A stretch of 64,000 nt of DNA from Nostoc sp. UHCC 0702 (GTDB lineage Bacteria; Cyanobacteriota; Cyanobacteriia; Cyanobacteriales; Nostocaceae): the NCBI GenBank assembly GCA_017164015.1, contig CP071065.1, positions 8,337,501 to 8,401,500 on the forward strand, written 5' to 3'. The position numbers and the translations under genes are program-made. The notes under the pieces are model-generated. The model did not search any database. It was given only the letters and a program-made list of their open reading frames with translations, and was not told the origin of the DNA. The first letter of the stretch is position 1. Each line of letters starts with the position of its first letter. Shown here in pieces: positions 1-64,000 of the stretch.

Positions 1-32
1 TGCATAAATAATTTTTTGCCTCACGCAAAGGC

Positions 33-130
33 GAGGCAGCGCGTTGCGGGGGTTCCCCCCGTTGAAGCGACTGCCGTCGCAAAGACGCAAAGGAAAGAAC
101 GCCAAGAACGACTTTTGCAAGAGGTCTAAT
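33..130. repeat. GC-rich interspersed repeat
   Basis: GC-rich block with the phrases GCGTTGCGGG and GGTTCCCCCCGTTGAAGC, ending in a CGCAAAGACGCAAAGG run. The same phrases recur inside the radical-SAM gene (about 10330-10420) and inside the group II intron (about 52810-52940), so it is a dispersed repeat family. No coding capacity seen. Confidence 0.6.
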
Positions 131-171
131 GCACCTCATATCAAAATATTCTAATAAAATCGGATTAATAT

Positions 172-1341
172 ATGAATTTTGACTCAGCTACACTTACATT
201 TACAACTCCCATCGAACCGTGGTTAGAGATATCTGAAACCACACAAGATCTAGCTTGGCAGCAAAGCCAATGTTTAGCAACACCAAGTACTCGTCTGCAA
301 GCTTATTTAAATCGACTTTGCCTTTTAAGTATTCTACCTTGGCTAGAAGAAACATTAGGAATCACAGCCAAACCAGCACCAAACCTAACCGCCCTTCCCA
401 GCTTTTGGGAAGTAGTAAACGGTACAGCTATTACTATTAATAAAACACGACTCGTGTTAATTCCCAGTCAAGCAATTGACACTAATGAAATTCGTGTACC
501 TCAAGAGTGGGTGGATATTCCTAGCTGGGCTGCTGACTATTACTTAGCAGTACAAATAAATTCTGAAGATGGTTGGCTAAGAATTTGGGGATACACAACC
601 CATTTACAACTGAAAAATCAAGGTACTTATAACGGACGCGATCGCACTTATTCTTTAGACGAAAAAGACCTCATACATGATATCAACGTTCTCTGGGTAA
701 TGCGTGAACTTTGTCCAGAAACCGCAACTAAAAGTGAAATTGAGCCTCTGCCTATTTTACCATTAGCACAAGCAAATAGTTTACTCGAAAGATTAGGGAA
801 TCCCACTTTAGCATTTCCGAGGCGGGCAATTCCTTTTAGTTTATGGGGAGCGTTGTTAGAACATGGAGGTTGGAGACAACGTTTGTATGAAAAACGCTTG
901 GGACTTCCAGAACAGTGGTCAATTCTTCAATGGCTGCAAGCGGGGATTTCCGATTTAGCACAACAAATCGGCTGGAATTGTTTAGAATTAGAAACTAGTT
1001 TTGTGAGTCGAAGTGCAGAACAAAAAAATGAATCAGTCATTTTATCTCGTCAATTGCTAATTGCAGACCAAGCATATGAATTACAAGTGCGATCGCCAGA
1101 AAATACAGCAGGAATTTGGCGGATTGAATTGCATAGCTTATCCTCAAATGGGTTAATCCCTGCTGGCTTTAAGTTGAGACTTTTGACTGAAGACTTACAA
1201 CCATTTCCAGACAACGAACGCATCGCTATTGAACCTATAGAAAAGCTAGAATTTGAGTTAGAACTTGAACCAGGAGAAGGATTAGTATGGGAAATTGACC
1301 CAACTCCAGAAAATTATGATAGAGAAATATTGAGGTTTTAA
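172..1341 (+). CDS. DUF1822 family protein
   Basis: A 389-residue soluble protein with no signal peptide or membrane segment. It resembles the cyanobacterial DUF1822 family, which has no established biochemical role. The N-terminal third is rich in Trp and Leu with the pattern LQAYLNRLCLLSILPWLEE; the central part carries VPQEWVDIPSWAADYYLAVQ, a stretch I associate with this family; the last 100 residues look like a beta-rich domain ending in an acidic segment (LEFELELEPGEG). The caspase-like gene starts 54 bp downstream on the same strand, so the two probably form one transcript. In cyanobacteria DUF1822 genes are often next to caspase-like or sigma-factor genes, which suggests a regulatory or signalling partner role; this is inference. 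The ATG at 172 follows an A/T-rich stretch without a strong ribosome binding site. Confidence 0.8.
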   Translation: MNFDSATLTFTTPIEPWLEISETTQDLAWQQSQCLATPSTRLQAYLNRLCLLSILPWLEETLGITAKPAPNLTALPSFWEVVNGTAITINKTRLVLIPSQAIDTNEIRVPQEWVDIPSWAADYYLAVQINSEDGWLRIWGYTTHLQLKNQGTYNGRDRTYSLDEKDLIHDINVLWVMRELCPETATKSEIEPLPILPLAQANSLLERLGNPTLAFPRRAIPFSLWGALLEHGGWRQRLYEKRLGLPEQWSILQWLQAGISDLAQQIGWNCLELETSFVSRSAEQKNESVILSRQLLIADQAYELQVRSPENTAGIWRIELHSLSSNGLIPAGFKLRLLTEDLQPFPDNERIAIEPIEKLEFELELEPGEGLVWEIDPTPENYDREILRF

Positions 1342-1395
1342 AATCTCCGATTTTTCAGTAATTAGCTTTTTGAAATTAAAGAAATAATTTATTCA

Positions 1396-4300
1396 ATGCC
1401 TAAAGTCATTTCTAATCAACAGCCAACAGTCAACAGTCAACAAACAGCGATAAAAAAACTTTGGTGTCTGCTAATTGGTGTTGGAGAATATCAAGATAAA
1501 AATCTTAGATCATTATCTTACGCATTGGCAGATTGTCAGGGATTAGCTAAAGCTTTAAAACAAGCAAATCATAATTTTATTGAAACAGAAATTATTGAGC
1601 ATAATTTTCAAACGTCACAAAAACCTAAACTTTCAGAAATTCGTGCGAGTCTTCAGCAAATCATCACATCTGCTAACCCTGAAGATACCGTTTTCTTCTA
1701 CTTTTCTGGACATGGTATGCTTGAATCTAAAAGTCAGCAGGCGGTATTATGTCTCACTGATACCCAGACAGACAATTTACTCAACACTGGTTTAGTAATG
1801 CAAGAACTTTTACAAATGTTGGGTAATTGTCAAGCTTCGCATCAATTAGTTGTGTTGGATGCTTGTCATAGTGGTAGTTTGACATTGAGGAACTCTCCAA
1901 TTCCGAAGCTGATGGAAGAGTTGCAACGAGTCGCCCCACAAAAAAAACAAACAGCACATAATCAAGGTTTTTATGCCTTACTTTCCTGCGACAAAGACCA
2001 AGAATCATGGGAATTTCCTGAATTGGGTCATGGTGTGTTTACCTACTTCTTGATTCGAGGATTGTTAGGTGAGGCGGCTGACTCTAGGGGAGAAATTGAA
2101 ATCAAAACCCTTTACAAATATATTTATCATAATACCCTACAATATATTGATAAACTTAACCAAGGCCTGCGTTTAATTAATTTACAAAAACGTAGTCGGG
2201 GTGAAACTGACGGTTTAAAAAAAGAACAGCCACCCCAAACCCCCAAATTGATTGTAGAAGCAGCGGGGGATTTAATTCTGGGTTACAAAACCGCAGAAAC
2301 AAAACCGCGATCGCTGCGACAAGCTTTAATAGTAGATGGGCTATTAAATCAGGAATTAGCTCTTGCTATCAGTAAGATACTAAATAGTAGAGGTGGTTTT
2401 GACCTCAAATATTGGCATCCCCAAGTACGAGATTTATCTGATGTCCGCCAAGCTATTCAAAACTGCTTACTTCACAATCAGTCTGAAGCGTTTTTAGAAG
2501 ATGTCACATCTCTACTTTACCTGCGGGGAGAAATTGAAGAAACAGAAACAGGTGAAGCTTTTTTAATAATTAGTGATGAAATTAAACTCAGTCGTGATTG
2601 GTTACGCCAACATCTACATCCGTCAAAGATAGGACAACAAATTGTAGTGTTAGATTGTCTTGTCAGAGAAACAAAACATAACCATTCTCTACAAGATTGG
2701 CTAGAAAATTTACAAAAAGAATCTGAATTTAGCCAATGTTTAATTATTGGTGCTGCTAGGGTGGAAAATTCTGCTGAATTTCCCACAGCTTTGCTCAAAA
2801 CTTTGCAAACAGCTAACTTACAAACAGGTTTATCTGTGGCTGGATGGATTACAGGAGTACAGCGAGAACTTGCAGAAAGTAAAATTTGGCGGAATTATTG
2901 GTTAGGGGGTATGCAAGGTGTCATTGAAGTTTTACCCGCTGGTTTACAACAGAAATCTCAACGCTTAGATTTGGGGATTTGTCCCTACATGGGATTAAAA
3001 GCTTTTAGTGAAAAAGATACTCAATTTTTCTACGGTCAAGAAGCTTTAACCCAAAGGATAATTAATGAAGTTAATCAAAAGTCATTTTTGGCTGTAGTTG
3101 GTGCTTCTGGTAGCGGTAAATCTTCAGTGGTACAAGCTGGGTTAATGGCGCAATTGCGTTTAGGAAAACAAATCCCCACAAGTGAACAATGGTGGATTAA
3201 ATGTTTGCGTCCTGGAGAAAATCCCATTGCCGAATTAGCGCGAATTATGGCAAATGCAGATGAAACACCATCATATACACAAGGACTATTGCATTTAGGA
3301 GGTGAGGGTTTTGTCCGTTGGTTACGCACGCGAACTGAACCAATGGTGGTTTTAGTAATTGACCAATTTGAAGAACTTTTTACCCTAGCAGCCGCAAGCG
3401 ATCGCCAACTTTTTTTAGATATACTTTTAGAAGCTTTAGAATACGCGGCGGATCGTTTCAAGTTAATCATTACTCTACGCGCTGACTTTATCACCTCCTG
3501 TCTAGAAGTACCACTCTTGTCGAAAAAATTGCAAGAGTCTCATGTGTTGGTTCCACCTCGACTCACAGCAGAAAATTATCGTCAGGTGATTGAAAAACCA
3601 GCACAGCAAGTAGAACTAAAAGTACAATCAGGTTTAGTTGAGTTGCTGTTGCAGGATTTACAGCAATCTGCTGGAGATTTACCGTTACTCCAATTTGTTT
3701 TAGAACAGTTATGGGAACACCGCGATCAAAATACTGGTGAATTAACAGTCAAAGCTTATCGAGAAAAAATTGGTGGTATTCAATCAGCTTTAGAACGAAA
3801 ATCCCAAGCAGTTTACGATAGTTTAGCACCAGATGAGAAAACTGTAGCTCAATGGATTTTTCTCTCCTTAACACGTCTGGGTGAAGGAACTGAAGATACT
3901 AAGCGCCAGGTACGTAAATCTAATTTATTTGAGGGAAAATATTCGCCAGTCATAGTTGAAAGAACTCTGCAAAAGTTTATTGCAGCTAAACTGATTGTAG
4001 TCAAATTGGCAGAAGATGAATCAAATATTGGGCAAAGTCGCACTCATGATGAAATCACAGAGGAATTGCAACTGATAAAAAGTGAAGTCACCGTAGAAGT
4101 AGCCCATGAAATATTGATTCGTCACTGGTCTACCTTGCGTTGGTGGCTGGATGAAAATCGCGATCGCTTGCATCAACAACAGCGTTTAGAGAAAAAAGTT
4201 AAAGAATGGCAAGCAAAAAACAAGCATCCTGATTTTTTACTACAAAAAACCCAACTTACAGAGGCAGAAGCATTTTATCATAAATACAAAGATGATCTCA

Positions 4301-5127
4301 AACCCCAAGAACGGGAATATATCCAAGCTAGTAAACAGGCTCGACTAAAAAATCGTTTACTAATAGGAAGTGTGAGTGTTATTTCTCTATTATTAATTAT
4401 CTCTTCCGGTATAGTAGCTTGGCAGCAACAACAGCAGAATCAGTTGGCTCAACTAATACGCTATGGCTCATTTAACATCATGACTCCAGATATTGCCAAA
4501 AGCACATTGAAGAGTCTATCCACACTTTTGAAAAATGCCGACGCACATCAAAAAGCTGGTAACGTAAATCAAGCACTGGATGATTACCGTCAAATATTGT
4601 TAATTACTCATAACTTACAACAAAAATTTCACCAAGAACCGAAAATATTTCCTAATTTTATCAAAAAAACAGACACTATTCAACAAGCATCACAAACAGC
4701 GGAAAAATCTCTAGCAGAAATAATTAGACATTATCAAATACCGCAACTGGAAGCAGAACTAAAACAAGGTAACTTTGGTGACTTAGTTACAACTGACTTA
4801 TCCAAATTAGAAAATCAATATACAGGCGCTTTGAAAATATCTTATGCAATTATTATGCGGGAACAAGGCGCTAAAGCTGATATGAATAATGATGGTTATC
4901 TTACAGAAGGAGAAGAAAAAAATCTTCCTTGTCAAACTCTCAAAGATATTGAAGAATTGTGGCGTAAATATACAGAAAACCGCTGTAGCTTGAATGATGT
5001 TAACGATAGTTATCAGCAACCTGCTTGCAAAGAATTACGAGGACAAAACTTGATAATCAAGTTATCATTTCCTCCCTCTGCATATCTTCTCAAAAGGCGA
5101 TGGCAAGAATGTCAAAGCGGGACGTGA
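1396..5127 (+). CDS. Caspase-like peptidase fused to STAND ATPase, membrane segment and EF-hand
   Basis: A 1243-residue multidomain protein. Residues about 20-260 form a caspase (peptidase C14) domain: the catalytic His is H106 in FSGHG and the Cys is C157 in LDACHSG. Residues about 305-540 look like a second caspase fold without the dyad: LLYLRGEI (373-380) replaces the His motif, and VVLDC (417-421) keeps only a shifted Cys. Residues about 545-900 are a novel-STAND (nSTAND) ATPase with Walker A GASGSGKSS (569-577) and a Walker B-like VIDQFEE (D656). One membrane segment lies at about 988-1010, followed by a helical TPR-like region and an EF-hand loop, DMNNDGYLTEGE (1162-1173). Family knowledge: such proteins are bacterial metacaspase/orthocaspase-type signalling proteases linked to stress or cell-death responses, often with a STAND sensor. 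The substrate is unknown. Likely co-transcribed with the upstream DUF1822 gene. A strong inverted repeat lies 58 bp after the stop. Confidence 0.88.
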   Translation: MPKVISNQQPTVNSQQTAIKKLWCLLIGVGEYQDKNLRSLSYALADCQGLAKALKQANHNFIETEIIEHNFQTSQKPKLSEIRASLQQIITSANPEDTVFFYFSGHGMLESKSQQAVLCLTDTQTDNLLNTGLVMQELLQMLGNCQASHQLVVLDACHSGSLTLRNSPIPKLMEELQRVAPQKKQTAHNQGFYALLSCDKDQESWEFPELGHGVFTYFLIRGLLGEAADSRGEIEIKTLYKYIYHNTLQYIDKLNQGLRLINLQKRSRGETDGLKKEQPPQTPKLIVEAAGDLILGYKTAETKPRSLRQALIVDGLLNQELALAISKILNSRGGFDLKYWHPQVRDLSDVRQAIQNCLLHNQSEAFLEDVTSLLYLRGEIEETETGEAFLIISDEIKLSRDWLRQHLHPSKIGQQIVVLDCLVRETKHNHSLQDWLENLQKESEFSQCLIIGAARVENSAEFPTALLKTLQTANLQTGLSVAGWITGVQRELAESKIWRNYWLGGMQGVIEVLPAGLQQKSQRLDLGICPYMGLKAFSEKDTQFFYGQEALTQRIINEVNQKSFLAVVGASGSGKSSVVQAGLMAQLRLGKQIPTSEQWWIKCLRPGENPIAELARIMANADETPSYTQGLLHLGGEGFVRWLRTRTEPMVVLVIDQFEELFTLAAASDRQLFLDILLEALEYAADRFKLIITLRADFITSCLEVPLLSKKLQESHVLVPPRLTAENYRQVIEKPAQQVELKVQSGLVELLLQDLQQSAGDLPLLQFVLEQLWEHRDQNTGELTVKAYREKIGGIQSALERKSQAVYDSLAPDEKTVAQWIFLSLTRLGEGTEDTKRQVRKSNLFEGKYSPVIVERTLQKFIAAKLIVVKLAEDESNIGQSRTHDEITEELQLIKSEVTVEVAHEILIRHWSTLRWWLDENRDRLHQQQRLEKKVKEWQAKNKHPDFLLQKTQLTEAEAFYHKYKDDLKPQEREYIQASKQARLKNRLLIGSVSVISLLLIISSGIVAWQQQQQNQLAQLIRYGSFNIMTPDIAKSTLKSLSTLLKNADAHQKAGNVNQALDDYRQILLITHNLQQKFHQEPKIFPNFIKKTDTIQQASQTAEKSLAEIIRHYQIPQLEAELKQGNFGDLVTTDLSKLENQYTGALKISYAIIMREQGAKADMNNDGYLTEGEEKNLPCQTLKDIEELWRKYTENRCSLNDVNDSYQQPACKELRGQNLIIKLSFPPSAYLLKRRWQECQSGT

Positions 5128-5184
5128 AGTTATGCACCAATAGGGCGGTAAGTTAAGGGTTTACCAAGAAATAAATTATCCAAT

Positions 5185-5246
5185 CTTGTGGGGTAGACAT
5201 CTTGTCCGTCCTAAGCCTTGGGCGGGCGAGACGCCCACCCCACAAG
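5185..5246. repeat. Hairpin repeat, possible terminator
   Basis: Arms CTTGTGGGGT and ACCCCACAAG enclose a second pair, GTCC.. / ..GGGCGGGC, giving a long stem. It lies just after the caspase-like gene and is followed by AAAAATTGTATATTTTTTT. It can act as a terminator, but the same type of hairpin is dispersed in cyanobacterial genomes, so it may only be a mobile repeat. Confidence 0.5.
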
Positions 5247-5300
5247 AAAAATTGTATATTTTTTTATTTGTCAGTCCCTAAGCTAAAGCACATATATAGC

Positions 5301-5332
5301 TGGGGACTGGGGACTGGGGACTGGGGACTGGG
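5301..5332. repeat. STRR block, GGGGACT heptamers
   Basis: About four direct copies of the 7-mer GGGGACT. It is the same unit, on the other strand, as the long block at 5927-6047. STRR blocks of this size are typical of heterocyst-forming cyanobacteria. Confidence 0.9.
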
Positions 5333-5437
5333 TGAAAAGCCTTTTTGTGTCTAGGTTTTATCATCTGTTGATGTCCTAACCACCAAGGCTTGTGCTATAA
5401 ATTGCATAATCACCTGTAAAGGTCGTTTACTGATGAC

Positions 5438-5465
5438 AGTCATCAGTCATCAGTCATCAGTCAAC
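5438..5465. repeat. STRR block, TCATCAG heptamers
   Basis: Three to four copies of the 7-mer AGTCATC in the gap before the gene at 5534. The remainder of the 406-bp gap (5128-5533) holds the hairpin and STRR block above and no credible gene. Confidence 0.85.
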
Positions 5466-5533
5466 ACAATCTCATTATCGTAAAATTAAGGAAGCTGCAA
5501 TACTATCTATGCCACTGCACTAATTCCCTAATT

Positions 5534-5896
5534 ATGAAGATGAGCGTAAACTTTCAACCAGGACAAATTGTCTGTTTAGAGCATGGTGACAGAAATTTGT
5601 ATGCAGAAGTCATTCAAGTTGTAGTTTCCCGTGAGTTGTGCTGGGTGCGTCCCTTATTGCTAGTCACCCACACCGAAGAACTACCACTAACTACTGACTT
5701 GCGAGAAGCATCTGATCTGCTTTGGCCTGTCAAGTTATTTCGACCAGCCCTAGACACAGAAGTTATTACCCTATTGACCCAAATTTTGGCAAAAGAACCA
5801 AAAGGTGAGCCTGACTTAGCCGCTAAGCAGCAACTCAATCATTTTATCCACCAACTATGGCAAGCATATCAAGAGGGAGTGGGGAGTAGGGAGTAG
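5534..5896 (+). CDS. Conserved cyanobacterial hypothetical protein
   Basis: A 120-residue protein of unknown function. The first 60 residues look like a small beta-barrel (FQPGQIVCLEHGDRNLYAEV, then VVSRELCWVRPLLLV), and the last 50 are helical (ALDTEVITLLTQILAKE ... LNHFIHQLWQAYQ). It has no signal peptide or membrane segment. The final residues EGVGSRE are read from a GGGAGTAGGGAGTAGG simple repeat that runs into the STRR block, so the original stop may have been nearer the QAYQ helix. Coding potential is supported by a balanced composition and by the strand bias ending exactly at the repeat. Start: ATG at 5534; a second Met at codon 3 is an equal candidate. Confidence 0.65.
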   Translation: MKMSVNFQPGQIVCLEHGDRNLYAEVIQVVVSRELCWVRPLLLVTHTEELPLTTDLREASDLLWPVKLFRPALDTEVITLLTQILAKEPKGEPDLAAKQQLNHFIHQLWQAYQEGVGSRE

Positions 5897-5926
5897 GAGA
5901 AGCAGGGCACAAAATTCTTTCTGATA

Positions 5927-6047
5927 CCCAGTCCCCAGTCCCCAGTCCCCAGTCCCCAGTCCCCAGTCCCCAGTCCCCAGTCCCCAGTCCCCAGTCCCCA
6001 GTCCCCAGTCCCCAGTCCCCAGTCCCCAGTCCCCAGTCCCCAGTCCC
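5927..6047. repeat. Long STRR array, 17 copies of CCCAGTC
   Basis: Seventeen perfect, uninterrupted heptamers of CCCAGTC plus two bases. It fills the space between the convergent ends of the gene at 5534 and dapL (stop at 6052-6054). Because 3 x 7 = 21, each antisense frame reads as an open Gly-Thr-Gly-Asp-Trp repeat, which is an artefact, not a gene. Confidence 0.97.
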
Positions 6048-6051
6048 TTCA

Positions 6052-7224
6052 TCAGCCATAGCTAATACCAGCATCCTTCATCCGTTGAATTGCTTCATGC
6101 ATCCGCTCATCAGATATAGTTAGGGCTATCCGGAAAAAACCTTCTCCTGCTGTACCATAACCGTTACCAGGGGCGACGAGAATGCCACATTTGTCAAGCA
6201 GTAAGCTGACAAATTCTGTTGAGGAATATCCAGGGGGAACAGATACCCAAACGTAAAGGGTCGCTTTAGGAGGTTCAATGGGCCAGCCCAGAGATTGCAG
6301 TCCTTTAACGATGATGTCGCGGCGATTTTGGTAAACTGACATCAAGGCTTGGAGTTCCGTTTCACTCGTAGAGTAACCTGCGATCGCAGCTTTTTGAATT
6401 GCCTTAAAGACTCCAGAATCAACATTAGTCTTTACCTGTCTCAAGGCTGCAATACCAATGGCATTACCAGCTACAAAACCAATCCGCCAGCCTGTCATAT
6501 TGTACGACTTAGACAAACTGTGAAACTCAATAGCTACATCTTTCGCTCCCGGAACTTGCAGCACACTCGGAGGTTTGTAGCCATCGTATGCCATTTCTGA
6601 GTAAGCATGGTCGTGACATAACAAAATATTGTACTGCTTGCAAAAAGCTACCAATTCCTCAAAAAACTCCAGCGTCGCCAAAGCCCCAGTCGGATTATTG
6701 GGATAGTTAATCCACAAGAGTTTTGCCTTGTAAGCAATTTCCTCAGGAATCGCACTCAAATTAGGCAAAAATTTATTTTCTGCCTTCAAAGGCATAGTAA
6801 AAGCCTCACCTCCAGCGAAAATTGTGGAAGTTCGATATACGGGATAACCCGGATCTGGTATCAGCGTATAATCTCCTGCTTCCACAAAGGCTAAAAAGGT
6901 ATTGTGTATTGCTTCCTTGGAACCAATAGAAGAAATAATCTCAGTATTTGGATCTAACCCAGTCACCCCAAACCGATGTTCCATCCACTTAGCCGCAGCC
7001 TCCCGAAATTCTTGCATACCCTGATAGGGAGGATAATTGTGGGTGGAAGCGTCATCAATCGCCTCATGCATTACCTGGAGAATATGAGCAGGAGTAGGTT
7101 TATCTGGATCACCTACTGCCATATTAATGATGTCAACTCCCTTGGCTACAAGTTCTTCTCGTTTGCGATTAATTTCAGCAAACAAATAGGGAGGAATTTT
7201 TTCTAAGCGTTTAGCGGGCTGCAT
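6052..7224 (-). CDS. dapL: LL-diaminopimelate aminotransferase (class I/II PLP enzyme)
   Basis: A 390-residue PLP-dependent aminotransferase. Sequence signs are the N-terminal MQPAKRLEKIPPYLFAEI, the GDPDKPTP stretch, the NYPNNPTGA motif (173-181) and the PLP-lysine motif SLSKSYNMTGWRIGF with K239. The N-terminal PPYLFAEI and GDPD pattern is typical of the DapL type, which makes LL-diaminopimelate from tetrahydrodipicolinate and glutamate for lysine and peptidoglycan synthesis in cyanobacteria, plants and chlamydiae. Another aspartate-type aminotransferase of the same fold cannot be excluded by eye, since Nostocales can carry more than one homologue. It is a single gene, not in an evident operon. 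Its 3' end sits four bases from the 17-copy STRR array. The ATG at 7224 gives the full family length. Confidence 0.8.
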   Translation of the reverse strand: MQPAKRLEKIPPYLFAEINRKREELVAKGVDIINMAVGDPDKPTPAHILQVMHEAIDDASTHNYPPYQGMQEFREAAAKWMEHRFGVTGLDPNTEIISSIGSKEAIHNTFLAFVEAGDYTLIPDPGYPVYRTSTIFAGGEAFTMPLKAENKFLPNLSAIPEEIAYKAKLLWINYPNNPTGALATLEFFEELVAFCKQYNILLCHDHAYSEMAYDGYKPPSVLQVPGAKDVAIEFHSLSKSYNMTGWRIGFVAGNAIGIAALRQVKTNVDSGVFKAIQKAAIAGYSTSETELQALMSVYQNRRDIIVKGLQSLGWPIEPPKATLYVWVSVPPGYSSTEFVSLLLDKCGILVAPGNGYGTAGEGFFRIALTISDERMHEAIQRMKDAGISYG

Positions 7225-7439
7225 GGCGACTTACTACTAATGCAAATGTAGATGCTCATTAGCACAGTTTACGCCACACTAGGCAACTAAATATAGTCAA
7301 CATCAGAGAAAAATACCAGCGATCGTATTGTGCGTACTGCTGTGGCTACAACTAATGTTAACTATTGTGAAGCTTTGATTCTACTACTTGTCAAAATCCA
7401 CTTGAAATACACAAAAAGCAGTAATGCCAATCATCAGAA

Positions 7440-7643
7440 CTAATATCCCCAGCTAGGAACCAACTTCACTCGGCCAGCATCCATCTCTGCCATTAATAAT
7501 TCTAGAGCTTCGTAGTCAACATCAGATATATAACCATTCTCAGTTAGTTCTGAGTTGATTTCATTTTCTATCTCAGGAGTTAGTTTTTGAATGTAAAGAG
7601 CTTTCTCTACCAATTGACGGATAACGTACTTAGTTCTCATCAT
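7440..7643 (-). CDS. Small conserved hypothetical protein
   Basis: A 67-residue acidic helical protein starting MMRTKYVIRQLVEKAL and ending AGRVKLVPSWGY. I do not recognise a named family. The composition (many Glu, Leu, Ile; no repeats) and a clean stop suggest a real gene. It has no membrane segment and no visible catalytic motif. Two adjacent Met codons (7643 and 7640) are both possible starts. It stands alone between dapL and the STAS gene. Confidence 0.5.
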   Translation of the reverse strand: MMRTKYVIRQLVEKALYIQKLTPEIENEINSELTENGYISDVDYEALELLMAEMDAGRVKLVPSWGY

Positions 7644-8095
7644 AAATTAATCCAACTGTATATACTACTAAATTATCCAAGAAAATTCTAGGTATAAAAT
7701 GTGATTAATCACAGACAAAATAGTGATATAGATCACAATCAGCTAGATAGTTACCTTGCCATTAACTCTGCAATATACCATCAATAATTGTGTAAGTTAA
7801 GGCATTTAACCCAGCTATACATCTTGGCTAAATCAACTTCCGTTACAGACCATTCAAGCTTTCTCAGCATTGTTACGGGGAATTAGTCTGGTCTAGTGCT
7901 GTCTATGCTGATTGTTTTTGAACTCAGCTAAAAAAAAAGTATAGATAAACACATTTGCCCTTGTATTTATGACAATCTTTAAACAGAGGTAGTAGAGCAA
8001 TAAAGATTCAGCAAAGAGTTCTAAGACATATGGTCGATGTTAGTAAAAACAGATTATGTTCAAATAAATCTAGACTTAAACTTTAAATAACTCTA
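7644..8095. other. Gene-free interval
   Basis: 452 bp, A/T-rich, between the divergent small gene and the STAS gene, so it should hold promoters for both. I see no repeat block and no clear -35/-10 pair that I would defend. Confidence 0.4.
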
Positions 8096-8434
8096 ATGCC
8101 GATAATGGAAGCTTTACTAAAGTGTCCAAATATTACCGTTATTCGTCCTCAAGGCTTTGTCAATGCTGCTAATGCCTTGGAATTTGAACGAGACTTGACA
8201 AGGGCGTTGACACAAGATGATGTTTCTATCTTGCTAGTAGATTTAGCAGCGGTAGAATCCTTAGACAGCTCAGGTCTAATGGCATTGGTGTCTGCACTCA
8301 AGCTAGCTGGGAGCTTAGGAAGGAGTTTCAGGCTTTGCTCTGTCTCTCCATCAATCAGGATTATTTTTGAACTAACGCAACTCGATGGGGTTTTTGAGAT
8401 CCAGGAAGAGGAAGTTAATTTAGCAGTAACGTGA
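8096..8434 (+). CDS. STAS-domain protein, anti-sigma factor antagonist-like
   Basis: A 112-residue single STAS domain. The order is beta strand VIRPQGFVNAANALEFERDL, strand ILLVDLAAVESLDSSGLMAL, then helix LAGSLGRSFRL and C-terminal helix IRIIFELTQLDG. The phospho-acceptor position of the SpoIIAA family is conserved: S58 in the motif LDSSG. Such proteins are switched by phosphorylation from a partner HPK/RsbW-type kinase and release a bound partner, classically a sigma factor. No kinase or phosphatase gene lies next to it, so the partner is encoded elsewhere. Start: ATG at 8096; M4 is an alternative. Confidence 0.88.
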   Translation: MPIMEALLKCPNITVIRPQGFVNAANALEFERDLTRALTQDDVSILLVDLAAVESLDSSGLMALVSALKLAGSLGRSFRLCSVSPSIRIIFELTQLDGVFEIQEEEVNLAVT

Positions 8435-8587
8435 ATTTTTAGCCTAAAATATTAACACACAACGTGGCTTGACACCAAATTTGTGTAAAAGAGTTTTAAC
8501 TTATCAGAATAAATCTGATTGAAAGACCTAATCAATGCTAAGGTTGGAGGTGATTGGCTGTAATTAAAAAAGCTAAAACATAGCACA

Positions 8588-11368
8588 GTGGCTGTTGCAG
8601 TTGAAAAATTAATAACATCGGATATTTTAAAGCCAGCGCGTTACCTAGGTAACGAACGCTTATCAGTACATAAGCCGTGGGATACGGCAGCGATACGCTG
8701 GGTGTTAACCTACCCAGAAGTATATGAAGTCGGAGCATCGAATTTAGGGCATATCATCCTGTATAACATCCTGAATGCCCAACCTCGGCAGTTATGCGAT
8801 CGCGCCTACCTACCAGGACAAGACCTAGCAACGAAACTCAGAGCTACGGATACACCTTTGTTTGCTGTAGAGTCGAAGCGATCGCTGTTGGAATTCGACA
8901 TTTTAGGTTTTAGTCTCAGTTACGAACTGGGTGCAACTAACATCCTAGAAATGTTGGATTTAGCCGGGATTCCTTTAACTTGGCAACAGAGGCAGCAAAG
9001 GGGAGATGAGGGGGATGAGGGGGATGAGGAAGGAATATCCTGCTCATCTCCTTATCCCCTAATTTTTGCAGGGGGACAGACGGCGACTTCAAATCCGGAA
9101 CCATACGCTGACTTTTTCGACTTTATTGCACTGGGTGATGGCGAAGAACTCCTGCCAGAAATAGGTTTGGTGTTGGAAGAAGCCAAACAAGCAGGATTTT
9201 GTCGAGAACAGACTTTATTAGACTTGGCACAAATACCAGGTGTATACGTTCCTCAGTTTTATGATATGGCGGCGGATGGCTCAGTCCATCCCAATCGCCC
9301 AGATGTGCCAAAACGAATTTTGCGAAGGGTAGCAACCCCCATCCCAGCTTACTCCATCGGGTTAGTTCCCTACGTAGAAACTGTACACGATCGCTTGACA
9401 ATTGAGATTAGACGTGGTTGTACTCGTGGCTGTCGCTTCTGTCAACCAGGAATGCTTACCCGACCAGCCAGGGATGTGGAACCAGAGAAAGTAGTAGAAG
9501 CCATTGAACAGGGAATGCGGGCAACCGGTTACAATGAGTTTTCTTTACTATCTCTAAGCTGTTCTGATTATTTGTCCCTCCCAGCGGTGGGGATGGAAAT
9601 CAAAAATCGCTTAAAAAATGAAAATATTACCCTGTCTCTTCCTAGCCAACGGGTAGACAGATTTGATGAAAATATTGCCAACATTCTTGGCGGTATGCGG
9701 CAAGGTGGACTCACCTTTGCCCCAGAAGCGGGAACCCAGCGGATGCGAGATATCGTCAATAAGGGTTTGACGAATGAAGAACTGCTGCGGGGTGTGAAAA
9801 CTGCTTGGGAACAAGGTTGGGACAAGATTAAGTTATATTTCATGATTGGCTTACCGGGTGAAACAGATGCCGATGTTTTGGGCATTGCGGAAACAGTAAG
9901 CTGGCTGCAACGAGAATGTCGAGGTCAAGGACGAAAGCCCTTAAACTTCAACTTGACAATTTCTAATTTTACGCCCAAGCCCCATACACCGTTTCAGTGG
10001 CACTCAGTTTCCACTGCGGAATTTAAACGCAAGCAAAACTTGCTGCGGCAAGAATTTCGCAGGGTCAGAGGAGTAAAGGTGAATTTTACCGATGTGCGGA
10101 TTTCCGCGATGGAGGACTTTATCGGACGAGGCGATCGCAGTTTGGGTCAAGTACTGCGTCGGGCTTGGGAATTGGGCGCTGGGATGGATTCCTGGTATGA
10201 CAATGTAGATAAAGCTTTTACTGCTTGGGGGTCTGCGATCGCTCAAGCCGGTTTAGATTGGAAATATCGCCAAGTGGAAAATGGCGAGTGGAATTTATTT
10301 CACGCAGAAGAGGACACTTCCGTGGGCGGTGCCGACTTGAGGAGCCAGTGCGTTGCGGAGGTTCCCTCGTTGAGTGCAACTGGCGTGAAAGTGTCCGTCG
10401 CGCAGAGGCGCAAAGGAAATGAGGGAGATGAGGCACTAACATGCTCATCTTCTTCATCCCACTCCTTCGATGCTCCCCTACCTTGGGAACACATCGACAC
10501 AGGAATTGATAAAAAGTGGTTGATAGAGGACTTACAACGCGCTCTCGAAGCCGCAACTGTCCCGGACTGCTCTTTTGAAGGTTGTTCTCATTGTGGTGTT
10601 TGTGGCACAGATTTCGGTCATAACATTGTTATTGAGCCTCCTACAATTCCACAATTCGCTGGCCAATTTGTTCCCAACACAACCAAGGCACAACGTTTGC
10701 GTGTCTGGTTTGGCAAACAAGGCGATATGGCTTTGATGAGTCACTTAGATTTGATGCGTCTATTTGACCGAGTGATTCGGCGAGCAAGTTTACCAGTAGC
10801 TTTTACCGGTGGATTTCATCCGAATCCCCGGATCTCTGTGGCCAATGCCTTGGCTTTGGGAGCTACCAGCAGCGGTGAAATTGTGGATTTTGAATTAACT
10901 CAGCTAGTGCCAGCTGCTATTTTCATTGAAAAATTGGCAAAAGAGCTACCAAAAGACATACCTGTATATAATGTGGTGGAGATAGATTTAAAAGCCAGTG
11001 CAGCAAGCCTTGCTATAGAGGCCGCAGAGTATTTGATTACTGTAGCAGCAGTGAATGAAGCAACACCTGCACAATGGCAACAATGGATTGATACAATCAA
11101 AGCAAAAAATGAGCTATGGTACGAACAAACAACTAAGTCAGGCAAAAGCCAGCTAGTAAATCTGCGCTCGCGCCTGTTTGCACTTGAATTAGTACAAACC
11201 AACACTAGCAATTTAGAGTCTACAGTCATACTGCGTTATGAAGGTAGCTGTCGCCCCGACGGTGTACTGTTGCGTCCTGAACAAATCCTGTGGATGTTAG
11301 AAGTAGTCTCTGGTGAAGAATTTCAACTTCTTCACATTCATCGCAATCAGCTAATTTTAGGAGTATAA
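8588..11368 (+). CDS. B12-binding-type radical SAM protein (TIGR03960-like) fused to DUF2344/TIGR03936 domain
   Basis: A 926-residue protein beginning with GTG. Residues about 1-250 are a B12-binding-like segment, 251-560 a radical SAM core with the cluster motif C278-x3-C282-x2-C285 (RRGCTRGCRFCQPG), and about 690-926 the DUF2344-type domain (RLRVWFGKQGDMALMSHLDLMR ... FTGGFHPNPRIS). This two-part architecture is a known family related to MiaB/elongator-like radical SAM enzymes; its substrate is not established, though RNA modification is suspected. Two segments do not belong to the family: residues about 138-156 (read from GGGGATGAGG simple repeat) and about 575-627 (read from the GC-rich dispersed repeat plus a Ser-rich low-complexity tract). 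Both keep the frame. A Cys-rich CSFEGCSHCGVCG segment at about 660-672 precedes the second domain and may bind metal. Confidence 0.88.
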   Translation: MAVAVEKLITSDILKPARYLGNERLSVHKPWDTAAIRWVLTYPEVYEVGASNLGHIILYNILNAQPRQLCDRAYLPGQDLATKLRATDTPLFAVESKRSLLEFDILGFSLSYELGATNILEMLDLAGIPLTWQQRQQRGDEGDEGDEEGISCSSPYPLIFAGGQTATSNPEPYADFFDFIALGDGEELLPEIGLVLEEAKQAGFCREQTLLDLAQIPGVYVPQFYDMAADGSVHPNRPDVPKRILRRVATPIPAYSIGLVPYVETVHDRLTIEIRRGCTRGCRFCQPGMLTRPARDVEPEKVVEAIEQGMRATGYNEFSLLSLSCSDYLSLPAVGMEIKNRLKNENITLSLPSQRVDRFDENIANILGGMRQGGLTFAPEAGTQRMRDIVNKGLTNEELLRGVKTAWEQGWDKIKLYFMIGLPGETDADVLGIAETVSWLQRECRGQGRKPLNFNLTISNFTPKPHTPFQWHSVSTAEFKRKQNLLRQEFRRVRGVKVNFTDVRISAMEDFIGRGDRSLGQVLRRAWELGAGMDSWYDNVDKAFTAWGSAIAQAGLDWKYRQVENGEWNLFHAEEDTSVGGADLRSQCVAEVPSLSATGVKVSVAQRRKGNEGDEALTCSSSSSHSFDAPLPWEHIDTGIDKKWLIEDLQRALEAATVPDCSFEGCSHCGVCGTDFGHNIVIEPPTIPQFAGQFVPNTTKAQRLRVWFGKQGDMALMSHLDLMRLFDRVIRRASLPVAFTGGFHPNPRISVANALALGATSSGEIVDFELTQLVPAAIFIEKLAKELPKDIPVYNVVEIDLKASAASLAIEAAEYLITVAAVNEATPAQWQQWIDTIKAKNELWYEQTTKSGKSQLVNLRSRLFALELVQTNTSNLESTVILRYEGSCRPDGVLLRPEQILWMLEVVSGEEFQLLHIHRNQLILGV
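10318..10465. repeat. GC-rich dispersed repeat inserted in frame in a CDS
   Basis: Carries GTGCGTTGCGGAGGTTCCC and CGCAGAGGCGCAAAGG, the phrases of the repeat at 33-130, followed by a GATGAGG-type simple repeat. It is read through in frame by the radical-SAM gene. Confidence 0.75.
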
Positions 11369-11929
11369 TCCCTCAAGGGTAACTTGCTAGTAGTTGCCCT
11401 GACATGACACATACATCATGCCAATTGATTTTTGGCAAGGTTGCGTTAGAATAGGGTGAAGAGAAATTTTCTGGCGCTGCATTGAATGAACTGGTTCACT
11501 ACCCTGATACTCAGGGTGCGAAAGCAAAGATATTAGAGTGCAACTTCTAGGATTTTATCCCAGACAAACAACAGGCAGATAAAAGAACGCTCTCTGTTTA
11601 TAGCTAGCTTGTGAACTAGTAACTAACAACAGGCTCCGTCGGCAACTCTTACTCTATGCTTTTAAAACAACTGCTGAATGCCTAACCCCTAAGTGGTGAA
11701 GGTATCACATCAAGAATCAACCACGGACGGTTGATTTATTTACTTAAACAATATGCAGCCGTTCTGGAATAATCAGGCGTGTAAACGCAATTCCTTAGCC
11801 AATAGCTCTTTAACTTTGAAGCTCTGCTTCACAATTTTTATTATCAGCAGCGCCTTTGAGGGCTAACAGGGGCGAGAGGGATAACAAACCTCCAAGCCTA
11901 TTGGCGCTGCCAGTTTTTGAGGAAGTTGA
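11369..11929 (+). promoter_or_regulatory. Long upstream leader of rne
   Basis: 561 bp without a credible gene between the radical-SAM gene and rne. It contains a clean hairpin with arms ATCAACC / GGTTGAT (11716-11722 and 11729-11735) and a smaller GAAGC / GCTTC hairpin near 11817. RNase E genes commonly control their own mRNA through a structured 5' leader; that this segment does so is inference from position, length and structure. Confidence 0.4.
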
Positions 11930-13996
11930 ATGCCAAAACAAATTATCATCGCTGAGCAGCATCAAATTGCTGCTGTCTTTTCTGAAGATCAAATACAAGA
12001 ACTCGTTGTAGCCACAGGACATCACCAAATAGGTGATATATATTTAGGCGTAGTAGAAAATGTATTGCCTGGGATAGATGCAGCTTTTGTCAATATTGGC
12101 GACCCAGAACGTAACGGTTTTATTCATGTAACTGATTTGGGGCCGTTAAAGCTGAAGCGCACAGCAGCAGCCATCACAGAATTATTAGCACCACAGCAAA
12201 AAGTTTTGGTGCAAGTAATGAAGGAGCCAACGGGGACAAAAGGGCCGAGGCTCACAGGTAACATTACTTTACCTGGGCGCTATGTTGTGTTGATGCCCTA
12301 TGGTAGGGGTGTAAACTTATCGCGGCGGATTAAGAGTGAAAGCGAACGCAATCGCTTGCGGGCCCTGGCAATCTTGATCAAACCGGCGGGTATGGGTTTG
12401 CTAGTGCGTACCGAAGCCGAAGGCAAACCAGAAGAAGCGGTTATGGAAGATATGGAGGTGCTGCAAAAGCAATGGGAGGCGATTCAGCTTGAAGCCCAGT
12501 CTACCCGTGCCCCAGCTTTGTTAAATCGAGACGATGACTTTATCCAGCGGGTATTACGGGATATGTACGGTGCGGATGTGAATCGCATCGTTGTGGATTC
12601 CAGTACTGGCTTGAAGCGGGTCAAACAGTATTTGCAAAACTGGAGTGGTGGTCAGACACCACAAGGATTGTTAATTGACCATCACCGCGATCGCTCTCCG
12701 ATTTTAGAATATTTCCGCATCAATGCCGCCATTAGAGAAGCCCTTAAACCCAGAGTAGACTTACCTTCTGGCGGCTACATCATCATTGAGCCAACCGAAG
12801 CATTAACAGTAATCGATGTTAACTCTGGTTCCTTCACGCGATCGGCAACAGCCAGAGAAACAGTTCTATGGACAAACTGTGAAGCCGCAACAGAAATTGC
12901 CCGTCAGTTACGCTTGCGGAATATTGCCGGGGTAATCGTCGTTGACTTCATTGATATGGAATCGCGGCGTGACCAATTGCAAGTTCTAGAACACTTTAAC
13001 AAAGCCCTCAAAGCAGACAAAGCTCGTCCCCAGATTGCCCAACTAACCGAACTGGGTTTGGTAGAACTTACCCGCAAGCGCCAAGGTCAAAATATTTACG
13101 AACTGTTTGGCGAAACTTGCCCCACTTGTGGTGGTTTAGGGCATACTGTACGTCTGCCTGGAGAATCCGAAAGCCGATTACCAATCACAGCAGAAATACC
13201 AGACCGTTTTGTATCTCTGCCTCACAGAGAACCACGTCTGCCAACTGCTCGGATTACTGAACCGCGAGAAACTTACGATACATTTGGAGAAGGATTTGAT
13301 GGCGATTCTGACTTGAGCAGCTTGAATTTGATTAATCATCCCAGCTATCAAGAACTTGGTGATCAGAACAAACGTACTACCCGCACCCGTCGTAGACGCA
13401 TCGGCATCAATGGAGGGAATGGGAAAGATGAAACCCGGATTACTGCTAATCCACTAACTTTTGACAATGAGCCAGACTTAGACTTAGATGGCGAAGCAGA
13501 ACTAGGGACAACACCAGATATCCCCTCACCCACCTTGGGCAAATCAGGTTGGACTGAACGGGCAGAACGTAATAAAATAGTCACCAAGGTAGAACCAGTC
13601 AAACCAGTGGTAGAACCACCGGAAATTAGAACTGTAGAAATGAGCCTAGAGGAACAGGATGTTTTTGCCTTGATGGGAGTTTCTCCTCTAGTGAAGTTAG
13701 ATCGGGAGGTCAAAAATCCTAAGTCGGTAATTATCAACATTGTTCAGCCTGGGCAACTACCAACTGTACCTGCACAAATAACAATAGACTCAGCTGTTTC
13801 TGAAACAGAGAACACGGAAGTAAATACAAATACAGCAGAAACTGTATTACAAGAGCAATCCTTACCTGAAAGTGTATCTGAGCAAACAGAAATTGCGTCT
13901 ATTTCAGAGGATAATGAAGCAAATAGCACTACTGGTGGTAGCCGTCGCCGTCGCCGTCGTTCCTCTGCGGTAGATGATACGTCCTCCCTAGACTAA
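11930..13996 (+). CDS. rne: Ribonuclease E/G
   Basis: A 688-residue endoribonuclease that starts mRNA decay and processes stable RNA. Residues about 35-125 form the S1 RNA-binding domain (GDIYLGVVENVLPGIDAAFV). The DNase I-like catalytic part contains VIDVNSGSFT with the metal-binding Asp, and VVDFIDME. The zinc-link is CPTC at 397-400. After about residue 405 the protein becomes a low-complexity acidic and Pro-rich tail. It ends with six arginines and SSA (672-680), the cyanobacterial C-terminal motif reported to bind polynucleotide phosphorylase. Length and architecture match the cyanobacterial type, shorter than the enterobacterial enzyme. rnhB follows after 45 bp in the same direction, a conserved cyanobacterial pair. 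Confidence 0.96.
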   Translation: MPKQIIIAEQHQIAAVFSEDQIQELVVATGHHQIGDIYLGVVENVLPGIDAAFVNIGDPERNGFIHVTDLGPLKLKRTAAAITELLAPQQKVLVQVMKEPTGTKGPRLTGNITLPGRYVVLMPYGRGVNLSRRIKSESERNRLRALAILIKPAGMGLLVRTEAEGKPEEAVMEDMEVLQKQWEAIQLEAQSTRAPALLNRDDDFIQRVLRDMYGADVNRIVVDSSTGLKRVKQYLQNWSGGQTPQGLLIDHHRDRSPILEYFRINAAIREALKPRVDLPSGGYIIIEPTEALTVIDVNSGSFTRSATARETVLWTNCEAATEIARQLRLRNIAGVIVVDFIDMESRRDQLQVLEHFNKALKADKARPQIAQLTELGLVELTRKRQGQNIYELFGETCPTCGGLGHTVRLPGESESRLPITAEIPDRFVSLPHREPRLPTARITEPRETYDTFGEGFDGDSDLSSLNLINHPSYQELGDQNKRTTRTRRRRIGINGGNGKDETRITANPLTFDNEPDLDLDGEAELGTTPDIPSPTLGKSGWTERAERNKIVTKVEPVKPVVEPPEIRTVEMSLEEQDVFALMGVSPLVKLDREVKNPKSVIINIVQPGQLPTVPAQITIDSAVSETENTEVNTNTAETVLQEQSLPESVSEQTEIASISEDNEANSTTGGSRRRRRRSSAVDDTSSLD

Positions 13997-14041
13997 ATTA
14001 AAAATTAAAAATACAAAATTAAAAATTTTTAATTTTTAATT
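13996..14041. repeat. A/T-rich palindrome between rne and rnhB
   Basis: Repeats of AATTAAAAAT form a self-complementary tract whose centre is ATTAAAAATTTTTAAT. It ends one base before the rnhB start, so rnhB has no visible Shine-Dalgarno sequence; the tract may act as a weak terminator or simply separate translation of the two genes. Confidence 0.55.
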
Positions 14042-14668
14042 ATGTCAGCACTCAAAATCGAATCAAGTTGGTTGGAGTTGTCCGCCATGTCAGTTCTTCC
14101 AGGGTTGGTTGCTGGCGTGGATGAAGTCGGGCGAGGTGCTTTATTTGGCCCTGTAGTTGCAGCAGCTGTGATCCTACCAGCTAGTGCTTTGAGCGAACTG
14201 ATAGCAGATGATATCAAAGACAGTAAAAAGCTGTCTAGTTTTCGTAGAACTCAGCTAGCACAGCGAATTTCCGTGCTGGCAATTGACTGGAAAATAGGTT
14301 TTGCTTCCACTGCTGAAATTGACCAAATGAATATTTTGCAGGCTACATTGTTAGCTATGAAGCGGGCTGTACACAAGCTGAAGGTACAGCCAGCAATTTG
14401 TTTGGTTGATGGTAATCAGTTAGTCAAAGACTTGCTTGTGCCGCAACAAACAATAGTCAAAGGAGACGAGCGATCGCTTACTATTGCCGCAGCTAGTATC
14501 ATGGCTAAAGTTTGGCGTGACGAATTGGTGTTGCGTCTAGCATCCAAGTATCCGATGTATGACATAGCACATAATAAAGGTTACGGCAGTCAAAAGCATT
14601 TGTTGGCATTGCGAGAATATGGCCCCTCACCGCTACATCGCAAGTCCTTTCGTCCCTGCCAAATTTAG
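14042..14668 (+). CDS. rnhB: Ribonuclease HII
   Basis: A 208-residue type 2 RNase H that cuts the RNA strand of RNA-DNA hybrids and removes single ribonucleotides from DNA. The metal-binding D-E pair is D27-E28 in AGVDEVGRGALFGP with the family G30-R31; the third acidic residue is D123 in CLVDGNQ; the helix AAASIMAKVWRDEL and the end NKGYGSQKH are typical. The family core begins near residue 18, so the first 15 residues are an extension and M16 (14087) may be the true start, particularly because no ribosome binding site precedes 14042. It is the second gene of the rne-rnhB unit. Confidence 0.95.
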   Translation: MSALKIESSWLELSAMSVLPGLVAGVDEVGRGALFGPVVAAAVILPASALSELIADDIKDSKKLSSFRRTQLAQRISVLAIDWKIGFASTAEIDQMNILQATLLAMKRAVHKLKVQPAICLVDGNQLVKDLLVPQQTIVKGDERSLTIAAASIMAKVWRDELVLRLASKYPMYDIAHNKGYGSQKHLLALREYGPSPLHRKSFRPCQI

Positions 14669-14675
14669 TCCTGTG

Positions 14676-14712
14676 TAGGGGGTGGGGGGATGGGGGGATG
14701 GGGAGATACTTC
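14676..14712. repeat. GGGGGATG simple repeat
   Basis: Run of GGGGGGATGGGG units between the convergent rnhB and DUF1997 genes, the same repeat type found within coding sequence at about 9001-9030 and 54452-54490. Confidence 0.8.
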
Positions 14713-14762
14713 TTCACTCCTAACTCCTCACTTCTGCCTTATACGACATCGCAAATAAAACA

Positions 14763-15350
14763 TTACTCCATATTCAAGATTGGTAGTTCAGCACTGTTAT
14801 CATCTAGCACTTTTTGTTTCGTTTGCAAGATTACCCAGTGGCGATAGTCTACCAGCAGTTGATGAAGCAATCTTTGCTTAACTGTCAACAGCACACTCTT
14901 GAGTAAACCATTACCAGTAGCTTCTAAAATTGGTTTAGGGGTCAGAGAAAATGGTGGTGGGAAATCAACTTGCACTTCTAAATCGGCTCTTCCTTGCAGG
15001 CGCGTGCCGGTACTTCCCTGGTAGGGAGACAAATGCCCCTGTAAATTTAGAGAAAAGCGCTGGTTAATATAATCTAAACCAACGATTTCACACGAGAGCG
15101 ATCGCAAATAAATTATTCCATTTGATTCTGCCCAGACTCTCATGTCTACAGTGGGTTGAATACTTACGGACATAAAAGCTAGAGGACGCATTTTCAAGCG
15201 AAATACTTCCTCCGAAAGCTGCTGAATCCGGCTGTTGTCAACCAAAGCCTTAACTAGACGTTGAGGCTGACGCAAGTAGTGCTGAATGGGAATAGGCTGT
15301 TGTGGCACAGCAATTTCTACCGATTGAGAGGCAGTAAACTTGGTAGCCAT
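14763..15350 (-). CDS. DUF1997 family protein
   Basis: A 195-residue protein of the DUF1997 family, found in cyanobacteria and plant plastids; function unknown. It has a polyketide-cyclase/START-like beta-rich pattern (MRVWAESNGIIYLRSLSCEIVG, then RADLEVQVDFPPPFSLTPKP) followed by a long C-terminal helix (LLTVKQRLLHQLLVDYRHW). It has no signal peptide or transmembrane helix; the PFSLTPKPILEATGN segment followed by an amphipathic helix is characteristic. It runs convergently to rnhB. The ATG at 15350 gives a full-length product. Confidence 0.8.
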   Translation of the reverse strand: MATKFTASQSVEIAVPQQPIPIQHYLRQPQRLVKALVDNSRIQQLSEEVFRLKMRPLAFMSVSIQPTVDMRVWAESNGIIYLRSLSCEIVGLDYINQRFSLNLQGHLSPYQGSTGTRLQGRADLEVQVDFPPPFSLTPKPILEATGNGLLKSVLLTVKQRLLHQLLVDYRHWVILQTKQKVLDDNSAELPILNME

Positions 15351-15716
15351 GAATTCTAGGAAATAATTGTTTAGTACTTCTATTATTAATTAATTTTTTA
15401 TATTTATTAATTTTAATTCAGTCAAAACACTATTTATCTCGACTGATTTATTTTAAAAACTATATTTGTTTATAGTTATGATTCATTACAACATCTTTTA
15501 CATAAAGAATTGTGTAGGAGAACTTCATAATCTTTTCAGTGCAATCACAACCAAGTCTAAAATAGTACATTTGCTCTAATAGATCAAGCATCCAGACTGT
15601 TTGTGGGATAGAAAAGAAGACTGTGATAAGCTTCTGAACAATTACTCACATACTCCTGCTCATCTTCCCAGACTTCAATTACTATTTTTGATTGCAACTG
15701 GTATGACATCGCGTTA
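15351..15716. other. Gene-free interval
   Basis: 366 bp, A/T-rich, between divergent genes (DUF1997 and a glycosyltransferase); it should hold both promoters. I see no repeat block or clear operator. Confidence 0.4.
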
Positions 15717-17423
15717 ATGAAGAATCACCATCATTTATTGCTAATGCTGCTATGGTTAACCATTGGCACTGGTCTACGCTTTCTGCGTCTGGAATCTCTA
15801 CCTCCTTGGACTGATGAGTGTGCAACGATGGTTTTTAGTTTGGGCAATAGTTTTCGCACAGTACCGCTAAATCAGTTCATTAGTTCAGATGTTCTCATGC
15901 AGCCACTGCAACCTACTGCTGTCACTGGAATCAGCGCTGTGATCCAACATCTGCTTGACGAAAGTACTCATCCTCCGGTCTATTTTGCGCTAGCCCATTT
16001 CTGGATGAAATTATTTTCGCCCACAGGGGAACTAGCCTCAATCTGGACAGCGCGATCGCTTAGTGCTTTATTCGGGGTTGCATCAATTCCTGCTATGTTT
16101 GGCTTTGGCTACTTAGCCTTTGGTTCTAAGTTGGTCGGTCAAATGGCAGCAGCAATGATGGCAGTTTCTCCCTACGCCGTTTTCCTAGCTAGAGAAGCGC
16201 GCCATTATACTTTGGTAATTTTGCTAGTGATTGCTTCTCTATGTTGCTTTGTCAAAGCAATTCAAACTATCCATCGTCAAAAATCTTTGCCTATTTGGCT
16301 AGTATTAGGTTGGATAATAATCAACAGTTTAGGGATAGCAACCCATTATTTTTTCATCCTGACTCTGTGTGCTGAAGGCTTTGTACTGCTGTGGCAAATT
16401 TGGAGAAAAATTAAGCAGGGTGGAGATGGTTATCTGCCAAATCATTGGTGGCGTATTGCGATAGTTATTTTAGGAACATTGATTGGATGTATCGTTTGGA
16501 TACCCATCCTGAAAAGTATTCCTAGCAATGAACTGACGAACTGGGTTGCTAGTAGCAATCCTCATCTGAGATGGTTGGAACCAATAGGACGATTACTACT
16601 TTGGATTATCAGTATGCTATTGTTGCTACCTTCAGCAATCACAAATTTACCTACAGTGATTGTGATTGTTTCTGGTTTAGTAACTTTGCTGTTTTTACTT
16701 TGGAGCTTACCTTATCTCACTCAGGGGCTAAAAATACAGCAGCAACAGCCTGATACGCATCTAGCCATAGAAATCTTGAGTGGGTATATCATCAGTGCGA
16801 TCGCTTTATGCCTGTGTTTTACCTACGGTTTGGGCAAGGATTTAACCTTGGCTGCTCGTTTTCAATTTATCTATGCACCAGTAATAATTTTACTTTTGGG
16901 TGCTGCATTAGCAGGCTGTTGGCATCAAGTACAAAATTTAAACCAGTATAAACAGAAATTCTGGCCGTTTGTGAATGGCAAAGTTGCAGTTAGCATCATT
17001 TGGCTGATGGCAATGCTGGGAGGGGTGACGGTAGTTGGTCATCTGGGCTACCTGCAAAACCAACGTCCTGACATCCTCGCTTCTTTGATCCAAAAAGTTT
17101 CTCCAGATCAGGTGCTGATTGCTACTAACCACCTCCATCACGGGCAGACTGGTAGAATGATGGGGTTAGCTTGGGAATTCCAACACTTACCTGCCCAAAA
17201 CTTGCAGTTTTTCTTGGCTCATCAAGACTCAGAGACTAAAGAATATAGCCAAGCCATACAAGTGTTTTACGAACAACTCACTAAAATTTCACGACCTTTA
17301 GATTTATGGTTGGTTGAATTCCGGACTCCAGTGGATTTGGAATCTCAGCAATGTTTCCGAGATCAGCAATACGGTAAATCTGCTGGTGAATACAGTTACA
17401 AACTGTATCATTGTGTTCTTTAA
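15717..17423 (+). CDS. GT39-like membrane glycosyltransferase
   Basis: A 568-residue integral membrane protein with about ten hydrophobic segments. After the first membrane helix comes the acidic loop motif of GT-C enzymes, here LPPWTDECA with D33-E34, followed by a long extracytoplasmic loop with HPPVYFALAHFWM. The acceptor and donor are unknown; the family uses polyprenyl-phosphate sugars to glycosylate proteins, lipids or cell-wall polymers on the outer face of the membrane. The last about 110 residues form a soluble domain (SPDQVLIATNHLHHG to the C-terminus). It stands 98 bp upstream of pheA, which appears unrelated. Start: ATG at 15717, directly before the first hydrophobic segment; no strong ribosome binding site is visible. 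Confidence 0.82.
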   Translation: MKNHHHLLLMLLWLTIGTGLRFLRLESLPPWTDECATMVFSLGNSFRTVPLNQFISSDVLMQPLQPTAVTGISAVIQHLLDESTHPPVYFALAHFWMKLFSPTGELASIWTARSLSALFGVASIPAMFGFGYLAFGSKLVGQMAAAMMAVSPYAVFLAREARHYTLVILLVIASLCCFVKAIQTIHRQKSLPIWLVLGWIIINSLGIATHYFFILTLCAEGFVLLWQIWRKIKQGGDGYLPNHWWRIAIVILGTLIGCIVWIPILKSIPSNELTNWVASSNPHLRWLEPIGRLLLWIISMLLLLPSAITNLPTVIVIVSGLVTLLFLLWSLPYLTQGLKIQQQQPDTHLAIEILSGYIISAIALCLCFTYGLGKDLTLAARFQFIYAPVIILLLGAALAGCWHQVQNLNQYKQKFWPFVNGKVAVSIIWLMAMLGGVTVVGHLGYLQNQRPDILASLIQKVSPDQVLIATNHLHHGQTGRMMGLAWEFQHLPAQNLQFFLAHQDSETKEYSQAIQVFYEQLTKISRPLDLWLVEFRTPVDLESQQCFRDQQYGKSAGEYSYKLYHCVL

Positions 17424-17521
17424 AACAATGATCCGTATTAAACCAATATTACTAATAAATAAAAGGTTGATTTTCCTAAGATATAGTCTATAGAGCTAAC
17501 ACATATCTCAGGGTTAACTTT

Positions 17522-18400
17522 ATGACTTTATCCATTGCCCATTTAGGGCCTCGTGGCACTTATGCTGAACAAGCAGCTATTTTTTATGTTGATTGGCTAA
17601 CCTTGAAGACGGGAATTGAAGCTACCTTATGCCCCTATCCTAGCATTGCTCAGTCACTCCAAGCTGTTGCTCTAGGGCACACACAGTTGGCTGTTGTACC
17701 TGTGGAAAATTCTATTGAAGGGAGTGTAACCATGACAATGGATACGCTGTGGCAGTTGGACAATTTGCGAATTCAGTTGGCTTTGGTCATGCCCATTGTC
17801 CATGCTTTAGTTTCTTGTGCCACTGGTTTAGATAGTATTAAAACTGTTTATTCTCACCCGCAAGCTTTGGCACAATGTCAAGGCTGGTTAGAGCGGTTTG
17901 TGCCTACTGTGAAGTTGATTCCCACTAGTTCCACAACCGAGCCGCTACAGCACTTAGAAAGTGATAAAACCGCAGCAGTGATTACATCTAATAGAGCTGC
18001 TCAACTCTACAATTTGCCTATATTAGCCAGTGGGATTAATGATTATCCAGAAAACTGTACTCGCTTTTGGGTAGTTAGTCCTAGTGAAATAGAAGCAGAC
18101 TACCATATATCTTCAGGCAATGCTAGCCATACTTCCCTTGCTTTTACTGTGCCTAGTAACGTGCCAGGGGCGCTAATCAAACCCCTGCAAATATTTGCTC
18201 AATTAAATATTAACCTCAGCCGCATTGAATCACGCCCAACAAAGCGATCGCTAGGAGAATACTTATTTTTCATTGACCTAGAAGCAGACACCACCTCAGC
18301 ACAAATGCAATCTGCCTTAGAACAATTAACTATCTATACAGAAGTCATCAAAATTTTTGGCAGCTACAATGTTTTGTCAATCAACCCTTTGGAGTCATAA
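17522..18400 (+). CDS. pheA: Prephenate dehydratase
   Basis: A 292-residue enzyme converting prephenate to phenylpyruvate for phenylalanine synthesis. Residues 1-190 are the catalytic lobes, with GPRGTYAEQAA near the N-terminus, the VPVENSIEGSV motif at about 59-69 and the catalytic T180 in NCTRFWVV. Residues about 205-285 are the regulatory ACT domain with the phenylalanine-binding ESRP motif (236-239). It has no chorismate mutase domain, so it is the monofunctional form usual in cyanobacteria. It is probably feedback-inhibited by phenylalanine through the ACT domain. A hairpin built of STRR units lies just downstream. Confidence 0.95.
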   Translation: MTLSIAHLGPRGTYAEQAAIFYVDWLTLKTGIEATLCPYPSIAQSLQAVALGHTQLAVVPVENSIEGSVTMTMDTLWQLDNLRIQLALVMPIVHALVSCATGLDSIKTVYSHPQALAQCQGWLERFVPTVKLIPTSSTTEPLQHLESDKTAAVITSNRAAQLYNLPILASGINDYPENCTRFWVVSPSEIEADYHISSGNASHTSLAFTVPSNVPGALIKPLQIFAQLNINLSRIESRPTKRSLGEYLFFIDLEADTTSAQMQSALEQLTIYTEVIKIFGSYNVLSINPLES

Positions 18401-18404
18401 GTAT

Positions 18405-18446
18405 ATAGTCAATAGGTTAAAAATTTTTTACTTTACTATTGACTAT
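18405..18446. terminator. Bidirectional hairpin between pheA and LON-domain gene
   Basis: Perfect 11-bp arms ATAGTCAATAG (18405-18415) and CTATTGACTAT (18436-18446) with a 20-nt A/T-rich loop. It lies between convergent genes. The arms are STRR heptamers in opposite orientation, so two inverted STRR copies may have been adopted as a terminator. Confidence 0.55.
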
Positions 18447-18453
18447 TAACTCA

Positions 18454-19101
18454 TCACTTTTGATTAAAAGTATCTTTAAGAACAGAACGAGCTGCCAAAT
18501 GATTACGAGTAGAAGTCAAAATTTCTGCTTCTCGTTCTAAGCGAGCGGCAGTATCTTGCATTTCTAACAATGACTGCTGCTCTGCTGCTACACCATAGAG
18601 GTTGCTTGCCACCCAATAAGATAGCTCTGTAGGCAGATCAGGCAATTCTTCTGGCAGTTCTATGTTTTGTTCGGTTAATTTAGCAGACAGACGCACAACA
18701 TCTCGCAGTAGTTGTTCGACATCAGTTGCCAAAGGGCGCAAATCTTTAGCAGGTGAGTGGTCTTCAATCCATTCCACTAATCCCACACGGTAGGGCTTTT
18801 CACGAACATACTCTAAAACACGAAACCTCTGCTGTCCTAAAGTCAACATCTTCATGCGGTCATCTGGCAGCCGCTGGTAATGAATAATTTCTGCACAGCA
18901 ACCAACATTGGCAACTGTACCTTTGGCTGGATCGACCATTAACACTCCAAATCGGCGATCGCTCTCCAAAATCGTGTTCATCATGATTCGGTAGCGAAAT
19001 TCAAAGATGTGTAAAGGTAATGGTCTAGTGGGAAACAGAACTACTTCAGGTAACGGGAACAGAGGTAGTTCGCGGACTGCAATTTTAGAAGAAAATGTCA
19101 T
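18454..19101 (-). CDS. LON peptidase substrate-binding (N-terminal) domain protein
   Basis: A 215-residue protein consisting of only the N-terminal substrate-binding domain of Lon protease: RELPLFPLPEVVLFPTRPLPLHIFEFRYR at the start, FGVLMVDPAKGTVANVGC, then a helical end. The AAA and protease domains of true Lon are absent, which is the normal form of this stand-alone family. Its role is not established; it is expected to bind unfolded or specific protein segments. It lies 192 bp after rpsJ on the same strand, beyond the rpsJ terminator, so it likely has its own promoter. The ATG at 19101 is well placed for the LPLFPL motif. Confidence 0.9.
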   Translation of the reverse strand: MTFSSKIAVRELPLFPLPEVVLFPTRPLPLHIFEFRYRIMMNTILESDRRFGVLMVDPAKGTVANVGCCAEIIHYQRLPDDRMKMLTLGQQRFRVLEYVREKPYRVGLVEWIEDHSPAKDLRPLATDVEQLLRDVVRLSAKLTEQNIELPEELPDLPTELSYWVASNLYGVAAEQQSLLEMQDTAARLEREAEILTSTRNHLAARSVLKDTFNQK

Positions 19102-19187
19102 TGTTACCTTGGTATAAATTTAATCTTTAAAAATTTATTCTTCTCTGCTTTTCCCGTACTTTGTTTACATTCTATCATTTTGTTTCC

Positions 19188-19225
19188 CAGCCAATAAAAA
19201 GCCCTGAAAGAAATTTCTTCAGGGC
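19188..19225 (-). terminator. Intrinsic terminator of the str operon
   Basis: On the minus strand, a hairpin GCCCTGAAG ... TTTCAGGGC is followed by TTTTTATTGG. It lies about 70 bp after the rpsJ stop and closes the ribosomal operon. Confidence 0.88.
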
Positions 19226-19293
19226 AAGGTAAATATTTTGACAACAGTCAATAGTTAAAACTATGGACTGTTGACTTTGGACTAAATAACTAA

Positions 19294-19611
19294 TTACAAT
19301 TTGACTTCAATGTCCACACCCGATGGCAAGTCCAGCTTCATCAAGGCATCAATAGTTTTGGACGAAGGCTGGTAAATATCAATAATCCGGCGATGGGTGC
19401 GGGTTTCAAAGTGTTCGCGCGAATCTTTATCTACGTGAGGCGATCGCAGCACACAGTAGATTTTACGTTTTGTTGGTAAAGGAATTGGGCCTATAGCTGT
19501 GGCGTTAGTGCGGTTAGCTGTATCTACAATCTTCTCGCAAGATGTGTCTAATAACCGACGGTCAAAAGCTTGTAAACGAATTCTAATCTTCTGCTGCTGT
19601 AGAGTTGCCAT
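19294..19611 (-). CDS. rpsJ: 30S ribosomal protein S10
   Basis: A 105-residue small-subunit protein; it also acts as NusE in transcription antitermination. It shows [13 protein letters not shown] near the start, the conserved loop [20 protein letters not shown] and [32 protein letters not shown] at the end. Length is as expected. It is the last gene of the rpsL-rpsG-fusA-tuf-rpsJ cluster, a typical cyanobacterial order. The gap to tuf contains an STRR block. Confidence 0.98.
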
Positions 19612-19638
19612 CTTAAATTGTCCAGGTTCTGAGTTTTA

Positions 19639-19683
19639 AGGGGACTGGGGACTAGGGACTGGGGACTAGGGACTGGGGACTGG
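19639..19683. repeat. STRR block, GGGGACT/AGGGACT heptamers
   Basis: Six to seven heptamers of the GGGACTG/GGGACTA type between tuf and rpsJ, followed by partly related CCCAATC units to about 19760. It lies inside the ribosomal operon, so it must be transcribed. Confidence 0.9.
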
Positions 19684-19836
19684 AAAGGAATTTACTTCAT
19701 CAAAGAGCGTTTTTCTGTCTAATACCTAATACCCAATCCCCAGTACCTAATCCCCAATCCCTTTATTGTGGGAAGAGAAAGGAGCAGAGATTTATGTTTA
19801 TTATCCCTGCTCCTTCGTTATGAAATCAAAAAGGTG

Positions 19837-21066
19837 CTACTTGATGATTTTAGAGACGACACCAGCACCGATGGTGCGACCGCCTTCACGAATAGCGAAG
19901 CGCATTCCTTGCTCAATCGCGATCGCGTTGATCAGTTCTATAGTCACCTTAATGCGATCGCCTGGCATTACCATTTCCACCGCTTCCCCTGCATCCGATG
20001 TGAAGGCTTTGATGGTGCCAGTTACATCAGTTGTCCGGACATAGAACTGAGGGCGGTAGCCTGCAAAAAATGGAGTCTTGCGACCGCCTTCTTTGTCGGT
20101 AAGCACGTATACTTCACCTTCAAAATCAGTGTGAGGTTTAATTGAACCAGGTTTAGCTAGCACCATCCCGCGCTCAATGTCTTCTTTTTTCAGACCACGC
20201 AGGAGTACACCGGCGTTATCCCCAGCCAAGCCTTCTTCGAGACTTTTCTTAAACATCTCGATCCCGGTGACGGTGGTGCTACGAGTATCTCTAATACCAA
20301 TTAGCTCAACGGTATCGTTAATCTTAATTTTGCCGCGTTCGATACGTCCAGTAGCCACAGTACCACGACCTGTGATGGTGAATACGTCTTCTACAGCCAT
20401 CAGGAAGGGCTTATCAATATCCCGCTCTGGGTTAGGAATGTAGGAATCTACAGCATCCATTAGATCGTAGATTTTATCTACCCAGGGATTTTCTCCACGT
20501 TGGGTCTTAGGATTGGCAACCATTGCTTCGAGAGCTTGCAGGCCTGAACCTCTAATGATGGGAATCTCATCACCATCAAAACCGTACTCAGTTAACAGTT
20601 CTCTCAGTTCTAGTTCCACCAGCTCTAGCAATTCTTCATCTTCCATCATGTCTTCTTTGTTTAAGAAGACTACTAGCTTAGGAACACCCACCTGACGTGC
20701 TAACAGAATGTGTTCACGAGTTTGGGGCATAGGGCCATCGGTAGCAGCAACTACAAGGATAGCTCCATCCATTTGGGCTGCACCCGTGATCATGTTCTTC
20801 ACATAGTCAGCGTGTCCGGGGCAGTCTACGTGAGCATAGTGCCGATTAGCGGTTTCATACTCCACGTGAGCTGTATTGATGGTAATACCCCGCGCCTTTT
20901 CTTCTGGGGCGTTATCGATTTGGTCGTATGCCCTAGCAACAGCTTGACCCAGAGCTGCCAAGGTCATGGTGATAGCTGCTGTTAATGTTGTTTTACCGTG
21001 GTCAACGTGGCCAATTGTACCGATGTTAACGTGGGGTTTATTCCTTTCAAACTTTGCGCGTGCCAT
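19837..21066 (-). CDS. tuf: Elongation factor Tu
   Basis: A 409-residue GTPase that delivers aminoacyl-tRNA to the ribosome. G1 is GHVDHGKT (19-26), DCPGH is present in G3, and NKEDM forms G4. Domains 2 and 3 follow in order ([31 protein letters not shown]), ending [16 protein letters not shown]. The 409-residue length, with the short insert in the G domain ([13 protein letters not shown]), matches cyanobacterial EF-Tu. It lies 22 bp after fusA. Confidence 0.99.
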
Positions 21067-21088
21067 GAATGCTCGTTTCCTCTTTTAA

Positions 21089-23167
21089 TTAAGCTTTCCC
21101 TTTACTTTTTGCAATGATCCCCTCAGCCACGCTGCGAGGCACCTCTTCGTAGTGGCTGAACTCCATCGTGAAGATACCCCGACCTTGGGTCTTCGACCGG
21201 ATATCAGTGGCGTAGCCAAACATGTTCGCCAGTGGAACTTTCGATGCCACCTTAGCCAGTCCCTGTTCAGTGCTTTGGCTTGCAATCTCCCCCCGGCGAG
21301 AGATGAGGTCACCAATGACGTTGCCGATAAAGTCTTCAGGTACTTCTACCTCAACTTTCATCATAGGTTCTAAGAGGACGGGTGAAGCTTTTAACACTGC
21401 CTCTTTCATTGCCATTGAGCCAGCAATTTTAAAAGCCATTTCCGAAGAGTCTACATCGTGGTATGACCCATCGACCAATGTTGCTTTGACATCAATTAGC
21501 GGATATCCGGCTAAAACGCCAGATTCGCAGCTTTCTTTCATTCCCTGTTCTGCGGGGTTAATATACTCTTTAGGTACAACACCACCAACAATTTTGGAAA
21601 CGAATTCAAAACCAGTACCAGGTTCCCCTGGCTCCAAATCGATCACAACGTGACCGTATTGGCCTTTACCACCACTTTGGCGGATGAACTTACCTTCTAC
21701 TCTGGTGACGTGTTTACGAATTGTTTCGCGATAAGCTACCTGTGGCGCACCAACACTCGCTTCTACTTTAAATTCACGTAACATCCGGTCTACCAGAATT
21801 TCCAGGTGTAGCTCTCCCATCCCTGCAATCACTGTTTGGTTGGTTTCTGGATCAACACTGACTCGGAAGGTTGGATCTTCTTCTGAAAGAGATTGCAGAG
21901 CCTTGGATAGTTTATCCATGTCATTCTTGGTTTTGGGTTCAACCGCCACCGAGATTACAGGCTCAGGAATGAATAGGGATTCCAGAATTACTGGCGCTCC
22001 ATCATCACACAGTGTGTCACCTGTCAAGGTGTCTTTTAATCCCAACGCTGCTCCTAAATCACCTGCTCGCAGTTCTTCGACATCAAGTCGTTCATCTGCT
22101 TTTAAAATCACCAAACGGGAAATCCGTTCTTTTTTGTTCTTAGTAGCGTTGAGAACGTAACTACCTTTTTTCAGGATGCCTGAGTAAACACGAACGAAGG
22201 TCAGGCGACCGTAAGGGTCAGCCATGATTTTGAATGCCAGAGCTGATAGAGGTTCGCTATCATCAGCCCGACGCTCTACAGTATCGCCATTCGGCAGCGC
22301 ACCTTGAATTGGTGGTACGTCAATTGGTGCTGGCAGGTAATCTACAACTGCATCCAGCATCAACTGCACACCTTTGTTTTTGAATGCTGAGCCGCAAAGT
22401 ACTGGCACAATAGTACCCGCGATTGTGCCTTTACGCAGAGCAGTACGGATTTCGTCTTCTGTCAGTTCTTCGCCCTCGAAGTACTTGTTCATCAGATCGT
22501 CGTCTGTTTCTGCCACCGCTTCTATCAGTTTGTTGCGGTATTCTTCAGCTTGCTCAAGCAATTCTGCCGGAATATCAGTTTCTTGAATATCGGTTCCTTG
22601 GTCGTTGGCGTATATATACGCACGCTTCCGTACTAGGTCAACGATACCCTTAAAATCATTTTCACTACCAATTGGCAGTTGGATAGCAATGGCGTTGGCA
22701 CGCAGGCGATCGCGCATTTGCTCGTGAACTCTATAAAAGTTCGCGCCTGTGCGATCCATTTTGTTGATAAAGGCTATGCGAGGCACTTTGTAACGGTCTG
22801 CTTGCCGCCAAACTGTCTCTGATTGCGGTTGCACGCCGCCCACAGAACAAAATACTGCGATTACACCATCCAACACGCGCATGGAACGTTCGACTTCAAT
22901 TGTGAAGTCTACGTGACCTGGAGTATCGATAATGTTTATTTGATGATCTTTCCAACTGGTAGTGATCGCGGCGGCAGTAATGGTAATTCCCCGCTCCCGC
23001 TCTTGATCCATCCAGTCTGTTACGGCAGTTCCTTCGTGAACTTCACCAATTTTATGAATTATCCCAGAGTAAAACAATATTCTCTCTGTTGTTGTTGTCT
23101 TGCCCGCATCTATATGCGCCGCAATACCGATATTGCGTACTCTCTCTAGCGGGTTTGTACGTGCCAC
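21089..23167 (-). CDS. fusA: Elongation factor G
   Basis: A 692-residue translocation GTPase. The P-loop is AHIDAGKT (17-24), switch II is DTPGHVDFT, and NKMDR is G4. Domain II carries [15 protein letters not shown]; domain IV contains [21 protein letters not shown], whose tip enters the decoding centre; domain V begins [22 protein letters not shown]. It has normal length and all G motifs, so it is a functional translocase and not a ribosome-protection paralogue. Second-to-last position before tuf in the str operon. Confidence 0.99.
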
Positions 23168-23306
23168 AGTAGCCTCCTATAGTTTTTGCCTCATGATATC
23201 TTGTATATTACTCTTTGTTAAGATTCTATACTCTACGGAAAACCGTCTTTAATTTTTGTAATTCCACGATATATCGTACTTAGAGAGCGATATATCGCTT
23301 CTTCAC

Positions 23307-23777
23307 TTAGTAACGATAGTGGGCAAAGGCTTTGTTAGCTTCCGCCATCCGGTGTGTTTCTTCACGTTTGCGAATTGCATTCCCGCTTTCGTTAGCAGCG
23401 TCAAGTAACTCATTGGCTAACTTGCTTGCCATTGTGCGGCCTGGTCTAGACCTGGAAAATTGTACCAGCCAACGTAGTGCTAGGGTAGTTCCCCGGTCGG
23501 AACGCACTTCCATTGGTACTTGATAAGTTGCACCGCCGACTCGGCGAGCTTTCACTTCTACTAAAGGCGTTGCATTCCGCACCGCTCTTTCAAAGGTTTC
23601 TAAAGCAGCGTTCCCAGTGCGTTCCTCAATAGTTTTCAACGCATCATAAACAATGCGTGCTGCTAGGGATTTCTTTCCATGACGCATAATCCGCCTGATG
23701 ATCATACTCACAAGGCGACTGTTATACACTGAGTCAGCCGGAACTGGGCGCTTTTGAATAACACCACGACGAGACAT
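23307..23777 (-). CDS. rpsG: 30S ribosomal protein S7
   Basis: A 156-residue primary 16S rRNA-binding protein that organises the 30S head. Typical stretches are [11 protein letters not shown]-like [33 protein letters not shown], and [37 protein letters not shown] at the end. Length as expected. The 139 bp to fusA hold A/T-rich sequence with two ATATATCG inverted motifs (23270-23295). Confidence 0.98.
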
Positions 23778-24133
23778 ACTTCAACCTTTAATTCGGATTT
23801 GGCAACGAAATTATATGCTATCAGACACTGGACTCTAAGCGGTGACAGCCTCCGCTCAGACTTCACTTAATTTTTTCTACAGTTGCAGCACAGCTTACAA
23901 ATTTACTTGCTGCCCACAATTAGACATACAAGGCGACAACATTAAAAACCTTAAGATTTTTCTTAAAATGCTGCTGTCACTCACAGGATGCTACCTAAAA
24001 TTCCCTACATTTGCTCGCCCTTTCAAGGGTGTAGCTTGAGTTCTTGAAAAAGCCAACACGACTTGTTTTTCTATGTTTCTGCCCTTGCGGGTGAGACGGT
24101 TAATCGGCTCAAACACGATTAATCGCCTCTATT
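23778..24133. other. Gene-free interval inside the str operon
   Basis: 356 bp between rpsL and rpsG, longer than usual for this operon. The only open frame, on the opposite strand, has no family character. I see no clear terminator; the length leaves room for an internal promoter for rpsG-fusA-tuf. Confidence 0.4.
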
Positions 24134-24520
24134 TTACTTTTTAGCTCCCTCTTTCGGGCGCTTGGTTCCATACTTGGAACGACCTTGTTTACGGTCTTTA
24201 ACTCCCGCTGTATCCAAAGTGCCACGGATAATGTGGTATCTTACGCCTGGTAAGTCCTTAACCCGACCGCCACGAATCATCACAACGGAATGCTCTTGTA
24301 AGTTATGACCAATTCCTGGAATGTAAGCTGTAACTTCAAATCCAGAAGTCAGTCTGACCCTTGCTACTTTGCGGAGAGCTGAGTTAGGCTTTTTAGGTGT
24401 AGTTGTGTATACTCTGGTACAAACACCCCGGCGTTGTGGGCATTGCTTCAGAGCTGGGGACTTGGTTTTCTGACGCGCTTTTTCGCGTTCATTACGTATG
24501 AGTTGCTGTATTGTTGGCAT
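24134..24520 (-). CDS. rpsL: 30S ribosomal protein S12
   Basis: A 128-residue decoding-centre protein. It begins [20 protein letters not shown], carries the [16 protein letters not shown] loop whose lysine is the classic streptomycin-resistance position (wild-type lysine here) and the second loop [28 protein letters not shown]. Length matches cyanobacterial S12. It is the first gene of the str operon; its promoter should lie in 24521-24610. Confidence 0.98.
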
Positions 24521-24611
24521 GAGTCACAGCGCGTGGAGCTGCTTAGAGGTCTAAGTTTTAACAAATCCTGATTATAGCTTTTTTTATGGTTTTATGTCAA
24601 TTATTATTTTT

Positions 24612-24702
24612 GAGGCAGTGCGAGAGAGGCGGTCTCCCCCATGAGGAACTGCCGATCTTCGCAGCGATCTTCGACGCAGGAGCGTCACCCATAAGGGTCA
24701 GT
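24612..24702. repeat. GC-rich interspersed repeat upstream of rpsL
   Basis: GC-rich block with GAGGCAGTGCGAGAGAGG, CGATCTTCGACGCAGGAGCG and TCACCCATAAGGGTCAG. The GAGCGTCACCC(A/G)TAAGGGTC phrase recurs at about 50481-50500, so it is a dispersed repeat. It is followed by STRR-like CAACTAACTACTGACTATTGAC at the end of the next gene. Confidence 0.65.
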
Positions 24703-24732
24703 TGTTTTTTACCACTGACAACTAACTACTGA

Positions 24733-25056
24733 CTATTGACTCACACAGAAGGAATTGCCGCAGCCACAAGTCGCGATCGCTTGGGGGTTATGGAAGCGAA
24801 AACCTCCACCCATCAAATCTTCGGAATAATCCAAGGCTAAATCATTGACGTAATCTAAGGTTTCGGCGTCTACAACTACTTGAATGCCATTCAGGTCAAA
24901 AAGGCGATCGCTGACTTTTACTGCTTCATCAAAGGACATATCGTAAAACAAACCGGAACAACCACCCGGTTTAACTGCTAATCGAAACAAGGCATTTGGC
25001 TGCTTTGACTTTAATCGCCCAATTTCACTTAAGGCTGCTGGACTCAGATGAATCAT
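24733..25056 (-). CDS. A-type iron-sulfur carrier (HesB/IscA/SufA family)
   Basis: A 107-residue Fe-S cluster carrier or scaffold, starting MIHLSPAALSEIGRL. The three conserved cysteines are present: GGCSG in the first half and CGCGNSFC at the end (the pattern C-x-C-x4-C keeps the usual CGC signature). The product delivers [2Fe-2S] or [4Fe-4S] clusters to apo-proteins; in Nostocales some members are tied to nitrogen fixation, but nothing here points to a nif context. Start: a TTG 30 bp upstream (25086) would add ten residues, but the ATG at 25056 matches the family start. The last residues Ser-Gln and the TAG stop are read from an STRR unit (GACTATTGACTC). Confidence 0.9.
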   Translation of the reverse strand: MIHLSPAALSEIGRLKSKQPNALFRLAVKPGGCSGLFYDMSFDEAVKVSDRLFDLNGIQVVVDAETLDYVNDLALDYSEDLMGGGFRFHNPQAIATCGCGNSFCVSQ

Positions 25057-25211
25057 GAAATTCGTTTTGGCAATAAAATACCCCAACTTAAATATTACAG
25101 ATTAGTTGGCGACAAAACTCACACGTAAAATATTTTGATGACGACATTATCCCCTATTACCTTCCAGCATAGGATGAGTTAGTTGATGTATATCGCTACA
25201 ACACTAAAATA

Positions 25212-25234
25212 TCCCTGCCTAGAGTAGGTAGGGA
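25212..25234. terminator. Hairpin after the cupin gene
   Basis: Arms TCCCTGCCTA and TAGGTAGGGA (one mismatch, 3-nt loop) lie 105 bp beyond the minus-strand cupin stop and 126 bp before the Fe-S carrier. The T-run is weak on both strands, so termination is only possible. Confidence 0.4.
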
Positions 25235-25338
25235 CATTTTTGAACGCGCAGTTATAACCTCAGACGGTTTGCACAATTATGTTATTTAGTTTTTAGTAAT
25301 AAGCTGTTACAGGTTGATTTATTAGTCGTATTTCAGTG

Positions 25339-25758
25339 TTAATCCTTGGTACGAGCATAATCATCTTGGTAGCGAATAATATCATCTTCACCTAAATATT
25401 CACCATTTTGCACTTCAATTAACACCAAGGGAATTACGCCAGGATTTTCTAAACGATGAGATGTACATTGAGGTACATAAGTTGACTGATTATTGCCAAG
25501 CAGTATTTCTTGTTCGCCGCAAACTACCCTGGCTGTACCAGAAACGACAATCCAGTGTTCGCTGCGGTGATGATGCATTTGGAGACTGAGGCGATGTCCA
25601 GGCTTGACTTCGATGCGCTTGATTTTGTATCCCCGCCCTTCTTCCAAAACAGTAAAAGAACCCCAAGGACGCAGTTCAGTAGCAGCAATACCTCGGTTAG
25701 TGATGGCGGTGGATATGGGCAGAGCATTAATGTGTGTGGTTTCTTGATATTGAGCCAT
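25339..25758 (-). CDS. Cupin of the mannose-6-phosphate isomerase type II C-terminal family
   Basis: A 139-residue single-domain cupin. It corresponds to the isomerase part of bifunctional ManC/AlgA enzymes: ELRPWGSFTVLEEG, then YKIKRIEVKPGHRLSLQMHHHRSEHW with the metal-binding His cluster and Glu, and FVPQ-like YVPQCTSHRLENPG for the second cupin motif. It may interconvert mannose-6-phosphate and fructose-6-phosphate for GDP-mannose or polysaccharide synthesis; the guanylyltransferase part is absent, so the activity is inferred. Start: an ATG seven codons upstream (25779) is open, but GAGGT lies six bases before the ATG at 25758, which I prefer. Confidence 0.85.
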   Translation of the reverse strand: MAQYQETTHINALPISTAITNRGIAATELRPWGSFTVLEEGRGYKIKRIEVKPGHRLSLQMHHHRSEHWIVVSGTARVVCGEQEILLGNNQSTYVPQCTSHRLENPGVIPLVLIEVQNGEYLGEDDIIRYQDDYARTKD

Positions 25759-25976
25759 AGTTACCTCATTTGGAGACATAACAAACTGTCATTACTCTTA
25801 ACCATTGATGGAAAAATCTGGCGCAATCTTGCAACCGTGAAAATCAGCAATTTAATTCCACCTTGCTAAACATACCAAAATCAAGCTTGCAGGTGTAAAC
25901 AACTACTATAAAAACTATTGTGTCTACACCAAGTCTTCATCAAGTCAAATGGCAGCTTGTTCTGAACTTTAAAAAG

Positions 25977-26028
25977 GGACTGGGGGCTGGGGACTGGGGA
26001 TTGGGGACTGGGGACTGGGGACTGGGAA
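25977..26028. repeat. STRR block, GGGGACT heptamers
   Basis: Seven heptamers with small variants (GGGGGCT, GGGGATT, GGGGACT), directly beside the IS200/IS605-like remnant. Confidence 0.92.
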
Positions 26029-26040
26029 AGAGGTACTGTC

Positions 26041-26300
26041 TTGACACTCCCCTGCCTAAAGGCGAGGGGATTCTTGGTTCAACGAGTCCACTTAAACTAG
26101 ACCCCTTGCGGTATCTAGCTCAGAGGTGGTTCTCTCCAAAGAGCGTTTACTTTCCGAGGCAAGAGCGGTAGTTGGATGGTTCCAAAATTTGTTTGATTTA
26201 ATTTCTGAACGTCTAGCTGCCATGAAGATTTTACCTATTCCTGGGCAGGAAACTAGAACTATGGAATAGAACCCTATATCTTTAATTGTCAAGGTGCAGA
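26041..26300 (-). mobile_element. Possible IS200/IS605-type right-end remnant
   Basis: On the minus strand the segment ends AATCCCCTCGCC-TTTA-GGCAGGGGAGTG-TCAAG, a short stem with a TTTA loop followed by TCAAG. This is the form I associate with the right end of cyanobacterial IS200/IS605 elements and with the 3' part of their TnpB guide RNA. No TnpA or TnpB gene remains; the 66-codon frame at 26092-26292 has no transposase character. Call made from memory of the family, so it needs a database check. Confidence 0.35.
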
Positions 26301-26404
26301 TTGCCGTTAGGCAGTTAGGTTTTTATACAGGTTGATTACCGTTCCTGTTGTACTTAATTCTACATTCAATTGACTCAGGCGTAAACACCTTTAGTACGGT
26401 TTTC

Positions 26405-26510
26405 ATGAGGCAGTGCGTTGGACGGGTTCGCCGGCTTGAAGCAACTGCCGTCCCCTTGCCTAAAGTACGCTTGGACGGCGCTCTACGGCTCTTCCTCAAG
26501 GGTTTTCAAC
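26405..26510. repeat. GC-rich interspersed repeat
   Basis: Carries GAGGCAGTGCGTTGGACGG, GTTCGCCGGCTTGAAGCAACTG and CTCTACGGCTC. The CGGCTTGAA(G/A)CAACTG phrase recurs at about 50689-50704. No gene. Confidence 0.65.
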
Positions 26511-26567
26511 CAGTCTTTCTTATAAATCTTTTTAATTCTCAATCCCTAATACCCAATACCCAGTTGC

Positions 26568-28598
26568 TTATTTTCGCAAGAAAATGCCAATTCCGTTATG
26601 CACACGAGCGGCTGTACTGGGAGAACGGTCGAGTAGTTGCCCTCCTAGATATAAACTAGTTGAACTACCACCATCCAAATTTAAGGCATCAACACACCCC
26701 AGAAGCTTCATTAATTGAGCGTGTTCTGCCAAGGTAGGGCCAGGGCCACCAGCACGATTATGCACGGCAGCAATGATTAGTGTACCTGTTGGTGTTGTGC
26801 AAATACCGCTACGAATAGCTTTTTCCGCAATAAAGGCATTGCTGAATTTTTCAGCTTTGGCATCAAGGACTATTTGACCATTTTGTACTAAAAGTGGCCC
26901 AGCTTGGACAATGTGGGGGTAAAGGTTAAAATTAGCGGGAGTAGTGGCAATAGAAATACTGAGTGTCGTGCCAATAGGCAACTGCAATGCATTACTAGCA
27001 GCAGTTCCACGTAAACTTAAGAGGTAGCCATCTTCGGGAATGGAAACAGCAGCTTCACCAGCTTTGCCTGCCGATAATTGATTGGTAACTTGGTTTTTCT
27101 GAATAATAAGGATAATTTCGTTGTCAGTCAGAGGAGTATAGCTAGATCCCCAACTTGGGGTGTAACGAGCAATACCACTCTGGACGTAACCGCTGTTGAG
27201 AAACAGAATTGGCAAGCGTAGGTTATTGGGGGTGATTAAAGTTTCTTCTAAGGTGAGACGACCAAAGTAAAATTGTCCTGAATCATTCCAAGCGATCGCA
27301 CCTCGGTTGAGAATTGGGCCTGATAACCACTGATTATCCCGACGCAGTGCGCCCAAGGGTAATTTATTATTGCGGTTAAAATAACCACCATTAATTGCAG
27401 CTGCTGCTAAGTACCGCTGTGCTGTCTGAATTATGGGGGCTGTGCCTGTTAGTGTGTCTGGGTTTGTCGAAATGGGTTTCAATGTTAGTCCAGCTTTGCG
27501 GGGATTAATCTCTAACCACACCACAGGAAAACGTTCTGTATCTAAATTGACAAATTGCTGCCGCCAGCGTAATCCTGATGCCCAAGTAATATCCCGCTGT
27601 ACCATAGCATCAGGACGAATATCGATAATTAGCCGATTGGGATTGGCTAGGGTGTTGATTTGAGGAGACTGACCAAAGGGAACGCTAAGACTAATAATTG
27701 TTTGGTTATTGACTACTTCGACTTTTTGAATCAGTGGTTCTGTTTCTGGTACTGCTGGTAATTGTTTTAGCGGTTCTGGTGATGATATGGGCGGTGGTGC
27801 TGGTGGTAGAGGAGTATAACGCTGGATTAAGCTGGGATCGGCTATGCCATCAAGGGTAATTATCCACTCTCTATTTGGTTGTGTTGGCGACTTAATTGTC
27901 ACCGTATCAGGGTCAGGGGTGAGTGTTTGAGGTCTTTTGATTGCTTGCCCTTGTGTAACTTGCCAAGGTGTTGGACGATCCAAATCAACGACAACGTGAG
28001 TTGGCTGCAAAGGCGTAATGCTGCTATCAACAGGTTGCTGACTCTCAAGAATATTTATCACTTGCGCTTTTGGGGTGGCAATCACCAAAGTATTGCCATT
28101 AATTTGCAACTGCCATCCCGCTGTTTGAGCAAAATTAGTAATATTGAGATAGCGATATCCTCCCAACAGCCTGGTGGCTAAAACTACTGGCTTGGTGGCT
28201 GACGAAAACCATGCTACTGGTTGTCTAGCTGGATTGCTGCTGTTTAAAAAATCTACCCCAATTAATTGCCGGAATGGCCCGTCACTGAGATAAGTTGTCA
28301 CCCTACCTGCCTTTAAGGGTTGCTGCAACCAATTCCCTGGTAAGGTACGTCCATTGAGGGAAATTTGAGTACCAGAAGATGATACTCCTGTCAAAGGGGG
28401 TGTTGGGGATTGTGAAATTGTCGTAGGGATTGGTTTAGTATTTGTTGGGGACTGCTGGGGATTTGCTTGCCAGGTAGCAGACAACCACACTAATGTCGCC
28501 ATAATTGGCGACATAGTAGCCCAAAAAAACCTGTGGTTAAACTTATTGGCAACAGCACTGTGGTCTTGTTGGCGGCAACAATTCGTCATTTTCACCAT
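26568..28598 (-). CDS. Phosphodiester glycosidase (NAGPA-like) family protein
   Basis: A 676-residue exported or membrane-anchored protein. Residues about 22-45 form a hydrophobic segment after a basic N-terminus, followed by a Pro/Thr/Ser-rich linker (about 46-80). The middle (about 80-390) contains beta-rich repeats resembling copper-amine-oxidase-N or AMIN-like domains (VISLSVPFGQSPQINTLANPNRLIIDIRP). The C-terminal about 270 residues are the phosphodiester glycosidase domain: AAINGGYFNRNNKLPLGALRR, GAIAWNDSGQFYFG and the signature DALNLDGGSSTSLYLGG. Family members remove a GlcNAc cap from phosphodiesters; the bacterial substrate is unknown and a cell-envelope role is likely. It is a single gene. 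Start: ATG at 28598; the Met at codon 4 is equally possible. Confidence 0.85.
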   Translation of the reverse strand: MVKMTNCCRQQDHSAVANKFNHRFFWATMSPIMATLVWLSATWQANPQQSPTNTKPIPTTISQSPTPPLTGVSSSGTQISLNGRTLPGNWLQQPLKAGRVTTYLSDGPFRQLIGVDFLNSSNPARQPVAWFSSATKPVVLATRLLGGYRYLNITNFAQTAGWQLQINGNTLVIATPKAQVINILESQQPVDSSITPLQPTHVVVDLDRPTPWQVTQGQAIKRPQTLTPDPDTVTIKSPTQPNREWIITLDGIADPSLIQRYTPLPPAPPPISSPEPLKQLPAVPETEPLIQKVEVVNNQTIISLSVPFGQSPQINTLANPNRLIIDIRPDAMVQRDITWASGLRWRQQFVNLDTERFPVVWLEINPRKAGLTLKPISTNPDTLTGTAPIIQTAQRYLAAAAINGGYFNRNNKLPLGALRRDNQWLSGPILNRGAIAWNDSGQFYFGRLTLEETLITPNNLRLPILFLNSGYVQSGIARYTPSWGSSYTPLTDNEIILIIQKNQVTNQLSAGKAGEAAVSIPEDGYLLSLRGTAASNALQLPIGTTLSISIATTPANFNLYPHIVQAGPLLVQNGQIVLDAKAEKFSNAFIAEKAIRSGICTTPTGTLIIAAVHNRAGGPGPTLAEHAQLMKLLGCVDALNLDGGSSTSLYLGGQLLDRSPSTAARVHNGIGIFLRK

Positions 28599-29327
28599 AG
28601 TTTACTAAGTACTTTTGAAAGCTATCACCCAAGGCAAAGATTAACTAATTATGGGGGAATCTTAAAAAATAGTGATTTAATTTTTGAATAAACGTGATAA
28701 TGTATATATTGGCTTGTTGTCTCTTGTAGAACTCAACAAGCAATTTTTGTACCACAACCACCTGGAAAATAGTGTTTTAAAAAGCACTAACTGCAACCAT
28801 AGTATACATAGTAATCTTGTGAATCAAAACTGGATTAATATATTTATTCCATCTTCATTGATGGTTACTATTGTTGTCACTTAAGTAGGGTTTAACTGGT
28901 AGTATCACAATTAGTAAAAGCTAATCAACAAAAATATAGACGACAACAGAGATATTTAGGAATTATCAAATGGCTATGTAGTGTAATACGCTGATTTTGT
29001 TGCAGAATCAGGATTATTTCTGCTCTTTAAACACTGATCTTTCGGTCGAAATTTTGTTGCAAGTCAATCAAAAATTGCTGCAACTAAAGCGTTGAATCTG
29101 GGAAAAGATAAAAGACTGTCAGATCAAAGGTAATTTGTCTAACACAGCATAAATACACAAATAAATAACGCATTGATTTTAACACGGGTGACCAAAAACG
29201 AAAAACCGAAGTTAAAATTTTTTTTCCCTAAATTTCGGTAATGTATGTATTTTTCCAGGATGTAATTTAGAAATTTTTCCTCACAAGTAGTGGCAAAATT
29301 TGTGACTCAATATTTCAGGAACGGGCT
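28599..29327. promoter_or_regulatory. Long gene-free region upstream of glsF
   Basis: 729 bp between two divergent genes. It holds only weak open frames without family character. A hairpin with arms ACCGAA (29205-29210) and TTCGGT (29234-29239) flanks a T8 run about 90 bp before the glsF start. I did not find a full NtcA site (GTA-N8-TAC) by eye; GTA-N6-TAC at about 28978 is too short. Confidence 0.35.
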
Positions 29328-32300
29328 ATGAACGATCAACCGATGAATCAATTGCAAACAATGACATTTTCAGATATCTACCAGGGACAAAGGTGGTTAG
29401 TTGAGGAAAGAGATGCTTGTGGTGTGGGTTTTATTGCTCATCGTCAAAATCAAGTCAGTCACGAGATTGTGACAAAAGCCTTAGCTGCTTTGACTTGCTT
29501 GGAACACCGGGGTGGTTGTAGTGCAGACCAAGATTCTGGTGATGGTGCAGGCATATTGACAGCTATTCCTTGGGATTTGTTTCAGCAAGATTATTTGTCA
29601 GGAAAATTAGCAGGTGCATCCGACAGCAATATAGCTGTAGGGATGATGTTTTTACCGCAAGAAAAAGAAGTAGCCCAAAGAGTTAAACAAGCAGTTGAAT
29701 TGGTAGCTGCACAAGAAAAATTGACTGTACTGGGCTGGCGAGTAGTACCAGTGCAGCCTGATTTATTGGGAGTGCAAGCAAGAGAAAATCAGCCCCAAAT
29801 CGAACAAGTTTTTCTGGCAGCTGAAGAAAGTGGCGATGAACTAGAACGGCAGTTATATATCACTCGTCGTCGCATTGGTAAAGCAGGTAATAGTATCTCA
29901 GAAGAGTTTTATATCTGCTCCTTGTCAAGCCGCACAATTGTTTACAAAGGCATGGTGCGGTCTGCTGTTTTGGGAGAATTTTATGAGGATTTAAAAAATC
30001 CAGCTTACAAGAGTGCTTTTGCAGTTTATCATCGTCGCTTTAGTACTAACACCATGCCAAAATGGCCCTTAGCGCAACCGATGCGGCTTTTGGGACACAA
30101 CGGCGAAATCAATACTTTGTTGGGTAACATTAACTGGATGATGGCTAGAGAAGCTACCCTGACTCATCCAGTATGGGGCGATCGCGTTAACGAACTCAAG
30201 CCCTTAGTCCACATTGACAACAGCGACTCAGCCACCCTAGACAACGTACTAGAATTACTCGTGCGGTCTGGACGCAGCCCCTTGGAAGCCTTGATGATTA
30301 TGGTGCCAGAGGCTTACCAAAATCAACCATCTTTGCATGACTATCCAGAAATTGTCGATTTCTACGAATATTACAGTGGTTTGCAAGAAGCGTGGGATGG
30401 GCCAGCACTTTTAGTATTTAGCGACGGCAAAAAAGTTGGTGCAACATTAGACCGCAATGGCTTAAGACCAGCTCGTTACTTCATCACCAAGGATGATTAC
30501 ATCGTCGTCGCTTCCGAAGCAGGTGTAGTTGACTTCCCAGAAGCCGACATTATCGAAAAAGGTAGACTTGGGCCAGGACAAATGATTGCCGTGGATTTGG
30601 TCAATCATGAGGTGCTGAAAAACTGGGAGATTAAGCAGCGCATCGCCAAACAACAACCTTACGGAGAATGGCTGCAAAAGTACCGTCAAGAACTCAAGCA
30701 AATTGTCAATGGTCATTCGTCATCTGTCAATGGTAATGGGCATCATGCAGCTTTGAATGGCAATGGACATAAAGCCAGTGACAACCGTAACGGGCATCAG
30801 GCATCTGGTAATGGCAATGGACATAAAGCCAGTGACAACGGACAACTGACAACTGACAAAATAGATCGACAAACCTGGCTGCAACATCAACTCGCCTTTG
30901 GCTACACCACAGAAGATGTAGAAATGGTGATTGAGACAATGGCGGTTACAGGTTCCGAGAAGACTTTCTGTATGGGGGATGATATTCCTCTAGCCGTGTT
31001 GTCAGAAAAACCTCACTTGCTTTATGACTATTTCAAACAGCGGTTTGCCCAGGTGACGAACCCAGCTATTGATCCCTTGCGGGAAAAACTAGTGATGTCG
31101 TTGAAAGTCGAACTGGGCGAACGGGGAAATTTATTAGAACCGAAACCAGAATATGCCAGGAGACTGAAACTGGAATCGCCTGTATTGACAGAAGCAGAGT
31201 TGGAAGTTGTGAAGCTGTCAGGATTTGCTACGGCTGAATTATCAACTCTGTTCGCCATTGCCAACGGCCCAGAAGGATTGAAAGCAGCTGTGCAAGCTTT
31301 ACAAGCACAAGCCGCCGAGTCAGTGCGGGCAGGTGCGAAGATTTTGATATTGAGTGACAGGGCGGGTGAAGGAATCGGTACAGAATACACCTACATTCCT
31401 CCTTTGTTGGCGGTGGGTGCGGTACACCATCACCTGATTCAGGAAGGTTTGCGGATGAAAACCTCCCTGATTGTGAATACGGCTCAATGTTGGAGTACCC
31501 ATCACTTTGCTTGTCTGATTGGCTATGGTGCTGGTGCTGTTTGTCCATACATGGCTTTGGACACTGTGCGGGATTGGTGGTTCGATGCCAGAACCCAACA
31601 ATTCATGGAACGGGGTAAACTTGCTGCTATCAGCTTAGAGCAAGCGATCGCTAACTATCGCCAAGCTGTAGAATCAGGTTTACTCAAAATTCTCTCGAAA
31701 ATGGGAATTTCCTTACTCTCTAGCTATCAAGCAGCCCAAATTTTTGAAGCTATCGGCATCGGTGGCGATTTATTAGAATTAGGCTTTAAAGGTACGACTT
31801 CCCGTATCGGTGGTTTGAGTGTGAGTGAACTGTCCCAAGAGGTGCTTTCCTTACACAGCAAAGCTTTCCCAGAACTGACAGTTAAGAAGTTAGAAAACCT
31901 GGGCTTTGTGCAGTACTTCCCCAAGGGTGAGTACCATATGAACAACCCCGAACTGGCAAAAGCGCTGCATAAAGCTGTAGATGGCAAGAAATATGACCAC
32001 TACGAAGTTTACAAAAAGCATCTGCAAAATAGACCAGTTACAGCTTTACGTGACTTGTTGGATTTTGCCAGCGATCGCCAGCCGATTCCTTTAGAAGAAG
32101 TAGAATCGGTGACGGAGATTGTCAAACGCTTCTGCACCGGCGGCATGTCTCTGGGCGCTTTGTCAAGAGAAGCCCATGAAGTTTTAGCGATCGCCATGAA
32201 CCGCATCGGCGGTAAATCTAACTCTGGGGAAGGTGGCGAAGACCCAGTACGCTATACAGTCCTGAATGATGTCAGTGATGGTCACTCGCCAACTCTACCT

Positions 32301-34073
32301 CACCTCAAAGGGTTAAAGAATGGTGACACTGCTTCTAGTGCCATCAAGCAAGTTGCGTCAGGACGCTTTGGGGTCACACCTGCCTATTTAAGCAGCGCCA
32401 AACAAATAGAAATCAAAATCGCCCAAGGTGCAAAACCTGGGGAAGGCGGACAACTGCCAGGGCCAAAGGTGAGCAACTACATTGCCATGTTAAGGCGTTC
32501 TAAGCCTGGTGTCACCTTAATTTCACCACCACCACACCACGATATTTATTCAATTGAAGACTTAGCACAGCTAATTTTCGACCTGCACCAAATTAACCCC
32601 AAAGCCCAGGTGTCGGTGAAATTAGTGGCAGAAGTCGGTATTGGCACAATTGCTGCTGGTGTCGCCAAAGCTAACGCCGACATCATCCAAATTTCTGGTC
32701 ACGATGGTGGTACAGGTGCATCACCACTCAGTTCGATTAAACACGCTGGTTCACCGTGGGAACTCGGTTTAAGCGAAGTGCATCGCGTTCTCATGCAAAA
32801 TAAACTGCGCGATCGCGTGGTTTTGCGTGTAGACGGCGGTTTTAAGAGTGGCTGGGATGTGATGACAGGTGCATTGATGGGTGGTGAAGAATTCGGTTTC
32901 GGTTCCATCGCCATGATTGCTGAAGGCTGTATTATGGCGCGAATTTGCCACACGAATAATTGCCCCGTGGGTGTGGCTTCCCAAAAAGAAGAACTCCGCA
33001 AGCGGTTTACAGGAATCCCGGAACATGTCGTTAACTTCTTCTACTTCATTGCCGAAGAAGTGCGTAGTCTGTTAGCACGCCTTGGCTATCGTTCTTTGTC
33101 GGAAATAATTGGACGTGCAGATTTGTTAAAAGTGCGCCCAAATGTGCATGTGAGCAAAACCCAAGGGTTGAATTTAAACTGCTTACTTCAGCTGCCAGAT
33201 ACCAAAGAAGATCGTAGCTGGTTGGTGCATGAACAAGTCCATAGCAACGGCCCGGTTTTAGATGACCAGTTACTCGCCGATCCAGACATTCAAGCTGCCA
33301 TTAGCCATCAAACCACTGTCAGTAAAACTTTAGCGATAGTTAACACTGATAGAACAGTGGGCGCAAGATTAGCAGGAGCGATCGCTTCTCAGTACGGTGA
33401 TAGCGGTTTTGCAGGACAAATTAATCTCAACTTCCAAGGCAGTGTCGGACAAAGCTTTGGCGCTTTCAACCTCCCAGGTATCACTCTCAGCTTGGAAGGA
33501 GAAGCCAACGACTACGTAGGTAAAGGTATGCACGGTGGCGAAATCATTATTAAACCGCCAGCTGATGCTAGCTATAACCCAGCACAAAATGTCATAGTTG
33601 GCAATACCTGCGTCTATGGTGCTACTGGTGGCTTCTTGTTTGCCAACGGTTTAGCGGGAGAACGCTTTGCTGTGCGGAACTCCAAAGGCGTAGCAGTGAT
33701 TGAAGGCGCTGGGGATCACTGTTGTGAGTACATGACTGGTGGCGTGATTGTCGTCCTCGGCAAAGTCGGGCGTAACGTCGCGGCGGGAATGACTGGCGGA
33801 TTAGCATACTTCCTAGATGAGGATGACTCATTCCCTGAGTTAGTCAACCGAGAAATTGTCAAAGTCCAGCGGGTGATTACAGAAGCGGGTGAGAAGCAAT
33901 TACAAGAGTTAATCCAAACTCATAGCGATCGCACTGGTTCACCAAAAGCTAAGATGATTCTGCAAAACTGGCAAGAATACTTGCCTAAATTCTGGCAGTT
34001 GGTTCCGCCTTCTGAGGCTGATGGCCCAGAAGCTAATCCCCCTATGACTAACAGACAGCTAAGCCCGGTCTAG
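29328..34073 (+). CDS. glsF: Ferredoxin-dependent glutamate synthase
   Basis: A 1581-residue Fd-GOGAT that converts 2-oxoglutarate and glutamine to two glutamates, closing the GS-GOGAT ammonium-assimilation cycle. The glutaminase domain starts at C31 (ERDACGVGF), so the first 30 residues are a propeptide that is normally cleaved. The central domain, FMN-binding domain (about 930-1230) and the C-terminal beta-helix (about 1260-1510, repeated G-x-x-x-G turns) follow. The 3Fe-4S cluster ligands are C1201-x5-C1207-x4-C1212. Single-subunit size and the segment [19 protein letters not shown] point to the ferredoxin rather than the NADH type. Residues about 461-512 are a Gly/Asn/His-rich insertion (four NGNGH-like units and STRR-coded QLTTDK) not expected in the family. 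RBS AGGAACGGGCT precedes the ATG. Confidence 0.95.
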
Positions 34074-34083
34074 TTATTAGTCA

Positions 34084-34125
34084 TTAGTCATTGGTCATTT
34101 GTAAATACAAATGGCTAATGACTAA
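34084..34125 (+). terminator. Hairpin after glsF
   Basis: 18-nt arms TTAGTCATTGGTCATTTG (34084-34101) and its near complement (34108-34125, two mismatches) with a 6-nt loop, 11 bp after the glsF stop. The arms are made of STRR-like TTAGTCA units. Confidence 0.6.
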
Positions 34126-34128
34126 TTC

Positions 34129-34273
34129 AGGACTTACGCAACTGGCACAGATATTTTTGGCGATGGTAGTCAAGAGTTAAGGGTCAAAAATCAAAAATCA
34201 AGCTTTTTTGGACTATTGACTTTTGACTCTTGACAACCCACACGAAAAAAATATGACAATGCGCGTAAGTCCT
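34129..34273. mobile_element. MITE-like element with terminal inverted repeats
   Basis: A 145-bp segment with ends AGGACTTACGCA and TGCGCGTAAGTCCT, inverted to each other apart from one dinucleotide. It contains no gene and its interior has TCAAGAGTT / AACTCTTGA-like internal symmetry (GTCAAGAGTTAAGG ... GACTCTTGAC). Such elements are moved by a transposase acting from elsewhere. Confidence 0.6.
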
Positions 34274-34303
34274 ATAATTTTCAGCATTTACAAATTTTGT
34301 GCT

Positions 34304-34331
34304 GTAGGGGCGTACAGCTGTACGCCCCTAC
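34304..34331. repeat. Perfect 28-bp palindrome
   Basis: GTAGGGGCGTACAG followed immediately by its complement. A degenerate copy with the same GTAGGGGCG... core is at 39561-39588. It may terminate transcription of the deacetylase gene on the minus strand. Confidence 0.85.
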
Positions 34332-34417
34332 TCATGTATCTGTATCAGGTATTTCGTGAAATGGTATGAGGCAAAAAAAGATTTATGCAAGAGGTCTAGT
34401 TATCAGTCAGCAGCCAA

Positions 34418-35335
34418 CTATTTTTTATTTGCAATTAATTTATGGTCTTTATCTTGCATTTCTAAAAGTTCTGGGACAGTCACAAAGCTATAACCTTGAT
34501 TGCGAAAGCCAGCAATAATTTCTGGTAAAGCTTGCACAGTTTTTGTACGATTACCGCCACCATCATGCATCAGTACAATACCACCTGGTCTTGCCAGCCT
34601 GAACACATTATTGATTAACTTGGGTACTGCCGGAAGCGAGTAATCTACCGAATCAGAAGACCACATGATGATGGCGTATTTGCTATTTCTAGCGTAACCG
34701 ACCACTCCATTGTGCATGATTCCTCCGGGTGGTCGAAATAAATTCGTTTTAACGCCTGTTGTTTGATAAATCAAATTTGTTGTGTGGTCAATTTCATAGG
34801 CAGCTGCCTGTGGATTCATGTAATGATACCAGTGATGCCAAGTATGATTGCCAATAGCGTGACCTTCAGCAATTACCCGCTTTACCAAGTCAGGATAACG
34901 CTTCACGTTCTGCCCAACAACGAAAAAAGTTGATTTAATATTATTTTCTTTAAGAATATCTAGTATTTGTGCTGTGGTTTGAGGCCAAGGGCCATCATCA
35001 AAGGTGAGAGCAATCACTTTTTGACCTTGAGAGAGTTTTGCTGACTCGATTATTGCCCCTTGGAAGCGTGGTGATACACCATATGAAAGACCTTTTACTT
35101 GTGCCTCACGCTGCCAAGTTGTCAGCATCGTTGCCTTTAAACCCTCAATACGCTGCCTAGTTCCTAATTTGGCATTTACGGAGTTTGTATTAATATTTTT
35201 TATACTTGCCCTGCTCTGAGCCTCAGAAGTATTTGGTTTGAGCAGCATCATCGAACCAACGCTCAAACTTGCACTTAATGCAAGCAGCGCAACTAATATT
35301 CCTTGCGGCCAAAGAAACGACTTGTTGTTTTCCAC
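34418..35335 (-). CDS. Polysaccharide deacetylase (NodB homology, CE4)
   Basis: A 305-residue membrane-anchored or exported enzyme. Residues 10-32 are a hydrophobic anchor. The CE4 motifs are present: TFDDGPWPQT with D113-D114 (catalytic base and metal ligand), H164-x3-H168 in GNHTWHHW (metal ligands), RPPGG, and the late VLMHDGGG. It removes acetyl groups from N-acetylglucosamine polymers, such as peptidoglycan or an exopolysaccharide; the actual polymer is not shown by sequence. Start: GTG at 35335, with AAGGAG about ten bases upstream. The cluster of membrane glycosyltransferases that follows is consistent with envelope or polysaccharide work, but strands and gaps argue against one operon. 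Confidence 0.92.
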   Translation of the reverse strand: MENNKSFLWPQGILVALLALSASLSVGSMMLLKPNTSEAQSRASIKNINTNSVNAKLGTRQRIEGLKATMLTTWQREAQVKGLSYGVSPRFQGAIIESAKLSQGQKVIALTFDDGPWPQTTAQILDILKENNIKSTFFVVGQNVKRYPDLVKRVIAEGHAIGNHTWHHWYHYMNPQAAAYEIDHTTNLIYQTTGVKTNLFRPPGGIMHNGVVGYARNSKYAIIMWSSDSVDYSLPAVPKLINNVFRLARPGGIVLMHDGGGNRTKTVQALPEIIAGFRNQGYSFVTVPELLEMQDKDHKLIANKK

Positions 35336-36335
35336 TTCATAGCTCCTTCAAGGTCGAACCATCAAGCACGGTTCTGACAGTACTTTTTAACACATTTTTT
35401 CTCAAATATTAAATACCTAGTTATTTCCTGTTAATCCTGAAATTTCAGATACAAATTAACAAAAATTTCAAAACCCTGGATAATAGCTGATAAAACTTCA
35501 ACTGCAACCTAATTAGGTTTCGAGCAATTGCTGTTTAAATAAGACTAAGTATTATTTATAACCTGTCATATACTGATGAAATATGGCTATACTCCATAGA
35601 TCAATCATTTCAATTTTCAAAATATACCTCATCCGAGCGAGAATAAAACCGTTATCATATCAACTACCTGACACATAAAGGATATAATTTTAAGTTTTAT
35701 ATCCTTCCATATAGCTGTTGAAGACAGCTAGCTGAATCAGATGATTGACCACACCTTTAGTAATGATCTGATTAGTAGTCCGGAATTAGCTCACTCTTAT
35801 CTCCTATCTATATTGTTAAGGTAACTATATTATGTAGCTTTTTTCAAATGGTGAAGTAGTAAATTATTCTATTGTTAAGTTAGTTATTTTCCAATAAGAA
35901 CTCTGACTAACTATAAGTGATATACTTTACAAAGTAAATTGTACCGCCTAGTGTCATTACTTCCTTTTTAAGAAAAAGTTAAATTTTTTACTTACTAAAT
36001 TACGGATTTTGCCTTTTCAGAAAAAGATAGACGACAATCGACTAGATATAGTTTCCCATTGCCAAGGAGATTTTAGTAGTTAATCTATATACACTTTACT
36101 CATTCATTTGAAATAGTCTGAATCATCTGCTAAGTTTTGCCTTTGCTGATAATACTTTAGCTATTAAATACCTATAGTGAGTTTAAAAGAGTCAAGCTTT
36201 TTACCTGCTAGGATTAGCCGCTGGTCAAAAATGATGATTACACCATTAATATTAGAATTCAAGGCACTTTGTTACAGTATAAATACTGAAATTCATAGCT
36301 GCTTTATAATTTAAAAACGCCAAGCTTCAGGCGTT
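35336..36335. other. Gene-free interval, 1 kb
   Basis: A/T-rich sequence between divergent genes. No frame longer than 60 codons with protein character and no repeat block. A hairpin AAAACGCC-AAGCTTCA-GGCGTTTT (36315-36338) overlaps the proposed TTG start of the next gene. Confidence 0.45.
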
Positions 36336-38072
36336 TTGAACGCCACTTTGGTATGTTGGAGAAATCTGATGCTGGCAAAGCATAGGGTCTCACACTACTT
36401 GTTGCCTTTGGCAGAAGACACAGCAAAGCTTGCGCTGAGGCCGCCACTAGTTAAAAAATTAATAAATTTTAAGTACATTTATCTGCCTCTCAGTACCAGA
36501 GTGGGCTGGAGGGTAATAAAAGTGAATCAATATATCCGAGAAAAACAATGGCTATTTAGTTTACTTGGGGCATCTCTAGTTTTGTGGCTGATGTTTTTGG
36601 GAAACTCCGCTTTGCGAGACTGGGATGAAGGTACTGTGGCACAAGTAGCCCGTGAAATTTGGCGCGCCCCGGTTGGTTCAATGCGTTGGCTTTACCCCAC
36701 TTTAGGAGGTGAACCGTATTATAATAAGCCGCCACTGATGCATTTGCTAATTGCTTGGGCTTACTCCCTATTAGGTGTGAGTGAATGGACAACACGCTTA
36801 CCTAGTGCTGTTTTAACTGCTTTGGGAGTGCCTTTACTTTATTTAATAGGGCGTATGGTTTTTAGCCAAAGTTTACCAGCTTTGTTTGCTGCTTTGGTTT
36901 ACTTGACGATGTTGCCTGTGGTGCGTCACGGGCGACTGGCGATGCTAGATGGTACGATTATTACTTTTTTTCTGCTGTTGTTGTTTTGTTTGCTAAAAGC
37001 ACGACAAAACCAACGCTATGCTTTAGGCGTGGGCATTTGTCTGGGCTTAATTACTTTAACCAAAGGGATGATAGTTTTGTTGCTGGCAGGAATTGCCTGT
37101 TTATTCCTGGTTGCAAATAGACAGCTAGCTTTGTTAAGAAGCCATTATTTATGGGTGGGAATCTTTTTAGGAAATACTTTGGCGATCGCTTGGTATGCTG
37201 CTCAATGGCAATATTATGGCAGTAGTTTCTTACAAATTAATTTTCAAGCACAAACTTTTAGCCGCCTTGTCCAACCTGTGGAAGGTCATAGTGGCCCACC
37301 TTGGTACTATTTAATTGAGTTACTCAAATATGGTTTTCCCTGGCTGATATTTTTGCCAGGAGGATTTTATCTAGCTTGGAAAAAGCGTGATACTACCTGG
37401 GGTTGTCTAGTTATTATCGGCACAATTGTTTACTTAGTGACTATTTCTTTGATGAGAACAAAACTCCCTTGGTATATCATGCCTGTCTATCCATTTTTGG
37501 CTTTGGCAATTGGTGCTAAACTCAGCGAAGTTTGGCAGCAGCAGCATTTTAAAAGGTGGTGGGCAGTATTGTTTGCTGTGATTGCGATCGCAGGTTTAGG
37601 AGGTTGTGTTTACTTCGCTATTACTCACACTGAACCTGTTTTAATCGCTATGAGTATGGTTTTGACCATCAGCATGGGTATTGTAGCATGGCTAATTCAA
37701 CAGCGCGATCGCTACTTTATTCCAGTTTTATTTTCTGGCATGTACTTAGTATTAGCACTGTTGATGAGTTCACAATCATGGGTTTGGGAGTTAAATGAAG
37801 CATTTGCAGTCAAGCCAGTTGCTGCATTAATTCGTTCACATGTCTCACCAGGAACAAAAGTTTATACGTCTTTTTCTTATGGTCGTCCTAGTTTAGATTT
37901 TTACTGCGATTGCAAAGTTATTCCTGCAAATTTACCAGTTTTACAACAAGTTTGGCAAAATAATTCTTATTTGCTGTTAAATCAAGCTAGTTTAAAAATA
38001 ATCAATTTAACTGGGAGTAAGGTTTTAGGCACAGCCGAAGATTTTACTTTAATTGCACCCCAAAATCAGTAA
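36336..38072 (+). CDS. GT39/ArnT-like membrane glycosyltransferase
   Basis: A polytopic membrane protein of up to 578 residues with ten or more hydrophobic helices. The GT-C catalytic loop is clear: NSALRDWDEGTVAQVAREI, followed by YYNKPPLMHLLIAW and RLPSAVLTALGVPLLYLIGR, a pattern typical of the ArnT/GT83 relatives that transfer sugars from undecaprenyl-phosphate. The last 90 residues form a soluble domain. Start is uncertain: the longest frame begins with TTG at 36336 within a hairpin; ATG at 36369 and the GTG at about 36522 (NQYIREKQWLF), which lies just before the first membrane helix, are better candidates. Downstream, a ten-copy STRR array separates it from a convergent gene. Confidence 0.85.
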   Translation: MNATLVCWRNLMLAKHRVSHYLLPLAEDTAKLALRPPLVKKLINFKYIYLPLSTRVGWRVIKVNQYIREKQWLFSLLGASLVLWLMFLGNSALRDWDEGTVAQVAREIWRAPVGSMRWLYPTLGGEPYYNKPPLMHLLIAWAYSLLGVSEWTTRLPSAVLTALGVPLLYLIGRMVFSQSLPALFAALVYLTMLPVVRHGRLAMLDGTIITFFLLLLFCLLKARQNQRYALGVGICLGLITLTKGMIVLLLAGIACLFLVANRQLALLRSHYLWVGIFLGNTLAIAWYAAQWQYYGSSFLQINFQAQTFSRLVQPVEGHSGPPWYYLIELLKYGFPWLIFLPGGFYLAWKKRDTTWGCLVIIGTIVYLVTISLMRTKLPWYIMPVYPFLALAIGAKLSEVWQQQHFKRWWAVLFAVIAIAGLGGCVYFAITHTEPVLIAMSMVLTISMGIVAWLIQQRDRYFIPVLFSGMYLVLALLMSSQSWVWELNEAFAVKPVAALIRSHVSPGTKVYTSFSYGRPSLDFYCDCKVIPANLPVLQQVWQNNSYLLLNQASLKIINLTGSKVLGTAEDFTLIAPQNQ

Positions 38073-38103
38073 TTTTATTAACTAATGATGGGGGAATAAC
38101 CAC

Positions 38104-38172
38104 TGACTATTGACTATTGACTATTGACTATTGACTATTGACTATTGACTATTGACTATTGACTATTGACTA
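38104..38172. repeat. STRR array, about 10 copies of TGACTAT
   Basis: Nine perfect heptamers of TGACTAT and a partial tenth. The last unit provides the CTA that is read as the TAG stop of the minus-strand gene at 38170. Confidence 0.96.
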
Positions 38173-39534
38173 ACCCAACCATTTATCTTGACTATAATTA
38201 GCCCATTGGTCAAATAAAGCAATAGCTGAAATGAGTAAGAAGTAAAACAGTGCTTTATAGATTTTTTTGCCGGGAATACAGAGATAGATATATCCCACTG
38301 CTATAAAAAAGAAAGGTAGTGCAAATATAAATCTTGCTAAGCTAAAAAGACGGTCTTGGGTGAAAAATACAATCACACAATGAATAAAACTAAAGTAAAT
38401 AGAAAACCAAAAGATATAATTTTCACTTAAAGTTTGCGTATATTTATTAGTTGCTAACTTAGTTAATTTAGCTTGCTTCTGATATTTTAAGTAGTTGATA
38501 AAATACAAAATAATTAACAAAGGTGGATAAATTAATAATAAATTCCATAATTGAGACTTAGGAACAAATATGTTTAATTCGTGCCGAGTCAACTGAAAAT
38601 ATACAAAAATAACAGATAAAAATAAAATAATTGCAGGTAGATAAAGTCCTAGCAGGTCAAATAATGGTGATTTGGGAGTAAATAATAATTCTAAATGTAA
38701 ACCAAACTTTTTACCCCATAATTTTTGATCTTGGAAAGTTGCAAAGAAATCTCCTCTAGTTATTAAACAGAAACTTCCATAAATTGAGTAACCAAATAAA
38801 GCTGACACACAAATAGTGATAGTAGTTTTAATTTCATATATGTAATTGGTAATGACGGCTAATAATTTATTATAGAAAAATCCTATTTCTCTCAAAGTTT
38901 GAAAATAAAATATTGTCCCCAAGCTCGCTATGGCAGAAAATAATATTTGGAGTAATACTGGACGCGTTAAAGCCATGAAAAATGTAATTATAAAAATTAA
39001 ACACAGCTGAAGATTTTGATTGATTTTTAATTGAGGTAAGCAAATCCAAATAAATAAAATGCTAAGGAAGGCAAATAAGCTTTCTGTGTAACCTATGACT
39101 CGAAATATTGCCATAGGGTTTACAGAATAAGCAAGAACTAACCAGAAGACTAAATCTAAACGGCGTAATGCTGTTTGGAAAACCCAAAATACTAGAAATG
39201 TCGAAACAAAAAAAAGGGCAGTTGCAACAACTGAAAAGTAGTGTGCAGCCTGTTCAATGGTCTGAGGATGAAATACGGTGCGAATGATAAAAGGCCATAG
39301 AGGATAAAAGGCGTTACAACTAGGATTTAAAGCTAATTTAGCATAATGTTCTACATCCCAGTAGTAGCTTTTATGGGGTAATTGTGGAGGATTTTCTCGT
39401 GATAATTGTGTTGCAGAAAATAATTTATGAAAAGCTTCTGGATATACTAGCATTGCTATAGCAGTACACAGAATAAATGCACTACATATTAGTAAAGGTA
39501 AAAAAATTGCTTTGACAATTTCTTTTTGATTCAT
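38170..39534 (-). CDS. PIG-V-like mannosyltransferase family membrane protein
   Basis: A 454-residue polytopic membrane protein (about ten helices). It resembles the PIG-V/Mannosyl_trans2 type: after the first helix an acidic aromatic motif YYWDVEHYAKLAL and then NAFYPLWPFIIRTV, which correspond to the W-D-x-x-H-Y and FFPLFP motifs of its neighbour. The neighbour at 39675-41000 is a divergent paralogue in the same orientation. Sugar donor and acceptor are unknown. It is much A/T-richer than its neighbours, a possible sign of transfer or relaxed selection. The stop codon is formed by the STRR array, so the original C-terminus may have been different. Confidence 0.72.
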   Translation of the reverse strand: MNQKEIVKAIFLPLLICSAFILCTAIAMLVYPEAFHKLFSATQLSRENPPQLPHKSYYWDVEHYAKLALNPSCNAFYPLWPFIIRTVFHPQTIEQAAHYFSVVATALFFVSTFLVFWVFQTALRRLDLVFWLVLAYSVNPMAIFRVIGYTESLFAFLSILFIWICLPQLKINQNLQLCLIFIITFFMALTRPVLLQILFSAIASLGTIFYFQTLREIGFFYNKLLAVITNYIYEIKTTITICVSALFGYSIYGSFCLITRGDFFATFQDQKLWGKKFGLHLELLFTPKSPLFDLLGLYLPAIILFLSVIFVYFQLTRHELNIFVPKSQLWNLLLIYPPLLIILYFINYLKYQKQAKLTKLATNKYTQTLSENYIFWFSIYFSFIHCVIVFFTQDRLFSLARFIFALPFFFIAVGYIYLCIPGKKIYKALFYFLLISAIALFDQWANYSQDKWLG

Positions 39535-39560
39535 TTAAATACAATATTTTTGGTGAATTA

Positions 39561-39588
39561 GTAGGGGCGCAAAGCCTTGCCCCCGTAC
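39561..39588. repeat. Degenerate copy of the GTAGGGGCG palindrome
   Basis: Same ends and length as the 28-bp palindrome at 34304-34331, with changed centre (GTAGGGGCGCAAAG ... TTGCCCCCGTAC). Lies between the two PIG-V-like genes. Confidence 0.65.
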
Positions 39589-39674
39589 AACAGTCAAGAG
39601 TTTATTTATGGTGATCTACTTGTAGAGCGATCGCATCTGGCTAAAAATCAAATAGATTGGCAGTATCTACCAAC

Positions 39675-41000
39675 CTACCCTACCCAACGCTCTTGAGCAA
39701 ATCCCACAGCTATCTTAGTCAGTAATGTGACAAACAAGCCCAAGCTTAAATATCCCTGACAAGGATAACGAGACATCAGCATACCTATGGCTACACTCAA
39801 GGGTACAATACCGTAAGCAAGACGACTTAAAGAAATTGTACCTCCAGAAGCTAGGAGTAAACCTATACCGCAAAAGCCATAACTTGTAGTTACTGGTGTC
39901 AGTTGTTTGCGTAAATGCCATAATAAATAACTGCCACCCAATACCATAAATGTATTGAGTAAATTATTAATCAACTGTTCGTTTGCTAGTATTAACAAAA
40001 ATGCAATTGAACCGTAAAATCCATAAATTACCTTGACATAAATCGAGTTTTTACGGAAGTACCATAAAAGGTAAATGCTGGCAACAATTATGCTAAACAA
40101 CAGAGGATACCAAGGGTCTTGAATCCCGCCGGATGGATTTTGAATCCAACCAAACTGCCAATTCTTTGCACCAACTGCAATTTGCATGACCATGTTTAAC
40201 CAACCTTGCCAATCAAACCCAAAAGATGGTCGCCATCCCTTTTGTGCTTGGATAAAAGCCAAGGGGTCGTGAAAACGAATCGCACAATATAAACTGAATA
40301 GAAACAGCCCCATAGCACTAGCTAAAGCAGCAATATAAGCAATGGGTGGTCTGCGTTGTTTCCAAGCTGCGATCGCAAACGCTGGGATCAGTGCCATACT
40401 TGTAGGACGAGTTGCTGTTGCCATTGCACCCCAAAAAGCAGTTTGCCCATACTGTTTTTGATCAAAAGCCCGTAAAGCGGCTGTACTCGCAAATAGATAC
40501 AGCCCTTCTGTGTAAATCACCCCTGTAAACATAGCCGATGGATACAAGGACACCGCAGCAGTAGCCCACTGCGCTATTCTGATGCCATAATGCTCTTTTG
40601 TCCAAAAGTACAAATAGTGAAGTGCTGCCAAAAATGCCAAGTTGTTTACCAACAGCCCTGCTAGTTCAAAAGGCAACCCCAACTTCATTAAAACCCAGAT
40701 GCTTAGGGGAAATAAGGGAAAGAAAGCTAAATTATGTTGTTTGCCGTCATTGGCAAATTCATACCCAACAGTAGCGATCGCGCGATAATGCATACTATCC
40801 CATGCATCAAAAGCTTTCCAACCAAAGTCGGGCAAAGTTTCTGCTGCTGGTGAAGGCAAATTTGGCGCAAGCAGCAACATCGCTGTCCAAATCAATATTC
40901 GGCTGAAAAACCACATTGCTGTGGGAAACAGGAAATCATTTTTCCATAAGAATTTTGTTATCACTATTTGAGCTTTATCCATAGGCTTGGGCGTTGACAC
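39675..41000 (-). CDS. PIG-V-like mannosyltransferase family membrane protein
   Basis: A 441-residue polytopic membrane protein starting with GTG (AAGGAGATA directly upstream). It fits the PIG-V/Mannosyl_trans2 pattern well: FDAWDSMHYRAIATVGYE, then NLAFFPLFPLSIWVLMKLGL and AALHYLYFWTKEHYG, and GVIYTEGLYLFASTAALRAF, where a conserved acidic residue follows the third helix. Eukaryotic PIG-V adds mannose to GPI precursors; bacterial homologues are undefined but use lipid-linked donors. It is upstream of its paralogue at 38170-39534 on the same strand with a 140-bp gap, so they may be co-transcribed. Confidence 0.82.
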   Translation of the reverse strand: MSTPKPMDKAQIVITKFLWKNDFLFPTAMWFFSRILIWTAMLLLAPNLPSPAAETLPDFGWKAFDAWDSMHYRAIATVGYEFANDGKQHNLAFFPLFPLSIWVLMKLGLPFELAGLLVNNLAFLAALHYLYFWTKEHYGIRIAQWATAAVSLYPSAMFTGVIYTEGLYLFASTAALRAFDQKQYGQTAFWGAMATATRPTSMALIPAFAIAAWKQRRPPIAYIAALASAMGLFLFSLYCAIRFHDPLAFIQAQKGWRPSFGFDWQGWLNMVMQIAVGAKNWQFGWIQNPSGGIQDPWYPLLFSIIVASIYLLWYFRKNSIYVKVIYGFYGSIAFLLILANEQLINNLLNTFMVLGGSYLLWHLRKQLTPVTTSYGFCGIGLLLASGGTISLSRLAYGIVPLSVAIGMLMSRYPCQGYLSLGLFVTLLTKIAVGFAQERWVG

Positions 41001-41487
41001 TATCTCCTTTATGCATCCTTTTACCTATGGTTGCGTCGCTGTCAGTTTTTAGTAACATTCCGCACATCCATCACACGATAAAATCGACAACAAATTGAAC
41101 ATTTGCATAACTTATCACCTAGTTATGCTTCACTATTCAGTAGTCGCTATTAACTTTTTATTGCTAAATCACTAAGGATTTACAATTATATATATAGTAT
41201 TTATATACAGATTTTTTATATAAACAATTCTAATATTGTAATTTTAGTAATCAATGTCTAGTGCAACAAGAAAGTGCTGAATGCGGAGTTAGGAGTTAGG
41301 AGTTATGAGTTATGAGTTAGGAGTTCTTATTTTCCCCCTCATCCCCCCCATCTCCCTCATCCCCCCATCTCCCCATCCCCCATCCCCCCATCTCCCCATC
41401 CCCCCTGCCCACAATGTGGCGATCGCTGTTATCAATGAGTCCCAACCAATTTATAGTGGGAGTTATCTATAAGATTCTTAAGAAATT
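41001..41487. other. Gene-free interval with simple repeats
   Basis: Divergent promoter region. 41280-41325 has GGAGTTAGGAGTTATGAG heptamer-like units, and 41333-41407 is a C-rich CCCCATCT/CCCCCTCATC simple repeat, the complement of the GGGGATGAGG type found in coding regions elsewhere in the window. Confidence 0.7.
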
Positions 41488-42684
41488 GTGAAAGCTATTA
41501 CTCTTCTTGGTTCCACTGGTTCAATCGGTACTCAGACTTTAGATATTGTCAGTCATCACCCAGATCAATTTCGGATTGTGGGATTGGCAGCTGGGAACAA
41601 TGTAGAAATGTTGGCAGCCCAGATTAGGCAGTTTCAACCGAAAATAGCAGCGATTTATTCAGAAGAGAAATTGCCACTTCTCGCTGAAGCTATCAAAGAC
41701 CTTGATCCCCAACCTATTTTACTCGCTGGCAATGCCGGGGTCATGGAAGTGGCACGTTATGGCGATGCCGAAACAGTTGTGACGGGTATCGTTGGTTGTG
41801 CTGGGTTACTACCTACCATTGCTGCTATTGAAGCTGGTAAAGATATCGCTTTAGCTAACAAAGAAACCCTCATCGCTGGAGGGCCTGTGGTTTTACCTTT
41901 AGTTGAAAAACACGGTGTAAAACTATTACCAGCTGATTCAGAACATTCAGCCATATTTCAGTGTCTTCAAGGTGTGCCAAAAGGCGGTTTGCGAAGGATT
42001 TTATTGACTGCCTCTGGTGGGGCTTTTCGAGATTGGGATGTAGAAAAGTTAGCAGAAGTCACAGTTGCCGATGCCCTCAAGCATCCCAATTGGTCAATGG
42101 GGCGTAAAATTACAGTTGACTCCGCCACTTTGATGAATAAGGGACTAGAAGTTATTGAAGCTCACTTTTTATTTGGTTTGAATTACGAAGATATCGAAAT
42201 TGTCATTCATCCCCAAAGTATTATTCACTCGTTGATTGAGCTACAAGATACCTCAGTTTTAGCCCAACTTGGTTGGCCTGATATGCGCTTACCCCTACTT
42301 TATGCATTATCTTGGCCTGACCGCATCTATACTAACTGGGAAAGGCTGGATTTAGTCAAAGCGGGAAATTTAACCTTCCGTGAACCGGATCATCAAAAGT
42401 ATCCTTGTATGCAGCTAGCTTATGCTGTGGGTAGGGCTGGCGGATCAATGCCAGCTGTGTTAAATGCCGCTAATGAACAAGCTGTGGCGTTATTTTTAGA
42501 AGAGAAAATTCAATTTTTAGATATTCCCAAGTGTATCGAATTAGTCTGCGATCGCCATCAAAATGATAACTGTGCAAATCCCTCTCTAGATGACATTTTG
42601 GCAGCAGATAAATGGGCAAGACAAGAAGTTTTAACAGCAACTAAAAAGCTAGCAACTCCTTCACCCATTATTTCTCTGCGCTAA
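41488..42684 (+). CDS. dxr: 1-deoxy-D-xylulose 5-phosphate reductoisomerase
   Basis: A 398-residue NADPH-dependent enzyme of the MEP pathway, making 2-C-methyl-D-erythritol 4-phosphate for isoprenoids, carotenoids and the phytyl chain of chlorophyll. The N-terminal Rossmann motif is [25 protein letters not shown] and [15 protein letters not shown] hold the metal- and substrate-binding residues; [34 protein letters not shown] and [11 protein letters not shown] are conserved. The translation starts with GTG, with no ATG nearby; length matches the family. Single gene; a hairpin follows at 42712. Confidence 0.98.
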
Positions 42685-42711
42685 AAAGCTATTTAGCATC
42701 AAAATACTGAT

Positions 42712-42740
42712 GAGGGTGGTGTAATAATTTCACTACCCTC
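42712..42740 (+). terminator. Hairpin after dxr
   Basis: 10-nt arms GAGGGTGGTG and CACTACCCTC (one G-T pair) with a 9-nt loop, 28 bp after the dxr stop. The following T-run is weak. Confidence 0.5.
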
Positions 42741-42925
42741 GCTACTTCTATTTCATAAAAATTCATAGTTTCTATATATCTACCAAAAAATAAAAATATT
42801 TCAGTAATTTTTCTATAAAAATCTGATAATTCACAAATTAGGGTGTCAATTTATGGTATGGTACAAAAACGGCAATTACTTAAAAAATCTACCAAATATT
42901 CCAATACTATAGTATTTATTGTTAA

Positions 42926-42947
42926 ACCCCGTCCTTAAGGACGGGGT
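42926..42947. repeat. 22-bp perfect palindrome, possibly an IS200/IS605-type end
   Basis: ACCCCGTCCTT followed by its complement, then CTTCATAACTTGG. The CCCCGTCC-TTAA-GGACGGGG form resembles hairpins at the ends of IS200/IS605 elements, and also a factor-independent terminator. No transposase nearby. Confidence 0.5.
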
Positions 42948-43060
42948 CTTCATAACTTGGATGAAACAGCTTCCGTGCCAGTAATTGTTAAGTGCATGAA
43001 AATATCCCTTTTTAAATAAAACCCTCTGACACAAGAGTGATTCTCAAGGAATTGGTCTTT

Positions 43061-43258
43061 ATGATTCCTACCCTTATTGTTGCTTGGATTGTATTTGTAA
43101 TATTGTGGAAGATACTGAAAACCACAGTGAGTTATGCCTTCACCATTGCTGCGATTCTCGTATTATTAAACGTTGGTTTTGGCATTACACCGCAAGACAT
43201 TTGGCATCAAGTAATGCAAATTGCTCAAACTGTAAAGCAGATCAGCGTTGGTAAATGA
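43061..43258 (+). CDS. Small membrane protein
   Basis: A 65-residue protein with two hydrophobic segments (PTLIVAWIVFVILW and SYAFTIAAILVLLNVGFG) and an amphipathic end (DIWHQVMQIAQTVKQISVGK). I do not recognise a named family, though small two-helix proteins of this kind are common in cyanobacteria. Start: a GTG at 43037 would add eight residues, but CAAGGA lies 10-15 bases before the ATG at 43061 and that start places the first helix at the N-terminus. Confidence 0.6.
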   Translation: MIPTLIVAWIVFVILWKILKTTVSYAFTIAAILVLLNVGFGITPQDIWHQVMQIAQTVKQISVGK

Positions 43259-43875
43259 AAAAGATGAAGGCGGAACTTCCAGCTTAATTTTTCCCTCCTT
43301 TTCAAGGCTGATAATTAGGCATATTTTTGTAAGAATCATGTTGCATTTACCAACATATTGCCCAGAACTTTAGTTATTGCTTAATAACTAAAGTCCACTT
43401 ATGAAAGGTGAGATTTTCACTTTCAACTGAAAAAATTACATTGATTCACTTCTGAGAAACTTGTATCTGGTTATTTTCAGAAGACTTTAGCTATTAGCTT
43501 TGGGATTGATTGCTAGCCGGGATGACAATCAAGCTAGAGACTTAAAACATAGGAAGCATGATATGTATGATGGCATATCGCTCTTATACCAATTCTCTAA
43601 AATCCGGCAACACTTTCAAACCTCGAAACCCAGTAGAGACGATTCGCCGAATCGTCTCTACTCTGGAAAAATAAAAATCAAAGGCAATTTGTAAACATCA
43701 GACAGCAATTGAGTATTATTCTCATAAACACGTCTTTCACATAAAAATTTTACCTAGCAATGATTTTCTTTTTTTATCTGGTGAGAGTGATGAAAGAAGA
43801 ATACAGTAATCAGATTTGATTTTTGAAATAGATTACGGGATAATACTTAGAGGAATGTTTGCTTGAAATGAAAAA
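43259..43875. other. Gene-free interval with two palindromes
   Basis: 617 bp. At 43368-43395 a hairpin with arms ACTTTAGTTATT and AATAACTAAAGT (4-nt loop). At 43632-43662 a 31-bp perfect palindrome with 15-bp arms, beginning AGTAGAGACGATTCG. A 64-codon frame across the second palindrome (43500-43694) is not credible. Confidence 0.65.
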
Positions 43876-45501
43876 ATGATAAACCAGCATTTAGAAGCCC
43901 GCATACCTTCGGTAAGCTTGGCTAAAAAATCAAAATTTAATTTACCTTTACTGATAATCTTATGTGGTATAGCTTTTTCTTTATATTTACTGTCCTGCAT
44001 ACCTGATGAAATTTACTTTAGTGGAGATGCTGGGCTGAAGGCGCTACTTGCAAAGCAATTTAGTTCTGGAAAGCTAAATTTTGATCTAGATTTAACAGTA
44101 CCTTCATGGGTGCAAAATGTTTGGGATAACGGATTGTACCCCTTTCAACCTCCTTTTAGTTATAAAATAGCTAATCGCTACTACATTACTTTTCCATTTA
44201 CTTTTCCGTTAATCACAGCACCTTTTTATGCCTTATTAGGTTTTAGAGGTTTTTATATAGTCCCATTGTTATCTACATGGATAATATGGTTGAATTTTTA
44301 CCGCATTTGCCAGTTTTTTAAAGTTAGTGTCACTGCTACATCTGTTGGTTTAGCTACGCTAATATTTGCTTCTCCACTAACTATGTATAGTGCGATGTAT
44401 TGGGAACATACACTAGCAGTTAGTCTAGCTTTTGGTGGATTGGCAATTATATTAACCAAAGGTGAACAAGCTTTTACAGTAAAAAATGCAGTAGTTAGTG
44501 GTATATTGATTGGTCTATCTGTTTGGTTTAGACCGGAATTCTTCGCAATAGTTGCCACCTTAGTTATATTAGTTCTTGCTTCTTATAAAGTTAAGCTAGG
44601 TTATTTAAATATAATTTATGAAAATCAAACAGCTTTTCTTATTAGCTTAATTACCTCAATTTTTTGCTTTTTCATCATTAATCAATTAATCTACAACCAT
44701 CCTTTAGGCATCCATGCTTTACAAGTTGTAGAAGATTTTTCCTTCAAACAAAGGTTACTGATTGCTTATGAACTTTTTGGTCGTTTGTGGAAAAAACTAC
44801 GAGAAAATTTTCCCATTATCTACTTTACTATTGCGTTTATTGGATTGTCTGTATTTTCTAACGGCATGAAACTCACAGCCGTAATGCGGAAAATTTTACT
44901 TATATCTATACCATTTATTTTTTTAGTACCTATAATTCTACCTAGTGATGGCGGTAAGCAATGGGGGGCAAGATTTTTATTAATTCTTATTCCTCTAGTC
45001 AGTTTACTTGCAGTATTCATTTTTGATTCGACTTTATCTATAAGAAAGTTTGGTATTAGATATATTAGTAGCACCGTCTTTGTAGGATTATTTTTGATTG
45101 CCGTTAATATAAATACGTTCGTAGGAATAAATTACTGCTATTTAGATGCAAGCAGAGAAGCTTTAGATGTCCTCAATTTTTTACGCAAAGACAATCATAA
45201 GATTGTCGCTGTTGCTAATCAGTATATTAGCCAATCCTTTGAATCTGCATTTAAAGATAAGATATTTTTTCTGACAAAAAAACCAGATAATGTTGGCAAA
45301 TTAAGTTTAGCTTTGCATGAACAAGGTTCTCAAAAATTTATTTATGTATGTGCTTCTTATGCCAGTTGTTTCTCTTCACCAACCCTACCTGATAAATTAG
45401 AAATTCCTCATCAACAAGAAATATTGCATGTGCAATTTACAGAAATCCACAGAAATAAAAAGTATTTTATTAAGGAAGGTGAAATTACTCAGAAGTTTTA
45501 A
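43876..45501 (+). CDS. GT-C-like membrane protein (LA_3751/LA_3752-like)
   Basis: A 541-residue membrane protein with about ten helices and an acidic first loop (PDEIYFSGDAGLKALLAKQFSSGKL), the position of the catalytic Asp in GT-C transferases. The early loop also contains NRYYITFPFTFPLITAPFYALLGF, a pattern I associate with the putative glycosyltransferases named LA_3751/LA_3752. The late soluble part (about 415-541) lacks recognisable motifs. A/T-rich, like the PIG-V-like gene at 38170. Substrate unknown. The ATG at 43876 is read from ATGATAAACC; no strong ribosome binding site. Confidence 0.65.
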   Translation: MINQHLEARIPSVSLAKKSKFNLPLLIILCGIAFSLYLLSCIPDEIYFSGDAGLKALLAKQFSSGKLNFDLDLTVPSWVQNVWDNGLYPFQPPFSYKIANRYYITFPFTFPLITAPFYALLGFRGFYIVPLLSTWIIWLNFYRICQFFKVSVTATSVGLATLIFASPLTMYSAMYWEHTLAVSLAFGGLAIILTKGEQAFTVKNAVVSGILIGLSVWFRPEFFAIVATLVILVLASYKVKLGYLNIIYENQTAFLISLITSIFCFFIINQLIYNHPLGIHALQVVEDFSFKQRLLIAYELFGRLWKKLRENFPIIYFTIAFIGLSVFSNGMKLTAVMRKILLISIPFIFLVPIILPSDGGKQWGARFLLILIPLVSLLAVFIFDSTLSIRKFGIRYISSTVFVGLFLIAVNINTFVGINYCYLDASREALDVLNFLRKDNHKIVAVANQYISQSFESAFKDKIFFLTKKPDNVGKLSLALHEQGSQKFIYVCASYASCFSSPTLPDKLEIPHQQEILHVQFTEIHRNKKYFIKEGEITQKF

Positions 45502-45611
45502 AACTTCCTCTTAGCTTGTCTTAACTCGTAACTTGCACATTTTAGAAGCCTTATATGGTAAAGCTTTTAGCCTTCCTTGAAAAATGTGCTAGTTTCATTC
45601 ATTGCTAGCAG

Positions 45612-45850
45612 CGAAAAACGCGGCTAGTCGGGCGCTCACATCTTGCACCTAGCCGTGGCGAGAGCGAAATCGCACGCCACATGCGTGACTGTCGGCTAAG
45701 CCGCGATAGCGCAGTGGCTTGGCTAAACGCGCGTCCCTTCGGGTTCGCCAGTCGCCTGCGGAGGGAAACCCTCCCGCAGCGCTGGACTCACCGCCTGCGC
45801 GGAAAGCGCGGAAAATCAAGGTTTTGCTTGTGTAGCCGCGACTTACAGTG
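45612..45850. repeat. GC-rich interspersed repeat cluster
   Basis: About 240 bp of GC-rich sequence (CGCGATAGCGCAGTGGC, CTTCGGGTTCGCCAGTCGC, GAGGGAAACCCTCCCGC) in an otherwise A/T-rich gap. The TTCGGGTTCGCCAGTCGC phrase recurs at about 55372-55390. Both strands have open frames of 70-78 codons, caused by GC content and not accepted as genes. Confidence 0.75.
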
Positions 45851-45878
45851 CAGGAGTGCAAGATATAAGTTAATGCAT

Positions 45879-45908
45879 TTTTACCATATGCGATCGCATA
45901 TGGTAAAA
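45879..45908. repeat. 30-bp perfect palindrome centred on HIP1
   Basis: TTTTACCATATGCGA followed by its exact complement; the centre is the HIP1 octamer GCGATCGC. With T and A runs at its ends it could serve as a terminator in both directions. Confidence 0.9.
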
Positions 45909-46043
45909 CCTTTGTAGAGCTGATTTTTTAAGTTTTTCGATTTCATCAAAACTAGTGACGTAGAAAAATTTTTGCCACAAAGCCAGAACTTTTGCCAGAT
46001 CACAAAAGTGGCATTATTTGATTTCGATAAACTCGAGGGTAGC

Positions 46044-46544
46044 TCAATTATTGTGTAATGCGGAAATCTTTGCTAATGCATCCTTGACACTTGTAGGTAA
46101 CTGACGCATAATTTTACCTCTTTCACGATCTAATGCCACTAATGTCACCTTGGCTGTAACATACAATTGTGTTCCATCTGTTGAAACGATCGCATAATCC
46201 CAGTTAATTCGGACACCAGTCACTTCAGTCATGCGCGTTTTAACTACCACTGCTGTACCTAACTGAATTGAACGATGATATCGCACCGAAAGTTCTACAA
46301 CTGGTAAATCACAGCCTAACACCACCAAATCAGCAAATTCAATACCTATTGACCGTAAGCATTCTATCCGTGCTTCTTCCATCCAAGCTAAATAAACACC
46401 ATGCCAGGCAATACCTGCATAGTCGGTATGATGGGGTTGCACTCTTACAGGATATTCAAACCAACCCTCAAAAGTCTGATTCGATGGTATATCAAGAGCA
46501 GTGGTTGGTGGTAGCTTTGCTTGGCCTGTTTGTTGTTCAGACAT
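46044..46544 (-). CDS. Acyl-CoA thioesterase (hotdog, 4HBT family)
   Basis: A 166-residue hotdog-fold thioesterase. The active-site segment is VQPHHTDYAGIAWHGVYLAWMEEARIECL: the Asp and the WHG/EEAR helix correspond to the 4HBT motif, with GIAWHG replacing the usual G-hydrophobic-x-(H/Y). A core strand GTAVVVKTRMTEVTGVRINWDYAI follows. In cyanobacteria one such enzyme hydrolyses 1,4-dihydroxy-2-naphthoyl-CoA for phylloquinone synthesis; this gene could be that or a fatty acyl-CoA thioesterase, and sequence alone does not decide. Start: a TTG at 46565 is open, but GAGG lies seven bases before the ATG at 46544. Confidence 0.82.
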   Translation of the reverse strand: MSEQQTGQAKLPPTTALDIPSNQTFEGWFEYPVRVQPHHTDYAGIAWHGVYLAWMEEARIECLRSIGIEFADLVVLGCDLPVVELSVRYHRSIQLGTAVVVKTRMTEVTGVRINWDYAIVSTDGTQLYVTAKVTLVALDRERGKIMRQLPTSVKDALAKISALHNN

Positions 46545-46656
46545 TTTCCTCAGCTTTATTAGCAACTATGAATTTTCCACATCTGGAATAACATAAAAAA
46601 CAGTCGGATTGTAAAATTATTTAGTTTCAACTCTGGCAAACACGGCAGGGTTTTTT

Positions 46657-47784
46657 ATGTACCCTCATCTGAGATATTGTAGTATTTTTGCAATCAATTT
46701 ACTTTTTTTCATGAATTCTGGGATAGCATACTCAGAAAATGAAGTAGCAAAATATCATCTTAGCGCACAATACAATTACGGTGAAAAAGCTGAGGCGTTA
46801 CCCAATAAAAATAGGCAATCAGAAATTGGACGTTTAAATGTAGAAGCGATGGCTGCATCTAAGCAAGGTCGCTTTCAAGAAGCATTGCAGAGATTGCAGC
46901 AAGCTTTAGCTATTACTAAAGAAATTCAACAAAGTGATTGGGAAGCTGTCACCCTCAAAAATCTTGGCAGAGTCTACTAAAATCAAGGGGAGTATTCACA
47001 AGCACTCAGCTTTTATCTTTTGGCTTTACGTATTAACAAAGAACTCAGCGTTACAGAAAAGACTCCTGGAGAAGCTTACATTACATTGGGAAAAACCTAC
47101 AGTAATATAGGTTATTTATTTGATATCCAAAATCAACCAGAGTTAGCAATTTTTTTCTATAAAGTTCCATTAGGTAATCGGCAAGTTGCTTTCTCTGGAT
47201 TGCCATTTGCAGGAACAGAAGTAGAAAATTTAGCGGCTATTGTTCCCGAAACCACAAAACTTTTAAACGATGCCTTTAGTCCCCAGATTGCTGTGCCACA
47301 GATGGATGATTATACCATTGTCCATTTAGCGACTCATGCAGTCTTTGTGGTGGGTAAACCGGAAGATTCTTTTATTTTATTTGGCAATGGCGATCGCGTT
47401 AACCTCAAAGATATTGCCACTTGGTCACTCCCCAACGTCGATCTGGTTGTCTTGAGTGCCTGTGAAACTGGTGTGGGAGGCAAATTAGGCAACGGCGAGG
47501 AAATACTGGGGTTCGGCTACCAAATGCAAAAAACTGGTGCCAAAGCAGCGATCGGTTCTTTGTGGGCTGTAGATGATGGTGGTACTCAGGTACTGATGAA
47601 TGCTTTTTATGCCACATTATCATCACAGCATTTGACAAAAGCCGAAGCCTTACGACAAGCCCAAATTGATTTGATTACTGGAAATTTGCAGCCAAAAAAT
47701 GACAACATACCAGCAGCAGCCACTGGTAGCCTAAAGCATCCTTACTATTGGGCGCCCTTTATTTTAATAGGTAATGGGTTGTAA
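46657..47784 (+). pseudogene. TPR-CHAT protein, broken by a stop and an internal deletion
   Basis: Two open segments in the same frame are separated by one TAA at 46978-46980. The first (107 codons) has a signal-like hydrophobic start (YCSIFAINLLFFMNSGIAYS) and one TPR (AAMAASKQGRFQEALQRLQQALAI-type). Reading past the stop continues the next TPR with NQGEYSQALSFYLLALRI, so the stop is a nonsense change. The second segment runs into a CHAT caspase-like domain with H in HLATHAVF and C in LSACETGVGG, both intact. Between the TPR PELAIFFYK and the CHAT start the usual further repeats and linker are missing, which indicates a large in-frame deletion. The downstream part might still be translated from 47020. 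Family members with this architecture are caspase-clan proteases or adaptors. Confidence 0.78.
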
Positions 47785-48033
47785 TGAGTTCTGCTAATAG
47801 AGAAACTTCAAATTACTAGATTGAGGCGAAAAAAGTACAAGGAGAATCTGGATAGCCAGAAATGTTGGCATGGCAGACTGTTAGTAAGATATAACAGTAA
47901 CGGTAAATGGGTAATGGGGAATTGCAAACCAAGCTACAATTACCGATTACCAATTACCAACAATCGATTTCCAATCCGCGATCGACGATGGAAATCTTTG
48001 ATTAGAGTACCTCATCAGATACAAGAATCCTTA

Positions 48034-48375
48034 TCACTTCTTAGCTAAGGCTTTGTTACCTGAACAGGCTGGTGACACTTCCTTGACAAGATTTGCCAGT
48101 TCTTGTAATTGGTTAATTGCCTCAGCACCCTCTAACTTCATTAATTCGCGGTCATCCCGCATCTCTGTCCAAGTAATTCCATAGTCAGATACCAGGAACC
48201 GAATCAGGTGATTGTCTCCCAAGCTGACCATAAACGAAGCACTATTCATTTGATCGCCACAAGTATAGCAGGACGCAGGATACCCACGGCGTTCGAGTAC
48301 GATCGCCAAGGCTTGGAGGTTCATTACCAAGTCTTGGACGAATTGTCGGTGTTGATGCGCTAGTCTTAGAAACAC
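48034..48375 (-). CDS. DUF1815 family protein
   Basis: A 113-residue cytoplasmic protein that I match to the cyanobacterial DUF1815 family: MFLRLAHQHRQFVQDLVMNL at the start, RRGYPASCYTCGDQM with a C-x2-C pair that may bind metal, then FMVSLGDNHLIRFLVSDYGI. Function unknown. The C-terminal helix ends SACSGNKALAKK. Isolated gene flanked by repeats; start ATG at 48375. Confidence 0.8.
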   Translation of the reverse strand: MFLRLAHQHRQFVQDLVMNLQALAIVLERRGYPASCYTCGDQMNSASFMVSLGDNHLIRFLVSDYGITWTEMRDDRELMKLEGAEAINQLQELANLVKEVSPACSGNKALAKK

Positions 48376-49201
48376 GTTTGTCCTCCAGACACCACAGTCA
48401 TTTTAGTTTCTTTTATATTTTCTTTAGATTTTCTCATACACTGGTATTGTAAACTATCGATTACAATTGCCAGGCATAGATGTAGTCATTAATTGACTAC
48501 TTAGCTTAGGGTAGTAGATAACTGTTTAGCTTGCCGTATCAAACTATTCAGTTTGTCCATTCTATTTCTCAGACAGAATTGCTAAAATTAACATTTTCTT
48601 TATATAATCCCGTCTGAGTAGATGCCTACTAGAAGCAATCCGCTTTAAGAGTAACCTAAATCTGGCATCATTCAACCATAGAAAAGCTACGGATCTATTT
48701 TTGACTGACTGTGGATAGCAGAAGTTATTACTGACAAAGGCTTACAAGCCTGTTCAAGATTTCTTGCAACTATTGTGGCTATACCTTTGGTGAAGGTAGC
48801 AACCTGCTGCTTCTCCATTGTCTAATGTGTACTTATCTGTTCTAAATTGGGTTTTTTTTTGTTCCAGTTACTGGGTACACCGAGTCAAGTCTTCTATAAC
48901 TATGGTTTTTGGTAGATAACCATGTAAATTTTAGATTTGAAATTCAGAATTCTTCACTGAGTCCAATTATTTTTTCTGATACAGGGTAAATCCGTAAATA
49001 ACAACGCCAAATTTACAACCCCAATATTTATAGGCGTAACACTGAGAATAACTAAACTCAGAAAAGGTATGTTGCCATTTCGGCAATATTTTCATACTTG
49101 GGGAGTTGATGGTAAAAGTTACCTAAAATACAAAAATTATTGTTGCCCAATATAACGAACTGTTGAGTTATACCAATTTCAGAAAAGAAGGCCACAGATG
49201 A

Positions 49202-49272
49202 GTAGGTTGGGTAGCCACTTGCACTTCTTCGGTTTCCCTACATTAGCCTAGTGGCGTTTGAACCCAACCTAC
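49202..49272. repeat. Inverted-repeat element
   Basis: Perfect 11-bp ends GTAGGTTGGGT and ACCCAACCTAC around a 49-bp centre that carries a second pair GCCACTT.. / ..TAGTGGC. Typical small cyanobacterial palindromic repeat. Confidence 0.75.
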
Positions 49273-49279
49273 TAGTCAG

Positions 49280-49430
49280 CCAAGAAAATTATGACAGGTT
49301 AAAATCAGGATATAATCGTTGGAATTTAACTATCGCATCTGAGGCTGCAAAACGCCAATAAAATTTATTTTTTAAATCTATTTTTATGCTATTTTTTCAC
49401 CTCTATCTCAACCTGTCATAATTTTCTTGG
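49280..49430. mobile_element. MITE-like element with perfect 21-bp terminal repeats
   Basis: Ends are 21-bp perfect inverted repeats (49280-49300, beginning CCAAGAAAATTATGACAGG, and 49410-49430). The 109-bp interior is A/T-rich and non-coding. CTAGT-type half-palindromes (49272-49276; 49437-49441) flank both sides. Confidence 0.65.
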
Positions 49431-49527
49431 TAAACTACTAGTTTTATATACTCTTTTTATACTGTACTTACGTATTATGTTGTAATTTAAAACTAACAAT
49501 CAAAAACTAAGCTTATTCTTTAAGACT

Positions 49528-50367
49528 ATGGAAAAACAGAATAATTTCTGCTGCTGCACTATGGCTTTGGGTAAAAACTACTGCGCTCTAGCATTAGAAC
49601 TAGCCAAAGATCTGGAAAAGCATTCGCCAGAAATTCCTCTTGCCGTGCTAACAGATAGTCCTAAGTATTTTAAGTCTCAAAGTAACGTTTTGGCATTTAA
49701 ACATCATCAAGTTAGCTTTGGTTGTTACCACGATAAATGATTTGCGATCGCTTTAGCTATCTCGCTTTTTAACTCCTGCTTGTTTCTTGATGCAGATATG
49801 CGTATCCTAGCTTCTATCCCCTTAAACATCATATGGCAACCAGGCATTACAGCCAAAATAGTCTGGAAAGATATCACCAAACACAATAAAAATCCCTTTG
49901 AATTTAAACTCCTGCATCAAATGGCGAACAAGTTAAGCCTTAAGCTAGAGGATATCGATTTTGTCCATGAATGTTTATTTGTTGTCACAAGAGATTCAGG
50001 GCTTGAACTAGAGTTTCTCAAGTATTGGGACAAAATTGCACCATATTTTGAACTGCGGGGTTTTTATAGAGGAGAAGGACACACAATAGGTTTAGCAGCA
50101 GCAAAGGTAGGATTACCTATCAGAAGAGATTCAATGAGTGAGATTGTGTTTTTTAAAGACAAATTAGAGTTACAAGCAATTAAACGAGGTGAATCTAATC
50201 TTTCAGATAAAGCCGAATATTTTGAAAAGCAACGCTCTTTAGAATACCCTAAACGTTCAATTATCAATAAAGCTTTAAATAAAGTTAAAACAGCGTCTTA
50301 CAATCTCTACCGCTTACTCAACTTAGTAACTATCACTCTGATGGACTTCAGATTTTATGGTAGATAG
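49528..50367 (+). pseudogene. Glycosyltransferase-like gene with one in-frame stop
   Basis: A 279-codon frame interrupted once by TGA at 49738-49740. The first part (MEKQNNFCCCTMALGKNYCALALELAKDL...) and the part after the stop (FAIALAISLFNSCLFLDADMRILASIP) are in the same phase, so the reading is continuous apart from the stop. LFLDADMRI is the D-x-D motif of nucleotide-sugar transferases of the GT-A type, with the preceding LAVLTDSPKYFK strand. The stop may be CGA to TGA, since an arginine often sits before such a helix. The product is probably inactive because the D-x-D motif lies after the stop; a sequencing error or readthrough cannot be excluded. The rest of the sequence to 50367 has no named domain. 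Confidence 0.7.
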
Positions 50368-50439
50368 CAAAATTTATAATTAGGGACTTCCAGAAATTAA
50401 AATATACAGTTTCTCAGAATGATAATCATTCTGAGAGAA

Positions 50440-50720
50440 AGAGCGGTTGCAGTCGTTAGCGAAGCCATCTTCTACCCAAGAGCGTCACCCGTAAGGGTCT
50501 TGGGGGTTTCCACGCCATCTGCTTTGGCTGTCGGCAGAGCGCGATAGCCCAGGGCTGCCCCATGAGCGACTGGCGATCTCAAGAGCGAGCTTCGACGCTC
50601 GTAGCGTCATCCCGTTCGCGTAGCGTCTCCCTTTGGGAGAAGGGGTCATCAGTTATCAAAAGCCAGTGCTTAGACGGTTCTGCCGGCTTGAAACAACTGG
50701 CGCTCATCAGTCAACAACTT
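50440..50720. repeat. GC-rich interspersed repeat cluster
   Basis: About 280 bp of modular GC-rich repeat: GAGCGTCACCCGTAAGGGTC, GAGCGACTGGCGATC, CGTAGCGTCTCCCTTTGGGA and CCGGCTTGAAACAACTGG. Each phrase occurs elsewhere in the window, and together they suggest successive insertions. Confidence 0.75.
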
Positions 50721-50797
50721 CAACCGGAATAATTTCTTTTTTGGAAGTACCTAACAGTCCATACTGAGTAAGGAATTTTTACAAATATCTAGAAGGT

Positions 50798-53370
50798 CTA
50801 AGAGACTACTTCCCACAAACCGAAAGCTGGCCCGATAAAACGAATAGTCACCCAGGCTACAACCATAACGCCAATGCCTATCCAGGCACCGCGAGTAGTC
50901 CAAATGACAAATTGTTCGGCTTGGGTTTTAGTGATGGGAACCCAAGACAAAATCCGAGTCTCTTGACCGTATTCTTCTCCAAGTGTGGTTTTGGTTGAGT
51001 CGATGGGGAGTATTATCTCCCGCACCTCTCAGTTAGATCCGTGCGTGCAGCTTTCACTGCACACGGCTCCCGATGTTCTTAGCTTGCGCTTTTGCTCATG
51101 TGCTTGTAATCGTGGCAACTCTCGTGAATTGCTTCAAGATTATTTTTCTTCCAGTTGGCGTGATTTCCGTCGATGTGATGTAGGTGAACCCGTTCCTCAT
51201 CGATGAACTTTAAGCCGCAGGATGCACATTTATGGTTTTGCTTGTTAAGAGCATTAGAGGTTTCACCGTTGTAGAGCTTGCTATTACGTTCGCTCCAGTA
51301 GGTTGTATCTCCGTCATAGGGGGATTTTGTTCCTTTGACCATGACGTGTTTATTTTCGGAGTAGGGAACTGCTGGAAATGCTTTGTCTAGTATTTTCTTG
51401 CTAGAGTAGCGGTTTTGTTTGGTTTCCTTGTTAAATACCTTGTAAGCTCTTGTTTCGATGTGGCATAGGGAATTCCTGGAGCCGTCCATCTTGCAGAACT
51501 TATGGTAATTTCTCCAACCTCTAACTACCGAGGCTAATTTGTCAGCCTTTGTGGTAGCACCATAATTCGAGTTGTTGACGATGTGTTTTACTTTCTTACG
51601 GAACGCTTTGAAGTTATCCACTGAGGGGTTACATCTAAACTTTCCGTTTTTCTGGACTTTGAAGTGCCAGCCGAGAAAATCAAACCCATCTGTCGAAGCG
51701 GTAATTTTGGTTTTCTTTTGGCTTACATTCATTCCGCGTTTGCGGAGGAACTCGCTGATTGTTTCAAGTATCTCTGTCGCATCATCTTCGGGTCGAAGTA
51801 TAATAACCATGTCATCTGCGTATCGGACTGATGGCTCGGTGATATCACTGACTGAGGTTTTGTCAGTGATTCTCTGCCCTTGATTCTCATGGTATCTGTG
51901 TATACTCTCAATCCCGTTGAGCGCGATGTTTGCTAATAGTGGGCTGACCACTCCCCCTTGAGGTGTTCCCTGTTCGGGGAATTCTGGGTTGACTCCTGCC
52001 TTGAGACATCGGAATATTCCGAGTTTTAAGCTTTTAGGGGCAATGAGTTCGTCCATTATTGCTGAGTGATTAATCCTATCGAAGCACTTTTCAATATCGA
52101 GTTCAATTACTCGCTTATTTATTCCGTTAGCTTTGGAGTTAAGGTTTAGGAAGATGTATTTTTGTGCATCATGGGCGGAGCGCCCAGTTCTGAACCCATA
52201 ACTCCTGGCGTGGAAAGTGGCTTCGTGTGCTGGTTCAAGTGCATATTTTGCGAGGCATTGCCAAGCTCTATCCGCGATGGTGGGTATCTTAAGCATTCTG
52301 GTAGTCCCGTCCTTCTTAGGGATGGGGATTTCCCGTAGTCCTTGATGCTTCCAGTTTCCACTATTCATTTTCAGTAATTCTTCAAGGTTGAAGCGTTCTT
52401 CAAATGAGAGCGATTTTTTCCCATCAATACCAGCCGTCTTTTTCCCAGCATTTAGCTGAGATACTTGTCTTATTGCAAGAAATCGAGCCGAGGTTGATTT
52501 TAGAATAAGCTTTTGGAGAAACCGCGCTTTTCGCTTGTCTCCAACTTGAACAGCTTTAAATACGCGCTTTTGAAGGCGGAAAAGATTTCGGCGGAACTTC
52601 TTCCACGGTAAAGCTCTCCAAGATTCACTAGTATGTCTACTGTGTCTAATCATTTTCTCTTCTCTAGTTTGTATTCTCTGAACACCTCAGTCCAATTACG
52701 GACTGTCCTACCCTAACTGTGGGGATTCCTCCACTCGTCTGGTCTACCTGAGATTCGACTGTCTCAAGACCCACAATTAGTTTTTATTCGTTCCCTCGGA
52801 GAGATTGATGAGCCACTGCGTTGCGGAGGACAGTCGCGTGGGCGGGTTTCCCACGCCAGTCCGCACAACGGGGGGAACCCCCGCAAGCGGCTGGCTCGAC
52901 TTGAGCGAACTGTCCGTTGGGGTTCCCCCCGTTGTAGCATGTGGCGTTGTTCCGTTAGATGTAGCCAATTCGACTACTGGATTCCCTAGACTCTTGCCGT
53001 TACTCGCAGTATGTTCGGCGGAAATGAACTCCAGTGAGGTCAGGGATTTTGCGTTGCGCCCTGCCTGCAAATAAGTCGTTTTTCTAGGCTCTGTTTCATC
53101 ATAGGAACTCCCTGTTAGCGCCAGTGTCAACCCGCAACGGTCGTCTGATTGCGCCCTGTTCCCAGCTTCACTCTACAAGAACCGAGCTTGTTCGGTGTGG
53201 GCAGATAAGGAGTCAATTCTGAGTCTGAATGGCAAGACTTGCACTTGCATCTGACCGAGAGTTCAGTCCTTAATGACAGTAATCTGCTGTCGGACTGGTT
53301 TAGTTATGTACGGACTGATTACCGTGATTCACTAAACAACGAATCGCACACGACGCTTTGCTTCACCCAT
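50798..53370 (-). CDS. DUF2839-like small membrane protein, split by a group II intron
   Basis: Exon 1 is 53370-53350 (ATG, coding MGEAKRR) and exon 2 is 50998-50798 (STKTTLGEEYGQETRILSWV...). The intron between them starts GTGCG at 53349. Joining the exons gives 73 residues: the MGEAKRR start, the LGEEYGQETRI segment and one hydrophobic helix (GAWIGIGVMVVAWVTIRFIG), matching my memory of the cyanobacterial DUF2839 family (function unknown). The exon phases fit only if the intron ends in ...ATCGAC at 50999, an expected A-pyrimidine end. The open frame that runs into the intron from 51025 (MREIILPID...) is intron sequence, not the true start. Expression depends on splicing; the reconnected frame argues that splicing works or did recently. 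Confidence 0.75.
51036..51069 (-). ncRNA. Group II intron domain V
   Basis: 34-nt hairpin on the minus strand: GAGCCGTGTGCAGTGAAAGC followed by TGCACGCACGGATC. It has the GAGCCGU start, GAAA-type terminal loop region and two-nucleotide bulge position of domain V. Domain VI follows at about 51034-51000, with stem GGGAG / CTCCC. Confidence 0.88.
51079..52653 (-). CDS. Group II intron reverse transcriptase/maturase with HNH endonuclease
   Basis: A 524-residue intron-encoded protein. Residues about 60-340 form the reverse transcriptase, with GTPQGGVVSPLLANIALNGIE and the catalytic YADD at 278-281 (RYADDMVIIL). The maturase/X region follows (RGWRNYHKFCKMDGS). The C-terminus (about 465-524) is an HNH endonuclease with CASCG, HLHHIDGNHANW and a final CHDYKH. 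No stop or frameshift, so it may still mobilise the intron and assist splicing. Start at 52653: ATG before RHSRHTSESWRALPWKKF, which is the usual N-terminal beginning. Confidence 0.95.
   Translation of the reverse strand: MIRHSRHTSESWRALPWKKFRRNLFRLQKRVFKAVQVGDKRKARFLQKLILKSTSARFLAIRQVSQLNAGKKTAGIDGKKSLSFEERFNLEELLKMNSGNWKHQGLREIPIPKKDGTTRMLKIPTIADRAWQCLAKYALEPAHEATFHARSYGFRTGRSAHDAQKYIFLNLNSKANGINKRVIELDIEKCFDRINHSAIMDELIAPKSLKLGIFRCLKAGVNPEFPEQGTPQGGVVSPLLANIALNGIESIHRYHENQGQRITDKTSVSDITEPSVRYADDMVIILRPEDDATEILETISEFLRKRGMNVSQKKTKITASTDGFDFLGWHFKVQKNGKFRCNPSVDNFKAFRKKVKHIVNNSNYGATTKADKLASVVRGWRNYHKFCKMDGSRNSLCHIETRAYKVFNKETKQNRYSSKKILDKAFPAVPYSENKHVMVKGTKSPYDGDTTYWSERNSKLYNGETSNALNKQNHKCASCGLKFIDEERVHLHHIDGNHANWKKNNLEAIHESCHDYKHMSKSAS
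52797..52950. repeat. GC-rich repeat nested inside the group II intron
   Basis: Contains GAGCCACTGCGTTGCGGAGG, CCGCACAACGGGGGGAACCC and GGGGTTCCCCCCGTTGTAGC. The last phrase is almost identical to the one at 83-104 of the window. It lies in the 5' half of the intron, upstream of the protein gene. Confidence 0.75.
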
Positions 53371-53566
53371 AATCAGCGATTCAAAATTAAAGTATGTTTG
53401 TCAGTGAGTACTGTCAGTTATATGAACTACACCAAAGATGTAAGTCATCACATCAATAGTACACATTAAAAGTATGACAGCTTATGCTGCTGAGAATCTC
53501 TCAATAAGCTGATAATACCGCTTGCTCAGAGATGATTTTCCTTCAGTTGACAAAATGTAAATAGTT

Positions 53567-53641
53567 CACTGATGACTGATGACTGATGACTATTGACTGT
53601 TGACTGATGACTGTTGACTGTTGACTAATGACTGATGACTA
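53567..53641. repeat. STRR array, TGATGAC/TGTTGAC heptamers
   Basis: About ten heptamers (TGATGAC and TGTTGAC variants) ending GATGACTAG. The CTA of the last unit forms the TAG stop of the minus-strand helicase-like gene at 53639. The rest of the 53371-53638 gap, upstream of the split gene, holds no gene. Confidence 0.94.
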
Positions 53642-55219
53642 GGCAGAATTCTCCTCAGTTGGATGAGAAAATAGACTGGGGTCAAGATAGTTGATGCGTG
53701 CTAGAGGACTCAAAGCAGCAAGAATTTGAGCGCCGTAGCTACGGTTAACTACACGACTATCCAGCAAAGCAATGATACCTTGATTTTCTCCTCGCACTGG
53801 AGCGATCGCTCGCTGCAATTCATTTAAAGCAGCTGGCAATAAGTATAAACGGAACCAATCCTGATGCGATCGCTTGTAATGAGCTACTCTTCCACCTACA
53901 AGAGGATTTTCTAAAGATGGTAATGGCAAAGTGGCAATCACTAGCAGCTGGGGTGCAGGCAAGACTGCTTGATGTTCTCGCCAAAATTCCCAACCGCTGA
54001 TTAAAATACCATTTTCATCCAAACAAGTTTTTTCTACCTGCACCCGTGAACCAAATTCGGAAGCTAAAATTGCTCCTACTTGCGCTTTTAGCGGTACATC
54101 CCCCACCAAAATCACCGTCAATCCTCGTGCTGTGGCACTCAGACACAGTAATGTACGGACTTTGTGAATAAATGCTGCTTGAAATTCTGGCGTGTTGGGT
54201 AAAGGCAACTGATGAGGTAAATATAGTTGAATTGCTTCCGCCTGGCTATCAGAGGAAAACTTCAAGCAAGTCACATCATCCAACCCGAAGCGTTGACGGA
54301 ATAAAGGCGCCTCAGTTTCAGATTCTAAAGCACTACCAATTAACACTACTGGTTGTCGTTGCCAAATGGGCGAAAGTATTTTTGCTAATTCAATTGGCGC
54401 GTAATGTAAAGAAAATAAACCCTGACGACGGGCAATAGTCGCCCAAAAAAGAGCAGGGGGGGGAGGGGGGGATGAGGAAGATGAGGGAGAAAGATTTTCG
54501 TTAATTTCTTTAAATTGTTGCCGGAACTGTTGCCAAGGTTCTGGCAATGCTTTTACTGACTCTAAAGCAGAATACAGATGGTTTAAAATCTCTATTTCTG
54601 GTTGGGAAATTAAGTAGCACTCATACGGATTAACAGGATGCTGGAATAGTTCTTTTGTGAGTTGCACGCGTACAGAACGAATTACTTCAACTTGGTTGGG
54701 ACAAGCTAGCATGAGTTGATCCCAATCATGGGGTTGAATATCCTCAGTTAGCTGCTGACGCACCCAATCTTCGAGATCATCTACCCCATCAATAATAGTC
54801 GGAATATCTGGGGGAAAACGCTTGTCAGATACGAGTTGCCCTTTTAACCAAGCTGCGGGGGAGGTAAGTAGTAGCCCTTGGAACTCAGAACCAGGCCAAG
54901 CGTCACCTGTTCTGATGGATTTATCGGCTTGCAGCCATTGCTGTAGCCGGGGAATTTCCACTCGCAGCAGACGTTGCTGTACTTCTTCTGGGGCAACAAT
55001 AATTACAGGGCCATGCCACATCAGTGCTGATGCGACAAAACTAGTGCGATACCGCCCTTGATAACCACAAACTGCCCCAACTTGAATTAAGGCGCTACGT
55101 CCTAACCGCAAAGCCCGTGCTACCAACCTTGCCATCGTCAAATGATGGGGCCAGGAAGGAAAACCCGCCTGCGATCGCAGGAAGTTATGTAGTGACAAAT
55201 GGACTTCTGCCTCAATCAC
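53639..55219 (-). CDS. DinG/Rad3-like helicase homologue with degenerate ATPase motifs
   Basis: A 526-residue protein (GTG start) with the general layout of cyanobacterial DinG-related helicases: WPHHLTMARLVARALRLGRSALIQVG at the N-terminus, FVASALMWHGPVIIVAP for motif Ia, and a C-terminal helicase lobe with VLIGSALESE and GRVAHYKR. The expected P-loop (GxGKT/S) is replaced by VGAVCGYQGRYRTS (47-60), with no lysine in place, and the DEAH box position reads DGVDD (144-148). ATP hydrolysis is therefore doubtful, and it may be a structural or regulatory relative. Residues about 244-256 are a Ser/Pro-rich tract read from GGGGATGAGG-type simple repeat. Transcription ends in the STRR array, which provides its stop. 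Confidence 0.75.
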   Translation of the reverse strand: MIEAEVHLSLHNFLRSQAGFPSWPHHLTMARLVARALRLGRSALIQVGAVCGYQGRYRTSFVASALMWHGPVIIVAPEEVQQRLLRVEIPRLQQWLQADKSIRTGDAWPGSEFQGLLLTSPAAWLKGQLVSDKRFPPDIPTIIDGVDDLEDWVRQQLTEDIQPHDWDQLMLACPNQVEVIRSVRVQLTKELFQHPVNPYECYLISQPEIEILNHLYSALESVKALPEPWQQFRQQFKEINENLSPSSSSSPPPPPALFWATIARRQGLFSLHYAPIELAKILSPIWQRQPVVLIGSALESETEAPLFRQRFGLDDVTCLKFSSDSQAEAIQLYLPHQLPLPNTPEFQAAFIHKVRTLLCLSATARGLTVILVGDVPLKAQVGAILASEFGSRVQVEKTCLDENGILISGWEFWREHQAVLPAPQLLVIATLPLPSLENPLVGGRVAHYKRSHQDWFRLYLLPAALNELQRAIAPVRGENQGIIALLDSRVVNRSYGAQILAALSPLARINYLDPSLFSHPTEENSA

Positions 55220-55468
55220 ACGTTTTTAATCCCATAAAAAGTGACTTTTACTTCCAATAGCCCCATTTCTATTATGTTGTCAGTTGTTAGATGTTAGTTG
55301 TTAGTTGTCAGTTGCTAGTTGTTTAATTGTTAGTTTTTCTACTAGCCACTGACCACTGACCACTGACCCCTTCGGGGTTCGCCAGTCGCTCATGGGGGGA
55401 ACCCCCTCTTGGCCGCGCTGGCTCACCACTGACTACTGACCACTGACCATTGACTAATCACCCAAATT
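55220..55468. repeat. STRR and GC-rich repeats in a promoter gap
   Basis: 249 bp between divergent genes. GTTAGTTGTCAGTTG units at about 55276-55335, CACTGACCACTGACC units near 55345 and 55427, and the GC-rich phrase TTCGGGGTTCGCCAGTCGC (55371-55389) followed by GGGGGAACCCCC. Confidence 0.75.
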
Positions 55469-56431
55469 ATGCCAACTTACACAGGAATTTCCAGCGAAGC
55501 CTTCAGGCATCCACTGGATCGGCAAGCTGAGCAAGCTTTACGAAATTTACCGGGATTTGATTTAATTGCTCGTAAATTTGTGGAATTTGTCTACGAACGC
55601 CCTCAGTTAGTCTATCTAATGGGCAACTCCATCCAAGTCGGGCCGCGACAATATTCCACCATTTACCAGATCTTTCGCGAATGCGTGCGAGATTTGGATA
55701 TTTACCCAGAACCTGCACTGTTTGTCTCACAAAATCCCCAAGTAAATAGCTATGCACTGGGGCAAGAGAATCCTTACATAGTCATCAATACAGGGGCTTT
55801 AGACTTACTAAACGAAGCCGAAATTCGGGCAGTGCTAGCCCATGAACTAGGGCATATTAAGTGTGGTCATACTATTTTAATTCAAATGGCGATGTGGGCA
55901 ATGAGTGCTGCTTCTGTCTTGGAAGAATTAACCTTTGGCCTAGGCAATTTCGTCACTCAAGGCTTAAATTATGCCTTTTTTGAATGGCGGCGTAAAGCCG
56001 AATTAACAGCGGATCGCGCAGCACTGTTAGTTATGGATGACTTAAATCCTGTAATGTCATCCATGATGAAAGTCTCTGGTGGTAGTATCAAATATGCCAA
56101 TGAATGTAGTTTACAAGAGTTTATCAAACAGTCAGAGAATTATCACGCATTGGATCAAGACGGACTCAATCAAGTGTATAAATTATTGATGTATAATGGC
56201 GCTCAGGGTATGATGCTTACCCATCCTTTCCCTGTGGAACGCGTACAGTTCTTACGTGAATGGGCAGTATCAGAAGAATACCAACAAATTCGCCAAGGAA
56301 ATTATCAGCGATCGCCTGCTTCCGGAGCAGTTAATGTTACACCTGATTCTCCAGAAAACGAAGCAGAAGCTTTACGCCGTCAAGTTGAAGAATTGCAACG
56401 AGAAATTAACAAAATGAGAAAATCTGAGTAA
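55469..56431 (+). CDS. M48 family zinc metallopeptidase
   Basis: A 320-residue HtpX/Ste24-type protease. The zinc site is H125-E-L-G-H129 (LAHELGHIKCGH), with the third ligand in the downstream ELTADRAALLV stretch. The N-terminal part (about 1-110) carries a conserved NSIQVGPRQYSTIY region and no signal peptide. The hydrophobic helix after HELGH (LIQMAMWAMSAASVLEELTFGLGNFV) is amphipathic or weakly membrane-associated. The C-terminal helix is a coiled coil (NEAEALRRQVEELQREINKM). Its likely role is membrane-protein quality control; the substrate is unknown. Start: ATG at 55469. Confidence 0.92.
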   Translation: MPTYTGISSEAFRHPLDRQAEQALRNLPGFDLIARKFVEFVYERPQLVYLMGNSIQVGPRQYSTIYQIFRECVRDLDIYPEPALFVSQNPQVNSYALGQENPYIVINTGALDLLNEAEIRAVLAHELGHIKCGHTILIQMAMWAMSAASVLEELTFGLGNFVTQGLNYAFFEWRRKAELTADRAALLVMDDLNPVMSSMMKVSGGSIKYANECSLQEFIKQSENYHALDQDGLNQVYKLLMYNGAQGMMLTHPFPVERVQFLREWAVSEEYQQIRQGNYQRSPASGAVNVTPDSPENEAEALRRQVEELQREINKMRKSE

Positions 56432-56440
56432 ATCTTGTCA

Positions 56441-56469
56441 GGGTGCGTTATTACAAACCGAACGCACCC
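56441..56469 (+). terminator. Hairpin after the M48 gene
   Basis: 9-nt arms GGGTGCGTT and AACGCACCC with an 11-nt loop, ten bases after the stop. No T-run follows, so termination is possible but not certain. Confidence 0.45.
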
Positions 56470-56816
56470 CATAAGCAACGGGTATGGGGCATAGGGCAAA
56501 GCAAAAACAGACTTGAAATTAGTTATGCCCAATTTCTTTTTTTTGCATCTGTTTTGGTGATGTCTTTGATCACAGATACTAATCTATAATTGTAACATAA
56601 AATACATATTTTTAATATTTATAAATAATTGAATTTGTCACAAAGACAACATTATTTTGCTAATCTGATGCTGACCTGATAATTTTTGTAGAATACGTGT
56701 CTGGTCTGCTGACGCTAGCTGTAGCATAATTTATCTTTTGGAATTCCCTGAGAATAGATAATACTTTTTAGCTGGACTACCACGTCCTTGATGTTGTGAT
56801 TTAGGCATTTATCAAC
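56470..56816. other. Gene-free interval
   Basis: 347 bp, A/T-rich, upstream of the small secreted protein. No repeat block; it should contain that gene's promoter. Confidence 0.35.
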
Positions 56817-57257
56817 ATGGCTATTAACTTTACAAAACGGCTGTCTGTGTTAGCTGTTACTATTTTTACTCTTGTCATCTTCATGCCTGTAAGTGCCTTG
56901 GCAACACCTGTTCAACTCCATGCTACTTCTGGTATCATTTTCGCCCAAACTACCAACGCTGCCAGCGAATCTGCCTCATTTTCAGAAATTAACCTGACTC
57001 CCCAACAACGCCAACAACTACAGGCGTTGCGTCAGCGTAGAAACCGAGAAATTAAGGCAGTCTTAAACTCATCTCAACTTGACAAACTTGGTCACAATTT
57101 GCGTTATGGTCAAGATATGAATCAAGCTCTAGAAACACTAAATTTACAACCAGAACAGCAAGAGTTGGTAAAAGCAATCCTCAAATTTACTGATTTGAAG
57201 ATTAAGGCGATTTTATCTCGAAATCCACTAACTGAAGGTCAAAAATCAAGGTTTTAG
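56817..57257 (+). CDS. Small secreted protein, Spy/LTXXQ-like
   Basis: A 146-residue protein with a clear signal peptide: KR near the N-terminus, hydrophobic core LAVTIFTLVIFMPV and a probable cut after ALA (about residue 29). The mature part is helical, Gln/Arg-rich, with LTPQQRQQLQALRQRRNREI, which resembles the LTXXQ motif of periplasmic Spy/CpxP chaperones, then a second helical unit LNLQPEQQELVKAI. The exact family is uncertain. It is followed by a good terminator. Confidence 0.62.
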   Translation: MAINFTKRLSVLAVTIFTLVIFMPVSALATPVQLHATSGIIFAQTTNAASESASFSEINLTPQQRQQLQALRQRRNREIKAVLNSSQLDKLGHNLRYGQDMNQALETLNLQPEQQELVKAILKFTDLKIKAILSRNPLTEGQKSRF

Positions 57258-57328
57258 TTGCAGAGTGAAATATTGAATCTTGGTTATAGATATCAATAAT
57301 ATTTTCTCTGACAGCTTTGTTTTTAAAC

Positions 57329-57371
57329 AGCGATCGCTGTCAATATTTTAGGAGCGATCGCTTTTTATTTT
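57329..57371 (+). terminator. Intrinsic terminator built from two HIP1 sites
   Basis: Two copies of AGCGATCGCT (57329-57338 and 57353-57362), each a palindrome, pair into a 10-bp stem followed by TTTTATTTT. Confidence 0.72.
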
Positions 57372-57414
57372 ACAGATGCCTTGGCGACTAGAAGTCGCGG
57401 CTACACAAACTCTC

Positions 57415-57482
57415 GTCCGCCTACCCTTCTCCTCACGGAGACGCTACGCGAACGGGAACGGCGAAGCCGAACGCGGACTAAT
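57415..57482. repeat. GC-rich interspersed repeat
   Basis: GGAGACGCTACGCGAACGGG and CGGCGAAGCCGAACGCGG. GGAGACGCTACGCGAACGGG is the complement of a phrase at about 50610-50629. Confidence 0.65.
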
Positions 57483-57584
57483 CCTAAAGAGAATTTAAAT
57501 GTAGCAAGGCATCTTCAATAATTAAAGGTGCGCGATTCCTGCGGCATAACACACCCTACTAGCTTTTTAAACAACCTCTAACAA

Positions 57585-58142
57585 TTACGGAAACAGTTGA
57601 TTAATCTGGACTTCAATTTCTGGAAAAGCAATCAAAGATATTGATACATTTTCTTCTAAAATCAATTCTTGATTGTAAATTGCCAAATCCGGTTCACGGA
57701 AAACATAAACCTGACGCTGATTCACATCTAAAATCCAATATTCAGCAATTCCCGCTTTAGCATAAAGAGGCGCTTTTTGTTTGCGGTCTGCCTCTAAAGT
57801 TGTATCCGCCACCTCAATCAATAAAAAAACTTCATTGGGTGCAGGATGATGATCAATGTACTTTCGTGAATCGATGCGGACAACAGCAATATCCGGTTCA
57901 GGTTCAGAATATTGGCTTAACTGAATGGGGTCTTGTACCCGAACTAAAACAACTTCCGCCAGCAGGCGCTTAAGGTAGTCAGACGCACACAGCGTTGTCG
58001 CCGCATGGGGAGGATTTTTGGCACTCATGGGGATAACTTGCCCTTCAATCAGTTCTACCCGTTCCTCAGCTTTAATAATCCCCGTCTCGAACATCCGGTG
58101 ATATTCATCTACATTCCACAAGCGCACTCTAGTTTGTGTCAT
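57585..58142 (-). CDS. Uma2 family restriction endonuclease-like protein
   Basis: A 185-residue protein of the Uma2 family (PD-(D/E)xK fold), very abundant in cyanobacteria. It begins MTQTRVRLWNVDEYHRM; the core has EPDIAVVR (the Asp), VFLLIEVADTTLEADRKQKAPLYAKAGIAEYWILDV (Glu and the K-x-P-x-Y segment), and a C-terminal beta strand. The nuclease activity is a prediction; no phenotype is established for most members. Start: a longer frame to 58181 exists, but AAGGAAA lies just before the ATG at 58142, which fits the family start. Upstream is the HIP1 site GGCGATCGC. Confidence 0.88.
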   Translation of the reverse strand: MTQTRVRLWNVDEYHRMFETGIIKAEERVELIEGQVIPMSAKNPPHAATTLCASDYLKRLLAEVVLVRVQDPIQLSQYSEPEPDIAVVRIDSRKYIDHHPAPNEVFLLIEVADTTLEADRKQKAPLYAKAGIAEYWILDVNQRQVYVFREPDLAIYNQELILEENVSISLIAFPEIEVQINQLFP

Positions 58143-58321
58143 TGTATTTCCTTTGGCGATCGCACACGCCCTCAAGGACAAATATCTTTCACTGATAAGT
58201 TTTACAGCATTTATAAATTTAAATTATGCTTGTTTGATTTAGCATCAAGGCTGCCTATTAACCAAGACATTTTTTCACATCTTACATCCAGTTGCCACAA
58301 CTGCCTCAGAATGAATTCTGA

Positions 58322-58414
58322 GGCTAATAGCTCAAGTCTTCTAAAGAAGACTAAGTAAAGGTTTTAGTCCACTTTAGTGGACTTTAGCTATTAGCCAAGA
58401 AATTTATTTCTTGG
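58322..58414. repeat. Nested hairpin repeat
   Basis: GGCTAATAGCT and AGCTATTAGCC form the outer stem, with AGTCTTCT/AGAAGACT and AGTCCACT/AGTGGACT inside; a second hairpin CCAAGAAAT / ATTTCTTGG follows at 58395-58414. Related to motifs at 43368-43500. Confidence 0.75.
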
Positions 58415-58459
58415 CGGGAGAAGGGGTAAGTACAAGATTTGAGTATTGCTTTCAATAAC

Positions 58460-58732
58460 TCATTCCTCGCTACCTGGTTCATTGTCACTGCTGTCAGCAG
58501 TTCCATCCAGAATGCTTTTGAACAGTTCATCGGGTGTCACTCCTCGCTTTTTCGCCATATATTCCAGCATTCTTTCAATTTCAGGTTTTTTTTCAGCAAT
58601 TCCAAAGCCTATAAGTAAAGCTGCTTGAACTGACTTGCTGCGATTATTAAGCCAAGCCCAAATAGTGAGCCAGTCATCATCATGTTCACCCAAGGGGCCT
58701 ATGGGAAATCGCTTTGGCATCTTATGTTTCAA
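58460..58732 (-). CDS. Conserved hypothetical protein
   Basis: A 90-residue protein, basic at the N-terminus (MKHKMPKRFPIGPLG) and acidic at the end (DGTADSSDNEPGSEE), with a helical centre (LTIWAWLNNRSKSVQAALLIGFGIAEKK) that could be an amphipathic or nucleic-acid-binding helix. I do not recognise a family. An inverted repeat about 90 bp upstream is listed separately. The Met at codon 5 is an alternative start. Confidence 0.5.
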   Translation of the reverse strand: MKHKMPKRFPIGPLGEHDDDWLTIWAWLNNRSKSVQAALLIGFGIAEKKPEIERMLEYMAKKRGVTPDELFKSILDGTADSSDNEPGSEE

Positions 58733-58822
58733 GTTTTTTAGTTTTTATAGCTAATTTGTTTCAAAAAGTATTTATAAACGTTTCATTTTTAATCCAATCT
58801 CTGGTAAGATTTGACTAAGCAA

Positions 58823-58861
58823 AAAGCCAGTGCGTCCCGTGGAAAGTTCGGCACTGGCTTT
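58823..58861 (-). terminator. Terminator-like hairpin upstream of the gene at 58732
   Basis: 11-bp arms AAAGCCAGTGC and GCACTGGCTTT with a 17-nt loop; on the minus strand the stem is followed by TTTTTGCTT. It lies in the leader side of the 58460-58732 gene and between divergent genes. Confidence 0.6.
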
Positions 58862-58890
58862 GCTCCAAACTCAATGGAGACTATATTATT

Positions 58891-59091
58891 ATGCCCTATC
58901 GAGACAATCTCAATAGGTGGCTAGTTGTACGTTTACTTGCGAACATGCAACGAGTCGTTGTGGCGCGTTTCCGAAAACAATCAGAAGCTGAAGGTTATTT
59001 GCAGGCTATTCAGCGCTTGATACCCGATGGCAAATTTTTGGTGGTCTTTGACGGCGACAACAAATCGGAGGTAGATCAAGTTTGCAGATAA
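58891..59091 (+). CDS. Small conserved hypothetical protein upstream of lysS
   Basis: A 66-residue protein with two predicted strands and a helix (LVVRLLANMQRVVVARFRKQSEAEGYLQAIQRLIP, then KFLVVFDGD), a pattern reminiscent of a small SPOR-type fold, but no firm match. It ends 55 bp before lysS on the same strand, so it may be co-transcribed. Start: ATG at 58891, with GGAGACTATATTATT upstream. Confidence 0.6.
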   Translation: MPYRDNLNRWLVVRLLANMQRVVVARFRKQSEAEGYLQAIQRLIPDGKFLVVFDGDNKSEVDQVCR

Positions 59092-59146
59092 TAATCCCAC
59101 CTGTTCACAGCATCTATAATAATCATGCCCTCTTTAGTTCGTTAAC

Positions 59147-60673
59147 ATGTCCGAAGAAGATATTCGTGCCACTAGGCTGGAAAAAGTAGAGCAGCTAAAG
59201 CAGCTAGGTATTAATCCTTATGCCTATCGTTGGGAATCCAGCCACCATGCGGCGCAATTGCAAGCACAATTCGCTGATTTACCCAGCGGTGAAGAAGTTG
59301 ATTTAGAAGTGGCGATCGCAGGACGCATCAGGCTGCGTCGTTTTATGGGTAAACTAGCCTTCGTCACCTTAGAAGATGAAACCGGCGCAATTCAGCTTTA
59401 CTTAGAAAAAAAGCGCATTGAGGAAAGTATGGCAGATATTGTTGCCAATGCTTTCAAACAACTAGATAAACTTACAGATATTGGCGATATTTTGGGTGTT
59501 ACAGGCACTATTAAACGGACTGAGAAGGGCGAGTTATCTGTCTACGTTAAACAATATACTATCCTAACCAAATCTCTATTACCCTTACCTGATAAACGAC
59601 ATGGGTTAACAGATATCGCCAAGCGCTACCGTCAGCGTTACGTTGACTTGATTGTGAACCCGGAAGTACGGCAAACTTTCCGCCGTCGCGCCCAAATTAC
59701 TGCCGGTATTCGCCGCTATTTAGAACAGCGGGATTTTTTAGAAATTGAAACGCCAGTTTTGCAAAGTGAAGCAGGCGGTGCTGATGCACGTCCGTTTATC
59801 ACTTACCACAACACCTTAGATATGGAGTTGTATCTGCGAATTGCTACAGAACTCCATCTTAAGCGGTTGATTGTGGGTGGTTTTGAAAAGGTGTTTGAGT
59901 TAGGGCGGATTTTCCGCAATGAAGGAGTTTCGACTCGCCATAATCCCGAATTTACCACCATTGAAATTTACCAAGCCTACGCCGACTACAACGATATGAT
60001 GGCGCTGACAGAAGGAATTATTACCACTGTTGCCCAAGAGGTACTCGGAACATTACAAATTACCTACCAAGACACACCTGTAGATTTAACACCACCTTGG
60101 CGGCGGGTGACGATGCACGATATAGTCAAGGAATTTACAGGCTTGGATTTTAATTCTTTCCAAACATTGGAAGAAGCAAAAGCAGCAAGTAAAAATGCTG
60201 GACTTGAAGGTATAGAAGATGTACCATCCATTGGCAAACTGTTGAATGAAGCCTTTGAACAAAAGGTAGAAGAAAACTTAATTCAGCCTACCTTTGTCAT
60301 TGACTATCCAGTAGAAATTTCGCCCTTGGCAAAACCTCACCGTTCTACGCCTGGTTTAGTGGAGCGATTTGAGTTATTTATTGTAGGGCGGGAGACTGGC
60401 AATAGTTTTTCCGAATTAACCGATCCCATCGACCAAAGAGAACGCTTAGAAGCACAAGCCGCGCGGAAAGCCGCCGGTGACTTGGAAGCCCAAGGTGTAG
60501 ACGAAGACTTTCTCACCGCTTTGGAGTATGGAATGCCACCCACAGGTGGTTTAGGCATTGGCATTGATAGATTGGTGATGTTATTAACTGATTGTGCCAG
60601 TATTCGGGATGCGATCGCTTTCCCCCTACTCAAGCCAGAAAAATCAGAACCATTCCCGGAATCTGAAAGTTAG
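59147..60673 (+). CDS. lysS: Lysyl-tRNA synthetase (class II)
   Basis: A 508-residue aminoacyl-tRNA synthetase. The N-terminal OB-fold anticodon-binding domain covers about residues 50-150 ([23 protein letters not shown]). Class II motif 1 is IETPVLQ, motif 2 is [24 protein letters not shown], and motif 3 is [13 protein letters not shown] near the end. Length is normal. The product charges tRNA-Lys. A terminator follows. Confidence 0.98.
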
Positions 60674-60696
60674 CCAAAAGTCAAACTGCATTAACA

Positions 60697-60741
60697 AAAA
60701 CCTGTAGAAAAGTAACATTTTGCTTCACTACAGGTTTTTTC
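60697..60741 (+). terminator. Intrinsic terminator after lysS
   Basis: Arms AAAAACCTGTAG and CTACAGGTTTTTT with a loop of about 20 nt, ending in a T-run; 25 bp after the stop. Confidence 0.82.
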
Positions 60742-60907
60742 GTCAAAAAGTCATAAAATAAGCATCAAATACCCAAAATTAATTCATTTTTTAATATTCA
60801 TATTTTTATGTGAAGACAGAATACTGTCGCTACAGACTAACGCTTACATCGAGTTTTATTAAATAAATACTATTACAATAATTTCAAAAGCAAAAATAGG
60901 TCTAATT

Positions 60908-61183
60908 GTGATGCAATCAATTTTTTGGAGTGTAGAAGAAGTAGCCCTAAGAGCTAAACAATTTTACGAAAACGGTATTCGTCAAAATGTTGAGTATGGT
61001 GACAATATCGGCAAAATGATTGTGATTGATGCGGAAACTGGTGAATATGGGATAGATCCAACTGGTGTAGAGACAGCATTAAAGTTAAAGCAGAAAAACC
61101 CTAATGCTAGATTGTTTACTATAAGAATTGGTTATGATGTTGCTGTAAGTTTTGGTGGTGCAATGGAGCGTACTACCGAATGA
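60908..61183 (+). CDS. Hypothetical protein, partner of the aspartic protease gene
   Basis: A 91-residue protein with the central stretch IGKMIVIDAETGEYGIDPTGVETALKLKQKNP. The family is not recognised with certainty; proteins with a GxYxID... segment of this kind are often paired with small retropepsin-like genes in cyanobacteria. Its stop overlaps the next start by four bases (ATGA at 61180-61183), showing translational coupling. The N-terminal Met-Met allows starts at 60908 or 60911. Confidence 0.65.
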   Translation: MMQSIFWSVEEVALRAKQFYENGIRQNVEYGDNIGKMIVIDAETGEYGIDPTGVETALKLKQKNPNARLFTIRIGYDVAVSFGGAMERTTE

Positions 61184-61545
61184 TTTATGGCAAAGTAATC
61201 GATGGTATGGTAATAATTCCAGTAGTTTTTCGTTTACCTTTGCAACCAGATTTTTCTTTGGATTTTATCATTGATACTGGATTTAATGACCATTTAACTT
61301 TACCACCACAGGCAGTCAGTGCAATGAATCTTCCCTTGTATTCTAGTACCGAAGCAAGGTTAGCTGATGGTAGTAAAGCATTATTATCTATACATTTGGC
61401 AACAATTGTATGGGACAGTATAGAAAAAATAGTGCCAGTTTTAGCTGCTGGTTATAAACCTTTGCTAGGAACTTCTTTGATGGCAGGATATCATCTAGAA
61501 ATTGATTTTCAAGAAAATGGTTTAGTTTCCCTAGAAAAACTTTAA
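61180..61545 (+). CDS. Clan AA (retropepsin-like) aspartic protease
   Basis: A 121-residue single-domain protein. The catalytic motif is D32-T-G in DFIIDTGFNDHLTLPP, with the strands MIYGKVIDGMVIIPVVF before it and a late hydrophobic-hydrophobic-G motif LLGTSLMAGYHLEIDF, typical of dimeric retropepsins that need two chains to form the site. Substrate unknown. It is translationally coupled to the preceding gene. Such pairs resemble toxin-antitoxin modules in size and layout; that is inference only. Confidence 0.85.
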   Translation: MIYGKVIDGMVIIPVVFRLPLQPDFSLDFIIDTGFNDHLTLPPQAVSAMNLPLYSSTEARLADGSKALLSIHLATIVWDSIEKIVPVLAAGYKPLLGTSLMAGYHLEIDFQENGLVSLEKL

Positions 61546-61651
61546 TCGATTAGTTATTGTTTGGATAGAGTTGTTAATTATTAGAATAAGCTAATTTTTC
61601 CCCTCTCGGTAGCATTATTAAAAATTGACTTTATAGATATGGCAAAGCTAC

Positions 61652-61689
61652 GGTGTGTTAGGTGACAGTCTTAACACACCATTTTTTTT
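61652..61689 (+). terminator. Intrinsic terminator after the protease pair
   Basis: Arms GGTGTGTTA and TAACACACC with an 11-nt loop, followed by a run of eight T. Confidence 0.9.
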
Positions 61690-61703
61690 GCACTCACACA
61701 ATC

Positions 61704-61763
61704 TAGACAATATTCCTTACAAAGAATAATATAGTTGACATTCCCTATAAGGAATACTATATT
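61704..61763 (+). promoter_or_regulatory. Promoter and candidate operators of the toxin-antitoxin operon
   Basis: Two possible promoters: TAGACA-N17-TAATAT (61704-61732), giving a leader of about 37 nt that contains GAGAGG; and TTGACA-N17-TATATT (61735-61763), whose start would leave almost no leader. A near-palindrome ATTCCCTATAAGGAAT (61740-61755) sits exactly between -35 and -10 of the second, and a related TATTCCTTAC half-site lies at 61711. These fit autorepression by the antitoxin. Confidence 0.55.
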
Positions 61764-61775
61764 GAGAGGTAAGAA

Positions 61776-62183
61776 GTGACTTGGACTTGGGAACTTTATC
61801 AACACGTCGATGGGGAAATTCCCAAAGATTTACTTGCTTTTTTCATCAGGATGATTCCTCAAGACGAACAACCAGAAAATCCACCAAAGCCGTTACTGAG
61901 TGCTTCCGAAACCAGGCGTTTGCAAGTTAATCTTGGCTACCTGTGCAACAAAGGACTCGCATCACTTACCAGTGGCATTTTTGAGAAGCTGGAAGATGAC
62001 CTATATGAATTACGTATGACCAAGAGTGAACATAATCCCCGGTTTATCTTAACGGCTGCTACTCCTCAGCGGTTTGTGGTGCTGCACGCCTTTATGAAAA
62101 AATACGACGACGCTATCAAAGACAGAGACAAAGAACCTGCAAGAGTGAGATTGCGGGAATTGCAGCAGAGGGAACAATCATGA
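61776..62183 (+). CDS. RelE/HigB-like toxin
   Basis: A 135-residue basic-rich protein matching the phage-derived Gp49-like/HigB toxin pattern: an N-terminal WTWELYQ strand, the central LYELRMTKSEHNPRFIL strand pair and RFVVLHAFMKKYDDAIKD, followed by a helix that contacts the antitoxin. These toxins cut mRNA on the ribosome. The gene starts with GTG and overlaps the antitoxin gene by four bases (ATGA). Toxin-first order is typical of HigBA. The N-terminus before MIPQDEQ is longer than usual, so a shorter start is possible. Confidence 0.85.
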   Translation: MTWTWELYQHVDGEIPKDLLAFFIRMIPQDEQPENPPKPLLSASETRRLQVNLGYLCNKGLASLTSGIFEKLEDDLYELRMTKSEHNPRFILTAATPQRFVVLHAFMKKYDDAIKDRDKEPARVRLRELQQREQS

Positions 62184-62893
62184 AAAAGCCTAATTTTCAA
62201 GCTTGGTTACAGCAGCAGGTAAGCGACGATCCTGAAGTGATTTTGGCGGGGAAGCTAGAGTATTTACGCCTTTACCTTACCGATGCTATGCGGGAAATAC
62301 GTAAAAAATCCGGATTGACTCAGGCACAGCTAGCGGAAAAACTCGGAGTACAGCAAGCGGCGGTGTCTAAGTTGGAGTCGGCGTTAAAAGAACATGAATT
62401 GGAATCGGTGTTGCACTATTTACATACCTTGGGTGCAGATTTGTTGGTAGCCGTCAAACAAGGAGATGACTTATATCAAGCCAGCGATAACGATGGTGCA
62501 TTCCTAGTTGATGTACCTGCTGTAGTTGCACAAAAGGCTTTGGCTGCAAAAATGAGCGTGCGTGAATATGTTCTTGCAGCCATTGAGAAGTTTTCTAGCC
62601 AGGATGATGGACTGAGAACAGCTTTGGTAAGGTTGCTGGAAAGCGATGATGTGGTAGCGGTGAAAGTGAGGGCGCGTTTAGGTTCGAGGACAATTGAAGA
62701 AATCGCTGTAGAGTTAGAAAAATGTCTGAGTCTTTCGGAAGAAGAAGACCGAATTTTTGCCGTGAAAAATGTGTTAGCGGGTAGTGCATCAGTTGGAGAA
62801 AATACTCGTGGAACTAGTGATGATGTTGATGAAATTGAGTTATTGTATTTAGCAGAGGAATTACTGGATAAATTGATAGAAATTTCTGAATAA
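62180..62893 (+). CDS. HigA-like antitoxin with XRE helix-turn-helix
   Basis: A 237-residue protein. The XRE domain at about residues 35-90 is LRLYLTDAMREIRKKSGLTQAQLAEKLGVQQAAVSKLES. The domain after residue 90 is unusually long for an antitoxin (typical 90-120): an acidic segment VKQGDDLYQASDNDGAFLVDVP, then helices VAQKALAAKMSVREYVLAAIEKF, similar to a ribbon-helix-helix or toxin-binding module, and a final long acidic helix. It should neutralise the upstream toxin and repress the operon. The C-terminal about 140 residues are not explained by HigA alone. Confidence 0.85.
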   Translation: MKKPNFQAWLQQQVSDDPEVILAGKLEYLRLYLTDAMREIRKKSGLTQAQLAEKLGVQQAAVSKLESALKEHELESVLHYLHTLGADLLVAVKQGDDLYQASDNDGAFLVDVPAVVAQKALAAKMSVREYVLAAIEKFSSQDDGLRTALVRLLESDDVVAVKVRARLGSRTIEEIAVELEKCLSLSEEEDRIFAVKNVLAGSASVGENTRGTSDDVDEIELLYLAEELLDKLIEISE

Positions 62894-62960
62894 TTTTTGA
62901 TAATTTTAATTTCAGAAATGACAAAGTATATTTAAATAACTAGCTACTATCAAATTAGTC

Positions 62961-64000
62961 ATGAAAGAAGAATTAATAAGTTTTTTGATGCAAATAGTGC
63001 TTAAAGTATCAGAAAGTGATAGCGATATAAATATAATTTATCCCTTCCTAGAAGATAATCTAGATAAACTAAATTCTAATTTTGCTCAATCGTTGCGTCA
63101 TTGGGCTACAAATTACTTTGCTGGAGAAAGCCCAGATCAAACTCAAGCAGTAGCAGGAATTATTGGTAATTTTGGTGTTTTAATTGCAGAGTTTCCACAT
63201 GGAAACATAGCTGATAATTTAGATATTGCAATCGCTTGTTTTGAGGTTATTGAAGTCATTTTTAATTGTGATAACTTTCCTAAATATTGGGCTACATCTA
63301 AATGGAATTTAGGAAACGCCTATGGAAACCGCATCTATGGTGATTCGGTAGAGAATCTGGAAAAAGCATTATTAGCTTATGATGATGCTTTAAAAATTTA
63401 TACTTACGAAGAATTTACTCTAGAGTGGGCAGAAATTCAAAATAATTGTGTTTCTTTTTACGTAAAAAAAGCTAGAACTACAAAAACTAAAGTTAATTAT
63501 TCTAAAATTTTAGAAAATATAGTAAAGAGTTGTAATTTAGCATCAGATATATTCAGACAAAATAAATTAATTGAAAAATGGGCTATTGTTAAAAATGCTC
63601 TTGCATCTGCTTATTGCGATCTACCGAATGATAATTATTCAGAGAAATGGGAATTAGCAATAAGTATTTATAATGAAGTTTTAGAAGTAATCAATAAAAA
63701 TACATTTTTTAAAGAATGGGCAAATACTCAAATGAATCTGGGTATTGCATATGATAAAAGAGTTCATGGAGATCCACAAAAAAATTTGCAATTGGCAGTT
63801 AAAGCTTGCCATGAGTCTTTAAAATTCTATACCCGTGAAAATTATCCATTTGCATATGCTACACTTCAGAATAACTTAGGTAATGCTTACCGTGACCAAG
63901 GTTTAACTAATCAAGCAATAGCTTGTTATAGATTAGATTTAGAAATTCATACGCCTGAAATCTATCCCGCTAATGCAATTATATCTGGTCGCAATTTTGG
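62961..64000 (+). CDS. TPR-rich protein, 3' end outside the window
   Basis: An open frame from the ATG at 62961 to the window edge (346 codons, no stop). The product starts MKEELISFLMQIVLKVSE and contains TPR-like units with the signature WNLGNAYGNRIYGDSVENLEKALLAYDDALKIYT, repeated as MNLGIAYDKRVHGDPQKNLQLAVKACHESLKFYT and NNLGNAYRDQG. This repeat style (units of about 50 residues with G-D-x-x-x-N-L-x-x-A) is that of the N-terminal regions of cyanobacterial CHAT-domain proteins, so a caspase-like CHAT domain may follow outside the window; that is inference. It lies 67 bp after the antitoxin gene. Confidence 0.78.
   Translation, partial: MKEELISFLMQIVLKVSESDSDINIIYPFLEDNLDKLNSNFAQSLRHWATNYFAGESPDQTQAVAGIIGNFGVLIAEFPHGNIADNLDIAIACFEVIEVIFNCDNFPKYWATSKWNLGNAYGNRIYGDSVENLEKALLAYDDALKIYTYEEFTLEWAEIQNNCVSFYVKKARTTKTKVNYSKILENIVKSCNLASDIFRQNKLIEKWAIVKNALASAYCDLPNDNYSEKWELAISIYNEVLEVINKNTFFKEWANTQMNLGIAYDKRVHGDPQKNLQLAVKACHESLKFYTRENYPFAYATLQNNLGNAYRDQGLTNQAIACYRLDLEIHTPEIYPANAIISGRNF

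Follow-up and report, generated by a model that had tools for sequence, protein, structure and literature searches.

A putatively mobile group II intron at one recurrent base of the near-universal DUF2839 gene in Nostoc and its relatives

The window, a 64,000-nucleotide stretch spanning bases 8,337,501 to 8,401,500 of the 8.59-Mb single-contig genome of Nostoc sp. UHCC 0702, carries on its minus strand a DUF2839 gene divided by a group II intron. Exon 1 (53370..53350) reads ATGGGTGAAGCAAAGCGTCGT, which encodes MGEAKRR, and is followed by GTGCGATTCG at the start of the 2,357-nucleotide intron (53349..50993; GTGCG...GACTCAACC). Exon 2 (50992..50798) extends from AAAACCACA to the stop and comprises 64 codons plus the stop codon. 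A Helicase_C_2-like gene of 526 amino acids (55219..53639, minus strand) lies upstream; it adjoins DUF2839 in the carriers of the intron and served as our yardstick for host divergence. Short imperfect repeats (actgatgactgatgactattgactg...) fill positions 53565-53642 between the helicase-like gene and the DUF2839 leader. The original prediction of a minus-strand group II intron is borne out by an Rfam match, an intact intron-encoded protein (IEP), and exon-binding (EBS) motifs, and the closest relatives of the window intron come from Nostoc and its allies.

The intron edges were placed using blast, the conservation of 3′ flanks, and an empty site. The split after MGEAKRR, with a 5′ junction of CGT|GTGCG, agrees with the earlier reading: blast alignments of the intron 5′ end to copies at unrelated sites begin at GTGCG, the form in which the window copy carries the 5′ GUGYG motif of group II introns, and exon similarity ends exactly where these related introns begin. 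On these comparisons we consider the 5′ edge firm. The 3′ end lies at 50993/50992 (...GACTCAACC|AAAACC), and the junction given previously, CGAC|TCA, is 6 nucleotides too early. In the information profile of 83 distinct 3′ flanks, TC[A/T]A[C/A]C is conserved directly downstream of CGAC, and conservation collapses beyond it. TCAACC is assigned to the intron because this sequence or a near variant of it is kept after CGAC at 83 unrelated insertion sites and conservation is lost directly after it. The empty site of the congener G033 (TTTGAATCGCTGATT ATGGGTGAAGCAAAGCGTCGT|AAAACCACACTTGG), both flanks of which match the window, reads CGTCGT|AAAACC, and the intronless homologues listed (n = 29) are 70 to 71 residues long with MGEAKRR followed by K or Q. 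The last two intron bases are CC, and relatives have AC, CT, or TC at the same position; group II introns usually end in AY (PMC4424553). An end one base earlier (AAC|C) was rejected, as it leaves a C that is absent from empty sites and shifts the frame.

The exons rejoin in frame, as had been proposed, and exon 2 encodes the rest of DUF2839. The predicted spliced protein (MGEAKRRKTTLGEEYGQ...) has 71 amino acids, MGEAKRRKTTLGEEYGQETRILSWVPITKTQAEQFVIWTTRGAWIGIGVMVVAWVTIRFIGPAFGLWEVVS, whereas 73 residues had been expected; the Ser-Thr of "STKTTLGEEYGQ" is intron encoded. An intron ending at CGAC, with exon 2 beginning TCA ACC and a 73-residue product, is almost certainly wrong. That reading also keeps the frame, and the frame test of the original prediction was blind to the error because a 6-nucleotide shift amounts to two codons. 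The 73-residue version still matches DUF2839 (PF10999) at 114.5 bits, with a 2-residue insertion needed, but the 71-residue product fits better, aligning residues 1-67 on model positions 1-67 without insertion at 118.8 bits (cutoff, 22). In addition, TCAACC is missing from the empty site and from the 29 intronless homologues, and without it the basal stem of domain VI is lost. The predicted junction is CGT|AAA, so a test that expects a CGT-TCA junction looks for the wrong product.

The 3′ part of the intron matches Rfam RF00029 over the full length of the model (positions 1-77) at 57.5 bits (gathering score, 40), which places domains V and VI at 51071-50994 on the minus strand; the fold of this region has a z-score of -4.2. 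Domain VI is predicted to form a stem at about 51031-50996, and a UGAG/CUCA basal stem with an unpaired A eight bases from the intron end appears in the fold only if the intron reaches AACC. An unpaired GA sits on the 3′ side of this stem in the model, and its A, at 51000 as positioned from the fold, is a candidate branch point. The IEP (52653-51079, minus strand) is an intact open reading frame of 524 amino acids with RVT_N, RVT_1 (YADD), and GIIM maturase domains and a C-terminal HNH endonuclease domain, and its nearest solved maturase is the group II maturase of PDB 6me0 (E = 5.9e-66). By the layout of its EBS motifs the intron is IIB-like. Reverse transcriptase, maturase, and HNH domains, a shortened total length, and cyanobacterial hosts describe the CL2 class (PMC8919778), to which the window intron probably belongs given the same three domains, its 524-amino-acid protein, and its Cyanobacteriota host. 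It is, in these respects, an ordinary cyanobacterial kind of mobile intron.

Target recognition was examined by scanning intron positions against the last exon bases at 82 distinct sites. The scan picked intron positions 340-345 as EBS1, with a mean pairing of 88% compared with about 41% for shuffled exons, and also picked 278-283 as EBS2. With a flexible loop register, EBS1 was fully paired at 43 of 67 distinct sites (shuffle mean, 4; maximum, 12; 500 shuffles) and EBS2 at 39 of the 67 (shuffle mean, 11; maximum, 18), so that both motifs covary with their exon targets far above shuffles. In the window, IBS2 (GCAAA) and IBS1 (CGTCGT) lie in the last 12 bases of exon 1. EBS2 (53072..53067, minus strand; ATTTGC) pairs through TTTGC with GCAAA at 5 of 5 positions, and EBS1 (53010..53005, minus strand; ACTGCG) pairs with CGTCGT at 5 of 6, including one G-U pair, with one mismatch. 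The target bases fall within the codons for E-A-K-R-R, which are nearly invariant among homologues.

A search for the MGEAKRR codons followed by GTGYG identified an intron at exactly this base in 9 of 218 family genomes, representing four genera; the same pattern search found no carriers outside the family in a phylum-wide sample. In all eight carriers whose two junctions can be read, joining the exons on paper gives back a protein of 71 residues. The ninth, G070, has a contig that stops inside the intron and was missed by a strict 3′ pattern, which also missed G189, where the intron ends CAATC and the exons rejoin normally on paper. The possibility that the matches in G079 and G102 lie in another MGEAKRR gene was ruled out, as their exon 2 is that of DUF2839. 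Six copies (the window, G079, G102, G141, G189, and G544) form a first lineage, which is a single clade in the tree (SH-aLRT, 99). A second lineage (G547 and G554) is placed far from the first, and its intron is 73% identical to that of the first. The introns of G102 and G544 share a segment, the last ∼500 nucleotides of the IEP gene, that is only about 79% identical to other carriers; these two introns are mosaic, judging from their sequences, and recombination between copies occurs. The fine branching inside the first lineage is unreliable because of these mosaics.

Related introns were also noted away from the DUF2839 site. A second intron of the same broad family is present in the window genome (locus L021, 2210-4409; G000:C1:5327209-5329408), with 72 to 80% identity; its start falls close to the end of an open stretch of 203 codons, and it may interrupt another gene. 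G544 and G547, both Nostoc, have 26 to 27 IEP matches each, including several identical or near-identical ones at different sites, which point to recent bursts of spread. At loci L073 and L127, several intron 5′ ends occur within a few hundred bases of each other, an arrangement that suggests introns nested in, or adjoining, other introns. The IEP of G102, at the same DUF2839 site as the window copy, has YGDH in place of the catalytic YADD in an open frame, possibly a maturase kept for splicing after the loss of reverse transcription.

Our preferred interpretation, to which we assign a probability of roughly 0.88, is a mobile group II intron in DUF2839 that retrohomes to a near-invariant target and spreads horizontally, with two lineages at one base. 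The intron would have entered the single DUF2839 gene between its seventh and eighth codons. Excised intron RNA together with the reverse transcriptase/maturase/HNH protein would recognize GCAAA(G/A)CGTCGT through EBS2 and EBS1 and retrohome there; in the pre-mRNA, the maturase-assisted ribozyme would remove 53349-50993 and join CGT to AAA, restoring the normal 71-residue protein. For the window strain, we infer both splicing and the help of the protein, as well as the chemistry of retrohoming, whereas the boundaries, target pairing, recurrence, and signal of horizontal movement can be read in the sequences compared. A target that hardly varies within the family would favor horizontal passage between genomes followed by homing to the same base, and the second lineage would have colonized this base independently. 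Weighing against this interpretation are the CC at the intron end, the mismatch and the G-U pair in EBS1 of the window copy, and an insert in domain I.

A single entry into DUF2839 in the family ancestor, followed by vertical inheritance and many losses, would account for the finding that all carriers identified fall within one family and that first-lineage copies form one clade, but we consider it highly unlikely. Among hosts with about 80% identity in their flanking genes, first-lineage introns are 92 to 95% identical, far more alike than either those genes or synonymous sites. The window and G079 introns share 95.1% identity, compared with 80.3% for the DUF2839 exons and 80.5% for the upstream gene, and synonymous divergence (dS) is 0.14 for the IEP versus 0.66 for DUF2839. 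The clean empty site in the congener G033 also speaks against vertical inheritance, as do two divergent introns at the same base in Nostoc strains that are 94 to 98% identical at the locus: G189 and G547 have exons 97.7% identical and upstream genes 94.2% identical, while their introns are only 72.9% identical. Repeated horizontal arrival at the same base is the simplest reading of these comparisons.

Whether the window copy itself splices well has to be weighed against a 138-nucleotide hairpin-forming repeat (52947-52810, minus strand; intron 403-540) in the 3′ part of domain I. Elsewhere in the window genome, pieces related to this repeat are present at more than 20 places. The insert may weaken splicing, and the earlier argument that splicing must be efficient does not follow, since the repeat lies inside a conserved domain I segment. 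An intron that splices poorly or not at all, with DUF2839 silenced or made as a variant from the GTG at 51025, is nonetheless unlikely. In favor of such a failure, the insert interrupts a segment whose bases are nearly invariant in 71 copies and, among the carriers compared, is found in the window copy only. The GTG-initiated frame reported to start inside the intron at 51025 does exist (75 amino acids), and in the carriers read, the frame from this GTG is open through domain VI into exon 2. The dN/dS of 0.41 between the window genome and G033 is among the highest of the pairs compared, although it reflects very few changes. Against these points, the insert is predicted to fold on its own, and its site, close to the base of domain I, is a strip predicted to be unpaired; both the IEP and exon 2 are intact, and the GTG lies buried within the stem of domain VI. 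DUF2839 is also present in 192 of 193 family genomes, with a single match in the window genome. Among carriers, it evolves under purifying selection (dN/dS mostly 0.1 to 0.3). These observations of conservation, single copy, and selection support the inference that the DUF2839 intron splices efficiently. A literature search for a tested function of DUF2839 found none, although a survey mentions the domain. It is a far-fetched idea that the intron acts as a splicing switch, in which unspliced RNA would give a variant DUF2839 from the domain VI GTG and spliced RNA the normal protein, and that hosts tolerate or use it; if true, such a switch would help explain the repeated occupation of one base.

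The mobile, horizontally spreading intron that we favor resembles several described systems. Like TeI3/TeI4 of Thermosynechococcus elongatus, it belongs to multicopy cyanobacterial introns encoding a reverse transcriptase/maturase, with EBS motifs that diverge along with the target, as described for the T. elongatus introns (PMC2882425), whose solved relative is PDB 6me0; those copies are mostly outside genes, whereas the DUF2839 intron interrupts a conserved coding gene and recurs at a single base in several genera. A parallel in argument is Ll.LtrB and Ef.PcfG in relaxase genes, where introns are much more similar than exons between hosts at one conserved position, and where high intron and low exon identity at such a site was argued to reflect horizontal homing (PMC5072309). 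The relaxase genes, however, belong to conjugative elements, which transport the intron, while DUF2839 is a near-universal single gene beside a conserved neighbor, and the base is common to two intron lineages. In the cyanobacterium Trichodesmium erythraeum, a conserved protein gene likewise contains a group II intron, a twintron whose splicing was demonstrated (PMC4649490); that twintron interrupts another gene, and the DUF2839 intron differs in being single, with its own IEP and with splicing predicted from sequence. In bacterial class B introns, which have a 3′ extension called domain VII (PMC4424553), a quick reading likewise misplaces the 3′ edge, but the DUF2839 intron has no extra domain, and 8 bases separate its end from the bulged A of domain VI.

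Homing at DUF2839 is known behavior at a new address, and the less usual trait is that two distinct lineages occupy one base of a chromosomal gene that is nearly universal. For annotation, such an intron means that exon 1 of DUF2839 can be lost and that reading a 3′ edge by eye can give a wrong result that still keeps the frame. The locus is a clean natural example of a bacterial group II intron residing in a nearly universal gene of the chromosome. At the same base, some near relatives have no intron, some have the same one, and others have a different one, which makes the locus a good system for learning how introns persist where a failure of splicing would cost a conserved gene.
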